From the NCBI RefSeq assembly GCF_000426725.1, contig NZ_AUFX01000004.1, positions 1-64,000 on the forward strand: 64,000 bases of DNA. The letters are read 5' to 3'. Below the pieces are notes generated by a model. It was not told the DNA's origin. It worked only from the letters and a program-made list of their open reading frames with translations, and made no database searches. The first letter of the stretch is position 1. Each line of letters opens with the position of its first letter. This document shows positions 1 through 64,000 of this stretch, piece by piece. The position numbers and the translations under genes were made by a program. Source of the DNA: Sporocytophaga myxococcoides DSM 11118 (GTDB taxonomy: Bacteria; Bacteroidota; Bacteroidia; Cytophagales; Cytophagaceae).

Positions 1-57
<57 letters not shown>

Positions 58-324
58 TATTTTTCTCGTATCAGACCTACTAAACTCGTGAATGATACGG
101 GCTATATTACTATAGCTTAATGTCTGTTTGACCGCGTGACTACTCTTTTTTAATTTCTCAAAAACAAATTGACTTTGTCCTCAAGCGGTTCGCTATTCAT
201 TTCAATATTCTCAAAGAACTTTTTATCTACTCACTCTCTTTTGAGTCTCGATATTCGTCGCTAATTTCTTCTCAATCAGCTTCACTAAACCACTTCACTT
301 AAACCCTCTCTCATTTAGCGGGTG

Positions 325-355
325 CAAAGGTAAGAAACTTATCAACTCGTGTCAA
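325..355 (-). promoter_or_regulatory. rRNA promoter, gene-proximal
   Basis: On the minus strand a TTGAC element (TTG at 353-355) is followed by a 20-base spacer and TACCTTTG (325-332). This matches the Bacteroidota housekeeping sigma consensus TTG-N19/20-TAnnTTTG. It points at the 16S gene, leaving a leader of roughly 260 bases. The sequence TACCTTTGCAC recurs in the distal promoter. Confidence 0.8.
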
Positions 356-484
356 GAAATTTTAAAAATTTATTTTACAATTCTTAAAACTCTTTATCTA
401 TTTCCGAGTTATACTTCCTTCAGTAAAATTCTCAAAAGCCTACTGCTTTTTGATCAACTCCCCACTTCCTTTCAGAAGGGAGTG

Positions 485-516
485 CAAAGGTATATGGTCA
501 ACATCTAATTTCCAAA
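485..516 (-). promoter_or_regulatory. rRNA promoter, distal
   Basis: This is a second TACCTTTG (485-492, minus strand) with TTTG at 513-516 and a 20-base spacer. It is nearly identical around the -7 element to the proximal promoter 160 bases downstream, giving the tandem-promoter layout common for rRNA operons. No protein gene is seen in 58-615; the rest is rRNA leader and spacer. Confidence 0.75.
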
Positions 517-615
517 TATCCTCAAGAAAAAAGTTAACAAAAATACAACATTTCCGTATTATACTTTTCAACAAAATGATTATCAGTCCATATAACCCCG
601 TAAACTTTTAACAAA

Positions 616-1137
616 TCACTTTTTTGCCGCCTTATAAATCGGAACAGTGCTACAAGGTTCTCCATACATCAAACTTTGTACAAAAGGCCTAAGCATTCTT
701 GTTAATTCTCCATATGCAAATAATGGAACAGGAAAATTACTGCACCCCTTGATAATAACTTTGGCATCTTTGTAAGTAGAGGCGTCAATATTCCGAAGAG
801 CTGCCTGAAATAATGCCTGCTCTAGATGCTCCAAATTTCCAACCATTACATAATTGGCATAAGGTTCAATTTTTGAAATCAAAAGCATATATGCCCAGGA
901 TGGCACTATTGCATCTTCACTACAAATAATAGCAACATTTTTTCCGGTATAAACGGACCAATCGTTTTCCTTTACAAAAGCTCTAAACTCCTTTTCTCTC
1001 AGAATTAATCCTTGGTAAAGATTATCTTTAATATCACAAACTACTCGTTCTCCTTTATCATAATAATCTTCAAGGTTGAGTAAAACTAAATCGCTGTTTG
1101 CGACACGATTCACAATTTCATTTCCGCTATTCTCCAT
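616..1137 (-). CDS. DUF2480 family protein
   Basis: A 173-residue cytoplasmic protein matching the conserved DUF2480 family of Bacteroidota. Recognisable parts are the N-terminal EIVNRVANS, the central AIVPSWAYMLL, and the C-terminal KGCSNFPVP and YGEPCSTVP blocks with two conserved cysteines. No signal peptide or membrane segment is visible. The molecular function is unknown in the family. Its ATG lies 2 bases after the tsaB stop codon, so the two genes are almost certainly co-transcribed leftward toward the rRNA promoters. Length is normal for the family. I recognise the family from its sequence pattern only. Confidence 0.85.
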   Translation of the reverse strand: MENSGNEIVNRVANSDLVLLNLEDYYDKGERVVCDIKDNLYQGLILREKEFRAFVKENDWSVYTGKNVAIICSEDAIVPSWAYMLLISKIEPYANYVMVGNLEHLEQALFQAALRNIDASTYKDAKVIIKGCSNFPVPLFAYGELTRMLRPFVQSLMYGEPCSTVPIYKAAKK

Positions 1138-1139
1138 AA

Positions 1140-1823
1140 TTAATTTTGAGTTGAACCAGTCGAAATAAAGTCTTTTAAATAAAAAGGCTCAAAATATGCT
1201 ACATCTTCAAATAGCCCTTCTAGGTATTTTTCTTCTGCAATTATTCCTACATACTCCGCGGATGGATTTTCATTCTGCAGAAAAATCGCGTTACATCTTG
1301 CTGCAACCAATGGAGCAAATTTCCCAGCTCCATCGCCGAGAAAGATAATTTCACTAGAGTTTAAGAAGTTACTAAAAGAGAATTCATTAAGTATAACTGC
1401 AGAGACAGGAAAAATAGTTTCATTCTCCTTATTATATAATGCACAATAAACTTCCAACCTTCTGGCATCAATCATTGGACATATTAATGAATTCCTAAGA
1501 TTATATTTATTGACCTTTCTTGCCATTGCTTCAAGAGTGTCAACAGCAATTAATGGCTTATCCAACCCATAACAAAGTCCCTTTGCTGTAGAAACACCAA
1601 TTCTAAGACCGGTATAGGAACCTGGCCCCTTTGAAACTGCAATGGCATCAAGGTCTGACATTTTAAGATCCAACCCTTCCATCAAAAAAGAAATGGCCTG
1701 AGTAATTAATTTTGAATGAGACCTTTCGACGCGGAATTCATATACCGACAAAAGGTTTCCATCCTTATGTATTGCGACAGAACAAACTTTCGTCGATGTT
1801 TCTAGACTTAATATTAATGCCAT
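1140..1823 (-). CDS. tsaB: tRNA threonylcarbamoyladenosine biosynthesis protein TsaB
   Basis: A 227-residue ASKHA-fold protein. TsaB partners TsaD and TsaE to make the t6A modification at position 37 of ANN-decoding tRNAs. The start LSLETSTKVCSVAI, the loop VSKGPGSYTGLRIGV near residues 64-78 and AVDTLEAMA near 93-101 are diagnostic. It lacks the metal-binding histidines of TsaD, as expected for TsaB. The start ATG begins directly with the first beta strand. It is the first gene of a two-gene unit with the DUF2480 gene. A weak TAnnTTTG element (1875-1882) lies upstream. Confidence 0.95.
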   Translation of the reverse strand: MALILSLETSTKVCSVAIHKDGNLLSVYEFRVERSHSKLITQAISFLMEGLDLKMSDLDAIAVSKGPGSYTGLRIGVSTAKGLCYGLDKPLIAVDTLEAMARKVNKYNLRNSLICPMIDARRLEVYCALYNKENETIFPVSAVILNEFSFSNFLNSSEIIFLGDGAGKFAPLVAARCNAIFLQNENPSAEYVGIIAEEKYLEGLFEDVAYFEPFYLKDFISTGSTQN

Positions 1824-1874
1824 TAATTAAAATAATTAGAACCTAAAACCCATAAGTAAAATGGGAAGAGATGA

Positions 1875-1882
1875 CAAATATA
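1875..1882 (-). promoter_or_regulatory. possible -7 element for tsaB
   Basis: TATATTTG on the minus strand fits TAnnTTTG and lies about 50 bases before the tsaB start. I see no good TTG/TTTG at the usual -33 distance, so this is tentative. Confidence 0.35.
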
Positions 1883-1983
1883 ATTAAATGCAATGGATGA
1901 TGATAAATTGAATTTTTGAAAAGGAAATTTGAAACAGACTATTCGCAGCTGGCCTATATTCAAGATCCTCAGAATTAGCAAAA

Positions 1984-2019
1984 AAATATGACCGGACAAG
2001 AAATTGCCCGGTCATATTT
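1984..2019 (-). terminator. intrinsic terminator after ctpA
   Basis: A perfect 12-bp inverted repeat (AAATATGACCGG, 1984-1995, with its complement at 2008-2019) is followed on the minus strand by a run of T. It sits just after the ctpA stop and ends the rpmH-rnpA-ctpA unit. Confidence 0.85.
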
Positions 2020-2043
2020 ATACTACATATTTGCCTAATTCAA

Positions 2044-3699
2044 CTATTTGCCTTGCAGCAGTTTATTAAATTCAGTAGGATTATTGAAAATCTTAATAGC
2101 TGCAGTCACATCCTCATCATCATCGAATGACGCTTCTACTACCCCTTTCTGAAGGTAGAACCTTGACACGATTTCTTCTTCAAGGTACTCTTTGATTTCA
2201 TCTTTAAATGTCATCAAATCCTTTTCTTTATTATGTGAAATCTGAGCTTTCAAGGACTCTACTTGAGGTTTGATTGCATCATAATATTTTTCTTTTTTAG
2301 AGAAATTCACAAGATCCTCAAGTGTATTTTCAACTTTAGTTGAGTAATCATACTCTTTATTAGCTAACCACTTTATAAAATCCTGATATTCTGCATCTGT
2401 CATTTCATACTCTTTCGCACCTTTTATCTTTTTGTGATCCAACACATAAGCTCCGGCATAATCAAACAAAAGACCTTTGCTAATAAGACTGGTAGTGATC
2501 GGAGCAATCGTTCTGTCTTCCACTTCAATATCAGGGCTTATTCCGCCTCCGTCATACACAGTTCTTCCATTTTTAGTTTTAAATGCTACTCTCAGAGAAT
2601 CTGGAATTTTACCAACGCTGCCATCTTCATTTCTGTGACTATAATCAATAGCCTGAATACATCTTCCGCTTGGAGTATAATATTTAGCCGTTGTAATTTT
2701 CAACTGACTGTTATAAGTAAGGGGTCTTGTAGCTTGAACCAAACCTTTTCCGTAAGTTCTTTCACCAATCAAAACACCTCTATCATAATCCTGAATAACT
2801 CCTGATACAATTTCTGAAGCAGATGCGCTTCTGCTAGAAGTCAATACCACTAATGGCATTTCTGTATCTACAGGAGAATTTAAGGCATTATAAATTTTAT
2901 TCCATTCAGAAATCTTGCCTTTGGTTCTTACAATCTCCTTATCTTTAGCAATAAACAGGTTACTAATATTAATTGCTTCGCTTAAAAGTCCACCTGGATT
3001 ATCTCTTAAATCAAGAATAATATTTTTAGCTCCTTTTTCTTTTAGTTCAACAAGCGCTTTTTTAACCTCTTTTGAAGCATTGCTTGTGAAATCGGACAAT
3101 TTAATATACCCAGTGTTATTATTAACCATGCCATAGTACGGCACATTGTCAATCTTAATTTTTTCTCTGGTAAGAACCACCTCAAATTTATCAGGAGTAC
3201 CAAGCCTCTTTACCACCACTTTAACCTGAGTGTTAGACTGCCCCTTCAATAATTTACTGATATCAGAAGTAGCTTTACTAGTTACTTCAATACCATCAAC
3301 CGAAACGATTTCATCTCCAACCATCAGACCAGCCTTGTGTGCTGGAAAACCTTCATAAGGCATTAGTATAATAGGTCTTTCATTCCTCTTACCAATCACT
3401 GCGCCAATTCCACCATACTGGCCAGTTGTCATTGTTCTGAAGTCCTCTATTTCATCTTCAGGAATGTAGTTCGTATATGGATCCAATGACTCAAGCATTG
3501 CATCAATACCCTTTTTCATCACCTGATTAGGATTAACCTCGTCGACATAATATGCATTTACTTCTTTAAAAAGAGAGGCAAAAATGTCTATGTTCTTTGC
3601 TATTTCGAAATATTTATCGTCCGGGCGATTAAAAGCTACAAGCGTTACGGAAGCAATGAGAACAATAAAAAAAGCAATTTTCTTTACGTTTTTCTTCAT
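2044..3699 (-). CDS. C-terminal processing peptidase, S41 family
   Basis: A 551-residue periplasmic serine protease of the CtpA/Prc family, which cleaves proteins near exposed C-termini. Layout: an N-terminal membrane anchor or signal (about 7-23), the S41 N-terminal helical domain (30-90), a PDZ domain (about 95-170, with GIGAVIG and AGLMVGDEIVSVDG), the S41 core (about 185-370), and a long helical C-terminal tail. The catalytic dyad is visible: Ser293, the middle serine of SASASE, and Lys318 in TYGKG. Their spacing of 25 residues is the same as in E. coli Prc. It starts 33 bases after rnpA and is probably in the same operon. Confidence 0.93.
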   Translation of the reverse strand: MKKNVKKIAFFIVLIASVTLVAFNRPDDKYFEIAKNIDIFASLFKEVNAYYVDEVNPNQVMKKGIDAMLESLDPYTNYIPEDEIEDFRTMTTGQYGGIGAVIGKRNERPIILMPYEGFPAHKAGLMVGDEIVSVDGIEVTSKATSDISKLLKGQSNTQVKVVVKRLGTPDKFEVVLTREKIKIDNVPYYGMVNNNTGYIKLSDFTSNASKEVKKALVELKEKGAKNIILDLRDNPGGLLSEAINISNLFIAKDKEIVRTKGKISEWNKIYNALNSPVDTEMPLVVLTSSRSASASEIVSGVIQDYDRGVLIGERTYGKGLVQATRPLTYNSQLKITTAKYYTPSGRCIQAIDYSHRNEDGSVGKIPDSLRVAFKTKNGRTVYDGGGISPDIEVEDRTIAPITTSLISKGLLFDYAGAYVLDHKKIKGAKEYEMTDAEYQDFIKWLANKEYDYSTKVENTLEDLVNFSKKEKYYDAIKPQVESLKAQISHNKEKDLMTFKDEIKEYLEEEIVSRFYLQKGVVEASFDDDEDVTAAIKIFNNPTEFNKLLQGK

Positions 3700-3732
3700 G
3701 ATTTTAGCTAAGACTAAATAAAATGGTGGAGT

Positions 3733-4131
3733 TCAAGTAGACTTTAAACGATTGAGTATTAAAATTAGTTTTTTTTCTATCGTATCAAAGTCTAATTTAT
3801 CTTTTCCGATATAAATTATCGCAAGATGTGATGGCATAACAATATCCGGAGTAGAAAAGATTCCCGATTTGTTCTTTCTATAAGCTTCTTTTATTCTTCT
3901 TTTTAAGAGATTTCTGTCTACTGCCCTTTTAAAACTTTTTTTGGGGACGCTAACCAGAATTTTAGGGGGAACACAATTATCCTTACTGTCTATGAGATAG
4001 ACAATTTTAAAAGGATGTAAAAAATAAGAAGAACCTTTTTTAAAAAGTTCTTCTATCAACTTAATACTTTTAAGCCTTTCCTCTGAAGGCAATGTAGCCT
4101 TCAATATACGACCATTATGTTCCTCATTCAT
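3733..4131 (-). CDS. rnpA: ribonuclease P protein component
   Basis: A 132-residue basic protein, the protein subunit of RNase P that helps the catalytic RNA remove 5' leaders from pre-tRNA. The family signature is visible as the RNR-like motif in KRAVDRNLLKRRIKEAYR (about residues 68-85), and LVSVPKKSF precedes it. It lies directly downstream of rpmH, the usual bacterial gene order, separated by a hairpin (4151-4188). ATG is chosen at MNEEHNGR, which gives a normal length. Confidence 0.95.
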   Translation of the reverse strand: MNEEHNGRILKATLPSEERLKSIKLIEELFKKGSSYFLHPFKIVYLIDSKDNCVPPKILVSVPKKSFKRAVDRNLLKRRIKEAYRKNKSGIFSTPDIVMPSHLAIIYIGKDKLDFDTIEKKLILILNRLKST

Positions 4132-4150
4132 ATAATGAAATGAAGGTAGT

Positions 4151-4188
4151 AAGACATAAAGGTCAATATTTATTAACCTTTATGTCTT
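4151..4188 (-). promoter_or_regulatory. 13-bp inverted repeat overlapping the rpmH 3' end
   Basis: AAGACATAAAGGT (minus-strand copy at 4176-4188) pairs perfectly with 4151-4163 around a 12-base loop that contains the rpmH stop codon. One arm encodes the last residues of L34. No T-run follows toward rnpA, so it is more likely an attenuator, processing site or mRNA-stability hairpin than a complete terminator. It may help set the high L34 to low RnpA ratio (inference). Confidence 0.65.
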
Positions 4189-4331
4189 TTTTCGTCAGAA
4201 ACAGTCAATTTCTTTCTGCCTCTCGCTCTTCTGCTAGCAAGCACTCTTCTTCCGTTTGCAGTAGAGTTTCTTTCCATGAAACCGTGTTTGTTTCTTCTTT
4301 TTCTTACTGAAGGCTGAAACGTTCTTTTCAT
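4173..4331 (-). CDS. rpmH: 50S ribosomal protein L34
   Basis: A 52-residue, strongly basic protein starting [18 protein letters not shown] and containing [20 protein letters not shown], the standard L34 sequence. It is the large-subunit protein bound near the peptide exit tunnel. Bacteroidota L34 typically carries the short C-terminal extension seen here (DEKRHKG). It heads the rpmH-rnpA-ctpA unit, with a good housekeeping promoter at 4358-4389. Confidence 0.97.
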
Positions 4332-4357
4332 TTTGAATTACAATTAAAATTGGCCTG

Positions 4358-4389
4358 CAAAAATACAGATTGAATTCGTCATTACCAAA
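4358..4389 (-). promoter_or_regulatory. rpmH promoter
   Basis: On the minus strand, TTTG (4386-4389), a 20-base spacer and TATTTTTG (4358-4365) match the Bacteroidota promoter consensus. This lies 27 bases upstream of the rpmH start codon. Confidence 0.75.
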
Positions 4390-4505
4390 TCACCTCGCGA
4401 AATTATTTAAAGTATCTTACTTTTTTAAATAAAACGAGAATTATTAGACCTCCAACCGACCTTAAACGTTAATTTAGCAACTTAAAAAAATACTATAATC
4501 CGTTG

Positions 4506-6224
4506 ATGGAATATTTCATTTCTTATACTGAACCACACAAACACTTTATTACAGTAGAACTTCATTTGGAAGAAGTTAAATCAGATATTATTGATTTACA
4601 AATTCCCGCATGGAGGCCGGGTCGATATGAGCTACAGAATTACGCAAAGAACTTCCATCAAGTAAAAGCATATTCGAAAGGCCAAACTACAGCCCTTGAA
4701 GTAAGAAAAACAACCAGAAATAGCTGGGCAATAAAAACTAACGGAGAATCAGCTATTATTTTCTCGTTCCAGTATTACTGTGCTCAAATGGATGCTGGTG
4801 GATGCTGGCTAGATGAAGATCAACTTTACTTAAACTTTATCTGTTGCCTGCCTCATTTACCAGAAAAAATAAACTCCGCTTGTATAGTAAACTTAAATCT
4901 CCCATCCAATTACCAAATAGCATGCGGACTTAAAAAGAAAGGTTTCCAGCTTCTCGCAAAAGATTATTATGAACTGGTTGACAGTCCTATGATTGCGAGC
5001 GCCAATCTGAAACACAAGCAATACACAATTGAGTCTACCAATTTTCACATTTGGATTCAGGGAGAATGCCAACCTGACTGGCAGTTGGTACTTTCAGATT
5101 TTAAGAAATTTTCCGAAGAGCAAATCAATAGTATGGGCGATTTCCCCGAAAAGGATTATCATTTCTTATATCAAATACTACCTTATAAATATCACCACGG
5201 GGTAGAGCATAGGAACTCGACAATTATTTGCCTGGGTCCGGGAGAGCAGTTTAATTCCGAATCATTCTACAATGACTTTCTTAGTATCAGTTCTCACGAG
5301 TTATACCACGCCTGGAACATTATAAAAATAAGGCCAGCAGAAATGCTCCCTTATGATTTCACAAGAGAAAATTATTTTAATTCCGGCTTCATTGCGGAAG
5401 GTGTTACCACATATTATGGAGATTATTTTCTTGTCCGCTCAAAAGCATATAGTGTCCAGCAATATTTTCTGGAAATAAATCTTTTATTTAAAAGGCATTT
5501 TGAAAATTTTGGAGATGCTAATATGTCGGTTGCTGATTCTTCCTTTGATTTATGGGTAGACGGATATGTTTCAGGAATTCCTAATAGAAAAGTTTCCATT
5601 TATGTAAAAGGTGCAATGATTGCATTGCTTTTAGACCTTTTTATAAGAAAAGAAACTAATAATAAAAAGAGTCTTGATGATGTGATGAAACAGATGTGGA
5701 AGCTTCACGGCAAGAAATCTTTAGGGTATACAACAGACGACTTTCAGAAAATCGCAGAAAATATTTCAGATAAAAAGCTCAAGAATTTTTTCAACGATTT
5801 TATATTCGGCACAAAACCGTTAACTGATGCCCTCAAAAAATCATTAACCTATGTCGGATGCCAACTTCAGGTACAGGATGCAAAGCATGAATTTGAGAAG
5901 GTTTTCGGGTTCCGAACAAGTACAAAAGAAGGTAGAACATTTGTAGAAATTTTAGAACCAGACTCTCCTGGGGATAAAGTTTTGGCAAGAGAAGATGAGA
6001 TCATTGCCATTGATGGGACCAATGTCAGCGGAAATCTTAATGATTTATTAAGAGGCAAAAAAACTTCCGAATTGGTTATTCAACGTTTTGGAAAAATCAA
6101 ACAGGTAACTTTAAATGCAACCGGGACAAAAACTTATTTTAAGCAATACAAAATCGCTAAAAATGAAGATGCTTCAGAGCAGGAGAAAAACAACTTTAAA
6201 AAATGGCTGAAGCATGAATTTTAA
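4506..6224 (+). CDS. M61 family metallopeptidase with PDZ domain
   Basis: A protein of about 572 residues related to M61 glycyl aminopeptidases. The zinc motif HELYH lies near residues 264-268, and the third-ligand glutamate in FIAEGVTTYY near 298. An N-terminal beta domain (about 1-165) precedes the peptidase core (170-430), and a C-terminal PDZ domain (about 460-560) includes VEILEPDSPGDKVL. No signal peptide is seen, so it is probably cytoplasmic. An in-frame TTG codon lies directly before the ATG; the ATG at 4506 is preferred. It is monocistronic and converges on the DUF4403 gene at a shared terminator (6331-6370). Confidence 0.9.
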   Translation: MEYFISYTEPHKHFITVELHLEEVKSDIIDLQIPAWRPGRYELQNYAKNFHQVKAYSKGQTTALEVRKTTRNSWAIKTNGESAIIFSFQYYCAQMDAGGCWLDEDQLYLNFICCLPHLPEKINSACIVNLNLPSNYQIACGLKKKGFQLLAKDYYELVDSPMIASANLKHKQYTIESTNFHIWIQGECQPDWQLVLSDFKKFSEEQINSMGDFPEKDYHFLYQILPYKYHHGVEHRNSTIICLGPGEQFNSESFYNDFLSISSHELYHAWNIIKIRPAEMLPYDFTRENYFNSGFIAEGVTTYYGDYFLVRSKAYSVQQYFLEINLLFKRHFENFGDANMSVADSSFDLWVDGYVSGIPNRKVSIYVKGAMIALLLDLFIRKETNNKKSLDDVMKQMWKLHGKKSLGYTTDDFQKIAENISDKKLKNFFNDFIFGTKPLTDALKKSLTYVGCQLQVQDAKHEFEKVFGFRTSTKEGRTFVEILEPDSPGDKVLAREDEIIAIDGTNVSGNLNDLLRGKKTSELVIQRFGKIKQVTLNATGTKTYFKQYKIAKNEDASEQEKNNFKKWLKHEF

Positions 6225-6330
6225 TCGGGATTAATCAATAAATAAATGTTATTTAACCACTTAAAGCTTGATTTTGCAATGGTAATTGCTAATCTGGTAA
6301 TAAATCCCAATTGTCAAATTAGCCATAATA

Positions 6331-6370
6331 AGCAAAATTCCTTCTCAGTAAAACCGGAAGGAATTTTGCT
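6331..6370. terminator. bidirectional terminator
   Basis: A 14-bp perfect inverted repeat (AGCAAAATTCCTTC, 6331-6344, with its complement at 6357-6370) lies between two convergent genes, the M61 peptidase (+) and DUF4403 lipoprotein (-). Short A/T runs flank both sides. Confidence 0.8.
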
Positions 6371-6391
6371 TTTATAGTAACTATCATTCTG

Positions 6392-7801
6392 CTAAAAATC
6401 CAACCCCTGGATATCTGCATTAATGACGCCTGTGAATAACATTACGGCTTTCAAAGATTGCTCTGTTAAATAAACATCTTTAGGCAGGACATCCTGAATC
6501 TCTCCATTAATTTCCAGATCAGGATGAACCTTATTATGAGTTAAAAATTTTTGAATTTCTTTTTTACTTTCTATTAGATCTTTTTCAAAGCTATATGAAA
6601 AGTATGGCTGAATCTTTTTCACAAATAGCTGATGAGAAAGCCAATTTGCCGATTTTAGCAATTTATTTCTGGTATCTATGTCGAAATCAAGAGACTTTAC
6701 AGAAATAACTTTATTGGCGATATCAAGACTGGGTAATCCTGAAAGATAAATCGTCCCTTTAAGACTTCCGGAAATATCTACCTTCACGACTAACCTCATT
6801 TCGCTTCCGTACAGGTCTACATTTTCTATTTTAATTTTTTTCTTTCCCTCGTCAAATTCATATACCTGCCCCACCAGTCTTTTTCGTGCCAGCTCCGTTG
6901 CTTTATCGAAAGGGACCTCTGCATTAATAAGGAGTTTAAATTTACCATCATAGTTTTTCTCTTCCCTTTTATTGGGAAGACTAGACAAGGTAAATTGAGG
7001 TTTATGGCCTAAAAAGGTTTCTACTGCAGCTTTCATTCCAATAGCTGTGCGGATGATTCCCCCTCTGCCTTCAATGGGAGTCAGGAAAAGATCTTTTGGA
7101 GCTATTCTTACCCAGACTTCCGGATCTGTTGAAACAGCCATTGGTTTATGCAACTCTTCCCATGCGCTGAGTACATATTTTCTCACATCCAGATTCTTCT
7201 TTGCAAGGTCATCAATCAATACTGCAAGCTTGTTAAGCTGTCCTTTGACAATTTTATCAGCAATAAAAGTAAGTGGAATATCAAGGCCGATAAATTTCAG
7301 ATCAGGTTCTTTTATCCACTGATGTTCTACAGCACTTGTTTTGGGGGCAAAATTCCAGAATGGATCCAGAGCAAAAAGCGTTTTGAATTTTAGTTTTATG
7401 GCGAAATCTGTTTCTCCGGATTCATTAAACGTGATCCCAAATTTATTAAAACCATATCCGGCTTTCAGCCATACCTTTACTGGAACTGTATATAAAATAT
7501 AAGGACCATCTACTTCAATTTTAATATTCTCATACTTCCACACTTTTACAAGGAGATTGTCGTCAGCATAATCTTTATCTTCAAAGACCAGTCCGTTAAT
7601 CTCCTTGTTAACTTTTGCTTCCAGGTCTTTAACTTTTAATTCGACAGGCAAAACAAGTTCGGAAACCTCTGGTGGTATTACAACTTTCTCATATGATTCA
7701 GTTGGAGCTGTGGTTTTGATTGTTTTACAAGAAAATAGAAAAATCAGTATTCCCAGATACAATGGGAATACTGTTCTACAAAAAGATTTATTAAATAACA
7801 T
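6392..7801 (-). CDS. DUF4403 family lipoprotein
   Basis: A 469-residue predicted lipoprotein. The N-terminal hydrophobic stretch ends in the lipobox LFSC, followed by Lys-Thr. The body matches DUF4403, a Bacteroidota/Proteobacteria family of unknown function thought to form beta-rich, tubular lipid-binding-like domains. Typical stretches are the early LPVELKVKDLEAKVNKEING and the middle region with DPEVWVRI. It starts 15 bases after the PfkB kinase stop and is probably co-transcribed with it. Function is not predicted beyond envelope location. Confidence 0.8.
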   Translation of the reverse strand: MLFNKSFCRTVFPLYLGILIFLFSCKTIKTTAPTESYEKVVIPPEVSELVLPVELKVKDLEAKVNKEINGLVFEDKDYADDNLLVKVWKYENIKIEVDGPYILYTVPVKVWLKAGYGFNKFGITFNESGETDFAIKLKFKTLFALDPFWNFAPKTSAVEHQWIKEPDLKFIGLDIPLTFIADKIVKGQLNKLAVLIDDLAKKNLDVRKYVLSAWEELHKPMAVSTDPEVWVRIAPKDLFLTPIEGRGGIIRTAIGMKAAVETFLGHKPQFTLSSLPNKREEKNYDGKFKLLINAEVPFDKATELARKRLVGQVYEFDEGKKKIKIENVDLYGSEMRLVVKVDISGSLKGTIYLSGLPSLDIANKVISVKSLDFDIDTRNKLLKSANWLSHQLFVKKIQPYFSYSFEKDLIESKKEIQKFLTHNKVHPDLEINGEIQDVLPKDVYLTEQSLKAVMLFTGVINADIQGLDF

Positions 7802-7816
7802 TTAAATGAAATAATT

Positions 7817-8743
7817 CTATGACTCAAATGGGATTTCGAACTGTACAAGTTCCACGAAATCCTGAATTCTTTCTTCCAGTTCTCTTTCAGAAAGATTTAC
7901 AATTCTTTCTACACCGAATTTTTCCACACAGAAAGATGCAAGGCCTGAGCCATATATAATTGCTCTTTTCATATTATCGAAAGAGATATCATCAGTACTT
8001 GCTATGTAACCGATAAATCCTCCTGCAAATGTATCACCTGCACCAGTTGGATCAAAGACTTCTTCTAGTGGCAATGCAGGTGCGAAGAAAACTTGCTCCT
8101 TATTAAAGAGTAAAGCACCATGCTCGCCCTTTTTAATGACAAGGACTTTAGGCCCCATAGCCATAATTTTTTTAGCTGCTTTTACAAGAGAATATTCCTT
8201 TGAAAGTTGTCTTGCCTCTTCATCATTAATAGAAAGTACATCCACAAGACTTAGTGTTTCTTTCAAATCATCGAGTGCGATGTCCATCCAAAAGTTCATT
8301 GTGTCCATTACAATAAGCTTTGGACGTTTTTTCAAACGTTTGATTAAAGTGCTTTGAACTTTTGGAGAAAGGTTGCCAAGCATCAAGTATTCGCAATCCT
8401 GATAGGATTCCGGAACGATAGGATCAAAGTCACCCAGCACATTCAGCTCGGTTACCAGAGTATCTCTGGAGTTCATATCATTATGATATTTACCAGACCA
8501 GAAGAAAGTTTTTTCACTCTCTTTAATTTGTAAACCCTGGGTATTGATTCCGTGATTCTGAAGCATCTTGATATCAGACTTAGGAAAATCGCCGCCAACA
8601 ACAGCAATAAGATTTACATTTTTAGTAAAATATGAAGAAGCAATTGAGATATAGGTAGCTGCTCCACCTACGATTTTATCCGTTTTACCAAATGGTGTCT
8701 CGATAGCATCAAATGCAACCGAACCTACAACTAATAGACTCAT
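7817..8743 (-). CDS. PfkB family carbohydrate kinase
   Basis: A 308-residue ribokinase-fold sugar or nucleoside kinase. The PfkB signature 2 motif DPTGAGDTFAGGF is present with catalytic Asp237 and its anion hole. The N-terminal GGAATYIS corresponds to the substrate-binding glycine pair. The substrate cannot be read from sequence; many Bacteroidota genomes have a similar single-copy kinase annotated as a ribokinase-like sugar kinase. It is cytoplasmic, with no signal. It sits between the GNAT-like gene upstream and the DUF4403 lipoprotein downstream, all leftward. Confidence 0.9.
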   Translation of the reverse strand: MSLLVVGSVAFDAIETPFGKTDKIVGGAATYISIASSYFTKNVNLIAVVGGDFPKSDIKMLQNHGINTQGLQIKESEKTFFWSGKYHNDMNSRDTLVTELNVLGDFDPIVPESYQDCEYLMLGNLSPKVQSTLIKRLKKRPKLIVMDTMNFWMDIALDDLKETLSLVDVLSINDEEARQLSKEYSLVKAAKKIMAMGPKVLVIKKGEHGALLFNKEQVFFAPALPLEEVFDPTGAGDTFAGGFIGYIASTDDISFDNMKRAIIYGSGLASFCVEKFGVERIVNLSERELEERIQDFVELVQFEIPFES

Positions 8744-8821
8744 TTCTTTAAGTTAAGATTTTTAAAAAGTTTAATTACTGGTAACCAAATATCGACCAAT
8801 CAATTACAATTAGCAAATTAT

Positions 8822-9982
8822 CTATTCAATAATAGGCGCTGGCCTGAATTCCTTGGTTGGGTCGAAGATATATCTGTATGTAATATGTGTCTTTAAGATT
8901 TTACTTCCAACAGATTCACATATCTTCATCATCTTAGGATTGAAGCTACCAATCCAGTTCATTTCAAAATCAGTATATCTTCCTGAAGGCTGAATGACTT
9001 TTGCTGCAGCCATTACAATTGCGCCCTCAAGCCCCCTTCCCTGAAATTCCGGAACTACACCGAACACCACCCCGAACATTTTCTTGCAAGCGCCTGTATA
9101 TTTGTAATAGAGAAATTTCAATTTACCCAGCAGATCCATTTTGCCATTGACATGTTTGAAAATCTGATTAACCTCAGGAATCATAATGAAGAAAGCTACC
9201 GGTTCATTATCATAGTATGCAAACCAGACAAGATCTTCATCCATGACAGGTTTCATCTTATTCATCTGAGCCAAGGCCAAGGCCTTAGAAGTTTCTCTTA
9301 CACCAGTATGCTTTACCCATGCTTTATTATAGATGATTCTGAAGTCCTCGGCATATTTTTCAAGCTGCTTCTTTTTAATTCGCTCAAATCTATATTTAGG
9401 ATCTCTGTTTATCCTGTCAGCTTTTTCAGCGTAGAGTTCCGGAAGTGGAGAATCTACAGAACGATGGTAAGTATATTGTTCAAAATATGTCTTCCAACCA
9501 TAAGCTTCAAAAAGATTTTTGTAGTAAGGAAAATGGTAAGGCATTCCGTAATTGGGTTCTACAAAACCATCCACTAATAATCCCCACCAGTTAAGTCTTT
9601 CTCCAAAATTTATAGGACCATCCATGGCTTCCATTCCTCTCTCCTCTAGCCATTTCTTGCAAGTATCAAACAAAGTGAATGCGGCCTTTTCATTGTTTAT
9701 ACATTCAAAAAAGCCCATGCCGCCTGTAACGTAGTCAGTAGCCTTGGCTGTCTTGTTATTAATAAATGCAGCAACCCTTCCCATTGTATTATTATGTTCA
9801 TCCTTTAAAAGCCAGCGAATGGCTTCTCCATGACGGAAAAATTTATTCACCTCAGGGTCAAAAATTCCCTCAATGTCTTTGTCCAACGGACGGATCCAGT
9901 TTTTATCTTCTTTATATAGCCGGACTGGGAACATCAGGAACTCTTTCCTGGTTTGACTATCAGCAACTTCAACAATCTTCAT
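8822..9982 (-). CDS. GNAT-like acetyltransferase family protein
   Basis: A 386-residue cytoplasmic protein of a conserved Bacteroidota family with a GNAT-type fold. The acetyl-CoA-binding-like segment is FQGRGLEGAIVMAAAK near residues 314-329. The N-terminal part (FPVRLYKEDKNWIRP) and DGPINFGERLNWWGLLVDG are conserved in this family. The substrate is unknown, and annotation as acetyltransferase rests only on the fold-like motif. It is first of three leftward genes; the 78-base gap to the kinase shows no terminator. Confidence 0.7.
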   Translation of the reverse strand: MKIVEVADSQTRKEFLMFPVRLYKEDKNWIRPLDKDIEGIFDPEVNKFFRHGEAIRWLLKDEHNNTMGRVAAFINNKTAKATDYVTGGMGFFECINNEKAAFTLFDTCKKWLEERGMEAMDGPINFGERLNWWGLLVDGFVEPNYGMPYHFPYYKNLFEAYGWKTYFEQYTYHRSVDSPLPELYAEKADRINRDPKYRFERIKKKQLEKYAEDFRIIYNKAWVKHTGVRETSKALALAQMNKMKPVMDEDLVWFAYYDNEPVAFFIMIPEVNQIFKHVNGKMDLLGKLKFLYYKYTGACKKMFGVVFGVVPEFQGRGLEGAIVMAAAKVIQPSGRYTDFEMNWIGSFNPKMMKICESVGSKILKTHITYRYIFDPTKEFRPAPIIE

Positions 9983-10205
9983 TTTAGAGAAAACTTATTT
10001 AGACTCAAATCTACAATAAATTGGTGTTTTTATATCACAATTAAACATGCCAATGAAAGATGCGCCAATTGTGGACTTTTTCAGCAAATGCACAGATAAA
10101 CTCTATTAAAGTGATGAAAATTTGTAGAAGAGGTGCATAAACGCTCCTTTTTTTCTGAATAAATACCAGAAAAACCATAATTTTACTTTTCTAATACCTA
10201 CTACA

Positions 10206-11456
10206 ATGAGTGATCTGATCGAACTTAAAGAGATAGAAAGCGCCTATAAAAGGCTGCAGGGAGTGGTAACACACACATCCCTAACCCGGAACAATAACCT
10301 TTCGGAAGAATACCAGGCTAATATTTACTTAAAGAGAGAAGATTTACAAATTGTAAGGTCTTATAAATTAAGAGGTGCCTACAACCTAATTAGTAGCCTG
10401 AGTCCTGATCAACTTAAGAAGGGTGTAATTTGTGCCAGTGCAGGCAACCACGCACAGGGAGTTGCATATTCCTGCAATCTCTTGAAGATTCAGGGCAAAA
10501 TATTTATGCCTACGACTACTCCTAAACAAAAGGTAAGTCAGGTAAAACTATTCGGAAGAGAATTTGTGGAAGTTATCCTTACCGGAGACACTTTTGATGA
10601 TGCCTACTTTGAATCGATGAAATATTGTAAAGACCACGGAATGGTATTCATCCATCCATTTGAAGACCGAAAGGTAATTGAAGGACAGGGCACCGTGGCA
10701 ATGGAGATCATGGAAGATATTGACACAAAGATAGATTATGTCTTTGTTCCGATAGGCGGTGGCGGACTTTCAGCCGGAGTTTCATCCTACATAAAAAGTA
10801 AAAGTCCTGACACGAAAATAATAGGTGCCGAGCCACTTGGCGCACCCTCAATGTCAGAGTCAATCAAGCAAGGCAAAGTTGTAACACTTCAGCAAATAGA
10901 CAAATTTGTTGATGGCGCCGCAGTGAAGCGAGTTGGAGAACTTAACTTTAATATCTGTAAGAAGCTATTAGATGATGTGGTAGTGATTCCGGAAGGAAAA
11001 GTATGTTCATTTATAATTAAGCTATATAATGAAGAAGCTATAGTTGCTGAGCCAGCTGGTGCGCTAAGCATATCTGCACTTGATTACTATCGTGAACAAA
11101 TAAAGGGAAAGACTGTTGTTTGTATTGTTAGTGGCAGCAATAATGACATTGCCAGGATGGGCGAAATCAAAGAAAGGTCTCTGCTTTACGAAGGCCTAAA
11201 ACACTATTTTATAGTAACATTTCCGCAACGCGCAGGAGCTTTAAGAGAATTTTTGGATGAAGTGCTAGGCCCTAATGACGATATCACAAGGTTTGAATAC
11301 ACCAAGAAGAATATAAAGGAAGAAGGCCCTGCCTTTGTAGGCATTGAACTCAAACACAGAGAAGATTATACTCAATTGATTGAGAGGATGAATAAGAAGA
11401 ATATCAGTTATATAGAATTAAACAAAGATCCTAATCTATTTAACTACTTCTTATAA
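10206..11456 (+). CDS. ilvA: threonine ammonia-lyase (threonine dehydratase)
   Basis: A 416-residue PLP enzyme that converts L-threonine to 2-oxobutanoate and ammonia, the first step of isoleucine synthesis. The PLP lysine is Lys54 in VRSYKLRGAYN. The phosphate-binding glycine loop is GGGGLSAG at 184-191, and SAGNHAQG lies at 78-85. A C-terminal ACT-like regulatory domain (about 335-416) is present, typical of the biosynthetic IlvA form. It appears outside an ilv operon. No attenuator is seen upstream. Confidence 0.95.
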   Translation: MSDLIELKEIESAYKRLQGVVTHTSLTRNNNLSEEYQANIYLKREDLQIVRSYKLRGAYNLISSLSPDQLKKGVICASAGNHAQGVAYSCNLLKIQGKIFMPTTTPKQKVSQVKLFGREFVEVILTGDTFDDAYFESMKYCKDHGMVFIHPFEDRKVIEGQGTVAMEIMEDIDTKIDYVFVPIGGGGLSAGVSSYIKSKSPDTKIIGAEPLGAPSMSESIKQGKVVTLQQIDKFVDGAAVKRVGELNFNICKKLLDDVVVIPEGKVCSFIIKLYNEEAIVAEPAGALSISALDYYREQIKGKTVVCIVSGSNNDIARMGEIKERSLLYEGLKHYFIVTFPQRAGALREFLDEVLGPNDDITRFEYTKKNIKEEGPAFVGIELKHREDYTQLIERMNKKNISYIELNKDPNLFNYFL

Positions 11457-11503
11457 AAGTTATCCGGAATATTCCGGAAACATATTTAATAGGATTATCA
11501 GCG

Positions 11504-12217
11504 ATGAAGATAAAGGCTTTACTTATATTAATGTTCTTTACTTTTCAAGGCCTGCGGGCTGAAAAGCTGTCTATGTTTTTCAGCAAAAGCGATAAATTAT
11601 TTTCAAAATATGTAGAGAAGGGAAAAGTAAATTATCAAAAGCTCAGTCAGAATGACAAATCTCTGATTGAGCTTAGCAATCTTATTGCAAAGGCCGACCT
11701 CTCTTCTTCGGACACAACAGAAAAAAAGGCCTTTTATATTAATGCATACAATATCCTTGTTATTAAAGAAATCGCAGATAATTATCCAATTGAATCTCCA
11801 CAGGATATTGATGATTTCTTTACCACCAAATTTACTGTTGCAGGAGAGAACCTGTCACTAGCTGAAATTGAAAAGAAAAAAATTTTCAGTCAATACAATG
11901 ACATCAGACTGGTTTTTGTGATTTCATCAGGAATGATCGGCTCTGCTCCAATACTAAATGAGGCATTTACTCCTAAAAATCTGGAGAACCAACTGACTGA
12001 GCAAGCCAAACTTGTTTCCAATGACAACAATTACATACGGGTTAAAAAGAATTCAAACCTGATATTACTTGCAGATATCTTTAAAAGATCAGGAGCTAAG
12101 TTTAAAGATAAGGACATAGTAAAATATGTTAATGTCTACCGAGATGAAGACCTTCCAGAATCTTATAGTTTTGATTTTTATCCGGGAAACAGAAAACTCA
12201 ACGACATTGAATATTAA
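11504..12217 (+). CDS. DUF547 domain protein, secreted
   Basis: A 237-residue protein with an N-terminal signal peptide (hydrophobic 2-16, cleavage near GLRA-EK). The DUF547 domain includes KKAFYINAYNILVIKEI near 74-90. In this family a conserved cysteine/histidine set has been suggested to be protease-like. Here the segment that usually reads L-C-G-A-x-S-C-P reads ISSGMIGSAPIL, with both cysteines replaced, so any catalysis of that kind is doubtful. It starts 48 bases after ilvA, possibly in the same transcript, and ends at the terminator at 12221-12251. Confidence 0.75.
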   Translation: MKIKALLILMFFTFQGLRAEKLSMFFSKSDKLFSKYVEKGKVNYQKLSQNDKSLIELSNLIAKADLSSSDTTEKKAFYINAYNILVIKEIADNYPIESPQDIDDFFTTKFTVAGENLSLAEIEKKKIFSQYNDIRLVFVISSGMIGSAPILNEAFTPKNLENQLTEQAKLVSNDNNYIRVKKNSNLILLADIFKRSGAKFKDKDIVKYVNVYRDEDLPESYSFDFYPGNRKLNDIEY

Positions 12218-12220
12218 TAA

Positions 12221-12251
12221 AAAAGTCCTTCACAAAATGCGAAGGACTTTT
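12221..12251. terminator. intrinsic terminator
   Basis: An 11-bp stem (AAAAGTCCTTC, 12221-12231, with its complement at 12241-12251) has a 9-base loop and a T-run on the plus strand. It serves the ilvA/DUF547 transcript and may also stop the leftward AsmA-like transcript. Confidence 0.85.
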
Positions 12252-12349
12252 TTTATCAAAGCTTCCAAACGACCTCACTCTAAATCCCTGTTCTGAAGGT
12301 TTAGTTACCTCATTACACAAGGTGAATCCTATATTTCATTATACCTGCA

Positions 12350-14905
12350 TTAATCACCAAAATCAAAAAACTTAGGCCCATCATCTTTAGGTTGATTTTC
12401 CTCTAAAGGCTCCGGAGCATCCTCTGATATATTCTCTCTTCTTTTTGGTTTGAATATATCCAAGAACTCCCTTTTCTCTTTCTTTATGTCCTCTTTAATC
12501 TTGTTCTTAGTCCTTTTAGTATCGTAAGCAATCTTATAGTTATCTGTTGTTCCTTTTACAGTGAGGAATACAACTGACTGCCCTCTCTTGTCATCTTCAA
12601 TCGCGCCAAATGCTTCATCTTTATCTTTATGCTTTCTTTTGAAGTTTTTCAAAGGCACTGTTAATCTGTAGTCCATTACATGATCAAATGTATGTGTACC
12701 AGAAACTGAAATAGTGGAAACGTTTGTAACTATCGTCATTTCTGGAATCGTGATGAGCCTGTTCTCGATGTAGATGGTATTTTTCAATTCAGAGAATCTC
12801 ACATGCTCCAGCTCTTTTTCTTCAATGAAGCGTGAAAGACTTTGCATAGGTTCAAAATTATTAAGTTCGCCATTCAGGATTTTCACATCGACTTTAGCTA
12901 CAACGCTTTTATCATCTATAGAAAACTTCTCGTTCATGCTCATGAACAAATCAACATTACCAGTGATTTCACCTTTCAGATTTTTATTTATAATAAATTT
13001 CTGATCAAAGTTATCACACATGTAAAAGATACTATCGACCTGAATTCCGTCTAGTACTGTTTCTGAAGTAAGTTCAATATTTGAAGGGCTTGCAAAATTA
13101 AGGTTTCCATTTACTACTAGCTTTCCTCCGGCCAATCTGCAGGAAGCTCTTTCCAACGAAATCCAAGGATCTTTCATAGTATAGATACCTTTGACTTTTT
13201 TAGCATGGAATTTCTTATAGCTAAACTTCTCTATTTCACAGTTAAGATGGACTTCATATTTTTTGAAGAAAGGAAAGACCTTTTCTTCTTTTTCCTCTCC
13301 TTCGTCTTGGGTATTATCAGAAGATTTTTTAGACTCCTTTCCGCCTGCGCTTAAGAGCTCTTCAACATCCAGATAACTTGATACAAAATCGGCATCCACA
13401 AATAGCTTTCTCTTTTTATTAAACATCCTTGCCAAGACATTCTTAAATAATCCATTGATAGCAAAATCGCTCCGTCCTATATTTCCTTTAAAGTCATTTA
13501 CTGCAATATCATTGTTATTGAACAGAAAATCGCCACTGATATTCGAAAGCCTGTATGGCAGATTGTCTATCAGCACATTAATTTTACTGGCAATGATTTG
13601 TCCACCTGCATTAAACTGATCAGGATTTTTTCTTAACTCTTCAGAACTGCCTGTAAAGTTGATATCAAAATCCAAATTACCTGTAGCTTCTTTTACTTTC
13701 TCTACCGGATAAAAAGAAAATATGGACTCTAATGACAAGGAGCCTTCGGCCTTGAAGCGAATAAAAGGATTTTCAAAATTCTCAAGAAGGAAATCGCCTT
13801 TTACAGGTTTATTATTCAGAGTAAAACTGATGTCTGACAGCTTCAGAAAGGAAGTCTTTGCATGATGCTTATTTCCATTAGAAAAATATCCTACAAGGTT
13901 TACTTTTTCCAGACGGCCTTTATAATCAGGGTGAAAAATGGATGCATTACTTATCCCAAATTCCACTACTATCAATGGACTTTTAGTTTCGCTGATTTCA
14001 CCTTTTACTGTTGATTTGAAAAAGATATTTCCTGAACTGGCATATGAAGAAAAATTTTCAGCGATCTTTTTCGGCATCAGGCTTACAAGCGTCTGTATTT
14101 GTCCCTGTTTACCTTTAAATTCAAAATCAATGAATTTTTTATCTTTATAGGAGAAAGAACCCGTAAGATCGAATTCCGATTTTTCAACCTTGAGATTAGA
14201 AGGGAGTACAATAAACTGATCTCTTTCATTGTCCAGAATTAATTCGCTCAGGATTTCAAGATTTTTTTCTTTGAAATAATCATGACCTGCCGCACGTATT
14301 TTATGAGATACTAATTTGCCATCCAGCCCAATGTTATATTTCTTTTGCTCCAGCTTTATTTTAGCAGCTAAATCTTTTGCCAGCAAATAATACCCTTGAT
14401 TCTTAATTTCATTTACAAAAGACAGTTCAACATTATTGAGCTTTATCTTTTTCAGATTAAATCCAACTTCCTCTGACGCAGAAGACGTATCACTTTTAAA
14501 TATTTCGTAATTGGCCCTTCCCTGAGCATCTGTGCGGATGGCAATTTTTCCATCTTCAATATAAAGCTGACTGATCACATATCTCTTCTGGAGCAAATCC
14601 CAAGGATCGAAAGCAAGAAAGATTTCGCCGGCTTCGGCAAGCTTCAATTCACTCCCTTCTATACTTTCTGCTATTTTAACCTTTTTAAATTCAAGAGTAA
14701 TCTGAGGAAATTTTTGAAAAATTGAGACATTGACATCAGGATCTACATCAACTTTTGCCGTTAAATAAGTATTTAACTCTTTAATAGTAAGAGCTATAAT
14801 TTCTTTTTTATAAAAAGCCACAATCCCGGCTACGATTCCAACCAGTAGCAGCAAAACTAGTGCAATGGCGAGCACTACCTTCCCGATTATTCTGAGTACT
14901 TTCAA
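12350..14905 (-). CDS. AsmA-like (TAM domain-related) large envelope protein
   Basis: An 851-residue protein with one N-terminal membrane helix (about 9-32) and a long beta-rich periplasmic body, the layout of AsmA-like proteins, which bridge the envelope and are linked to phospholipid transport and outer-membrane integrity. An AsmA N-terminal block (FPQITLEFKKVKIAES, about 66-81) and an AsmA C-terminal region (about 590-790) can be recognised. A Ser/Lys/Glu-rich low-complexity insert lies near 533-552, and the C-terminal tail is charged. It is monocistronic. Confidence 0.8.
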   Translation of the reverse strand: MKVLRIIGKVVLAIALVLLLLVGIVAGIVAFYKKEIIALTIKELNTYLTAKVDVDPDVNVSIFQKFPQITLEFKKVKIAESIEGSELKLAEAGEIFLAFDPWDLLQKRYVISQLYIEDGKIAIRTDAQGRANYEIFKSDTSSASEEVGFNLKKIKLNNVELSFVNEIKNQGYYLLAKDLAAKIKLEQKKYNIGLDGKLVSHKIRAAGHDYFKEKNLEILSELILDNERDQFIVLPSNLKVEKSEFDLTGSFSYKDKKFIDFEFKGKQGQIQTLVSLMPKKIAENFSSYASSGNIFFKSTVKGEISETKSPLIVVEFGISNASIFHPDYKGRLEKVNLVGYFSNGNKHHAKTSFLKLSDISFTLNNKPVKGDFLLENFENPFIRFKAEGSLSLESIFSFYPVEKVKEATGNLDFDINFTGSSEELRKNPDQFNAGGQIIASKINVLIDNLPYRLSNISGDFLFNNNDIAVNDFKGNIGRSDFAINGLFKNVLARMFNKKRKLFVDADFVSSYLDVEELLSAGGKESKKSSDNTQDEGEEKEEKVFPFFKKYEVHLNCEIEKFSYKKFHAKKVKGIYTMKDPWISLERASCRLAGGKLVVNGNLNFASPSNIELTSETVLDGIQVDSIFYMCDNFDQKFIINKNLKGEITGNVDLFMSMNEKFSIDDKSVVAKVDVKILNGELNNFEPMQSLSRFIEEKELEHVRFSELKNTIYIENRLITIPEMTIVTNVSTISVSGTHTFDHVMDYRLTVPLKNFKRKHKDKDEAFGAIEDDKRGQSVVFLTVKGTTDNYKIAYDTKRTKNKIKEDIKKEKREFLDIFKPKRRENISEDAPEPLEENQPKDDGPKFFDFGD

Positions 14906-15012
14906 TTCAATTATTTGAGACTACAAATCAAAAATTTTTTTTGCGTATTTCTACGAGTATTTCCATTTTTTAGAACTGTTGAAGAAAAATATTTAATTTT
15001 TTTTGACAACCG

Positions 15013-15044
15013 TTTTGCTTTTATGGAAAAACCATTTAGCTTTG
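15013..15044 (+). promoter_or_regulatory. promoter of tRNA-Val genes
   Basis: TTTTG (15013-15017), a 19-base spacer and TAGCTTTG (15037-15044) match the Bacteroidota housekeeping consensus. They lie about 80 bases upstream of the first tRNA-Val gene. Confidence 0.7.
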
Positions 15045-15126
15045 CACTCGCAATTCGGGAATAGGAAAAGAGATAGCAAAGAAGTTGCTTTTTCAACCCA
15101 GAAAACGAACGAATTCTAGACTTATT

Positions 15127-15201
15127 GGGAGCTTAGCTCAGCTGGTTCAGAGCACCTGCCTTACAAGCAGGGGGTCACTGGTTCGAACCCAGTAGCTCCC
15201 A
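15127..15201 (+). tRNA. tRNA-Val (anticodon UAC), copy 1
   Basis: A 75-base cloverleaf: acceptor GGGAGCT/AGCTCCC, D-arm with AGCTCAGCTGGTTCAGAGC, anticodon loop CTTACAA giving TAC, and a T-arm with GGTTCGAACCC. The discriminator base is A and CCA is not encoded. It is followed by its own terminator (15220-15247). Confidence 0.95.
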
Positions 15202-15219
15202 CATACTTTTAAAGTATAA

Positions 15220-15247
15220 AGCCTCTTCAAATGATGAGGCTTTTTTT
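15220..15247 (+). terminator. terminator after tRNA-Val copy 1
   Basis: AGCCTC (15220-15225) pairs with GAGGCT (15236-15241), followed by a seven-T run (15241-15247). Confidence 0.85.
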
Positions 15248-15320
15248 ATCTCCCAATCAGGGAAAACGAAAGCAAAGTTGTTACTTTCAAAATATCTAAA
15301 ACAAAAATTCAAAATATTTT

Positions 15321-15395
15321 GGGAGCTTAGCTCAGCTGGTTCAGAGCACCTGCCTTACAAGCAGGGGGTCACTGGTTCGAACCCAGTAGCTCCCA
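15321..15395 (+). tRNA. tRNA-Val (anticodon UAC), copy 2
   Basis: Identical over all 75 bases to the copy at 15127-15201, which suggests recent duplication or gene conversion. The flanks differ. It is followed by a separate terminator. Fragments resembling this tRNA occur at 21.5, 21.6, 23.8 and 27.1 kb. Confidence 0.95.
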
Positions 15396-15402
15396 CATTT
15401 TC

Positions 15403-15437
15403 AAAAAGCCTTTAAATTTTAAATTTGAAGGCTTTTT
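15403..15437 (+). terminator. terminator after tRNA-Val copy 2
   Basis: AAAAAGCCTT (15403-15412) pairs with AAGGCTTTTT (15428-15437). The stem can extend through the AT-rich TAAATTT/AAATTT part. A T-run closes it. Confidence 0.8.
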
Positions 15438-15465
15438 TGTTGATTAAAGTTGGGTTGATTTGTCA

Positions 15466-15915
15466 TTAGGGTGTGAATTCAGAGCCCCAGACATATCTGG
15501 TATTATTCTTACTGCCTCCCCTTGCAGCAAACTCCATTCTGCTTCACGTAAGCATTTGCATCTGGGTATGAAATATGAACAACGGGGTGATTCCACCTTC
15601 CTTCCAGATTGCTGTTATATATCCTGTGACTTCAACAAACTCCTTGAATTGTAAATTGGTTACTTCTGTTTCATCCATTCAGAATCCATCAACTTTTACA
15701 GCATGAGCAGGTCTTTCTGTTGTGTAAGATTTAGGATAATTGGTTCCCACCATTATGAAATCTCCCCCCTGAATCCAAACCATTCCTTTGGGGCATCTCA
15801 CCACTGCAACGTTTGAAATAATTTCCTCCTTTACCCATCAATATGTTCCTCCTTTTTTCAAGTTCGCAGAAGATATAGGTGTAAGTATGAGAAAAAAAAT
15901 ATAAACAGGATAAAA
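15466..15915 (-). pseudogene. decayed formylglycine-generating enzyme (SUMF1) copy
   Basis: The minus strand carries a degraded relative of the intact FGE gene at 18885-20027. It retains a signal-peptide-like start, then CPKGMVWIQGG, TERPAHAVKVDGF, a stop in place of the next Trp, MDETEVTNLQFKEFVEVTGY, a jump to LEGRWNHPVVHIS, ANAY, then EAEW..FAARGG-like and RYVWG sequence ending at a stop at 15466. Two internal deletions (one of about 65 codons), frameshifts and a stop make it non-functional. The C-terminal third with the catalytic cysteines is absent. It lies next to tRNA-Val, inverted relative to the intact copy. Confidence 0.85.
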
Positions 15916-16124
15916 TAATCTCTTTTTTATAAAACTACATATCTACGAGTATTAAATGTTCATTATCATAACCACGTAATTATTGCCCGAGTAGCAAAAG
16001 CAAATCTTAATTGCATAACTTCTTTATGTGTTATAGGTTCTCAGGAAATAAAACATTTCGAATTCTTTGAAATTATGTTATAACATAAAATTCAAACCAT
16101 AACAAACACAAAATTTAAATTAAC

Positions 16125-17819
16125 ATGAAAACTCATCTTTCTTTTTGCTGGCTTAAAAGAAAAAGCCTACTAATGAATTGTGCTTTTTTACTCTTTTGTT
16201 TTGGTTCAGGATATTCGGTATTTGCACAAAAGGATAAGCAAAAGCCGAATATAGTAGTGATTATGTGTGATGATCTTGGCTGGGGCGACTTTGGCTACAT
16301 TTCTGGAGGTGGTGCCGCACTGGGACATCCAACACCTAATGTAGATCGATTAGCTAAAGAAGGGACTCATTTTACCAGTTGGTATGGGCAATCAAGCTGT
16401 ACCGCAGGGCGAAGTTCATTTATTACGGGACGAATTCCAATTCGTACTGCACTTTCAGTTGTGGTAGCTCCAGCCGATAAAAACGGTTTAAAAGCGGAGA
16501 CGCCAACAATTGCAGAGTTTTTCCAAAAAAATGGCTATAGTACTTATTTTTCTGGAAAATGGCATTTAGGCGACAAACCTGAGATGTACCCAATAGCTCA
16601 TGGTTTTGATGAGATGAAACAATTTGCAGCCTATTATCCAGGGGTTTATTCTTATAATAATACTTCAAATGATATGCATCCTTGGTTTCCTTCTTATAAT
16701 CCCGAATTTAATAAAACTTACAATGAGACAGTTAATTTGTATGAATGGGAAGGCGTTGCAGGAAAACCTGCCAACAAAGTGGCTTTAATCACTTATGATT
16801 ATTTACAAGAGTTTGACATACGTCAGGCTACCAGTGCGGTAGATTACATCAATCAACACGCTAAAGATGGCAAACCTTTTTTTATGGATGTTAATTTCAT
16901 GAAATTACATAATCCTAATCACCCTGCGAAAGCATTTGTTGGAAAATCACATTTAGGTAATTATTCAGATGCAGTAATGGAATTAGACCATAATATAGGT
17001 CGTATAATGGATGCCATCAGAAAAGTAGCACCTAATACAATAGTTGTTTTTACAGCTGATAATGGCGCTTGGCAAGATGCTTGGCCAGATGCGGGTGTAA
17101 CACCTTTCCGTGGAGAAAAAGGGAGTGCTTTTGAAGGAGCTTTCAGAGTCCCTGGTATTATGTGGTCACCAGGTACTATTCCTGCTGGAGTACAATTGAA
17201 TGAAATGATGTCACACATGGATGTTTGGCCTACATTGGCAAAAATAGTAGGATTAACTCCTCCTCCGACTGGTGAATGGAAGGATGATAATGGAAAACCC
17301 ATTTACTTTGATGGAGTGGACAATAGTGAATATGTAACCGGAAAATCAAAACACTCCGCAAGAAATTCATTTATTTATATTGATGGGGAAAATTTTGGAG
17401 GTGCACGTGCTGATATTGGCGGTGATCCAAACAATCCGGAACTTAGAATTGCCTGGAAGTATTTATGGACTTCTAAAGATTCTTGGTTAGGATCAACTCA
17501 AGATTTAGGAGGAATAGGTTCCGCTTACAACTTGACTTTGGATCCTTATGAAAAATACGATATGACATTTAATGGAGCTGCGTCTATGAGAAACGTATCC
17601 ACTTCTCCAGGTAAATATGCTGGTCAGGATAATGGTTGGGTTTTGGCATTGATCGAGCCCGTTGTTGTAGCTTTTGATAAATCTATCATGAAATATCCAA
17701 GTATCAAACGTATTCCTGGCGGTGCATCTTCTGATATTAGACCAAATCTACAAAGTCCTGAAAGTCCAGTTCCTGCATTGGATCCAAATCCACCTGCAAT
17801 GAGAGTTGGAGGTAACTAA
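16125..17819 (+). CDS. sulfatase (arylsulfatase family, type I)
   Basis: A 564-residue secreted sulfatase that hydrolyses sulfate esters. The signal peptide ends near VFAQ (about residue 35). Metal-site motifs are MCDDLGWGD (Asp49/Asp50) and FTADNG (Asp312/Asn313). The formylglycine motif reads S-C92-T-A-G-R96: Cys is present, with Ala in place of the usual Pro (C-x-A-x-R rather than C-x-P-x-R). GKWHLGD supplies Lys145 and His147. Cys92 must be oxidised to formylglycine, and an intact FGE gene lies 1 kb downstream. A strong terminator follows at 17841. The natural substrate is unknown. Confidence 0.92.
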   Translation: MKTHLSFCWLKRKSLLMNCAFLLFCFGSGYSVFAQKDKQKPNIVVIMCDDLGWGDFGYISGGGAALGHPTPNVDRLAKEGTHFTSWYGQSSCTAGRSSFITGRIPIRTALSVVVAPADKNGLKAETPTIAEFFQKNGYSTYFSGKWHLGDKPEMYPIAHGFDEMKQFAAYYPGVYSYNNTSNDMHPWFPSYNPEFNKTYNETVNLYEWEGVAGKPANKVALITYDYLQEFDIRQATSAVDYINQHAKDGKPFFMDVNFMKLHNPNHPAKAFVGKSHLGNYSDAVMELDHNIGRIMDAIRKVAPNTIVVFTADNGAWQDAWPDAGVTPFRGEKGSAFEGAFRVPGIMWSPGTIPAGVQLNEMMSHMDVWPTLAKIVGLTPPPTGEWKDDNGKPIYFDGVDNSEYVTGKSKHSARNSFIYIDGENFGGARADIGGDPNNPELRIAWKYLWTSKDSWLGSTQDLGGIGSAYNLTLDPYEKYDMTFNGAASMRNVSTSPGKYAGQDNGWVLALIEPVVVAFDKSIMKYPSIKRIPGGASSDIRPNLQSPESPVPALDPNPPAMRVGGN

Positions 17820-17840
17820 AAGTTATTGATCAAGAAGTTT

Positions 17841-17881
17841 AAAAACTAACGTTAAGCAGCAATGTATGACGTTAGTTTTTT
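17841..17881 (+). terminator. terminator after sulfatase gene
   Basis: A 12-bp perfect inverted repeat (AAAAACTAACGT, 17841-17852, with its complement at 17869-17880) ends in T-rich sequence. Confidence 0.8.
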
Positions 17882-18114
17882 ATTAACTCACACGAATGAA
17901 ATTCATAATTTTCTTTCAAAATATTGAAAAAATACAACCAATCTGAATTTAGAGGGTGGTTCTCAAACCAAGCCCCTAGCTCTCGCCACGAGAGCATGTG
18001 ACATAATATAAGGACCTTTAAATTTTCCCTTTATCACGTTTTCTAACAACATAATTGTAATCGGGTTCAATGGTTTGGAGTGATTAAAATGCCAATCCAA
18101 AATATCCCTTTCCA

Positions 18115-18726
18115 ATGAAAGTAGAACTTGTATTTTCATTTTTATGCTTTTTTATATTTAAAGCGAATGCACAGAACAGAATTAAAGAGTATAATAATAT
18201 AGGCTAGTATTCTTATTTTGGCGATCACCTTTAATAAAAAATTTGGCTTGCATACAGAATACCAATGGAGAAGAATGCATTTTATCACTACCTGGCAACA
18301 ATTCCTTGCAAGGGCAAGCCTCACCTATAATATTACCAATCGACTTTCTGCTGCATTAGGATATGTTTTTGTAGAGACTTATCCATATGGTGATCACCCA
18401 TCTACTAAAGAACCTTATCCTGAAAACAGGATCTATGGAGATCTGAAGTTAAAAATTCATATTGGAAATTTGAATTTGAAAATCGAATAAGACTAAAACA
18501 AAGATTCGTTACTCAGTTTACTGATAGCACCCATCATAAAATTATCGGATGGGATTATAAAAAAAGGTCAGATATCAGTTGAAATTTGACTTTGCATTTA
18601 AAGGAACATACAGTAGATGCAAATGAATCATATCTGAATGCTTATGATGAAATTTTTATACGCTTTGGTGATAATACAGGAAAGAACTTCTTTGATCAAA
18701 ATAGGCTATTCATCGGAGAGGGCTAA
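18115..18726 (+). pseudogene. broken DUF2490-like outer-membrane protein gene
   Basis: An ATG at 18115 opens a signal peptide (MKVELVFSFLCFFIF..NAQ) and continues to a TAG at 18205, probably a former TGG. The reading then moves by one frame to FNKKFGLHTEYQWRRMHF and GYVFVETYPYGDHP (18218-18490), and again to FENRIRLKQRFVTQFTD. The pattern resembles DUF2490 family beta-barrel proteins of unknown function. At least one nonsense change and two frameshifts inactivate it. The upstream stretch 17882-18114 shows no gene. Confidence 0.6.
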
Positions 18727-18884
18727 GAGAATGCCCTCCAAAAAGTTGATTTTTGTTTATTCATAAAATGGAGGACTTATGCATTAATTTAGGTAAAATG
18801 TTTAATGTTTTTCTTTCGAAAACATTTGGCCTATAAAAATGTTGGATCAATAAACGCCCGTTTTTTTTTAGATAAATCCTATAT

Positions 18885-20027
18885 ATGATGTTCCTATACT
18901 GGAGAAATGTTTTTATAAAAAGAGGATACTATTCACCTTATAATCTTTTATTAATTCTTCTATTTTTTCACGCATGCAAGCCCGAAAGATCAGATACCGA
19001 AATGATTGAATCAACTTTTGATCTCTCACAAAAAAAATCCTGTTGTGAAAAAAAGGCATCTCGATTTGATACTACTAATAGCGACAGTACTAAAGGCATG
19101 ATATGGGTTCCTGGGGGAGAGTTTACCATGGGAACCAATGATCCACAATCATATGCAACAGAAAGGCCGGCACACAAAGTAAAAGTAGACGGATTCTGGA
19201 TAGATGAAACAGAAGTTACTAATTTACAATTTAAAGAATTCGTAGATGCCACAGGTTATATAACTGTGGCAGAGAAAAAGCCGGTATGGGAAGAGTTGCA
19301 AAAACAATTGCCCCCGGGTACGCCTAAACCAAGCGATGATAAACTAGTGGCAGCATCATTGGTATTCAGCCCTCCAAGTTATAGTATCTCAACATCAGAT
19401 TATTCACAGTGGTGGAAATGGTTACCTGGCGCCAATTGGAAGCACCCGGAGGGGCCTGAGAGTAATTTAGAAGGGCGGTGGGATCATCCTGTTGTACATA
19501 TTGCATTTGAAGATGCCAATGCTTATGCAAAATGGGCGGGCAAGCGATTACCTACCGAAGCTGAGTGGGAGTTTGCTGCAAGAGGAGGAAATAATAATAA
19601 CGCCAGATATGCATGGGGAGCAGTGCTAAGGCCTAATGGTATTTTTATGGCAAATACTTTTCAAGGGAAATTCCCTCATAATAACACCAAAGAAGATGGC
19701 TTCTCTTCAACTGCGCCTGTAAAAAGCTTTTGTCCTAATCAATTGGGGGTGTATGATATGATAGGCAATGTTTGGGAACTTACATCCAACTGGTTTGATC
19801 TTTATGAATATAAGAATATAGATCAAAACCTTGTACTTATAAACCCTAAAGGTCCTTCAAAGTCAAATGATCCTGAAGAACCATACTCTATTAAACTCGT
19901 CACTAAAGGTGGGTCATTTCTGTGTGCAGAGAACTTTTGTATCAATTACAGGCCAAGCGCGAGGCAAGGGACAGCATATGATTCAGGAGCTTCCCATGTA
20001 GGTTTTCGTTGTGTGAAAAGTGAGTGA
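18885..20027 (+). CDS. formylglycine-generating enzyme (SUMF1/FGE family), probable lipoprotein
   Basis: A 380-residue protein with an N-terminal hydrophobic segment ending in FFHAC31, a lipobox-like site, so it is probably exported and lipid-anchored. The FGE domain spans about 70-378: GMIWVPGGEFTMGTND, TEVTNLQFKEFVDATGY, RLPTEAEWEFAARGG, GNVWELTSNWF, KGGSFLCAENFC and GFRC. The two catalytic cysteines match Cys347 and Cys352 (C-x4-C, as in human FGE C336/C341), so it should truly convert sulfatase Cys to formylglycine rather than be an inactive homologue. The nearby sulfatase is the likely client. Confidence 0.9.
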   Translation: MMFLYWRNVFIKRGYYSPYNLLLILLFFHACKPERSDTEMIESTFDLSQKKSCCEKKASRFDTTNSDSTKGMIWVPGGEFTMGTNDPQSYATERPAHKVKVDGFWIDETEVTNLQFKEFVDATGYITVAEKKPVWEELQKQLPPGTPKPSDDKLVAASLVFSPPSYSISTSDYSQWWKWLPGANWKHPEGPESNLEGRWDHPVVHIAFEDANAYAKWAGKRLPTEAEWEFAARGGNNNNARYAWGAVLRPNGIFMANTFQGKFPHNNTKEDGFSSTAPVKSFCPNQLGVYDMIGNVWELTSNWFDLYEYKNIDQNLVLINPKGPSKSNDPEEPYSIKLVTKGGSFLCAENFCINYRPSARQGTAYDSGASHVGFRCVKSE

Positions 20028-20067
20028 TAAATATATAAACGTATTCTTTACTAGTAAAATATCATCA

Positions 20068-21111
20068 ATGATCAATAGGAATTTAATTTTGCAAATTGTG
20101 CTCATCAGCTCGTTACTGATCGGATGTAATAATGATGCAAAAGAAGAGGGAACAGCACAAGACTCCACACCTCCTGCTACTGCGCAGCAACCAATTAATG
20201 CATCTGATCCACTCCCTTCATGGGCAGATGGCAAAATAAAAGATTCAATTATAAACTTCGTTAAGCTAGTAACCAAAGAAGGACCGTCTTTTGTAAAAGA
20301 GGAAGATCGTATTACCGTATTTGATAATGATGGTACGCTATGGGTAGAGCAACCAATGTATTCTCAGGTAGTGTTTGCAATAAATAAGGTTGCACTCGAC
20401 CACCCTGAATGGAAAAATAAAGAACCATTCAAATCTCTTCTGGCGGGCAATATGGAAGTTCTGGATAAAGGGGGAGAATTGGCAGTTATGGAATTAATCA
20501 TGGACACACATGCGGGAATGAACACTGAAGAGTTTGAACAAGAAGTGCTTGCCTGGGTCGCTAAGGCAAAGCATCCACGTTTTAATAAGCCATATACCGA
20601 GTGTGTTTATCAGCCTATGCTTGAATTAATGACTTATTTAAGAGCAAATGGATTTAAAACCTTTATAGCATCAGGTGGGGGAATAGAGTTTATGCGTCCC
20701 TGGACTCAGCGAGTATATGGTGTTTCACCGGAACAGGTAATTGGGAGCAGCATCAAGGCTAAGTACCAAGTAAAAGATGGAAAGCCAGAACTTTTCCGTC
20801 AACGCAAAATAGATTTCATTGATGATAAGGCGGGCAAGCCAGAAGGAATTCACTCACATATAGGAAAGAGACCAATTGCAGCTTTCGGTAATTCTGATGG
20901 AGATTTTCAAATGCTCGAATGGACTACAAAAGGAAAGGGACCTACATTGGGTCTGATAGTGCATCATGATGATGCAGAACGGGAATGGGCGTATGACCGT
21001 AAGTCGCCCGTTGGTAAATTAGATCAGGCACTAGATGCAGCTCCAAAGAATGGTTGGTTAGTTGTAAGCATGAAAGAAAATTGGAAGAAAATATTTTCCT
21101 GGGATAAATAA
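20068..21111 (+). CDS. HAD superfamily phosphatase, lipoprotein
   Basis: A protein of about 347 residues starting MINRNLILQ, with lipobox LLIGC. An earlier GTG at 20020 overlaps the FGE gene, but the lipoprotein signal fits the ATG at 20068. HAD motif I is VFDNDGTLW (the Asp nucleophile and the acid two residues on). Motif II lies in FIASGGG, and motif III/IV near AFGNSDGDFQMLEW. It resembles secreted haloacid dehalogenase-like hydrolases found beside sulfatases in Bacteroidota; the substrate is unknown. It begins 41 bases after the FGE stop and is probably co-transcribed. Confidence 0.85.
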   Translation: MINRNLILQIVLISSLLIGCNNDAKEEGTAQDSTPPATAQQPINASDPLPSWADGKIKDSIINFVKLVTKEGPSFVKEEDRITVFDNDGTLWVEQPMYSQVVFAINKVALDHPEWKNKEPFKSLLAGNMEVLDKGGELAVMELIMDTHAGMNTEEFEQEVLAWVAKAKHPRFNKPYTECVYQPMLELMTYLRANGFKTFIASGGGIEFMRPWTQRVYGVSPEQVIGSSIKAKYQVKDGKPELFRQRKIDFIDDKAGKPEGIHSHIGKRPIAAFGNSDGDFQMLEWTTKGKGPTLGLIVHHDDAEREWAYDRKSPVGKLDQALDAAPKNGWLVVSMKENWKKIFSWDK

Positions 21112-21392
21112 AATTAAATTTTATAGGAAAGTGGTGGTGCTTAGGAAATTTTGTAATAATCTACCAATTAGCAAAGTGACACTATTCTGTCCTAAGTATA
21201 CTAAAGATTTGAATCTAAGAGGAAAATTTTAACAATAACAGGTACACTCTGTGTAGCACTGTGTAATTCATTATTTTCTCACTAACTGCACTGAGAATTA
21301 ACATAGCAAACATATATAGTACAAAGTAGGGTTAATTACCGCAGGTAAAATAGAATCTTTGTCATATGCCTTATTGGCAGCAAATCCTGAGG

Positions 21393-21499
21393 ATAAAAGT
21401 TCGATAATTTCCTAATTGGCCCCACACAAACAAAAGACAACTTCACAAGAGTTGTCTTTTTTGTTTTAGATAACTTTAAGAATCGATTTTGAAGTGCTG
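21393..21499. repeat. 107-bp direct repeat, copy A
   Basis: It matches 23728-23834 at 103 of 107 positions with no gaps. It contains a tRNA-3'-end-like stretch ending in GGCCCCACA and a terminator hairpin (GACAACT/AGTTGTC with T-run). The 21112-21392 stretch before it shows no gene. Confidence 0.9.
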
Positions 21500-21506
21500 A
21501 TTCTGC

Positions 21507-21556
21507 CCCTCCCGACTTAAAGTCGGGGGGCACTGGTTCGAACCTAGTAGCTCCCA
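21507..21556 (+). pseudogene. tRNA fragment (3' half)
   Basis: This keeps an anticodon-arm-like hairpin (CCCGAC/GTCGGG), a T-arm (GGTTCGAACC) and the 3' acceptor strand AGCTCCCA, as in tRNA-Val, but has no matching 5' half. It is followed by a terminator-like hairpin (AAAGAGATG/CATCTCTTT). Confidence 0.75.
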
Positions 21557-21602
21557 CACATATAAAAAGAGATGTAGTAAAAACTGCATCTCTTTTTGCT
21601 TT

Positions 21603-21673
21603 TAGCTCAATTGGCTTAGAACATCCTGACATAAAAGTCGGGAGAATCACTGGTTCGGACCCAGTAACTCCCA
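21603..21673 (+). pseudogene. degenerate tRNA copy
   Basis: It has a D-arm (TAGCTCAATTGGCTTAGAACA), an anticodon-arm hairpin around ACATAAAAGT, a T-arm with GGTTCGGACCC and the 3' strand AACTCCCA. The 5' acceptor strand is missing: the sequence runs from the preceding T-rich terminator straight into the D-arm. The anticodon loop is one base short. It is not expected to be functional. Confidence 0.75.
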
Positions 21674-21952
21674 CAAGATTATCAAACAGTTAACTTCATC
21701 AGACGATGAGGTTTTCTTGTTTTTGCCCTTTTGAGTTCTTTAGATACGTGTAAAAAAACACGCACATCTTTCACAACTAACTCCAAATCAATAATTCACT
21801 GACTGTATCGGACGTTTCGGCTATTAACGGATCAAAGGGAGATGAAAATTCAGAAGCAAAAAAGGTTTTGTATAGCAACAGGAATGTGAAGATGCTTAGT
21901 AATACATCCTGATTCATTATAATGCAAAATTAGTTATTGTTGAATATGGTGT

Positions 21953-21989
21953 AAAAAGAAAAGCCAAGCTAAAACTGACTTTTCTTTTT
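21953..21989 (-). terminator. terminator after the metalloprotease gene
   Basis: AAAAAGAAAAG (21953-21963) pairs with CTTTTCTTTTT (21979-21989), just past the stop of the leftward gene at 21997. Confidence 0.65.
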
Positions 21990-21996
21990 GTTAAAA

Positions 21997-23190
21997 TTAT
22001 AGTTCATGTGGAAGGAGGTAGAAGGAAACTCCTTCATAGACGTAGCCAGAAGGATTTTCATTACCGTTCCTTGAGGGATAATGATCTATCCCATTGAAAT
22101 ATCTATGTAGAGGTACAAAATTTGCTTCACCACTATTGGGATATGCGTATCCAATAACACCACGGTCCTCGAATGGATACTTATATTCAGATTTGTATAT
22201 GGTATAAAGATGATCACCGGTCTGGGTGTTATATAAGTGGTGAATTCCCATTGTATTTGGAACGGGATATTTATATATTTTACCAATAGGCCCTTCTAGG
22301 TACTGACCATTATATTCCTGATTACTATATGAGATATAGTGTCTTCCATTGATAAAATACCTATATAGGATTTGTAGCTGATCGCTTACAACACTAGGAG
22401 TGGTGGCTGCGCCAGGCTTTAAGTACAAAGCTTCTGCAGCTCTTCTGTCTCCGTTTGTAAAACCTTCCCATGGCTGACTGTACTGGTGCATTACAGACTT
22501 TGGATCAAATCCTGCCAAAGGAGTATTGGGGATCTGTGAACCGCTTGAAGCATTATATTGCTGGTTTGAGTGAAGAAAGCCAATTGAATGCCCAAGTTCA
22601 TGAGTTGCGGTATACAATAAATTGGCTGACCCTAAATATAGATAATAGTTATTTACAATCAATGAGCTCCCCGGCCTTGTGTCAGTGGCTGAATACTGTT
22701 GAGGCATTGATGCACTGGCTACATCCGTGATGTTGCCATTATTGATTTCAGATACTATGATATTTGCAGTGGAGGAAGTAGTAACTTCTGAGAAATGGAT
22801 TTTGGTATTTGTTAAAGTATTCCAATTGTTTATTGCCCCTCTCACAGCAGTTTGCCAGGATGGATTAATAGTGGAAGGAATAAAAACTTTTACATTGCCA
22901 ATGTACGTATCAGATACAATCCATTTGTATTTTGTCTGGTTTAGCCTAAGCTGAAGACCTTCTCCACTTTGTTCTTTTAGAGATTTAAGTTCTTTTTTAG
23001 TAAATATAATATCTCCCTCTACTAAATAGTGGTCGTCCTGTTCAACTGCCTTATTTGGGTCAAATCCTAAGGAGGAAATGATATCTCTATAGGTTGTATT
23101 TTCTTCAGGAGGTCTAACATCATCTTTGTTTTTTTTACAGGCAGTAGCCAGTACAGTCAGCATAAAAATTCCAATAAAAATTTTTTTCAT
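21997..23190 (-). CDS. zinc metalloprotease lipoprotein (M57-like) with C-terminal DUF5648-type repeats
   Basis: About 397 residues. The start is set at the ATG giving MKKIFIGIFMLTVLATACKK, a clear lipoprotein signal with lipobox ATAC; a longer frame begins at 23259. The protease core has the extended zinc motif HELGHSIGFLH followed by a Met-turn-like SVMHQY, as in metzincins of the M57/M12 kind. The C-terminal third contains three aromatic repeats (LYRYFINGRHYIS, HHLYNTQTGDHLYT, LHRYFNGIDHYPS), the DUF5648-type pattern that may bind glycans or substrate. It is isolated between tRNA relics, with its own terminator. Confidence 0.85.
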   Translation of the reverse strand: MKKIFIGIFMLTVLATACKKNKDDVRPPEENTTYRDIISSLGFDPNKAVEQDDHYLVEGDIIFTKKELKSLKEQSGEGLQLRLNQTKYKWIVSDTYIGNVKVFIPSTINPSWQTAVRGAINNWNTLTNTKIHFSEVTTSSTANIIVSEINNGNITDVASASMPQQYSATDTRPGSSLIVNNYYLYLGSANLLYTATHELGHSIGFLHSNQQYNASSGSQIPNTPLAGFDPKSVMHQYSQPWEGFTNGDRRAAEALYLKPGAATTPSVVSDQLQILYRYFINGRHYISYSNQEYNGQYLEGPIGKIYKYPVPNTMGIHHLYNTQTGDHLYTIYKSEYKYPFEDRGVIGYAYPNSGEANFVPLHRYFNGIDHYPSRNGNENPSGYVYEGVSFYLLPHEL

Positions 23191-23727
23191 GATTAAATAT
23201 TTAAAGTTAAAATTAATTCCCATTATGAAGTATAGTATGAAATCAGAATTAAGACGCACTAATTACAATTTGTTACATGCTTTGTCTTCAGAAAAAATTG
23301 ACAAATGCTATTCATCCAGGCTCTGATATTTGTTTTATCGCTGATTCAATTTGCAAAAAGTATTTTCAGGGCTTGTTATTGAAATATTCTATAAGTTCCG
23401 CTATTGTGATCAATTTCAGGCTAATATCAATTATTGAGAATTAATTTTTGCACTTCTAAAGCTGATTGAAAAACTAGAAAAACGAAAGGGAGAATTTTAT
23501 CATACCTATCAACATTTATACAGATAAGGCCAATCAATAAAACTAAATATATTCAAAGAATTACTTCAATATAAATCAAGGTGAAATACTTTTCCATTTA
23601 GGATTATATGAAATACCAATGATAATAGGTAAATGCAATTACTCCATTAAAAATCAAAGATCATTTTATATTAAAACAATCATTGATTTAATATTTTCTT
23701 TTTGTCTCATTCCAATAAGTCTTGAAC

Positions 23728-23834
23728 ATAAAAGTTCGACAATTTCCTAATTGGCCCCACACAAACAAAAGACAACTTCATAAGAATTGTCTTTTTTGTT
23801 TTAGATAACTTTAAGAATCGATTTTAAAGTGCTG
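23728..23834. repeat. 107-bp direct repeat, copy B
   Basis: Second copy of the block at 21393-21499, differing at four positions. After it, this copy passes directly into a T-arm fragment (23831-23855). Relative to copy A, the segment between two CTG/CTGG sequences is deleted. No gene is seen in 23191-23727. Confidence 0.9.
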
Positions 23835-23855
23835 GTTCGAACCCAATAGCTCCCA
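23831..23855 (+). pseudogene. tRNA T-arm and 3' end fragment
   Basis: CTGGTTCGAACCCAATAGC followed by TCCCA is the last part of a tRNA-Val-like gene. A hairpin with T-run (AGAAAAAGTTAG and its partner near 23880) follows, as a terminator would. Confidence 0.7.
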
Positions 23856-23954
23856 CATATAGAAAAAGTTAGTCACTTTACTAGCTTTTTCTATTTTTCC
23901 CTCCTCTAAAACCCTTTCTACTCTGTATTTATTCAAGAAGAATTTACTTTTGAA

Positions 23955-24236
23955 ATTCGTTAAGCATCATTTTCATGATTATAGCAGATGCCTTCTGGAG
24001 GTACCAAATTTTGAATTTCTTCACTTAAGCAATAACTCTTCCTTTCAAAACAAATCCAATAAGCCAAATATTGATGTTAGTTTTATATATTCTTTATGGT
24101 TTGATAATTCGAAGTCTACTCCTGCCAATTTTACACTGTATTGAATCTTTTCTTCTCTAAGTTTATTAATTATTTTATTGCAAGTTTCTTCAGCTATCTA
24201 ACCCAAAGGCTTTATTTCTTCAATTGGTACAGGCAT
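23955..24236 (-). pseudogene. possible decayed small protein gene
   Basis: On the minus strand, ATG at 24236 opens MPVPIEEIKPLG, a stop, IAEETCNKIINKLREEK and then about 30 further open residues (IQYSVKLAGVDFELSNHKEY..), then more stops. The amphipathic, coding-like character suggests a small gene inactivated by nonsense changes. I do not recognise the family. Confidence 0.35.
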
Positions 24237-24244
24237 ATAAACAT

Positions 24245-24271
24245 CAAAGCCTGGAATATGTCCAGGCTTTG
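24245..24271 (-). terminator. hairpin downstream of the FG-GAP repeat gene
   Basis: CAAAGCCTGGA (24245-24255) pairs perfectly with TCCAGGCTTTG (24261-24271) around a 5-base loop, 69 bases past the stop of the leftward gene. The T-run is weak. Confidence 0.6.
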
Positions 24272-24339
24272 AGACAATGATTGTTTTTTTTAAGTTGACT
24301 TTACCTCGTTTAACTATTTACAAAATAAATAGTTAAATC

Positions 24340-26232
24340 TTACTTTTTGATGATAAAAGATTTAGTTATTGATTTATCACTTCCGTTATTAATTACCAAA
24401 TGATACAAACCGTTTTCAAGATTTGACAGACTTAAGTGTTTTCTTGCAAAAATGTTGTCAGAATGCTCCCTGTATACAAGGACTCCTTGAGTGTTCAGAA
24501 TTGAAATGGTACCTGTAAATAGTGTATTATCTAATCCTTCTAGATCGAACGAACCATCATTAGGGTTTGGATATATCAACACGCTTCCATTCATCTCCTC
24601 AGAAAGGTTGTTTTCCTGATCAACAGATGCAACTCTATAAGTGGTAGTACATGTAAGACTTGGTATGAGTTTAAAAAGTCTGTTAGCTCCTGTATTAATC
24701 CAATAAAATAATAAGTCTGAACCTGCATCCGAGTTAAAGTTTCCTGAGATGATATGACTTGGAAACTCATTGGTAGAACAGGTTTCAACCTTGTTTTTAC
24801 AGTGAGTGAAAGTGCCATCGTTCTGGGAAAGATGAATTCTATTTCTGCCAGTATTCCCCCAATGAAAGTAAAGATCAGATTTTCCATCTGCATTAAAGTC
24901 TGTTGAAAAGGCATGATCTGGGCTTTCATTCGCTGCGGCTTGCGCGATAGGGTTTATATATTCAGTAAAAGAATAAGTTGCGTTTATTACACCATTCGCT
25001 ACCATCAGCTTATTCGTTCCTGTAGATTTCCAGTGGAAGTACAAATCTTTTTTAGTGTCTCCGGCAAAATCACCAATCAATATATTTTCAGGGCTTCCAT
25101 TGATCGAGCTCGAAGAAATAGGGTTGGAATATTGAGCAGTGAAGTTTCCATTACCATTGTTAATCAGGATTCTATTGGTTCCGGTAGACTTCCAGTATAT
25201 GAAAAGATCTTCTTTACTGTTACCTCCAAAGTCTCCTGCTATCACAACATCCGGATAACCATTGATTGCAGCAGCAGGTATTACGGAGTTAGTTTGTATA
25301 AAGGAAGTACCATTACTGGTTTGCAAGTTATTCGCACCTGTTGACCTCCATACAAAAAGAAGGTCAGACTTGGCATCTCCGCTAAAATCTCCTGATAGTA
25401 CAAGATCCGGACTTCCATTGATAGCTACAGGGTTCACTGCAGATGTTGACTGGGAAAATGTACCATTGTCAAGACTTGTAAATAACGTATTTGCCCCTGA
25501 AGACTTCCAGTGAAAGAAAATATCAGTTTTGCCACTCCCTCTGAAATCCCCTGCTATTGCATAGTCAGGATAGTTATTGGAAGATGTTGGATTAATAGCA
25601 GAAGCAGTTGAAGTGAAACTTCCGGAAGCATTGCTAATATGTAGGTTATTAGCACCACTGGCCCTCCAGTGATAAAGAATATCTGTCCCGGAGTCTCCTG
25701 CAAAATCTCCCTTAAGAATGAAACTTGCTTGCTTATTCTGGTCCGGGTTTATGGGACTAAGGGTTTTTGTGAATCCACTACCACCAATTTCGGTCATTTG
25801 GTTCAAAGTTAATGGATCGGAGAAGACGATGGCTGTATAATTCTGATAGTTATATTGACTCATATAAACGAAATGAGCTTTGATTTTATAACTACCAGGT
25901 CCAAAATGAGGATTATTGTAAGGAATTAAGAAATCGGCCTTAACAGAAGTACTACCATAAGTCAGAGTTGGGGCCGGGACTTCAGAGGTAATATCTACAT
26001 TATCTTTTATTAATCTAAATCTTATAGGTGTATCATAAGTATCTTGATAAATAGAGCAAGAGCTCGCACTGGCTTCTCCGTGTATATATATGCCGTTGCT
26101 GCAAATACTAGGAACATTACTCGTATAACCATTAATACTTATGTACCATTGGGTAGGACATTCCTGTCCATGTACTAAATTAGATAGTAATACTGCTGAA
26201 ATTACCAGATAAAAAAAAGAACTGATTTTCAT
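24340..26232 (-). CDS. FG-GAP/VCBS repeat protein with T9SS type A sorting domain
   Basis: A 630-residue secreted protein. The signal peptide ends at LVHGQ (about 22). A short N-terminal region with four cysteines is followed by about eight repeats of roughly 48 residues (160-520), each with a calcium-loop-like GDFNSDAGSDLLFYW pattern, as in FG-GAP/VCBS beta-propellers. The C-terminal 75 residues (IYPNPNDGSFDLEG to SFIIKK) are a type A T9SS sorting domain. It is probably surface-bound or released; the ligand is unknown. The repeats are recognisably related at DNA level. Confidence 0.88.
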   Translation of the reverse strand: MKISSFFYLVISAVLLSNLVHGQECPTQWYISINGYTSNVPSICSNGIYIHGEASASSCSIYQDTYDTPIRFRLIKDNVDITSEVPAPTLTYGSTSVKADFLIPYNNPHFGPGSYKIKAHFVYMSQYNYQNYTAIVFSDPLTLNQMTEIGGSGFTKTLSPINPDQNKQASFILKGDFAGDSGTDILYHWRASGANNLHISNASGSFTSTASAINPTSSNNYPDYAIAGDFRGSGKTDIFFHWKSSGANTLFTSLDNGTFSQSTSAVNPVAINGSPDLVLSGDFSGDAKSDLLFVWRSTGANNLQTSNGTSFIQTNSVIPAAAINGYPDVVIAGDFGGNSKEDLFIYWKSTGTNRILINNGNGNFTAQYSNPISSSSINGSPENILIGDFAGDTKKDLYFHWKSTGTNKLMVANGVINATYSFTEYINPIAQAAANESPDHAFSTDFNADGKSDLYFHWGNTGRNRIHLSQNDGTFTHCKNKVETCSTNEFPSHIISGNFNSDAGSDLLFYWINTGANRLFKLIPSLTCTTTYRVASVDQENNLSEEMNGSVLIYPNPNDGSFDLEGLDNTLFTGTISILNTQGVLVYREHSDNIFARKHLSLSNLENGLYHLVINNGSDKSITKSFIIKK

Positions 26233-27056
26233 AAATTTTTAAGTTTTTGTTGGTAAAAAATTAAACTATTAAGAATACAGCTGTGCACCGCTGAAATTCA
26301 AAACTAAAATAACGACAATAGATTTTCAACAGTAAAATGCTGATAGTAAATTTATTACAAAAATACTGAGGCGAAAAGAGCCCGTTAATTTTATTTACAT
26401 ATTCTTGATTAAGATACGCTTATTCAAGTGGCAGCTTTTAAAAGCTAAGGCTTAATAGGGTCGTTTAATTTCTTCGATAGATTAAATTTTTTTTTTTAGC
26501 AGAAGCAGAACAATCTTGGTGTATTTGAAGGATACTTTGGAAGATCTATATATCTCTCAGAGCAAAACTATTAGTCAATAATTTATATTTTGAGTTTGGC
26601 GACCCTCCATTTAATCAAATTTTCCTACTTTGTCCACAAAGCCATGCTTACATGCCTAGCTTAAAAATTTGAGGTAAATAGGTAGGATGATTAAAAACTA
26701 AAGATCTCTCAAATTGAGAGGTTATTATTGCTGTTGTTCCAGCTTAACTAGTGATACAAAATTAGATAGTAAATCTATGGAAAATTTTACATCACTAGTC
26801 TTTGATCTGCAAAGATTCTAAGCCCAGTGGTTGCATCGTTAATATCAATTAAAGCAAATTAATACATTCCAGCTAAAATTTATTTCTATAGGATTTCACT
26901 TTAAATTCCCAATATATTACTATCGAAAAACCACATTTGAATTTTCTTTTTAGACATCATTTTTAAACAAGTAAAATACGTAAGTTCAATTACTTTCTAA
27001 TTGCCCCACACACAAATGAAAGAGATGTAGTAAATACTTCATCTCTTTTTTGCTTT

Positions 27057-27125
27057 TAGCTCAGCTGGTTCAGAGCATCCCGACATAAAAGTCGGAAGGG
27101 TCACTGGTTCCAAGCCAGTAGCTCC
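27057..27125 (+). pseudogene. degenerate tRNA copy
   Basis: It has a D-arm (TAGCTCAGCTGGTTCAGAGC), an anticodon-arm hairpin around ACATAAAAGT, a T-arm (GGTTCCAAGCC, mispaired) and the 3' strand AGCTCC. As at 21603, the 5' acceptor strand is replaced by the T-rich tail of a preceding terminator hairpin (AAAGAGATG to CATCTCTTT, 27018-27050), so both descend from one defective copy. The 26233-27017 stretch shows no gene. Confidence 0.75.
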
Positions 27126-27413
27126 TTTATAAGGAAAAGATCCCTATTACATTTAGTAGTCAATAGAAATAATGTTGAAACAAAGCTTTTTTATTGCCAA
27201 TGAATATCTTGAATTACTTTTAAAAATCTACACTAGTTAGAGCCCAGTCACCTTTAAATTCTTTTTTTTTAAAATGAAAAACCTAACGATGCAACTGAAA
27301 GGGATAGGATCATTCTTCAAAGATAAATGAGGAATGTAATCACTAAGAAGATTATTATAAATGCAATTTTATATGATTTAACATTGAAAATTTATAACTA
27401 TTATACATTCCTG

Positions 27414-27443
27414 CAGGCGACGTTTCATTTTTCTTTCCGGTCC
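27414..27443 (+). promoter_or_regulatory. bipartite promoter-like motif, copy 1
   Basis: CAGGCGACGTTT (27414-27425), 14 bases, then GTCC (27440-27443), 35 bases before the ATG at 27479. The same two elements with the same 14-base spacing precede the gene at 29683. This could be an ECF sigma promoter (inference). Confidence 0.55.
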
Positions 27444-27478
27444 TTATAATAAAGAACCAATCTATCGACAAAAAAACT

Positions 27479-29356
27479 ATGAAAACAAAACTCTACTTGA
27501 AGGGATTGCTCACGCTAGCAATTGTTCCTGTCTTTTCAATCAACGTCAATGCTCAAAAAACCGAGCCGCAGGGACTCAAGAGCATGATAAACAGTGTACC
27601 TCCCAGCCCATTGGCCAATCCGCATGTACATTCGCATATAAAACAAAATCCTCATACAGAAAGTGATTCGCTTTCGCTTGTAATAGATGCCCCTCTCACA
27701 TCAATCTTCACTTTGACAATCTCTGATACTGCAAATGTTGTAATTGATACAGTAAGCGTACATGGCGGAGAGAATGCACTTCTTCTTCCAATAGGTCATT
27801 ATTCCTATACTCTGACAGATGCACAAGGACTTATTGTTTCTAAAGGCAAAATTGATGTAAAGGCTCCGCATGTACATTCACATGTAAAACAAAATCCTCA
27901 TGCTGAAAGTGATTCGCTTATTCTTGTGGTGGATGCCCCTCTAGCATCAATCTTCACTTTGACAATCTCGGATTCTGCAAATATTGTAATCAATTCATTA
28001 AGCGTACATGGTGGAGAGAATGTGCTTCCTGTTCTTCCAATAGGCCGTTATTCCTATACGCTGACAGATACACAAGGACTTGTTGTTTCTAAAGGCAAAA
28101 TAGATATTAAGGCTCCGCATATACATTCGCATGTAAAACAGAATCCTCATGCAGAGAGCGATTCTCTTACTCTTGTTATAGATGCACCACTATCAGAAAT
28201 CTTCACTTTGACGATTTCAGATACTGCAGATGTTGTAATCTATACATTAAGCGTACATGGTGGAGAGAATGCACTTCCAGTTCTTCCGATAGGCCAATAT
28301 TCCTATACGCTGACAGACGCTCAGGGACTTATTGTTTCCAAAGGCAAAATAGACGTTAAGGCTCCACATGTACATTCGCATGTAAAACATAGTCCTCCAG
28401 CAGAGAGCGACTCTCTTATTCTTGTTATAGATGCACCACTATCAGAAATCTTCACTTTGACGATTTCAGATACTGCAGATGTTGTAATCAATATATTAAG
28501 CGTACATGGTGGAGAGAATGCACTTCCTGTTCTTCCAATAGGACATTATTCCTATACGCTGACAGACGCTCAGGGACTTATTGTTTCCAAAGGCAAAATA
28601 GATGTTAAGGCTCCACATGTACATTCACATGTAAAACATAATCCTCCAGCAGAGAGCGACTCTCTTATTCTTGTTATAGATGCACCACTATCAGAAATCT
28701 TCACTTTGACGATTTCCGACACTGCCAAGGTTGTTATAAATACTTTAAGCGTGCATGGTGGAGAGAATGCACTTCCTGTTCTTCCAATAGGACATTATTC
28801 CTATGCACTCGCAGATGATCAAGGAATTATTGTTTCTAAAGGTAAAATAGATGTAAAAGCTCCGAAAATTAAAAGCTCCATCCGTCCTGGACATGTTCAC
28901 TCAGGCGACACCTTATCCATCCAGATAGATGCCGATGTAGCACAATCATTTACATTAAATATTTATACAATAAGTGATAGTCTTGTACAGACATTAACTG
29001 TCAATGGAGGTTCCAATACATTGCCAACTCTTTCTTCAGGATTTTATCAATATGAACTATTGAACAGTGATGGATACAAAGTATCACAAGGTAAAATAGC
29101 TATACATCCTCCAAAAGTTCATACTCTTATAGCTCCAAATCCATCAAATGCGGGAGAAGCAAATATTTCCATTGACGCACCTGCTTCTGAAATATTTACC
29201 TTAAATATTTATGATGCAGCAGATCTTGTTTCAACACAACCTATAACTGGTGGTGTTACTTTACTTCCTCCAACACTGGATTCCGGAATTCACTTTTACA
29301 CTGTTGTGAATGCCAAGGGAGACATAGTATCTAAAGGAAGAATCATGATTTATTAA
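27479..29356 (+). CDS. secreted protein of seven tandem sorting-domain-like modules
   Basis: A 625-residue protein: signal peptide (about 1-25, ending VNAQ), a short linker, then seven modules starting near residues 48, 130, 213, 296, 379, 462 and 545. The period is 83 residues (249 bases; 246 for the first). Each has a PNP/QNP-like opening, SDSLxLxIDAPxSxIFTLxI, a gly-rich turn, GxYSYTLTDxxGxIVSKGKI. This follows the plan of a T9SS type A sorting domain (PNP, amphipathic strands, G-x-Y-x-Y, K-x-I). The last module ends the protein and probably serves as the real signal. Modules 1-5 are nearly identical; 6 and 7 have diverged. There is no enzymatic domain. Function is unknown. Confidence 0.8.
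   Translation: MKTKLYLKGLLTLAIVPVFSINVNAQKTEPQGLKSMINSVPPSPLANPHVHSHIKQNPHTESDSLSLVIDAPLTSIFTLTISDTANVVIDTVSVHGGENALLLPIGHYSYTLTDAQGLIVSKGKIDVKAPHVHSHVKQNPHAESDSLILVVDAPLASIFTLTISDSANIVINSLSVHGGENVLPVLPIGRYSYTLTDTQGLVVSKGKIDIKAPHIHSHVKQNPHAESDSLTLVIDAPLSEIFTLTISDTADVVIYTLSVHGGENALPVLPIGQYSYTLTDAQGLIVSKGKIDVKAPHVHSHVKHSPPAESDSLILVIDAPLSEIFTLTISDTADVVINILSVHGGENALPVLPIGHYSYTLTDAQGLIVSKGKIDVKAPHVHSHVKHNPPAESDSLILVIDAPLSEIFTLTISDTAKVVINTLSVHGGENALPVLPIGHYSYALADDQGIIVSKGKIDVKAPKIKSSIRPGHVHSGDTLSIQIDADVAQSFTLNIYTISDSLVQTLTVNGGSNTLPTLSSGFYQYELLNSDGYKVSQGKIAIHPPKVHTLIAPNPSNAGEANISIDAPASEIFTLNIYDAADLVSTQPITGGVTLLPPTLDSGIHFYTVVNAKGDIVSKGRIMIY
27620..29356 (+). repeat. coding tandem repeat, 249-bp unit, seven copies
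   Basis: Unit starts at 27620, 27866, 28115, 28364, 28613, 28862 and 29111. Copies 1-5 share long identical stretches, which suggests recent expansion or homogenisation; units 6 and 7 have many changes. Copy number could vary between strains. Confidence 0.95.
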
Positions 29357-29380
29357 GTGCAGGTTATAATGAATAAATTG

Positions 29381-29413
29381 AGCCCATTGGTCGCGAGATC
29401 AATGGGCTTTTTA
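29381..29413 (+). terminator. terminator after the module-repeat gene
   Basis: AGCCCATTG (29381-29389) pairs with CAATGGGCT (29400-29408), followed by TTTTT. The rest of 29357-29682 holds only the promoter-like motif at 29588. Confidence 0.85.
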
Positions 29414-29587
29414 TTAAAAATATAAGGCTCATTATAAAAGTCCCATTGCAAACACATTTATAGCAAATCCGGAGATATCCATTATATAACCTCTCAGCCC
29501 AGAATCACTCCTCCTATTATATTTCCAAAATTCATACAATACTGAAGATCAAACACTTTTGCGCAACTTGCATTTTTTTAATATTCA

Positions 29588-29617
29588 CAGGCGACGTTTA
29601 AAAAAAAGTACCTGTCC
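29588..29617 (+). promoter_or_regulatory. bipartite promoter-like motif, copy 2
   Basis: CAGGCGACGTTT (29588-29599), 14 bases, then GTCC (29614-29617), 65 bases before the ATG at 29683. It is identical in both elements and spacing to 27414-27443, while the spacer sequences differ, as expected for a binding site. Confidence 0.55.
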
Positions 29618-29682
29618 ATTTTATAGGAGGCCTATTTTAGCTTTAATAAAAAAAGAGTTTCCTGATTTTAAAACTATTTAGT

Positions 29683-32600
29683 ATGAAAAAAACCGCATTT
29701 TCCTTTTTCTGCTCAGGCATTTGCAAAAGGGCACTTGTTTGCTTGTTTATACTAATTCATGTTAATGCATTATCCCAGAACGATCTACCAGCTCCTCAGG
29801 CAAATTATCAAACCATTCCAGCAGGAAGTTTTATAATTCCCATGGATAATAATTATCAATCCATTGTGCCCGCCGGACAGGCTCCCTTTAACCTGAAGGC
29901 ATATGGCCTGGTTAATTCATTGCTTCAAAATGGAATACCTGTTAAATGGATCATCAACTCAAATAAACAAAGAGATGATGTTGACCTTACTGCTTTAGCA
30001 GAAAGGGTAGCACCGGGATTCATAGCAGGTACCACAATTGATTTCAGAGGAGGTCCTTTTATAGTTCCGGATACAGTTTTGCCTTGTGGACAAACTACAA
30101 CAGAGATTATAAATGCTTTCGGAAATAATGTAGTAGTCTATAAACTACTTAGCAATACTTCCGCAGATGTTAGATACACAGTCACGCACAGACCTAAAAT
30201 AGCAGTATTTAATAACGGAGGCAATCAGCAAATACACATGAAAATACTTGATGCAGCAGGCATCAGTTATGATATAATGGATGCCGCACATATTGAAGAA
30301 CTTAAAAACTGTTACACCTTTGCTTCAGAACCACATGCTGAAGTTTCACAAGTAAGCCAGGCAGTTATTGATGGTGTAAAGGCATTTGTAATGAGTGGAG
30401 GAAACTTTCTGGCCCAGTGCCATGCTATAGACACATACGAAAGCAGGGGATTTTTCCAGACAACTGCTGGTATTGAAAGTGTTAATATAAAAGTTTCACA
30501 TCATTACCCAAATGCCAATATGGCTTTTGCCCAGATCAACGGTCCAGCTATGGAAAATTCCGGTGGTTCCATAGATAACTACAGGCTAAAAGCCGGATCA
30601 AGCTGGAGACCTTACACCTACCCCATCATAACCAATTTAAGTTCAGACACCATCATAGCGACAGGAGCACACCTTATTGCTCCTTCTGCTCCTGGTGGAA
30701 ATGTCTTTTATCTTGGAGGCCACGATTACTCAAAAAGTGGTGGCAAACAAAATACCACCCCCAATCTCACCAATATGGCCAGTGTCAACGATTTACGTTT
30801 ATATCTCAACGCTTCTTTAATTCCTAGTGGAAACACACACGGAATTTGGGCAAATGCCGGTGAGCCAAGCCATATACTAAGCTGTACAGATAGTGTTAGA
30901 TTAGGATGCACAGAGGTTGGCCCTCCTGGCTCAACCTTTTTATGGAGCCCGCCTGAAGGTCTTAGCTGCACAACATGCCCAAATCCAGTTGCTAAACCCA
31001 AAATCACAACCACTTATAAATTACAGGTAATCAATACCTGTATTGCAATAGATACAGTAAGAGTAATTGTAGCACCTAAGCCTGTTGCCCAGTTCACCAA
31101 TACAACTGTTTGTCAGGGAGAGGTTACTACGTTTACAAACCAATCTTCCAATTCAAATTATTGGCAATGGAATTTCGGAGACCCGGCATTGGGTGCCGGC
31201 AATACATCTTCTGTTAAGAATCCTTCTCTCATTTTCAGTGCTGCAGGAAACTTTACAGTCACTCTTATTTCCGGTACCGATCCAAGCTGTTCTGATACAA
31301 TTGTAAAGATTATTACAGTAAGGCCTTTACCTGATATTAAAGTAAACTCAGATACTATTTGTCTTGGCGAGTCTATATTATTAACTGCTTCCGGAGCAAC
31401 CACGTATTCATGGTCTACAGGAGCAACTTCCAGTTCGATTAGTGTTAAACCCACAACCACCACAAGCTATATTGTAAAGGGGGCTAAAGATGGTTGTATT
31501 TCAAGAGACACTGCCACAATAACTGTAAGTCCTCTGCTAATACCTGCCGTGATATCTACCAATGTTACTTGTTCTGGAGGATCTGATGGAAGGGCCACCG
31601 TTAATTTGAGCGGCGGGATACCTGAATATTCATATAGTTGGAACAGCAATCCTGTACAAACCACCGCCCAAGCTATAGGCTTGCCAGCTGGAAATTATAC
31701 GGTTAAAATAACTGATATAGCAGGCTGTTCTTCAGTCGCATCTGTTTCAATTAATCAACCGGATCCACTTTCTGCAACTGTCTTAAGCACCAATGCACTT
31801 TGCAACAGCAATGATGGATCTGCCACAGTTACTGTTGCAGGAGGCACGCCTTTTTATTCTTATAGTTGGAACACCAATCCAATTCAGACAACTTCTAAGG
31901 CAATAAACCTTTCATCAGGTAATTATATAGTAACAATTACTGATACCAATGCTTGTTCAATCATCGCATCAGCATCAATTGCGGAATTTCACACGATGAC
32001 ATTAACCATGACGTCCTCAAATGTATCCTGCAACGGAGGTTCAGATGGTTCTGCTATTGTAAGTCCTTCGGGAGGAATACCTGCATATTCTTATAGTTGG
32101 AATACTATTCCTGCTCAAACTACAGCACAAGCGGTAAATCTTCAGGCTGGTGTTTATACTGCAACCGTAACAGATGCTAATGGATGTATTTCTACCGCTA
32201 CTGCAACAGTCAAAGAGCCGGATCCCTTATCGCTTTATGTGAGTTCTGCAAATCCAACTTGTATTTCGAGTGGAGAGGCCACCGTTACTGCAGCAGGAGG
32301 AACACCTTCTTACTCTTATAGATGGAATTCCAGTCCAGAACAGACAACAGCTACAGCAATAAATTTACCTGTAGGAAATTTTGTTGTAACTGTTACAGAT
32401 ATTAATAATTGCCAGATGGATACAACTGTTATTCTGGCTGCTCCACCCGAACCAATTGCTGATTTTAGTTTCAATAGCCCTTGTGTGGGCTCTCCTACCA
32501 CATACAAAGATCATTCTACGCTGAGCTCAGGAGATATCATTAAAAGAGAATGGGACTTCGGAGATCAGGTCTCGGGGATTCATAATTTCTCCATAGAAGA

Positions 32601-33483
32601 CGCTCCTTCACATACATATGGAACTTTCGGAACATTCAATACAAGATTAATAGTAACATCAAATCTCGGGTGTAAAGATACTATCCTTAAACCGGTAGAA
32701 GTTTATCCAATACCAGTAGTTAAATTTGGGCCATTCGAAAAAGGCTGTGGTGCAATCTGTGTGGATTTCAAAGATTCCTCCACTGTTATCAATGGTTTTA
32801 TTCAAAGCTGGTCTTGGAATTTTGGAGATCCGAATAACCCTAATAATACTTCGAATCAGAAAAACCCAACTCATTGCTACAATCAACCGGGAACCTATGA
32901 CGCAACTCTTAAGGTAACTTCCAATCATGAATGTTCATCGCAACTGACCATTCCAGATATTGTCAAGGTTTATAAGAAACCTTCTGTCGATTTAGGACCT
33001 GATCAGAAAATATGTACTGAGATTGAAATAAACGCATCCAGAATGCTAAATGCAGGTCCAGGAAGGAAATATTTATGGAAGCCTACGGGAGACACTGTAC
33101 AAACCATATATGTCTACAAACCCGGGACGTATAATGTAACTGTTACAGACGAAAATAACTGTTCAGCATCTGAACTTGTAAACGTAAGAGAGGTCTGTCC
33201 GCCACGACTCTTTGTGGGAAATGCATTTAGTCCTGATGGTGATGGAATTAATGACCGGTACATTACACATTACGCACATGTTGGAAAGTTTCAGTTGCTT
33301 ATCTTTAACCGCTGGGGAGAAATTATTTTTGAATCAAGAGATCCCGATCACTACTGGGATGGAATATACAGAGAAGAACCAATGCCAGTGGGAGTTTATG
33401 CATGGATCATCACCTATGAAGGAGATTCCGAGGAATACAGAGGGCCTTATAAACTAGAAGGAAGTGTTACTGTTGTCAGGTAA
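29683..33483 (+). CDS. adhesin-like protein: amidotransferase-like domain, PKD and SprB repeats, type B T9SS C-terminus
   Basis: A 1266-residue secreted protein. Signal peptide about 1-31. The N-terminal domain (about 35-395) has a class I amidotransferase-like look: a hydrophobic strand, then MSGGNFLAQC246HAID as a possible nucleophile elbow. Then come a PKD domain (about 465-545, WNFGDP), an Ig-like domain (550-620), four SprB-type repeats of about 75 residues (625-925, GGxPxYSYxWN..PxQTT), two more PKD domains (925-1100) and a CHU_C/gliding-motility C-terminal domain (about 1180-1266, NAFSPDGDGIND, FNRWGE). Such type B termini depend on a PorP/SprF-like partner, and one is encoded two genes downstream. 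Confidence 0.88.
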   Translation: MKKTAFSFFCSGICKRALVCLFILIHVNALSQNDLPAPQANYQTIPAGSFIIPMDNNYQSIVPAGQAPFNLKAYGLVNSLLQNGIPVKWIINSNKQRDDVDLTALAERVAPGFIAGTTIDFRGGPFIVPDTVLPCGQTTTEIINAFGNNVVVYKLLSNTSADVRYTVTHRPKIAVFNNGGNQQIHMKILDAAGISYDIMDAAHIEELKNCYTFASEPHAEVSQVSQAVIDGVKAFVMSGGNFLAQCHAIDTYESRGFFQTTAGIESVNIKVSHHYPNANMAFAQINGPAMENSGGSIDNYRLKAGSSWRPYTYPIITNLSSDTIIATGAHLIAPSAPGGNVFYLGGHDYSKSGGKQNTTPNLTNMASVNDLRLYLNASLIPSGNTHGIWANAGEPSHILSCTDSVRLGCTEVGPPGSTFLWSPPEGLSCTTCPNPVAKPKITTTYKLQVINTCIAIDTVRVIVAPKPVAQFTNTTVCQGEVTTFTNQSSNSNYWQWNFGDPALGAGNTSSVKNPSLIFSAAGNFTVTLISGTDPSCSDTIVKIITVRPLPDIKVNSDTICLGESILLTASGATTYSWSTGATSSSISVKPTTTTSYIVKGAKDGCISRDTATITVSPLLIPAVISTNVTCSGGSDGRATVNLSGGIPEYSYSWNSNPVQTTAQAIGLPAGNYTVKITDIAGCSSVASVSINQPDPLSATVLSTNALCNSNDGSATVTVAGGTPFYSYSWNTNPIQTTSKAINLSSGNYIVTITDTNACSIIASASIAEFHTMTLTMTSSNVSCNGGSDGSAIVSPSGGIPAYSYSWNTIPAQTTAQAVNLQAGVYTATVTDANGCISTATATVKEPDPLSLYVSSANPTCISSGEATVTAAGGTPSYSYRWNSSPEQTTATAINLPVGNFVVTVTDINNCQMDTTVILAAPPEPIADFSFNSPCVGSPTTYKDHSTLSSGDIIKREWDFGDQVSGIHNFSIEDAPSHTYGTFGTFNTRLIVTSNLGCKDTILKPVEVYPIPVVKFGPFEKGCGAICVDFKDSSTVINGFIQSWSWNFGDPNNPNNTSNQKNPTHCYNQPGTYDATLKVTSNHECSSQLTIPDIVKVYKKPSVDLGPDQKICTEIEINASRMLNAGPGRKYLWKPTGDTVQTIYVYKPGTYNVTVTDENNCSASELVNVREVCPPRLFVGNAFSPDGDGINDRYITHYAHVGKFQLLIFNRWGEIIFESRDPDHYWDGIYREEPMPVGVYAWIITYEGDSEEYRGPYKLEGSVTVVR

Positions 33484-33489
33484 TGAATT

Positions 33490-33795
33490 ATGATAAGAGA
33501 GAAATCAACAATAATACTTCTAACATTGGCAAGCCTCCTTTTTACTGCGTGCCAAAGCGAAAGGTATAGAAAAGACAGAAAAAACAAGTTGAGCAAACAC
33601 ACGATTAAAGCAAGTGATTATCTTGCTAAACAAGCTATTGAGCTTACGCAGGGAAATATAGAAAACAGAGAAAACACAGAAAAGAAAGACAGAAAAAGAC
33701 AGGAAAAGCTACAAAAAGAGCTTAATGAAGCCAATAAAAGAACAAGTAAAGTTGCTCCAGTAAATAAGCACAAAGGCAATTTTAAATTTTATTAA
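33490..33795 (+). CDS. small charged lipoprotein
   Basis: A 101-residue predicted lipoprotein: a hydrophobic N-terminus with lipobox LFTAC (Cys near 21), then a Lys/Arg/Glu-rich, probably helical or coiled-coil body (residues 25-90). I recognise no family. It sits 6 bases after the adhesin-like gene and 4 bases before porP/sprF, so it is almost certainly part of that operon. It may anchor or assist the surface complex (inference). Confidence 0.75.
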   Translation: MIREKSTIILLTLASLLFTACQSERYRKDRKNKLSKHTIKASDYLAKQAIELTQGNIENRENTEKKDRKRQEKLQKELNEANKRTSKVAPVNKHKGNFKFY

Positions 33796-33799
33796 GAAT

Positions 33800-34843
33800 A
33801 TGTTGCGAGCTCAATTTCCTTTCTTATTGACTACATTTCTGATTTATTGGATATTCAATATAAATAACTGCATTGCACAAGACATTCAATATTCTCAGTT
33901 TTATGCAAATGTATTGTACCTGAATCCGGCATTTGCAGGTAATGCTCATGCACTAAGAGGAATGTTCCATCAACGTATTCAATGGCCAGCACTGGATGCA
34001 AAATATATTACTTCTCACGTTTCTGTAGACAGTTATTTCACCAAAGCCAACAGTGGAATTGGGTTTATGGTATATAAAGACTGGCAAGGAGCAAATATTA
34101 TTTCATCAACAGAATCTGCATTGCAATATGCCTATGAACTTCACCTTAGCAATAAACATTCTTTCCGGGCAGGAATACAGACAAGTTATGTATCCCGCAA
34201 TATCAATTATTCCGGATTGTATTTTCCAGATCAGTATAGTTCAAATGGATACCTTGGTAAACAAACCAATCAACCGACCAACAATGATATCCTTCAATAT
34301 TGGGACTTTACCTCTGGTGGTATATTTTACTCAGACAACTATTGGGTTGGAGTTACATATGCTCATATGAATCAACCAAATCAATCCTTTTACGGAGAAG
34401 AAAGTCGTCTTCCATATAAACTTGATTTTATCGGAGGCTTTCGCATAGACTTTGAAAAGAAAAACGAATTTAAAGAAGGCTATCAGGGAAGAGATATTTA
34501 TCTGACCCCTACTGCTCATTATAAGCTTCAGGGGAAATCAGATCAGTTTGACCTTGGCCTTTATCTTCTATACGATCACCTGATTACTGGATTCTGGTAT
34601 AGAGGTATTCCTTTAATGAAGCACTACAGGTGGGGCCTGCAAAATAATGAATCAATTGTATTGCTTGCAGGATGGCGTGTAAATAGTTTGAGCATAAGTT
34701 ATAGCTATGATTACACAGTATCAAAACTTGCTCTCGCGAAAACAGGAGGATCACATGAACTTAACATAACATACTTATACGATATATCCAGAAAGAAAAA
34801 GAAAATCATGAAGAGAATACCTTGTCCCCATTTTTATAAATAA
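33800..34843 (+). CDS. PorP/SprF family T9SS outer-membrane protein
   Basis: A 347-residue outer-membrane beta-barrel. The signal peptide ends NCIAQ (about 26). The family hallmark follows: DIQYSQFYANVLYLNPAFAG near 27-46, then alternating amphipathic strands to the end. In Flavobacterium johnsoniae SprF is needed for surface export of SprB, which has a type B C-terminus. The adjacent 1266-residue type B protein is therefore the likely client. Third gene of a tight operon. The 207-base gap to the sigma gene shows no clear terminator. Confidence 0.9.
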   Translation: MLRAQFPFLLTTFLIYWIFNINNCIAQDIQYSQFYANVLYLNPAFAGNAHALRGMFHQRIQWPALDAKYITSHVSVDSYFTKANSGIGFMVYKDWQGANIISSTESALQYAYELHLSNKHSFRAGIQTSYVSRNINYSGLYFPDQYSSNGYLGKQTNQPTNNDILQYWDFTSGGIFYSDNYWVGVTYAHMNQPNQSFYGEESRLPYKLDFIGGFRIDFEKKNEFKEGYQGRDIYLTPTAHYKLQGKSDQFDLGLYLLYDHLITGFWYRGIPLMKHYRWGLQNNESIVLLAGWRVNSLSISYSYDYTVSKLALAKTGGSHELNITYLYDISRKKKKIMKRIPCPHFYK

Positions 34844-35050
34844 AAAAACTATAAATGTGGGGTTCCTGTATCTAAAATTATTCTTTATTTAAAAAGCAGA
34901 TATGCCGATTTTTCTTAACAAATCCTGATTTACTATTTATAAAAAATCAGAACTAATTATTAAAGTTTCAGTTTTGTTTTTTCTTGGAAATATGACTATA
35001 TTCTATTTCGATTTATAAGTATCTCTTGTATACCAAAGCAAAGTGCATTT

Positions 35051-35623
35051 ATGGACAAATCAATAATAACAGCTGCGGCAGAGGGTGATAAACAAGCTTT
35101 CAGAACTATATTCAATTATTTTGTGCCAAGATTGAGGCCCATAGCACTGAGATATGCAAGAACGGAATTTGAAGCAGAAGACATCCTTCAGGAAGCGTTT
35201 GTAAAAGTTTATCGTAACCTGAAAACATATAAGTTCGAAGGATCCTTTGAAGGCTGGATTAAAAGAATTGTGATCAATACTGCATTAAATCACTACGACA
35301 AATATAAAAAAGACTACCAGCTTGATAATATTGAAATCTATGAAGAAGAAGAACTAGGATCTGAAGAGGCCAAAGATATTGATGAAGTTGAATCTTCAGA
35401 ACTTTTATCCATCTTACAGAAACTCCCCAATGGATACAGACTTGTAATGAATCTGTACGTATTAGAAGAGTATTCACATAAAGAAATCGGGCAAGCCCTT
35501 GGTATCTCAGAAGGAAGTGCCCGTTCGCAATATTCAAAAGCTCGTAAACATATAAAAAAATTACTAGCAGGGCTGCGAAATAACAATAAAGCTAATCTTA
35601 TTAATAAAGACTCTACTATCTAA
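35051..35623 (+). CDS. RNA polymerase sigma factor, ECF family
   Basis: A 190-residue sigma-70 family factor. Region 2 covers about 10-80 (FEAEDILQEAFVKVYRNL, then FEGSFEGWIKRIVINTALNH) and region 4 about 115-175 (LPNGYRLVMNLYVLEEYSHKEIGQALGISEGSARSQYSKAR). It stands directly upstream (4-base gap) of a FecR-type anti-sigma gene, the usual Bacteroidota pair. Its target promoters may include the bipartite motif found before the two surface-protein genes at 27.4 and 29.6 kb (inference). Confidence 0.92.
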   Translation: MDKSIITAAAEGDKQAFRTIFNYFVPRLRPIALRYARTEFEAEDILQEAFVKVYRNLKTYKFEGSFEGWIKRIVINTALNHYDKYKKDYQLDNIEIYEEEELGSEEAKDIDEVESSELLSILQKLPNGYRLVMNLYVLEEYSHKEIGQALGISEGSARSQYSKARKHIKKLLAGLRNNNKANLINKDSTI

Positions 35624-35627
35624 ATAA

Positions 35628-36668
35628 ATGAAAGAGCTCGGAAAAATAGATTCTTTCAAGGATCGAATAAAAAATAAAATGGATGACAGTCCTGTATATA
35701 AAGGCTCGGAAGACCTTTTATGGTCAAAGGTGATTGATAACATTGAAGAAAATGAAGCAAAAGAAAAATCTGTTATCATAAAAATTCATCCGTATATCTG
35801 GTATGCTTCTGCCGCATTAGTCATGGTCAGTTTATTTATAGGTATGCTCTATTGGAAGGAAAAGCAAGATACCGGAGTGGTAGCTACTAGTAAACAACAT
35901 CAGAAAGAATCATCTCAAATTATTGAGAATAAGAAAACAGAAATAAGTGTAATCAATTCACCAACTGTTGATAAAAAGATATCTGCGGAATCAGATGTTA
36001 ATATTAATAATAATAAATCAACAGAACTTACGACTCAGATTGCTTCTGAAGATAAAATTAGTGAATATGATTTACCAGATGGCTCCCATCTTACCTTAAA
36101 TAAACTAGCTTCTGTAGAGGTTAAACCTAATTTTAAAAAGGAAAGAAGTCTCTCAATGCAAGGAGAAGTATACTTTGAAATTGAGCCAGACAAGACACAC
36201 CCATTTAACATTTATTTTGGCAATCATCGCTTGCTTGTGGTAGGTACCAAATTCAATGTGCGGAATATAAAAGAAGAAATTTACAAAGAAATTTCAGTGA
36301 CTGAAGGGATTGTTAAGGTATTTCCTAATAATCAGGGAAAAGGCATAGAAGTAAAAGCCGGAGAACAATTAAAAATAAATCCGGAAGGATTAACCGAATC
36401 AGTAAAAACAGATTCCTACAGTTTTATCTTCTGGAAAGTTGGTATTCTTGAATTCAAAAATTCAACTATGGAAGATGTTGCTGTACTTATGTCAAGGCGC
36501 TATAACCAAAAAATAAATATTGCACATTCCATTTCAAAATGTACCTTTACAGGAGATTTTACGCAACTCCATCTGGATGAAGCTATTCAAATCTTAAAGA
36601 TCACAACTTCGTATAAGGTAGAAAAAAGAAAGGATGAAATTTACATTTCGGGAGAAGGATGTAAGTAA
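35628..36668 (+). CDS. FecR family anti-sigma regulator
   Basis: A 346-residue inner-membrane protein: cytoplasmic N-terminus (1-52), one membrane helix (about 54-76), a low-complexity Ser/Lys/Asn linker, a FecR domain (about 145-245, with LPDGSHLTLNKLASVEV and GEVYFEI) and a C-terminal DUF4974 domain (about 270-345, FKNSTMEDVAVLMSRRYN). Such proteins hold ECF sigma factors and relay signals from outer-membrane partners. Its 3' end overlaps the next gene by 35 bases, suggesting translational coupling. Confidence 0.92.
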   Translation: MKELGKIDSFKDRIKNKMDDSPVYKGSEDLLWSKVIDNIEENEAKEKSVIIKIHPYIWYASAALVMVSLFIGMLYWKEKQDTGVVATSKQHQKESSQIIENKKTEISVINSPTVDKKISAESDVNINNNKSTELTTQIASEDKISEYDLPDGSHLTLNKLASVEVKPNFKKERSLSMQGEVYFEIEPDKTHPFNIYFGNHRLLVVGTKFNVRNIKEEIYKEISVTEGIVKVFPNNQGKGIEVKAGEQLKINPEGLTESVKTDSYSFIFWKVGILEFKNSTMEDVAVLMSRRYNQKINIAHSISKCTFTGDFTQLHLDEAIQILKITTSYKVEKRKDEIYISGEGCK

Positions 36669-37935
36669 GCTGGGATTCTTCCTGGCGTTTTTTTTATTTT
36701 CTTTTATTGCTCTTTCTCAAACCCAATCAGAGAATTCACAATTCGTGAACAAATTCTCTGAATCAATCCTGGAAAAAACCATTAACTTCTCCTGGAACGG
36801 TGGTAGTTTGGCAGATGCTTTAAATAAAATCGGAGATGAAAATGAAATAAAATTTTCTTTCTCGAACAGTACTATTGCTGATGTTAAAGTAGCACCCTGT
36901 AATTTCAGCTCAGCGAAGTTCTCTGATTTGCTTTATCAGATTTTTAAAAATACAGGCTTTAATTATGTGCTGGTTGGGAGAATAGTCGCAGTATATAGGG
37001 ATGAAAAAAACATACCTTCTAAAGATGTTACTCCCGATTCTACAAAGATCAAATCAAATGAGAAAGATCCAGCGATGAGCCAAGTTTATACTCCGGCAAA
37101 CACACAAGAGTTACCCAGGCGTGAAAGGAAAATACTCAATCGCATATACAGAAAGGAATTAAGGTGGGCAGCTCGTTACAGAAAACAGAAAGAAAACAGG
37201 GACACTGTTAACTCAGAAAAAAACGCGAAGGCTTACAAACCACTAAATAATGATGGAAATTTTCGTTATTTCATTTCCACAGATTTGGCTCTACACACCA
37301 ATCTTTTAAAGTATCAAAGCAATTCACAACTTCGCTGGAAGGATGATCTTCTTTGGAAAAGTAAATCTGAGATCAGCATCTATCCAACATTTCTTTTCGG
37401 AATAAATGTAAAGTCTTTTATGTTTAGTACCGGGCTGGGATTTCAGAATATCAGAATTCATAATACTCTCAGAGATACCAAAAAAGAATCGCCTAAGCCG
37501 CCAACTCCGCCTGCTCCAGTACCAGAAAACACTAACTTATATGTAACGGAAAGATATTCCTTGGTTTCTATACCTGTAACAATTATGTACAACAAATGCC
37601 GGAAAAACCTTTGGTTTGGTATAGGTGGTGGCGTTCGTTTTAATATCATTAACGGAAATGAAGCCATGAGAAATAAACTTAAGAAATATTATAATGATTC
37701 AACCTCAACAAAGGGTTATTTTGATACTTATAAAAAATTGATGCCTGAGTTATTTGCAGATATTGCTATAGGATATAATTGGAGGAAGAGATTTATTTTC
37801 AAAGGTGGCTTGACATATATGTATTCCTTAAATCCAATCTATGAAAATGCTCTTTACAATTTAAACGTCAATGCAGTAGTTTTTAAAGTTGGATTCTATT
37901 ACAGATTTAATATTTACAGAAGAAGTGTAAAGTGA
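36634..37935 (+). CDS. STN-domain protein with C-terminal outer-membrane barrel-like region
   Basis: A 433-residue secreted or outer-membrane protein. The signal peptide ends near IALSQ (about 29). A secretin/TonB short N-terminal (STN) domain lies at about 48-125 (LADALNKIGDENEIKFSFS). A Lys/Arg-rich middle (130-215) leads to a beta-barrel-like region (about 220-433). STN domains of TonB receptors contact FecR-type regulators, so with the two upstream genes this forms a sigma/anti-sigma/sensor module. It is not a full TonB receptor: no plug domain is seen. The start overlaps the FecR gene by 35 bases. Confidence 0.75.
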   Translation: MKFTFREKDVSKLGFFLAFFLFSFIALSQTQSENSQFVNKFSESILEKTINFSWNGGSLADALNKIGDENEIKFSFSNSTIADVKVAPCNFSSAKFSDLLYQIFKNTGFNYVLVGRIVAVYRDEKNIPSKDVTPDSTKIKSNEKDPAMSQVYTPANTQELPRRERKILNRIYRKELRWAARYRKQKENRDTVNSEKNAKAYKPLNNDGNFRYFISTDLALHTNLLKYQSNSQLRWKDDLLWKSKSEISIYPTFLFGINVKSFMFSTGLGFQNIRIHNTLRDTKKESPKPPTPPAPVPENTNLYVTERYSLVSIPVTIMYNKCRKNLWFGIGGGVRFNIINGNEAMRNKLKKYYNDSTSTKGYFDTYKKLMPELFADIAIGYNWRKRFIFKGGLTYMYSLNPIYENALYNLNVNAVVFKVGFYYRFNIYRRSVK

Positions 37936-38074
37936 ATCTTCACCCATTCTTCTAGTATGAATTTTTATCTTAAAATTTTTCTTAAGAATCATAAAAAATC
38001 CAAATCCTAAAAATAACCCTCCCCTTTTCCTTTAATCTCTTACCATTTAACAGAGATCTGTTAAAATGATTTTA

Positions 38075-38114
38075 AATAATACTATTAACATCCGGAGATG
38101 TCAATAGTATTATT
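38075..38114. terminator. bidirectional terminator
   Basis: An 18-base stem with one mismatch (arms 38075-38092 and 38097-38114, AATAATACTATT/AATAGTATTATT at the base, 4-base loop CGGA) lies between the convergent STN-protein and GH8 genes. Confidence 0.75.
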
Positions 38115-38148
38115 GTTTTAAAGGGAAATAAACTTTATAATTTAAACA

Positions 38149-40500
38149 TTATTTAACCACTACCTTCACTACACTATTTAAGCCCTCTTGCTGAATCATC
38201 AGAGCATATATCCCGGAGCTCAGATCACCTATTTTAATTTGACCTTCGCTTCTGCCTTGCTGGAGCGTTCTGCCTGAATTATCCAAAATGGTGTATCCAA
38301 AATTCCCCTGCAATCCTTGGACCTGGATAAATTCTTCTGCAGGGTTTGGATATATGGCGATATTAAGTTGACTGCTATTCTGTACGCTTGTTATAACCCT
38401 TTCTGCCAGAACCGCAGTTCCAAAAAGGGAAGGATCTTGCCATGCATTATCTTCAGCAGCATTCCATGACAGTTTTTTATCCCTTCCACTACCGTCGTCA
38501 TCATCATTGATCATAAAGTCAATACCAATGTTCTGACCTTTGACTGGCGTACCCTGCAAAGTACTCCATGGAATACTGGCCTCAACGATATATCCGTTTG
38601 AGGTGCCTACGCTGTTAAAGGAAATTCCTTCGATTGACCTTCCTGAGGGTAATGCCCCTACCACACCGCCGTCATTCCATCCAAATGAATATTGCACATC
38701 GTTAGCTCCATATGCTTTAGCTTTATCATTATTTATATCGAAGTAAAATTCTACTGCGTCATCTTCATAGCTGTTAGGACTGTCGTTGGTTTTTACATTG
38801 TCCGTTACAATAGCCAAAACATATACATTTGTATTATCCCACATTATTTTAGCAGTACCGCTTAAATCGTTACTGTTAGAAATAGTTCCGGTAAGAATTT
38901 TAGTAGCGCTGATAGATTCGATAAGAGGATCATTCCATACCTCATCTATAGTCCCATCTATTATCGGTGCTATGTTTGTATTAAAGATTTTGTAGGTATA
39001 GGTAACGGTAACAGTAATAGCAGCTCTTGGACCTTCGCATCCATTTAATGTTTGGGATACATAATATGTCACACTTCCAGGAGCTGATGTATTTGGTACA
39101 GGAGCAGAAGTCAGTGGAGTACCGTCAGTCGCTACCGTATACCACTTAAGGCTTGTACCCGATGCTGTCAATGCAGTAGCGGCATCACCTAGCTCATATG
39201 ATAAAGTAGCTGTAACTACCGGAGCTGGAGTAGCGCAAGGATTAGCACATGCTGGCTTCCAAACTTTGAAATTTCCAGAAACATTCAATAAGGCAAGCAT
39301 ATACAGCATACCGTCATAGTATCTCCATTGCCCACTAGGAATTGCCATGTTCCAGAATGCTTGCACGAAAGGTGTAGAAAGCGCTGTATTAGAGGTGGCC
39401 AGAGATGCTACCGCATTACAGGCAACAAGACCACCGGATTGTCCTCCATTTCCATTGGAGCCATTCCAGTCGTAATGACTATTGTAGTTGGCTCCCTGGT
39501 TTTTAAAGAAAGTAAGATAGCGCTCAGCGATCACCGGCTGTTGAGCGTCTGCCTTGAACCAATGGTAGTCCATGCCTATATTCATAATAGAACGCCAAGC
39601 GTCATACATAAATTTATGACTATCTCCATTGAAAGACGTCGTTTTAGGAGTTCCGTCAAAGTTAGAGTAGTCAGTAGTTAAGCCGGAGCTGGAATGAGAT
39701 GCATCGCGAAGCAACTTCCTTGCAGCTGCTGGCGTCTGAGCCCAAAATGTTTTGTTTGTTGTTGACCAACGAGACCACAATTCCCAAAAAGCAGGTAAGT
39801 TATAAGAAGGGTCAGTATAATCGTACGACCCTGAATTAGGTCCAAATGTGATTAATTTTGAATTGGCATTGAACAGATTATTGATACCACCTGCACCTGT
39901 TTTGCTCTGTATTTTATTTAATATAGATTGGGCTTCAGCATAATAATTGTAAATTCCTGTTCCATTACCCCAACGGTTGGCGGCAAAGAACAAGGCTGTT
40001 ACAAAATACGCTTCTCCATCTGGAGCTGGATTATTGTCTTTCGCACTTCCACTTGTATTTAGTGACCATCTAAAGTATCCATCAAGGTTTCCGGAGGTAT
40101 GATGCATATAGGTTTTAGCCCATTTCCATATCTTGTTAAATTCAGTCTGTTTATCGAGCTGAACACAAATCATCAATCCGTAAGACATCCCTTCTGAACG
40201 AACATCATTATTGGCTACATCCAGAATATAAGCCATGTCCTGACCTACTTCATAATATAACTGCTGATTTGAGTTTCCGTGGAAAATCTGTTGAAAGGCA
40301 TTGTTAACCTTGGTATTGATTTCAGTGTCATTTTTATTCAGAAGTTCTTTGAACATGTTCCTGTAAACTCCTGTAAAATAAGCTCCCTGTCCGGTTTCAT
40401 TACAGAGATCCTGTGCCTGGGTATTCCTATAGGTGCATAGTGCAAGCACCAATAGTAATCCCCTTAGCAAATTAATTTTTCTGGGAAAAAGATTCTTCAT
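38149..40500 (-). CDS. GH8 xylanase/exo-oligoxylanase with CBM9 and T9SS domain
   Basis: A 783-residue secreted enzyme. Signal peptide about 1-30. The GH8 domain (about 31-425) has the acid Glu103 in VRSEGMSYGLM and the PAPDGEAYFVTAL block. The N-terminal part looks most like reducing-end xylose-releasing exo-oligoxylanases. An Ig-like spacer (430-505) follows, then a CBM9-type domain (about 510-700: IDGTIDEVWND, MWDNTNVYVLA) and a type A sorting domain (about 710-783, IYPNPAEEFIQVQG). Monocistronic and divergent from the esterase at 41005. Exo versus endo activity cannot be settled here. Confidence 0.9.
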   Translation of the reverse strand: MKNLFPRKINLLRGLLLVLALCTYRNTQAQDLCNETGQGAYFTGVYRNMFKELLNKNDTEINTKVNNAFQQIFHGNSNQQLYYEVGQDMAYILDVANNDVRSEGMSYGLMICVQLDKQTEFNKIWKWAKTYMHHTSGNLDGYFRWSLNTSGSAKDNNPAPDGEAYFVTALFFAANRWGNGTGIYNYYAEAQSILNKIQSKTGAGGINNLFNANSKLITFGPNSGSYDYTDPSYNLPAFWELWSRWSTTNKTFWAQTPAAARKLLRDASHSSSGLTTDYSNFDGTPKTTSFNGDSHKFMYDAWRSIMNIGMDYHWFKADAQQPVIAERYLTFFKNQGANYNSHYDWNGSNGNGGQSGGLVACNAVASLATSNTALSTPFVQAFWNMAIPSGQWRYYDGMLYMLALLNVSGNFKVWKPACANPCATPAPVVTATLSYELGDAATALTASGTSLKWYTVATDGTPLTSAPVPNTSAPGSVTYYVSQTLNGCEGPRAAITVTVTYTYKIFNTNIAPIIDGTIDEVWNDPLIESISATKILTGTISNSNDLSGTAKIMWDNTNVYVLAIVTDNVKTNDSPNSYEDDAVEFYFDINNDKAKAYGANDVQYSFGWNDGGVVGALPSGRSIEGISFNSVGTSNGYIVEASIPWSTLQGTPVKGQNIGIDFMINDDDDGSGRDKKLSWNAAEDNAWQDPSLFGTAVLAERVITSVQNSSQLNIAIYPNPAEEFIQVQGLQGNFGYTILDNSGRTLQQGRSEGQIKIGDLSSGIYALMIQQEGLNSVVKVVVK

Positions 40501-41004
40501 AAGCTAATCTGTTTAAATTTTGGGAAATTTTTAATGGTTTATAAAAGCATATAGATTCTCAATTCATAACCTGATTTTCCAGATCATGAAAAATAATTTA
40601 AAGCAGGAATGGGAAATTCCGCCTACTAACTATAAACAAAACTCTGGCAGTACACACTTATGAAAAAAAAGTAAACATTTTTTTTCTATAAAGCTTAGGG
40701 GATTTTTAAGATAGATATATTTATTAAAATAATATTTTAATATGAAGATACTGCAATGCCTGTTTGGCGGGGATTGTTAGCCAAAATTAATCTCAGTGGA
40801 TATACTGAATTTTTAGCTAAAGAAATTTACTTCTGAAAGAATGTTGATTATAAAAAGAATATCCATACAAGTGATGCTCACAATCTTAATCATTGATTGT
40901 ATAAGACAATAATTCTCTTCATAAAAAATATTTCCTGTTTACTTTTCCGGCAAACAAGTGTAGCCATCTCTTCAACTCATTTAATCACTTAAAAAAACCG
41001 GAAT
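40501..41004. other. intergenic region between divergent GH8 and esterase genes
   Basis: This 504-base AT-rich region must hold both promoters. I see an AT-rich partial palindrome near 40721-40743 but no clear TAnnTTTG pair, gene or RNA. Confidence 0.5.
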
Positions 41005-42159
41005 ATGAAAAAACTTATTCTATTGGCATTTTTATTCTTCAACCTTGACTGTTATGGCCAGCAATACTCACAAAAATGGTCTGATATAAATTATGCTGGA
41101 GACGGTAAAGGGTACCATAACCTAGACATATATTTACCTAAAACAGTTAAGGACAAATACCCTGTGGTGGTATACATATATGGCAGTGCCTGGTATAGCA
41201 ATAACTCCAAAGGAGCTGACATGAACACTATAGGTGCCGCATTACTTGATGCTGGCTTTGCAGTAGTGACTCCAAACCATCGATCAAGTAGCGATGCGAA
41301 ATTTCCTGCTCAGATAAATGATATTAAAGCTGTAATTAGATTTATCAGAGGCAAAAGCACAGAGTTTAAATTTGATACAACTTTTATTGGCATCAGTGGA
41401 AGCTCATCCGGAGGACATCTGGCGTCTTTAGCAGGAACAACTAATAACATAATAGATTACACAGTGGGAGCTGTTACCATGAATATAGAGGGGACTTTAG
41501 GTAATTATACCCAATATAATAGTTCTGTGGATGCTGTTTGCGATTGGTTTGGCCCTATAGATTTTTTCAAAATGGAAGGTTGTAATACATATAAATCAGG
41601 GAATTCTCCGGAGTCTGATATAATAGGAGGACCACTACCATCTAACTTGGACAAGCTTGCACTTTTAGGTCCTATAACCTATGTAGATCCAACAGATCCT
41701 CCATTCCTGATTTTTCATGGAGACAAGGACAATGTGGTTCCATATTGCCAGGGGCAGTTTCTTAATACAGCTCTGACAAAAGCAGGTGTAGAAAGCGAAT
41801 TTGTATTAGTCCCAAATGGCCAGCATGGACCTGGTGTAAATGATGTACAAGCTAATCTGCAGAGAATGGTTACTTTTTTCCTGAAGACAAAAACAGCAGT
41901 AGTGACTTCTATCAAGGAACAAGCTGATAACCCTGGAACTACCATAATGCTTTCTGAAAATTCAATAGACATCTCAAACTTAAGTATTGGAAAAATCGAA
42001 AAATACGAACTTACTGATATGTCTGGCAAAATGATTCTTTCAGGAATTTCAAACGAAAATCAGATTTATTTTAGCGGGTTAAATAATGGAATTTATATAC
42101 TTAGTCTTTATACTTCAGGTGGTAAAAAACTGGTTCAACGAATTGCAAGCTCCAGATAA
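41005..42159 (+). CDS. alpha/beta-hydrolase esterase with T9SS domain
   Basis: A 384-residue secreted esterase of the BD-FAE/acetyl-xylan-esterase-like type. Signal peptide about 1-18 (DCYGQ). The oxyanion strand is VVVYIYGSAWY (not the usual HGGG). The nucleophile elbow GSSSG gives Ser134. The acid is in FHGDKDNVVP and the histidine in NGQHGPG near 274. The C-terminal 75 residues form a type A sorting domain (GIYILSLYTSGGKKLVQRI). Probably removes acetyl or feruloyl groups from xylan, given its neighbours. Confidence 0.85.
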   Translation: MKKLILLAFLFFNLDCYGQQYSQKWSDINYAGDGKGYHNLDIYLPKTVKDKYPVVVYIYGSAWYSNNSKGADMNTIGAALLDAGFAVVTPNHRSSSDAKFPAQINDIKAVIRFIRGKSTEFKFDTTFIGISGSSSGGHLASLAGTTNNIIDYTVGAVTMNIEGTLGNYTQYNSSVDAVCDWFGPIDFFKMEGCNTYKSGNSPESDIIGGPLPSNLDKLALLGPITYVDPTDPPFLIFHGDKDNVVPYCQGQFLNTALTKAGVESEFVLVPNGQHGPGVNDVQANLQRMVTFFLKTKTAVVTSIKEQADNPGTTIMLSENSIDISNLSIGKIEKYELTDMSGKMILSGISNENQIYFSGLNNGIYILSLYTSGGKKLVQRIASSR

Positions 42160-42246
42160 AATTTATGGTATTAGGTCCTCTAAACCATTTTAGTCATTTA
42201 TCAAAAAGATCAAGATAGTATAAAAAATTTTAATTATACTCAGGTT

Positions 42247-42293
42247 AAAAGACAAGGTTCGGGAATTTAACAAATCCCCGAACCTTGTCTTTT
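42247..42293. terminator. strong bidirectional terminator
   Basis: A 17-bp perfect inverted repeat (arms 42247-42263 and 42277-42293; AAAAGACAAGGTTCGGG) separates the esterase (+) and GH95 (-) genes. Confidence 0.9.
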
Positions 42294-42298
42294 ACTAT

Positions 42299-42657
42299 AA
42301 AAACCAAAGGAGTCATTACTACCTTCTCAAAGCTCACACTGCTAAATAGCCAGGACATGATAGCCCCTTTGAGTTGAAAAGCCTATTATGGTTGCTAACT
42401 TTTGAAAGATATCTGATTTTACTACCTCATATTTTTAATTACCTTCTGACTACTGCTATGCTCAATAATTTGTGCCACGTTTGTATTGCCAATATCCCAA
42501 CCAAAGGACATGGCATTAGCCGTTTTCTATGAAGTGGAGAACATTTGGCCCATCGATGCAATCCATATAAAAAGCACTAGCATAAATAAAACGCTATCTT
42601 CTTTATGAAAACTCCAGTAAACAACTGATACATGGATGAATTAACAGAGCTTTAAGT
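42299..42657 (-). pseudogene. possible glycoside hydrolase relic
   Basis: The minus strand shows short coding-like pieces in shifting frames: FYASAFYMDCIDGPNVLHF, AMSFGWDIGNTNVAQIIEHS and a later FQKLATIIGFSTQRGYHVL. The second piece loosely recalls the GWNLGNT start of GH5 enzymes. It has no intact frame. The assignment is weak. Confidence 0.25.
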
Positions 42658-45600
42658 TTATCGTTTGTTTAGTTTCATAATCTTGTTCCCTTTCGATCCA
42701 CTCAGCACTAGAAAATAAATGCCTTGCTGTACATCTGGGCTTAGCGTTGTTCTGCCAATAGCTTTTCCTCTTGTGATTTCACGCCCCGCAACGTCAAGCA
42801 ATTGGTAATTGTATTCGCCTTCCAAATCCATTGTGAAGAAATGATCGAAAGGATTGGGATAGACAAGGTTGGCATCTGTTTCCAAATCACTTTCTTCGAG
42901 CGAAGTGACTATCGCATTGTCAAATCTCACGTAATTGAGGTTGAAGTAATCTGCATCAAAGACAAGTCGTAAAGTATGCTTCCCTGAGGTAAGGGACAGA
43001 TTTGGAATAGTGACTGTCTGCCATGTTTGAAACCCACCCGTATTAGGGATACTCACGGCACCCGTTATGTCCTGCCCGTCCATTTCAGCATGCATGGTTT
43101 TACCTGTTCCGTCTGTTGCCACTCTTAGTAACAAATTATACTTATCAGTTGTCCCGACATTGACGGTGTATTCCAGCCACTCCCCATTTAGAATGTAGCC
43201 GACATTGTAAGTTCCGTCCACGTCCCTGGTCATTTCGACATCCACTTCATCGTTTCTATAATTCGCGCCACCTTGGTTGCCGCTGGTATTTGCCTCATGA
43301 AAAGCTATTCCCTCACCTCCTATGTCATAATCTTCAGCTTCTATTTTACCGGGAATAGGCCAGGGAGTGCCTCCGAAAGGCATTGTACTATTGTTGTCTC
43401 CTTTTATGTTGAGTGAAGCATCAAGCACATATTTTTCACCAGGTTTTGTCAAATAGGTTTTGGTAATATTTCCATACCTCACACGAAGTGTATCACCTAA
43501 GAGCGAGGTGACAGTTGTTTGGGTCAGCTTCCCACTGTTCCATGTTATGTCGTCAACCAAAAATCCTTTTCTGGCCCTTAGTCCTTTGATATAGCCTGTT
43601 GGCCAAGCCGACGGCAAGGCAGGCAAGAATTGTAGTTCATTATTCTGGCTTTGCAACAGCATCTCGTTAATTCCTGATACAGCTCCAAAATTGCCATCTA
43701 TCTGGAATGGAGGGTGGGCATCGAACAAGTTATTATACGTCTTATCAGGCGTCAATAACAATTGGATCAATTTAAAGGCGTGATTTCCGTCTTCCATTCG
43801 AGCCCAGAAGTTAATTTTCCAAGCCAATGACCAGCCAGTAGCATCATCCCCTCGTTCAGCCAAGGTGATTTTCGCAGCATTGTACAAAGTAGGAGTGCCT
43901 CTTACTGAAATCTGGTTACTCGGATACAAGCCATAAAGGTGGGAAATGTGTCGATTCTTGTCATTTGGGTTGTCCCAATCATCAAACCACTCTTGCAACT
44001 GACCATATTTACCGACTTTATGAGGGGGTAATTTGGCGATAGCAGCCTTTAGCTGAGTGCGTAAAGTAGCGTCAAGGTTCAAGATTTCAGAGGCTTTAAT
44101 GGTAGAATTAAACAAATCTCTAATGATCTGGATGTCCATGGTGGGAGCAAAACAAGTCCAGTAGGGACCATGTTGTATTTCTGGAGAAGAACTCGGGCAT
44201 GTCACTAAATAACCGTTTCCACTCACAGGTTCTGTCACCATACTATTCAAAAAGAACTGGGCTGCCCCCTTCATCGTGGGATATACCTCGGTTAAATAAG
44301 TGTTATTTCTTTCGAATTGATAATGTTCCCAAAGGTTATAGCAGAGCCATGCTCCTCCAGTTGGCCAATGCCCCCATGCTCCATCAATTGGAGCTGTTCT
44401 ATTCCATAAATCGGTGTTATGGTGTAATACCCAACCCGCATTCACTCCCCAATGAGCCAGAGCTGATTGTTGTCCAGGAGCAACTAAGGACTTGGTTTTC
44501 TCTATCATTGGAGTGGCACATTCGGGCAAGTTTCCCGTTTCTGTCATCCAATAGTTCATCTGGAAGTTGATATTAGTTGTGTACTTACTTCCCCAAGAAG
44601 GATACATGTCTCTGTTCCAAATTCCTTGTAAGTTCGCAGGCTGACTTCCATGTCTTGAACAAGAAATCATCAAATAGCGCCCAAATTGATAATGCAATCT
44701 TATCAAACTTGGGTCCTTCGTTGTGGCAAAACCTGCGACGCGTTTGTCTGTACTTTGTGTAGCAGTAGCATTTGGCGTACCCAGATGGAGGTCTACTCTG
44801 TTGAATAAGGCCTGATAATCCTGAAGGTGATTTTTTAATAATTGAGTATATGTTTTTCCGTTAATAGCATTGATAACTTTTGTCGCATTCGCAACTTGGT
44901 CTCCACTCACATTATTATATGCATTGTAATTGGTACAGATAGTCAGATAGATCGTTGCGCTATTGGCTCCGGTTACTGTTATGCTAGTGCTATTTGCGGA
45001 AATTGTCCCACCTTCATTTTCTACTTTTACACGGTTTTGAAATTTGATAGCATCTGCCTGTCCATTCAAAATAAGTATATTGTTACCTTCATTAGAATTT
45101 GTTACAGGAGTTTGCTGAGAATCCATGTTCACAGAAAATGAAATTTTACCTGTTTGGCTGGCTGTTAGGCGAACCGCCATTACCTGATCCGGATAGCTTG
45201 CAAAATACTCCCGGGTATAGTTCACTCCATTATAGGTATAAGTAGTTTTTGCAATGGCAGTTTTAAGATCGAGCTCCCTGTAATAGTTGGTAGCGACATG
45301 CCCCGGGAATGTCAAATACAGGTTGCCAACCGGCAAGAATCTTTCTTGTCCAGAGCCTATCATGTTGGAAACAGTAGCATCGGCTGCTGTGTAGTTGCCT
45401 GCAAAAATCTGGCTTCGCGCAGTGGCGAGTGAATTAGCTGCTCCTGATTTATTGTTGTTCCCGGGGTACCCGCTCCAAACAGTACCTTCATTTAAACCAA
45501 TGACATCTTTTGCCACAATCCCGTACACCATTCCACCCAAACGACCATTTCCTATTGGCAAGGCATCGGTAAATACGTCAGCAGCATCTTTGCTGTACCA

Positions 45601-45690
45601 TAAGGTTAGATCACCGGGAGCTTGAGCATGGCCAAGAATAGTCAAAAGAAAGAGCCCTACCGATGTTAAAAACAAGCTTATTTTTTTCAT
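42658..45690 (-). CDS. GH95 alpha-L-fucosidase/alpha-L-galactosidase with CBM6 and T9SS domain
   Basis: A 1010-residue secreted enzyme. Signal peptide about 1-22. The GH95 domain (about 25-770) shows [30 protein letters not shown] and [11 protein letters not shown]. The family removes alpha-1,2-L-fucose or, in some xylan-locus members, alpha-L-galactose. A CBM6 (about 785-925: [23 protein letters not shown]) and a sorting domain (about 940-1010, [16 protein letters not shown]) follow. It begins 11 bases after the GH27 gene and is probably co-transcribed. The DNA of these two genes looks more GC-rich than its neighbours. Confidence 0.93.
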
Positions 45691-45701
45691 GATACTTGAG
45701 G

Positions 45702-48335
45702 TTATTTTTTATGGATCTTCGAAAAATGGCTTCTACCATTGCTAATTACTTGAAGCAAATAGACACCGTTTTGCAATTCTTCTCCCACTGACACCGGCTC
45801 CTCGGCAGTCCCTTGAAGCATCAGCCTACCCGCAAGATCAACTATATTGTAATTGAATTTACCATGATAGGTCAGCATAAAGCTGTTCTCAAAAGGGTTT
45901 GGAATGACTGTTGGGTAGATAGAAGAAGAGCTTTCGTCCATTCCAGTAATGAGAGCACTAAAAGTAAAGTAGTTGATGTTTACATAGCTTGTTGATCCAA
46001 TGGACAACCGTAGAATGTGCTGCCCCACCGTAAGTGGTACATCGTCTACCGAGGTGGTTGTCCAGGTTTGCCAACCCCCAGTATTCGGGATGGCGACATC
46101 TGTTGCCATGTTGTTACCGTCTATAGCGAAAGAGAATTTTCGTCCGTCCCCGTTGCAAGCAACGCGCAAGTCCAGTTTGTAAAATCCGGTTGCCAATACA
46201 TCTATTGTATATTCCAGCCATTCACCCGAAGTGGCATAGCCAAGGTTATAACCTCCCCCCACATCGGTGCAAGCTTCCAAGTCCACATCCTCATCTGCAC
46301 GGAAACCCACGGGCACTTCGCTTCCTGGGCTGTCATCAAAATAGGCTGTCCCATTGCCCCCCAAGTCATATTCCTCCACTTGGATTGTTCCCGGAATGGG
46401 ATGCGCCAATCCGTTGTAAGGCCCTTGGGGAACAGTCACCTTAATATTTATAGTGGCTTCAGCGGTATTCCCTTGATTATCGGTGGCCACCGCTGTTACA
46501 ATATACTTGCCCGCAGGAACATTTGTCCAGCCAAAGCTGTAAGGAGCCGAGTTGTCGGTAGACAAAAGCGTGCTGCCATTATAGAATTTGACATTACTGA
46601 TGCTTCCGCTTGTGGTGGTCGCATTTACTGTAAGATTAATTGCGTCTCCTGTCACGAAGGAAGCATTATTTGCGAGAGCGGTAAATGCCGCATTTATACT
46701 TGAGTTTCCATATTTGTTTAAGTCTATGTGTATTTTGTCCACATCTGGTGCCCATCCCGATGTGTTTGAAAAGCGTATAGTGTTATAGTCCTTTTTCAAT
46801 TGGATGGTGTAGCTTGCATTTTTGGATGCAGAAAAACTTCCCGAATTTAAATTGGTCAAAAGTGTGTCTTTCCCGTTGACACTCATTGTGACATTCCGGT
46901 TTTCACCACTCAGAAAAGTAAGCGTCAATGTGTATTTCCCTGTTACGCTTGCATACACATCTCTAAATTCCATGTAATTGTCTGCACGGTTGCCTATGTA
47001 GCTGGCTTTTGCTCCCCCGGAAGAAGAGCCATCAACGACTGGTCTAGCTTGGTTTGCAAGGACATTGTTATTTTGGGTTAGATTGTAGTTGTTCAACCAA
47101 GCATATTCGGCTTCAAATGTTTCCTGCAATTTGGATTTGGACCCCACCACTTTGAGCATGACCACTCCATGAGAAGGTACTGAAACTGAATACATGGAAT
47201 CTTTTGTGCCTAAATCAATATGCGTCCAAAGGTCTCGTACCTTGGCAGCGCCTAACAAATTCAGGTCTTTCCACTTTATTGTCATTGTGGCTGTAGCTCC
47301 TGTTCGATTGAACAACACAACCGCCCGCTCCAGACTTTGCCTTCCGTTCAGGTTCTTAGCCCATACCTGCAATCCATTTCCATTATCGGTTACTATGTGA
47401 GCCTGCAACCCTGTTGTGTCCTGATTTACGGCTATCACCTCTGTATTGGTGAGTATAGTTTTGGTTTGTGTAGACATACGAGTCATGTCATTTCCCAATA
47501 GCAAAGGAGAAGACATGATGCACCACATGCTGAAATGGCTTTTGTCTTCCTCCATCGTCATGCCCCTTCCTACCTCCAGCATGTCCATGTCATTGTAATG
47601 TCCTTTGCTGCAATAAGGCGCCAGGTAATAATTGTTGTCAATGATTCTGGTAACGGCTCCCCATGTATTATTGATATCATTAGAAATTCGCCAAGAGTCT
47701 GCAACCGACGTTACCCAAGTCCCGGGAAACTGCCAGCGGCATACATTGTAGTTTACATCTGTGCGACCCGTATTCAAAATAGCATTCTTTATAGCAGTAT
47801 AGCGCGTTTTTTCATCCAAGCCCTGCACACCTGCTCCACAATAATCTACCTTTAAGAAGTCGTAACCCCAGGTCTTAAAAAACAGATTGGCGTCGATCTG
47901 GTCATGATTGTAAATCCCCGCCCCTAACCCACCTGCTTGTCCCACATATGTATATCCACAGGTATTAGAGCCTGCATCTGTATAAATACCTGCCTTTAAT
48001 CCTTTGGAATGGATATAGTCGGCCACCACTTTCATTCCATTGGGAAATTTGGCTGCATCTATACCAAGAGAACCGTCATTATTGCGGTTTTTAAAATATC
48101 CATCGTCTATGTTTATGTATTTGTAACCCGCTGCAGATAATCCTGATGAAACCATGGCATCGGCCTGGCCCTTAATGACAGATTCACTGATGTTAAAAGA
48201 ATAATTGTTCCAGCTGGCCCAACCCATCAATGGGGGCTTAGGTGTACTGACCTGCGAATAAGCGGTGATAGATAGAAAGACTAAAGATACACTCGAAATC
48301 AAACGAAAGTATCGAAGTAAATTAATTGTTCCCAT
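45702..48335 (-). CDS. GH27 alpha-galactosidase with CBM35-like, Ig-like, CBM6 and T9SS domains
   Basis: The start is set at [15 protein letters not shown], which gives a clean signal peptide ending TAYSQ; an in-frame ATG 51 bases earlier also exists. The GH27 domain covers about 30-400: [12 protein letters not shown], the nucleophile in FLKVDYCG (Asp164) and acid/base in WRISNDI (Asp220). Then come a CBM35-like domain (about 403-540), an Ig-like spacer (548-640), CBM6 (645-795) and a sorting domain (808-877). It should remove terminal alpha-galactose. First gene of a pair with GH95. Upstream lies a relic of other enzyme genes. Confidence 0.93.
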
Positions 48336-48404
48336 AGGTTTGCTACTTAATTCTTGATAATTTGAAAGACTTGCTTCCGGCGGCAATTATTACCTGCCCC
48401 ATAA

Positions 48405-48732
48405 AAACCGGATACATATACTCTGTTTCTGCCCATACCGTAACAGGCGACCATCAATTCAACAATCGCTAAAATAAAAGCTGTATCCCTTGTCCCAATT
48501 TATATCGGAGTTATTAATTCCTATGGGATAGACTACAACAAACTAGAGAAGAATAAAGAGGCTGCATCACATTGACTCCAATTGCTCCACACGGCACTGG
48601 AAGCACCAAAGCCATCAATGACTGATTTGCTTTCCGCAGATGGACTAAAGCTTGTCCGTATACCTGAAGTGCGATTAAATTAAAAACTGTTAAAATAATT
48701 GGTTTACATTTCTCATAACTTTGATTCTTCAA
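48405..48732 (-). pseudogene. chimeric relic: GH30 N-terminus joined to CE1-type esterase fragment
   Basis: From 48732 leftward the minus strand has a signal peptide (PIILTVFNLIALQVYGQ). It then shifts frame to SPSAESKSVIDGFGASS-AVWSNW, the typical beginning of GH30 enzymes. After a stop near 48545 it continues with VVVYPIGINNS and RNRVYVSGF, matching residues about 113-160 of the intact CE1-type esterase at 51104-53500 (FVVVYPAGINNSWD, RNRVYVSGFSMGG). Frameshifts and stops prevent function. This looks like the scar of a deletion joining two genes. Confidence 0.7.
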
Positions 48733-48770
48733 GTAACCTAGGTTGTATCATAAGTCAAGTACCTTTATGT

Positions 48771-53500
<4,730 letters not shown>

Positions 53501-53557
53501 AATGTTCCAGAGTTAGACTTGTATGACTTTCCTTACATTAATAGCTTTACTTCTCAT

Positions 53558-56077
53558 TTACTGCTTTATAATCTTTCTTGTAATTACAGAACTGTTGTTC
53601 TCAATGGACAATAAATAAACCCCTGACCTAAGAGCAGAACCAATGGTAAGTTCATCTTTTCCGCTACCTGTCTCAATCTCCACTCCGTTGACATTTCTGA
53701 TCTTATAATTGAATTTGCCAGGAGACCTTATTTGAAAACCCTCGCTGAAAAAAGGATTGGGATAAACTGAATTTCTCAATAGCTCCGTGCTTTCTATGCC
53801 TGTAACCAAATCATTGAACTGGATATAATTCAGGTTTATATAATCGGAATCAAAAACCACTCTCACCACATGTTGGCCTTCTTTTAAATTAACATCATTG
53901 ATGTGTATGGTTTCCCATGTCTGCCAGCCTTTTGTATTGGGAATGTTAATCATACCGGTTGCATCCACTCCATCTACTTCTACATGCATTTTCTTTCCAT
54001 CTCCATCTGCAGCCACCTTCAGTTGAAGAACATACACCCCGGTAGAAAGTATATCTACAGTATATTCCAGCCATTCGCCGTTTAAGACATAACCAATATT
54101 ATATTCGCCTTCTGAGTCCTGAGTTACTTCAATATCAACTTCATCGTTTCGAAGATTAGCTCCTCCCTGATTACCATTTTTATTGGCTTCATGATAAGCT
54201 ATACCCTCACCCCCCAAATCATATTCTTCAGCTTCAATCCTACCGGGAATAAGATGAGCTGTACCTTTATAAGGTTCTTGCTTCAATTCTTTAGTCAGGG
54301 AGAAAGTGACGTAGTTCAGGTTCACAAAATCTGTAGCTCCTGTGGTGATTCTCATAATTTTCTGACCTGGAGTAAGATGAACACCTTTCACTAATACAGT
54401 CTGCCAGCTTTGCCAGCCGGTGGTATTAGGAATGATTACATTATCAGCTAAGCTTATACCATCCATTTTTACAGAAATAGTACGACCATCTCCATTACAT
54501 GCTACTCTAATGGCCAGATCATAGGTTCCCGACTTAATTACGTCTACTGAATATTCAAGCCACTCACCAGCAGTAGCCCAACCAATGTTATATCCACCTC
54601 CGACATCAGTACAACTTTCTATATCTACATCTTCATCTGTTCGAAAATTAACTATTGGTGTTACCTGGCTTCCAGGTGTTCCATCCATATATGCAAATCC
54701 ATTACCACCCACATCAAAATTTTCCAATTGAATAGTGCCGGGAATAGAATGTATGATACCATTATATGGCCCTTGTGGCGGATTAACTTTTATAGTTATG
54801 GTAGTTTCCGAACTACGATTTTGATTGTCTGTTGCTACCGCTTTTATATTGTATGCACCGGCTGCCACATTTCCCCAGTTAAAGCTATAAGGTAAAGTAT
54901 TGTCAGTATTAAGCAAGGTTGTTCCGTTGTAGAAACGTACATTAGATATAGTTCCCCCATATGCTATAGCTTCCGCTGTTAATGTAATGGAAGCTGGTGC
55001 AGCAAACGAACTATTAGTCAATGGACTGGTGAAATTAACAATAGGCGGACCAGAAGGTGGACATGGAGAATTTATTGTAATACCAGAGGTTGTTTGAGTT
55101 ATAGGCTTTATTGTACCATCAGCATTGTAACAAAGGTATTCTACACAAACACTGCGCCTTCCTGTCGCTGGCCCTTGACCATTGAGGGTCAATGTAGCAT
55201 TATGGTAAAACAAATAGGACTGTCCTTTAAATTCTACAATACCCGGATGAATGGTGTAGCTGTTTTTTGCAGTTCCTGTCAAAATACCACGGTATGTCCA
55301 GGGCCCGTTTATATTAGTAGCTGTTGCATAGCAAATTTGTTCAGAACCTACCGGAGCAACAAAAGCAGGATAGGTAAGATAATAAATACCGTTTCGTTTA
55401 TGTAGCCATGGACCTTCAGCATAATTTGGTGGTGTTATCATTTTTATTTCACCGTCAATCTCAGTCATATTAGGCTTGAGTTTAACCAGGTAACAGATCG
55501 GATTCCCCCAACATAGGTATGCCTGTCCATCATCGTCAATTAATACTGTAGGATCAATATCATCCCAGACTTTTCCATTGTTGGTCATGTTATCACGAAT
55601 CAATGGCGTTCCACGTGCATCAACAAAAGGACCGGCAGGACTATCAGAAACAGCAACTCCAATATTTCTGCCACCATAAGGATTTTTACCTGTTACTGTT
55701 ACATACAAATAAAATTTACCATTTCTCTCAACTACCTGTGCAGCCCAGGCATCTTTATCACCCCAGGTAAAATTACCAGGTGTCATCACAGGACCGTGGT
55801 AAGTCCAGTTTTTCATATCCTTAGTAGAATAGCAAAGCCAGGCAGTCATAGTGAACAATTCACCATCTTTGGCTTCATCTTTTCCTACATATATGTATAA
55901 TCTGCCATTATGAACAAGAGGTGCAGGATCAGCAGTAAAAGAATTACGGAAAATCGGATTATCTCCTGAAACAAATGTCGTCTGTCCATGAGCCAGGCTT
56001 GTTAATATAAGAAGGCATAGAATACATGATAACAAAGAAGGAATATTTTTTTCAACAAAATAGATTAAGGTTTTCAT
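53558..56077 (-). CDS. GH43 beta-xylosidase/arabinofuranosidase with Ig-like, two CBM6 and T9SS domains
   Basis: An 839-residue secreted enzyme. Signal peptide about 1-32. The five-bladed GH43 domain (33-340) shows the three acidic residues: base Asp50 in FTADPAP, modulator Asp175 in DDIDPTV and acid Glu221 in YAEGPWL. Then an Ig-like spacer (345-430), CBM6 (435-590), CBM6 (600-740) and a sorting domain (about 762-839). It cleaves xylose or arabinose side chains or xylo-oligomers; the exact activity is not readable. It lies 57 bases upstream of the CE1-type gene in the same direction. Confidence 0.93.
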   Translation of the reverse strand: MKTLIYFVEKNIPSLLSCILCLLILTSLAHGQTTFVSGDNPIFRNSFTADPAPLVHNGRLYIYVGKDEAKDGELFTMTAWLCYSTKDMKNWTYHGPVMTPGNFTWGDKDAWAAQVVERNGKFYLYVTVTGKNPYGGRNIGVAVSDSPAGPFVDARGTPLIRDNMTNNGKVWDDIDPTVLIDDDGQAYLCWGNPICYLVKLKPNMTEIDGEIKMITPPNYAEGPWLHKRNGIYYLTYPAFVAPVGSEQICYATATNINGPWTYRGILTGTAKNSYTIHPGIVEFKGQSYLFYHNATLTLNGQGPATGRRSVCVEYLCYNADGTIKPITQTTSGITINSPCPPSGPPIVNFTSPLTNSSFAAPASITLTAEAIAYGGTISNVRFYNGTTLLNTDNTLPYSFNWGNVAAGAYNIKAVATDNQNRSSETTITIKVNPPQGPYNGIIHSIPGTIQLENFDVGGNGFAYMDGTPGSQVTPIVNFRTDEDVDIESCTDVGGGYNIGWATAGEWLEYSVDVIKSGTYDLAIRVACNGDGRTISVKMDGISLADNVIIPNTTGWQSWQTVLVKGVHLTPGQKIMRITTGATDFVNLNYVTFSLTKELKQEPYKGTAHLIPGRIEAEEYDLGGEGIAYHEANKNGNQGGANLRNDEVDIEVTQDSEGEYNIGYVLNGEWLEYTVDILSTGVYVLQLKVAADGDGKKMHVEVDGVDATGMINIPNTKGWQTWETIHINDVNLKEGQHVVRVVFDSDYINLNYIQFNDLVTGIESTELLRNSVYPNPFFSEGFQIRSPGKFNYKIRNVNGVEIETGSGKDELTIGSALRSGVYLLSIENNSSVITRKIIKQ

Positions 56078-56126
56078 TATCTATATATTTCTGGATCCTG
56101 ACTTAATATTTATCAAAACGTAAAAT

Positions 56127-58571
56127 CTATTTGAGCACTAGTTTAGTACTTCTCTTTTCTTTTCCATCTGTATAGATTAGAATATACACACCCGGAGTGA
56201 ACATACTTACATCGATGTTTGCTTCATTAGAACCATTCAGCTTTGTGGTACTTAAGGTTTGCCCATAGACAGAATTACAAATAGTTACTGTTCCGTTGGG
56301 ACTTACATTTTCACCTATTCTCACCCTTATAATATCTGAGGCAGGATTCGGCATAACATGTAAGGTATTGGATGGCATTCTCTTTACCTGTAAGCTGGCA
56401 ACAACAGTTCCAGACTCATTTTCATCTATCTGAAGCAAATATGCCAGTAGTTGATTGATTTGCTCTTCTGACAGTGAGCTAAGATTTCCATGTTTCTTAT
56501 CAACATTCCTCTTGATAAGAACATCTCTTAATGTTGACGCAGAGCCATCGTGTAAATAAGGAGCAGTTTCCCAAATTCCTTTTAGAGTTGGAGTTCCGAA
56601 CCCCGTGAGTTTTTCTGATCTGCGTAATCCTGAAGATGTCTGAATAGTGCCCACGTCATGAAGTACTCCTGATTTACGATCAGTGAAATCCGGGCCCGAA
56701 TGGCAGGCCTGGCAACCTAATTCTGCAAAAATTAATTTACCTTCCATACCATCAGCAGTAAGACTTCCGTCAGTATTTCTATATGGGCTTGGATTTACTT
56801 TGTCAAGAGAATGTACATAAGCTGCAAGCGCATCAAGTTCATAACTCAACCCAGCTTTGTGATCTCCAAGTGGATCTCTTATAGTGCCTGAATTAAATAC
56901 TGAGTCAGGGAGAAATCCCTTTCCTCTAAAAGCATTTCGTATATCATTTTCAAAATCCTGGATTTCATCAAAATTAGAAGTCCAGTGAACATTACCCATC
57001 CCCATCCCTCTTCTTCCTAACAAACTGTGAGTATTGCGCAAACCTTCTCCACGGTCCGTAAAATCCCATACCCTTTCATCACTTCCTCCATCCAGATGGC
57101 AGCTGGCACAACTGATGTAACCGGCGAATGTCATACGTTCATCCTGTGCATTATAAAAAATTTGCTTGCCCTTTAACACCTGAGCATTTAAAGAATCCTT
57201 AATTACAATAGGAACAGTAGCAACTTTGACAGGATTAAAGTTATTGGAAAGTATAATGTTTTCGGTATTAAAAATCGTTATACTGCGTGACATAAAATTA
57301 TGAACAAAAAGCCTAGAACCGTCCTTGTTAAAAACTAATCCCTGAGGTGCAAGCCCGGTAGTATCAAGTAAACCCAGTCGCGAATTGGTGGCTGCATCAA
57401 TCATAGCGATTTTATTATTCCCCTGCAATGCTATAAATGCGATATTGCCATATGGGCTGAATTCCACGGCACAGGCCATGTCCGCATCATTGATGTCAAT
57501 CCGTGAATCAATATCTTCATTCCCATCAGACAGATTAATCTTTGAAACAATAGTACGGACGGAATTGTCAAACGTGAGTGGTTGGCCATCCCTGAATAGC
57601 CCTCTTGCGGTATTATCCTTTTTCGAAGGAATCCAGATCTCAGAACCGTCCGGAGTAATAGTAAGTGAAGAAATAAAATTTGGCACCCCCCTACCTCTGT
57701 CTTCAAAATCCACAGCCTTATCAAAAGCAAGATCTATAACAGATTTAAGAGTCATAGATTCAGCATCAATTTCTCTTACCACTCCATTTGCCTCCGGTGA
57801 AATAAACTGTGTAAGAAAAACACGCTTTCCATCAGAAGTCACAGCAATTCCTCTCGGGCTTCTTCCTACCTCGGTAATTTGAATAATATTACGTTCTATT
57901 GCATCAAGTTTTACAAGTTGCCCTGAACTCTGTAATGTTACATAGCAATAGTTCTTCATAGGGTCAAAACAAATTCCATATGGGCGTGAAGCATATGGAA
58001 GTTCAATTGTTTGAAGCTTTTGTCCGGAAGCTGAAATTACAGAAATTGTAGCGTCATCTTCATTGGCTACCCAAACGTTGCCAAGACGATCCAAAGCAAG
58101 AGTTCTTGGATTTTTGCCTGATGGAACTTCATTAATCAGTTGGTAATCGGAAGCATCGATGCATGACACTGAATGGTTGTCGGCATTGACAGCCCATACT
58201 ATATCACGCGTCGTATCAATGCAGATAGTGGATGAATGAGAGGGAGCATCTTTGGGTAAGACCTTGTACACCGTTTGTGTAACATAAAGAGGAATGTCTG
58301 TCCCTTGTATACGAGCAAACACCTGATACACTCCTGGCTCCATAAACTTAAAGGTTGTTGTGAGCCCCCGTTTATATCTGCCTAAACCATTTCCGTCTCC
58401 AAAATCCCATGCAACAAAAGGGTCTGATCCTTCAGGAGCAGAAATAGTGAATGTAACACTAGTACCAACTTCAATTGGTTTGTTTTGGATAAGAGAATAT
58501 TGCTCAGTTTCAGGTACAACACCTATCCGGCTAATGATTATAAATAGTATAACAGAGATTATATATCGCAT
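56127..58571 (-). CDS. secreted PKD/beta-propeller diheme cytochrome c protein with T9SS domain
   Basis: An 814-residue protein. N-terminal signal-like segment (1-18), a PKD-type domain (about 25-105, VAWDFGDGNG), a YVTN/YncE-type beta-propeller (about 110-445) and a cytochrome c peroxidase/MauG-like part with two heme sites, C488ASCH and C620QACH (about 465-715). A sorting domain closes it (about 735-814). It probably performs extracellular electron transfer or oxidation. It lies among xylan enzymes, 49 bases upstream of GH43, without a CBM of its own. Confidence 0.87.
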   Translation of the reverse strand: MRYIISVILFIIISRIGVVPETEQYSLIQNKPIEVGTSVTFTISAPEGSDPFVAWDFGDGNGLGRYKRGLTTTFKFMEPGVYQVFARIQGTDIPLYVTQTVYKVLPKDAPSHSSTICIDTTRDIVWAVNADNHSVSCIDASDYQLINEVPSGKNPRTLALDRLGNVWVANEDDATISVISASGQKLQTIELPYASRPYGICFDPMKNYCYVTLQSSGQLVKLDAIERNIIQITEVGRSPRGIAVTSDGKRVFLTQFISPEANGVVREIDAESMTLKSVIDLAFDKAVDFEDRGRGVPNFISSLTITPDGSEIWIPSKKDNTARGLFRDGQPLTFDNSVRTIVSKINLSDGNEDIDSRIDINDADMACAVEFSPYGNIAFIALQGNNKIAMIDAATNSRLGLLDTTGLAPQGLVFNKDGSRLFVHNFMSRSITIFNTENIILSNNFNPVKVATVPIVIKDSLNAQVLKGKQIFYNAQDERMTFAGYISCASCHLDGGSDERVWDFTDRGEGLRNTHSLLGRRGMGMGNVHWTSNFDEIQDFENDIRNAFRGKGFLPDSVFNSGTIRDPLGDHKAGLSYELDALAAYVHSLDKVNPSPYRNTDGSLTADGMEGKLIFAELGCQACHSGPDFTDRKSGVLHDVGTIQTSSGLRRSEKLTGFGTPTLKGIWETAPYLHDGSASTLRDVLIKRNVDKKHGNLSSLSEEQINQLLAYLLQIDENESGTVVASLQVKRMPSNTLHVMPNPASDIIRVRIGENVSPNGTVTICNSVYGQTLSTTKLNGSNEANIDVSMFTPGVYILIYTDGKEKRSTKLVLK

Positions 58572-58663
58572 AGCAATCAGTTCTTATAAAGATTAAGCTT
58601 ATGAAACAGGAGATTTAGTCCAGCATCACTTTTATACAAAAGGAAATTATAAACAGATACAAG

Positions 58664-61492
58664 TTATTCCTTTACAATCTTTCTGATGACTACTCCATTT
58701 CTGTTTTCCACAGTGAGAATATAAATTCCTGGCTTAAGTTCTTTTCCAATAGCATGGCTTTGGCTTCCATTACCGCTTTCCAGTTCAAAACCCCTTATAT
58801 CTGCAATGCGATAAAAGAAGCCTCCTTCTGTCAAGACCATCGTACCATTGTCCATAAAAGGATTTGGATAAATGACTATATCGCTGTTATTATTCTCAGT
58901 CACCCCCGTAATTACACCATTAAACTGCAGATAATTAAGATTCATATAGCTGGCATCAAAGGCAAGCCTCATGACATGTTTTCCCTCATTGAGACTAATA
59001 CCATTTAATGTAATCGTTTCCCAGCTCTGCCAGCCTCCTGTATTAGGTATGGCTATCGGACCTGTAACATCCTTTCCATCAAATTCAATGTGAAACACCT
59101 TGCCATCTCCGTCTGCAGCGATTCTAAGGTCCAGATTATACACACCTGTCGATACCACATTCACAGTATATTCCAGCCATTCACCCTGAAGGATATAGCT
59201 TATGTTATACTCTCCTTCTGTGCCTCCTGCAGTTTCAATATCAACCTCGTCAATTCTTAAGCTTGCTCCCCCTTCATTTCCATTAGCATTCGCTTCATGA
59301 TAAGCAATTCCTTCGCCGCCAAAATCATACTCTTCTGCTTCAATGCGACCAGGTATCATATGTGCTGATTGATTAAAAGGGGTTTGATTCGGCCTAAGTC
59401 TTGCCCCACCCCAGGAAGCGTGATCCATACCATTATCCCCATCTGGGGCAACCTGTAGCGTAAGAAGATTTCCACCAACGACACTTACATCAATATTTTT
59501 AGTAGCGGAAGAACCATTCATTAATCCACTGGTGTATATTTGTTTTCCGTCAAGTAGCACTGTAAATATTACCGATCCAGAGTTCCCTACTTCATCATCC
59601 AAGCCTATATCAGATAAGAACCGCTCATACTTTCCATCTAGTTTGTAAGTGATAGTACTTTGGGCATGCACTCCCAGGCCCCTTGAATATTCAATACCAT
59701 TCAAGGCAATCGCATTACCATCATTAACACCGTCTTCTCCGTTGCTTTGATCCTTTTCAGCAGGCCCCCAGCCGTTCGACGAGGAAGTCCAATTCAGATT
59801 GGTTATATAGAAAGATGGCATTCCCTTGATTACAGAAGATGCTACACCCTCCCCGAAGTTATTTGTACCTGTAACAGTATAGTAGTATGCTTTATCATTT
59901 TCAACCTTAGTATCTGAATAGAAAAGTTGACTCGTTGTACCAATCGTTTGAAAAGGACCTGAAGGTGACGTACTTCTTTTTACTATATAGTTAGACGCAT
60001 TAGGAGTGCGATTCCAATTCAGAGTAATTTTCTTTTCATCTTCAAAAATCCATGGTAATCCTGCACTTCCGGGAGGAAAATTACCTGTAGAACCTGTAGA
60101 GAAGTAAGAAGTAAATGTTTTGCTTACAGAATTTCCTGCATAGTCTTTAATACCCCCAGCAGGAATCACAACCTCATAGGTTGTATTCGGCAAAAGAGGT
60201 TGATCAGGTGAAAAATTTACCATAGAAAACTGATGACTATATTTTCCTGATAGTGCTGCACCACCCAAGGGCCTTACGATAAAAGTATTTTTGTTTACTG
60301 ATTCCAGAATGATATTATCAGTAAAGGTTACACCGATTCGTGATGTCAGTGCCCGGTTTACATCATTGGATTTTGGAACTATCATATTAACTTCAGGAGC
60401 TTTTGTATCCGGTTCCCTTTGGTGAACCCAGAATCCGCTGCTGGAGCCGTGATCATTACCAACAAAAATAAGGTTACCAAAAGGTGTTACCTGACCATGA
60501 TCTGAATCCCCATTGATACCTAAAGATCCTCTTCCCACAATTTTTAATTGTGCTGGATTTGATGCATCTATTTTTACAACTTCTGACTGGCAGCCCTGAA
60601 AGATAAATTGATCCTGAGCAGAATTATACAATTGTTCTCCGCTGTTGCCGATATTTAAAGTAGTTATTTTCTTAATATTCACCGGATCACTTATATCATA
60701 AGTTCCGAATATGGCATTGTTTGAATTTCCTCGAGCAGAAATTACAAGTCTGTTCCCATTTACCATTGAAGCATACATATTTTCAGTATTGCTATAGCTG
60801 TTCAACAATTTCGGATCCCGCGGATTACTTATATCATAAATGGTAAACCCTCGTCCAAAATCATGCGCTGATGTGTAAAGAAGATTTCCAATGGCAAATA
60901 TAGGCCCTACCTGTCTTGGAGTATTAATATGCTTTACCAATACAGGATTATTTATATCCGTAGCATCAACTACATCAAAACCTTTGCTGCCATTAGCAAT
61001 GAAAATATATGGAGCTTGCCAGAATAATTGCCAGCAAGAGCCATAATCATCATGAGCATAGCCGTCCATGATATGTCTTTTGATTTGCTTAGGATTTTTA
61101 GGATCACTAAAATCCCAAATTTGAAAACCGTACCCATCCTGAAAAAGCATGTATTTGTCGTGCTGGGGCATAGCATGTTGCTCACGAAAATTAACTGTAC
61201 GGGAATCATAAGTACGAGAAACCAGAACCGGTTTTCTTGGATTCGATACATCCCAGACAAGAATTCCTCCGGGTGGTTTCCCACTATCCGGATGAAATGT
61301 GGTGATCATATATCCATTGTGCATTGTGGCCATTGTTGACCCCATATGATTTATCTCTGTATACTTCCAAATGCTTTTGTATAGTTCATCTGATGTATAG
61401 CTGAGATTTCCCAGTCCAGGCCCTACCTGTGCTGAAAGCAATCCGGGCAATAGTAACAGGATATTCAGCAACAAAACACTCCTATTTTTCAT
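58664..61492 (-). CDS. LVIVD-repeat protein with Ig-like, Fn3, NPCBM, CBM6 and T9SS domains
   Basis: A 942-residue secreted protein. Signal peptide about 1-21. LVIVD-type propeller repeats (about 35-365: VWDVSNPRKPVLVS, IYDISNPRDPKLLN), a Big_5-like domain (375-470), a fibronectin III domain (480-560), an NPCBM-type galactose/polysaccharide-binding domain (565-690: NGIEYSRGLGVHAQSTI), CBM6 (700-845) and a sorting domain (865-942). There is no recognisable catalytic domain, so it may be a surface glycan-binding protein. It is 92 bases upstream of the diheme protein gene. Confidence 0.85.
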   Translation of the reverse strand: MKNRSVLLLNILLLLPGLLSAQVGPGLGNLSYTSDELYKSIWKYTEINHMGSTMATMHNGYMITTFHPDSGKPPGGILVWDVSNPRKPVLVSRTYDSRTVNFREQHAMPQHDKYMLFQDGYGFQIWDFSDPKNPKQIKRHIMDGYAHDDYGSCWQLFWQAPYIFIANGSKGFDVVDATDINNPVLVKHINTPRQVGPIFAIGNLLYTSAHDFGRGFTIYDISNPRDPKLLNSYSNTENMYASMVNGNRLVISARGNSNNAIFGTYDISDPVNIKKITTLNIGNSGEQLYNSAQDQFIFQGCQSEVVKIDASNPAQLKIVGRGSLGINGDSDHGQVTPFGNLIFVGNDHGSSSGFWVHQREPDTKAPEVNMIVPKSNDVNRALTSRIGVTFTDNIILESVNKNTFIVRPLGGAALSGKYSHQFSMVNFSPDQPLLPNTTYEVVIPAGGIKDYAGNSVSKTFTSYFSTGSTGNFPPGSAGLPWIFEDEKKITLNWNRTPNASNYIVKRSTSPSGPFQTIGTTSQLFYSDTKVENDKAYYYTVTGTNNFGEGVASSVIKGMPSFYITNLNWTSSSNGWGPAEKDQSNGEDGVNDGNAIALNGIEYSRGLGVHAQSTITYKLDGKYERFLSDIGLDDEVGNSGSVIFTVLLDGKQIYTSGLMNGSSATKNIDVSVVGGNLLTLQVAPDGDNGMDHASWGGARLRPNQTPFNQSAHMIPGRIEAEEYDFGGEGIAYHEANANGNEGGASLRIDEVDIETAGGTEGEYNISYILQGEWLEYTVNVVSTGVYNLDLRIAADGDGKVFHIEFDGKDVTGPIAIPNTGGWQSWETITLNGISLNEGKHVMRLAFDASYMNLNYLQFNGVITGVTENNNSDIVIYPNPFMDNGTMVLTEGGFFYRIADIRGFELESGNGSQSHAIGKELKPGIYILTVENRNGVVIRKIVKE

Positions 61493-61680
61493 CTTAATAG
61501 AGTTTAAAAGTCGTTCTTGAATTATATTAAATACTTATTAAAGTCTCACTATCTTACCTATAAAACACTCTTGCTTATTCTTAGACAATTCAGATAAGCT
61601 CCAGTATTCATGCAGAATCCAAAGATTACATATCCTTTGATAACATTATTTAGATGAGATTAGTGAAGTGTACCTGGCCT

Positions 61681-61712
61681 TAAAAATTGGCCTGGTAAAA
61701 TACCAGGCCAAT
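61681..61712 (-). terminator. terminator after the GH10 gene
   Basis: ATTGGCCTGGTA (61686-61697) pairs with TACCAGGCCAAT (61701-61712) around a 3-base loop. On the minus strand a T-run follows (61682-61686). It separates the GH10 gene from the LVIVD-protein gene, so these are different transcripts. Confidence 0.85.
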
Positions 61713-61754
61713 AGTAAGAGACAGAAGGTTAGGTATTATGAACAAAATTTAATT

Positions 61755-64000
61755 TTACTGCTTCACAATTTTATGCACAGTGACTGCATTGTTGTTTTCA
61801 ACCATAAGGAAGTAAATACCATCTTTTAAATTTTTTCCAACCTTATGGCCACGTCTTCCATTTCCTGATTCGACAATGATGCCGCTTATATCGGTAATTC
61901 TATATTGAAAATCTCCAGCATTATTGATCTGTATACCTGTATCTGCAAATGGATTTGGGAATACTGCAATAATTGAAGATTCATCCTCTATAATACCCGT
62001 AATAATATCTTTGAACTCTACATAGTTCAGATTCATATAATCTGTATCAAAGGCTATACGCATGATGTGTTCTCCTTGGATGAGGCTTATATCATTCAGA
62101 GTCACTGTCTGCCATGTTTGCCATCCTCCTGTATTGGGCAAATTTACAGGGCCGGTGACATCAACACCATCCATTTCAATATGGAAGGTTTTCCCCTCAC
62201 CTTCGGCCGCTATCCTTACCTCCAGATCATATTTACCTGATGCAGCTACAACTACTGAATACTCCAGCCATTCTCCCTTTAAGGTATAACCTACATTAAA
62301 AGCCCCCTCATTATCCTGAGTTGTTTCAATATCCACTTCATCATTTCTGAATGTGGCTTTTCCTTCATTACCGTTTGTATTAGCTTCATGATATGCCAGC
62401 CCTTCTCCCCCGAGGTCATATTCTTCAGCTTCAATTCTGCCTGGAATCAGATGAGCTGCCTTGAATGGTTCTTGTTTCAGCTCTTTAGTTAAGGTAAAGG
62501 TCACATAGTTCATGTTTACGAAATCGGTAACCCCTATAGTAACCCTCATGATTTTTTTACCGGCTGTAAGATTGATACCTTTCACCTTTACAGTTTGCCA
62601 GGTTTGCCAGCCCGTTGTATTTGGTATAGCTATATTCCCGGCTATGTTCGTTCCATCCATAGCTACAGATACAGTACGTCCATCACCATTGGCTGCTACT
62701 CTTAAATCAAGATCATATGTTCCTGCAGTTTTAACATCCACGCTATATTCAAGCCATTCTCCGGATGTAGCCCAGCCTATATTATAACCTGCCCCGGCAT
62801 CAGTGCAGCTTTCAATATCTACATCTTCATCTGTGCGGAAATTGACAATTGGAGTTACCTGGCTTCCGGGAGTGCTGTCGGCATAGGCAAAACCATTGCC
62901 GCCGACATCAAAATGCTCAAGTTGTATCGTTCCTGGAATAACATGCCATGAACCATTATATGGCCCCTGTGGTAGGTTTACTTTGATAGTTACTTTTGCT
63001 TCCACCACATTACCCTGATTATCTGTAGCAATTACTTTTATATCATGAGTCCCCACAGAAGCTCCAGTCCAGATGAAACTATAAGGAGCTGAATTATCGC
63101 TATTCAGCAAAACAGATCCATCATAAAATTTAACATCAGCAATAGTACCGTCTTCATCTACAGCAGTTGCAGATAGGGTTATCTGGTCAGCGGTAGTAAA
63201 TATCTGCCCTTCTGTCGGTGAGGTTATTGCAAGACTTATTTTTCCGTTATTTGTGCAGCCCTCAGCAGGACACATAGGGTAACCTACTTTTGGTCGGCCA
63301 TTCATATAACTTTTTAACCAGGTTCCAGCTGCTCTGTCTTGGCCGTTTTCTAAAGTGAATCCGGTACCTGTAACCCAAGTCCTGTTTAATACATGTCCCC
63401 ACCAGGTAACCCCTTTAACTGCGGGGTGCTCCCAATACTCAGGAAAATGATTCTGGAAGCTTGATAGTTGCTGTTGCTCATTGTTATTGTTATCATTTCC
63501 TCCTGCCATATCAAGTTCAGTAACATACACAGGAATGCCTCCTCGGGCCATCCTGCTACAATCCTGAGTAATACGCCCATCTGGCTGAGGATCCACACTA
63601 AACCAATGTGCCTGAGTTCCAAATCCATCAATAATACCTCTATCTCTCAATGCAGCAACCAATTTCAACATTTCGTCAATAGAAGTATTGCTTCCTTCAA
63701 GACCATAATCATTCAAGACCAGTTTGGTATTTGGAAAAATTCTCCTCGCTTCAGTAAACAACCATATTTGCCAGCCAAAATCATCTATGGCTGTATTGGT
63801 TTTACCACTGAATTTATCTCGCATTTGCTGGTTAGGTTGCTGATGATTAAATAACTGCTCATTTAAAACATCAATCTGATCTATGTACTTGAAGCGCGCA
63901 GCTATCCCTTCCATATATTCTACCAACTCCGCTCTGGCATCTGTGGTACTTAGTGAAAATAACCAATTTGGATACTGTGCTCCCCACATGGCAGCATGCC
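61755..64000 (-). CDS. GH10 endo-xylanase with Ig-like, two CBM6 and T9SS domains (partial, N-terminus outside window)
   Basis: The reading frame runs off the right edge; the Met at 63989 is internal (upstream codons read His-Ala-Ala, as in the GH10 H-x-x-x-W strand). The visible GH10 part (about 245 residues) has the acid/base Glu in IDVLNEQL, VLNDYG, FGTQAHW, the nucleophile Glu in YVTELDMA and VTWWGHV. Then an Ig-like spacer (250-340), CBM6 (345-495), CBM6 (505-650) and a sorting domain (about 668-744). It cuts the xylan backbone and is the cluster's main depolymerase. Confidence 0.93.
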   Translation of the reverse strand, partial: HAAMWGAQYPNWLFSLSTTDARAELVEYMEGIAARFKYIDQIDVLNEQLFNHQQPNQQMRDKFSGKTNTAIDDFGWQIWLFTEARRIFPNTKLVLNDYGLEGSNTSIDEMLKLVAALRDRGIIDGFGTQAHWFSVDPQPDGRITQDCSRMARGGIPVYVTELDMAGGNDNNNNEQQQLSSFQNHFPEYWEHPAVKGVTWWGHVLNRTWVTGTGFTLENGQDRAAGTWLKSYMNGRPKVGYPMCPAEGCTNNGKISLAITSPTEGQIFTTADQITLSATAVDEDGTIADVKFYDGSVLLNSDNSAPYSFIWTGASVGTHDIKVIATDNQGNVVEAKVTIKVNLPQGPYNGSWHVIPGTIQLEHFDVGGNGFAYADSTPGSQVTPIVNFRTDEDVDIESCTDAGAGYNIGWATSGEWLEYSVDVKTAGTYDLDLRVAANGDGRTVSVAMDGTNIAGNIAIPNTTGWQTWQTVKVKGINLTAGKKIMRVTIGVTDFVNMNYVTFTLTKELKQEPFKAAHLIPGRIEAEEYDLGGEGLAYHEANTNGNEGKATFRNDEVDIETTQDNEGAFNVGYTLKGEWLEYSVVVAASGKYDLEVRIAAEGEGKTFHIEMDGVDVTGPVNLPNTGGWQTWQTVTLNDISLIQGEHIMRIAFDTDYMNLNYVEFKDIITGIIEDESSIIAVFPNPFADTGIQINNAGDFQYRITDISGIIVESGNGRRGHKVGKNLKDGIYFLMVENNNAVTVHKIVKQ

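Follow-up and report, generated by a model that had tools for sequence, protein, structure and literature searches.

Tandem reuse of a T9SS type A sorting domain in Sporocytophaga myxococcoides and its regulon-like association with an ECF/FecR switch and a type B adhesin

INTRODUCTION

Known substrates of the T9SS are cut directly upstream of their sorting domain. Sorting domains (CTDs) of type A have seven strands (PMC12618676, PMC10994853), and the accessible text of the latter source describes an almost invariant lysine near their C terminus. According to the translocon structures in the same text, the conserved type A motifs set the fold and not the contacts, except possibly for one lysine (PMC10994853). 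A connection between such domains and gene regulation is known from Porphyromonas gingivalis, where PorA is a CTD protein that takes part in T9SS sigma-factor signaling (PMC7712824, available excerpt). For Flavobacterium psychrophilum, the accessible part of PMC9723704 reports that the sprB operon is transcribed from a sigma-54 promoter and another promoter type and that some T9SS genes have ECF-type promoters.

Here we describe a gene of S. myxococcoides DSM 11118 that lies in the first 64,000 nucleotides of contig NZ_AUFX01000004.1, the whole stretch of DNA analyzed, which we call the window. A first-pass annotation, made from the letters of the window, had described its product as a protein built of seven tandem modules resembling T9SS sorting domains. 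We conclude that the array is a sorting domain reused in tandem and that, together with an ECF/FecR switch and a type B adhesin, it makes up a regulon-like set.

RESULTS

The gene and its surroundings have the following layout.

27479..29356, plus strand: gene of the seven-module protein, 625 aa, exact open reading frame
27479..27556, plus strand: signal-peptide-like N terminus, 26 aa, ending in NVNAQ (by inspection)
27557..27622, plus strand: linker of about 22 aa between the signal-peptide-like start and module 1
27623..27868, plus strand: module 1, 82 aa
27869..28117, plus strand: module 2, 83 aa
28118..28366, plus strand: module 3, 83 aa, predicted seven-stranded sandwich
28367..28615, plus strand: module 4, 83 aa, predicted seven-stranded sandwich
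28616..28864, plus strand: module 5, 83 aa
28865..29113, plus strand: module 6, 83 aa, penultimate type (TIGR04183, 18.9 bits; tree)
29114..29353, plus strand: module 7, C-terminal T9SS type A sorting domain, 80 aa (TIGR04183, 29.7 bits)
29380..29409, plus strand: terminator-like hairpin of 13 pairs, then a T-rich tail (consensus scan)

The seven tandem modules are real: Tandem Repeats Finder gives a period of 249 with 5.0 copies, 88% matches, and a score of 1764, far beyond chance, and the modules abut head to tail up to the last residue of the protein. Some details of the first-pass annotation had to be corrected. The module length of 83 residues applies to modules 2 to 6 (82 in module 1, 80 in module 7), module 6 lacks the PNP-like opening that had been ascribed to every module, and the linker precedes module 1 where the annotation had noted no other domain after the signal peptide. 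To call five units almost identical in DNA was too strong, as modules 1 to 5 show 82 to 94% DNA identity and 80 to 92% protein identity among themselves; modules 6 and 7 are 36 to 44% identical to the other modules. The 599 residues after the first 26 include no cysteine, no tryptophan, and 33 histidines, many of which form the HxHxH stretch that opens modules 1 to 5, possibly a metal site at the module junctions. This stretch (window 27623-28864) is also present in G002 and G003, two other Sporocytophaga genomes, and absent from a five-module paralogue in the same genome as the window. The terminator-like hairpin 3' of the gene suggests that the gene is probably its own transcript, the scan giving 13 such sites in 12 kb versus the 7.7 expected from shuffles.

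Each module had been said to have the element order of a type A sorting domain, and internal modules without a sorting-domain HMM match would speak against the annotation. By the cut-off of TIGR04183 (23 bits), assignment to the type A family holds for module 7, which scores 29.7 bits over residues 6 to 78 of its 80 and lies at the C terminus, and not for modules 1 to 6, which are internal by position. Module 6 is just under the cut-off with 18.9 bits, and none of modules 1 to 5, taken singly, matches the model at an E value of 10 or less, so that these five are, on their own, such modules without a match. With Pfam PF18962, module 7 scores 15.1 bits, under the cut-off of 27.

The relationship of the internal modules to the sorting domain becomes visible through relatives rather than through single-module HMM matches. 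Modules 3 and 7 show 45% identity over 78 columns (E = 3e-16), and the identity between module 3 and module 2 of the paralogue in the same genome, L016, is 51% (E = 2e-30). All four internal modules of L016 match TIGR04183 near full length with 17.6 to 21.3 bits, under the cut-off, and in that scan 9 of 10 internal modules of relatives match at an E value of 1 or less; several internal modules of the paralogues carry a PNPS opening. At the same threshold, matches were obtained for 23 of 32 modules scanned, six of the 32 being terminal (the set was drawn from 34 modules, the near-copies window module 4 and L012 module 3 being left out). A profile of 21 internal modules, made without window module 4, L012 module 3, the terminal modules, and all but one of the six penultimate modules, matched 20 canonical CTDs of the same genome with a probability of 86.6 and an E value of 4.5e-6 over 64 columns, starting from the PNP region. 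As controls, the internal-module profile gave 0.3 with PKD and a moderate 53.9 over 28 columns with SprB repeats, so part of the signal is a generic G-x-Y hairpin. With an HMM built from the 20 local CTDs, modules 1 to 5 score 1.2 to 2.9 bits, within the shuffled range (top, 7.2 in 2,040 shuffles), and modules 6 and 7 score 8.4 and 9.3 bits, slightly above it; in three five-module paralogues, 7 of 12 internal modules are above the shuffles (9.0 to 15.9) and 5 are not (1.9 to 5.5). Judged by sequence, homology of the internal modules to the type A sorting-domain family, bridged by relatives, is well supported, and modules 1 to 5 can be considered derived sorting domains.

The site before the last strand, matched by eye after hmmalign had left that end unaligned, holds lysine in 25, arginine in 6, and another residue in 3 of the 34 modules. 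Arginine occurs in five of the six terminal modules and in module 1 of L014; its presence in the five terminal modules does not favor a special role of this position in the signal copy. Other family assignments were rejected. Over the whole protein, Ppnp (41.2; cut-off, 25) and, barely, DUF5121 (23.7; cut-off, 23) pass, no stretch passing alone in either case, and both were taken as summed weak repeat matches; YqbG and DUF3199 are under their own cut-offs. A PDB sequence search returned an ice-binding protein as the best match (E = 0.0063) and three more at E values of 0.6 to 0.95, none of which was used, and the same search with modules 6 and 7 gave no match.

The AF2 model of modules 3 and 4, based on 19 two-module rows, has a mean pLDDT of 88.6 and a pTM of 0.65 and shows seven strands in each module; its agreement with the type A CTD fold is one of strand count, in a predicted model. 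Foldseek found generic Ig/FnIII pairs in the PDB and no T9SS CTD among the best 50 of 1,517 matches (E value of 10 or less). A BFVD search returned mainly phage tail and Ig/FnIII proteins, with "Gliding motility-associated, C-terminal domain" at rank 13 and "Secretion system C-terminal sorting domain" at rank 16, which is weak support at most. Modules 3 and 4 are thus predicted to be seven-stranded Ig-like sandwiches, and no sorting domain is named in those best 50 PDB fold matches.

A search of 98 relatives placed the tandem gene in five genomes, that of the window included: four are of the same genus (G002 and G003 are Sporocytophaga, and G001 is inferred to be so), and G066, an uncultured Cytophagales, is of another family. 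Module counts vary between five and seven among these genomes: seven in the window, G003, and G066, and five in G002 and in the paralogues of the own genome, G001, and G002. Paralogue L016 lies on another contig and has 444 aa and five modules. In G003, the reading frame of the tandem gene (L013 8166-10057) shifts between modules 1 and 2, possibly an assembly error, G003 being a MAG, and is on another contig than the adhesin/ECF cassette of that genome.

A tree was made of 34 modules, with G003 outside the module alignments. The six terminal modules group together (93/86), as do the six non-terminal modules of G066 (98/97) and window modules 1 to 5 with modules 1 to 3 of L012 (94/97), the internal window and G002 modules standing apart from those of G066. 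Module 6 clusters with its penultimate counterparts from the four other same-genus proteins in the alignment (98/97). Among the terminal, G066, and window/L012 branches, only that of G066 reaches the star threshold, with a long-branch warning elsewhere. The separate window/G002 and G066 groups indicate that the internal copies expanded separately by lineage. Between the window and G002, the internal pairs W3/S2 and W5/S3 have dN/dS ratios of 0.12 and 0.10, respectively, and the ratio is 0.16 for module 6 and 0.12 for module 7; it is 0.05 to 0.19 between the own-genome and G002 paralogues and 0.13 to 0.49 between copies inside the window gene. Selection on the tandem modules is therefore purifying.

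A five-module query of 395 genomes across the phylum matched only its own genome (E value of 1e-6), so the other known carriers evidently lie outside that draw, and a module profile found four others with one module each among 295 genomes of the class (E value of 1e-8). Both broad searches detect relatives of the window array, not every conceivable tandem sorting domain. The tandem sorting-domain architecture is real, conserved, and rare in the genomes sampled. None of the open-access titles and abstracts listed concerned tandem type A sorting domains, one promising phrase having dealt with the modeling of several CTDs at once, and the seven-module gene is not identified in the accessible parts of two Sporocytophaga proteome/transcriptome papers (PMC6247017, PMC10992098). 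In three genomes, an indoleamine 2,3-dioxygenase family gene adjoins the five-module paralogue or lies one gene off (L015 7688-8920, L016 10907-12124, and L017 6824-8053); PF01231 was scanned in the L005 copy only, and the others were assigned by similar first residues.

Downstream of the tandem gene lies a second set of genes.

29683..33483, plus strand: SprB-repeat/PKD surface protein with a type B sorting domain, 1266 aa (Pfam SprB, PKD, CHU_C)
33490..33795, plus strand: small lipoprotein-like protein, 101 aa, LFTAC (by inspection)
33800..34843, plus strand: PorP/SprF-family protein (PF11751, 233 bits)
35051..35623, plus strand: ECF sigma factor (Sigma70_r2, r4_2)
35628..36668, plus strand: FecR-type anti-sigma factor (FecR, FecR_C)
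36634..37935, plus strand: protein with an STN-like domain and a beta-rich, barrel-like C-terminal part, 433 aa (PF07660, AF2)

The first of these proteins scores 42.8 bits with TIGR04131 (cut-off, 35), and its type B sorting domain together with the PorP/SprF gene, probably the type B shuttle, identifies a SprB-type adhesin operon. The ECF sigma factor gene followed by that of a FecR anti-sigma factor is the arrangement of cell-surface signaling. The 101-aa lipoprotein-like protein has no Pfam match over the cut-off, and its gene is kept in all four same-genus genomes, the own genome included. For the 433-aa protein, PF07660 is found in 3 of 3 homologues, the two scores listed (17.3 and 20.1 bits) being under the cut-off of 28.4. 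The AF2 model of this protein, of low confidence (mean pLDDT, 51.5; about 70 to 80 over the STN-like part), has an STN-like first part and then eight long strands. It does not qualify as a TonB-dependent receptor barrel, its Pfam matches at an E value of 10 or less being STN and one weak unrelated match, and a PDB sequence search with the STN/barrel family gave no match.

The set from the adhesin to the STN gene is kept in G001, G002, and G003, the STN gene being split in G003 (L073 5601-6876), and is rearranged in G066 and G008, where no counterpart of the 101-aa gene is evident. In G008, which has the adhesin, PorP/SprF, ECF, FecR, and STN genes, the tandem gene has no match at an E value of 1e-5; it therefore seems to have joined an adhesin/ECF cassette that is older. 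Triads of ECF, FecR, and STN/barrel-like genes recur, with a second one in the own genome (contig C7), one in G002 (C8), and one in G008; the STN/barrel-like genes are at window 36634-37935, L074 9278-10540, L075 9157-10431, and L076 8451-9725. The C7 and C8 triads have no SprB-like gene in the 19 kb inspected, and the G008 triad has one. Possibly, the triads are a family of TonB-free surface-signaling systems. Elsewhere in the window, the minus strand of 42658-63989 carries a run of large carbohydrate-active proteins; six of the eight were scanned and gave GH95, alpha-galactosidase, SASA esterase, GH43, NPCBM, and GH10, along with CBM6/35 modules, two of the six having Por_Secre_tail at an E value of 1e-5 or less.

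A promoter-like element is common to the tandem gene and the adhesin operon.

27416..27443, plus strand: bipartite promoter-like element GGCGACGTTT-N14-GTCC, upstream of the tandem gene (27479)
29590..29617, plus strand: another copy of this element, preceding the adhesin operon (29683)

The strict form, GGCGACNTTTN{12,16}GTCC, has exactly two sites in the 6.34-Mb genome, before 27479 and 29683, as has the 12-mer CAGGCGACGTTT; backwards controls gave no site for the 12-mer and one for the strict bipartite form. As the pattern was first read off the two window sites, this pair is not an independent test, and the paralogues, G001, G003, G066, and G008 are better ones. In five genomes, GGCGACGTTTN{11,16}GTC has seven sites (2, 1, 2, 2, and 0), all of them before a tandem or SprB-like gene, and its backwards control has four. 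GGCNNCGTTT, with two bases free, lies 49 to 103 bp upstream of all 13 genes concerned (7 tandem and 6 SprB-like) and of none of five comparison genes selected by us, four of which encode ECF factors and the fifth a CTD protein; own sequence amounting to 203,004 strand-bases contains it five times, three of the sites being those of tandem or SprB-like genes. The GTC half follows 13 to 14 bases on in 11 of the 13 genes, the exceptions being the two G066 genes, which have a variant of their own in common, GGCTGCGTTTTGAG; for the tandem genes alone, it is present in six of seven, G066 missing. The element is still common to both loci in G001 and G003, where they are on separate contigs. The relaxed form GGCNNCGTTTN{12,15}GTC is by itself not specific (six own-genome sites versus seven backwards). 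Three of its sites are those of the adhesin operon and of both tandem genes. The remaining three, of which C10 has two and C20 one, were rejected as regulon members, lying in or beside frames that have no T9SS link by eye. Within 200 bp of the four ECF genes tested, the element was not found; in Sporocytophaga, transcription from the adhesin promoter may run on into the ECF gene, and we infer that the ECF factor encoded at 35051 reads the shared element. This element and the linked adhesin/ECF/FecR locus, neither of which appears in the first-pass annotation, are the strongest clues to function.

DISCUSSION

The explanation that we consider reasonably probable is that the sorting domain has been reused as a rod-forming repeat in a protein whose terminal copy directs export and whose gene is controlled together with the adhesin. 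The passenger of this T9SS substrate would have been built by duplication of its own type A sorting domain. Module 7 would most likely be the only export signal, taking the protein through the translocon via PorV, and PorU would process it; the genome encodes two full-length homologues of PorU and, over the cut-off, two members of the PorV family, so module 7 has its machinery. The PorU homologues lie close together (G000:C4:547118-550474 and 552868-556224), the second directly before PorV, and the genome encodes at least 150 type A CTDs (the best 150 of 394 candidates). Modules 1 to 6 have drifted from the signal consensus and most likely form a rod of Ig-like beta-sandwiches, a presumed role that is the default for Ig-like tandems and would make them a surface stalk or coat element. 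The drift of modules 1 to 5 against the stability of module 7 favors a single working signal with a passenger rod. The protein is most likely made together with the type-B-sorted adhesin and the PorP/SprF shuttle, and the ECF sigma/FecR switch encoded in the adhesin operon would most likely control both. Among the possibilities raised by the first-pass annotation, the conversion of a sorting domain into a structural repeat is the best supported, whereas a polymeric fiber and a multivalent decoy or scaffold have no direct support.

It can be argued that modules 1 to 6 are an unrelated Ig/FnIII-type repeat that resembles a sorting domain and that only module 7 is one. The lack of TIGR04183 matches in modules 1 to 5, their background scores with the local CTD model, the generic Ig/FnIII fold, and the moderate profile match of SprB repeats are all in line with this, but an unrelated repeat would hardly be 45% identical to module 7 over 78 columns at an E value of 3e-16, nor does it fit the paralogues, whose internal modules match TIGR04183 near full length and in several cases have a PNPS opening, or the 64-column profile match to local CTDs. 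We consider it improbable. The modules abut with a repeated junction, KAP-HVHSH, and with two full-length PorU homologues in the genome one may also imagine a polyprotein that is cut between modules by the PorU sortase, so that single modules are released or anchored; by inspection, however, there is no cut-site-like spacer between the modules, and this alternative is very improbable.

The internal modules might instead be working T9SS ligands, of PorV, PorU, or the translocon, and the protein a multivalent scaffold, a decoy, or an occupancy sensor that feeds the ECF/FecR switch. Lysine in 25 and arginine in 6 more of the 34 modules just before the last strand would agree with this, as would the promoter-like element in common with the ECF/FecR locus and the example of PorA. 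Moreover, an extension C-terminal to the CTD is tolerated in P. gingivalis (PMC11285876, available part), and therefore an internal CTD need not be blind. On the other hand, the recognizable signal profile is lost in modules 1 to 5, the terminal modules remain a separate group in the tree, and the lysine site was matched by eye and is occupied by arginine in five of the six terminal modules, so that we regard this alternative as unlikely. A larger scheme, more doubtful still, makes the tandem protein part of a self-contained T9SS surface-sensing circuit in which a non-TonB STN/small-barrel transducer would read the T9SS-built surface via FecR and the ECF factor; the sigma factor would drive the type B adhesin with its shuttle and a multivalent export-signal array that titrates or reports PorV/translocon occupancy.

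In this array an export signal has been multiplied until it became cargo, and the internal modules of close relatives have retained more of that signal. The array and its relatives make it testable what sets a functional sorting signal apart from a domain that only has the family fold, a point on which structures give no answer because type A signals have a poorly conserved contact surface. The ECF/FecR/STN locus suggests that gliding Bacteroidota have a dedicated surface-adhesin switch without a TonB-dependent receptor.

One of the closest known systems is the T9SS type A sorting domain (TIGR04183/PF18962): module 7 passes TIGR04183, and the internal modules are homologous, with a seven-stranded sandwich predicted for modules 3 and 4. 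Whereas that domain usually occurs as a single C-terminal copy, here six more copies make up the whole passenger, and modules 1 to 6 do not pass the TIGR04183 cut-off. The nearest precedent that we found for a CTD protein tied to sigma-factor signaling is PorA (PGN_0123) of P. gingivalis, in the available text of PMC7712824 a small T9SS CTD protein with no enzyme domain that is tied to an ECF pathway. However, PorA combines a single FimH-like Ig domain with a single CTD, and its action is upstream of PorXY-SigP (PMC7712824), whereas here the modules are tandem and CTD derived, and the link with a sigma factor consists of the promoter-like element and the neighborhood. The linked operon resembles that of a SprB-type adhesin with its PorP/SprF shuttle in having SprB repeats, a type B sorting domain, and PorP/SprF, but it adds ECF, FecR, and STN/barrel-like genes and has a promoter-like element in common with a tandem type A gene. 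With cell-surface signaling through ECF, FecR, and a TonB-dependent transducer, as outlined in the accessible part of PMC11637429, the locus shares an ECF and a FecR gene beside an outer-membrane candidate with an STN-like domain. It differs in that there is no TonB-dependent receptor, the candidate transducer being a protein of 433 aa for which a small barrel is predicted with low confidence, and in that the apparent targets are surface proteins and not uptake genes.
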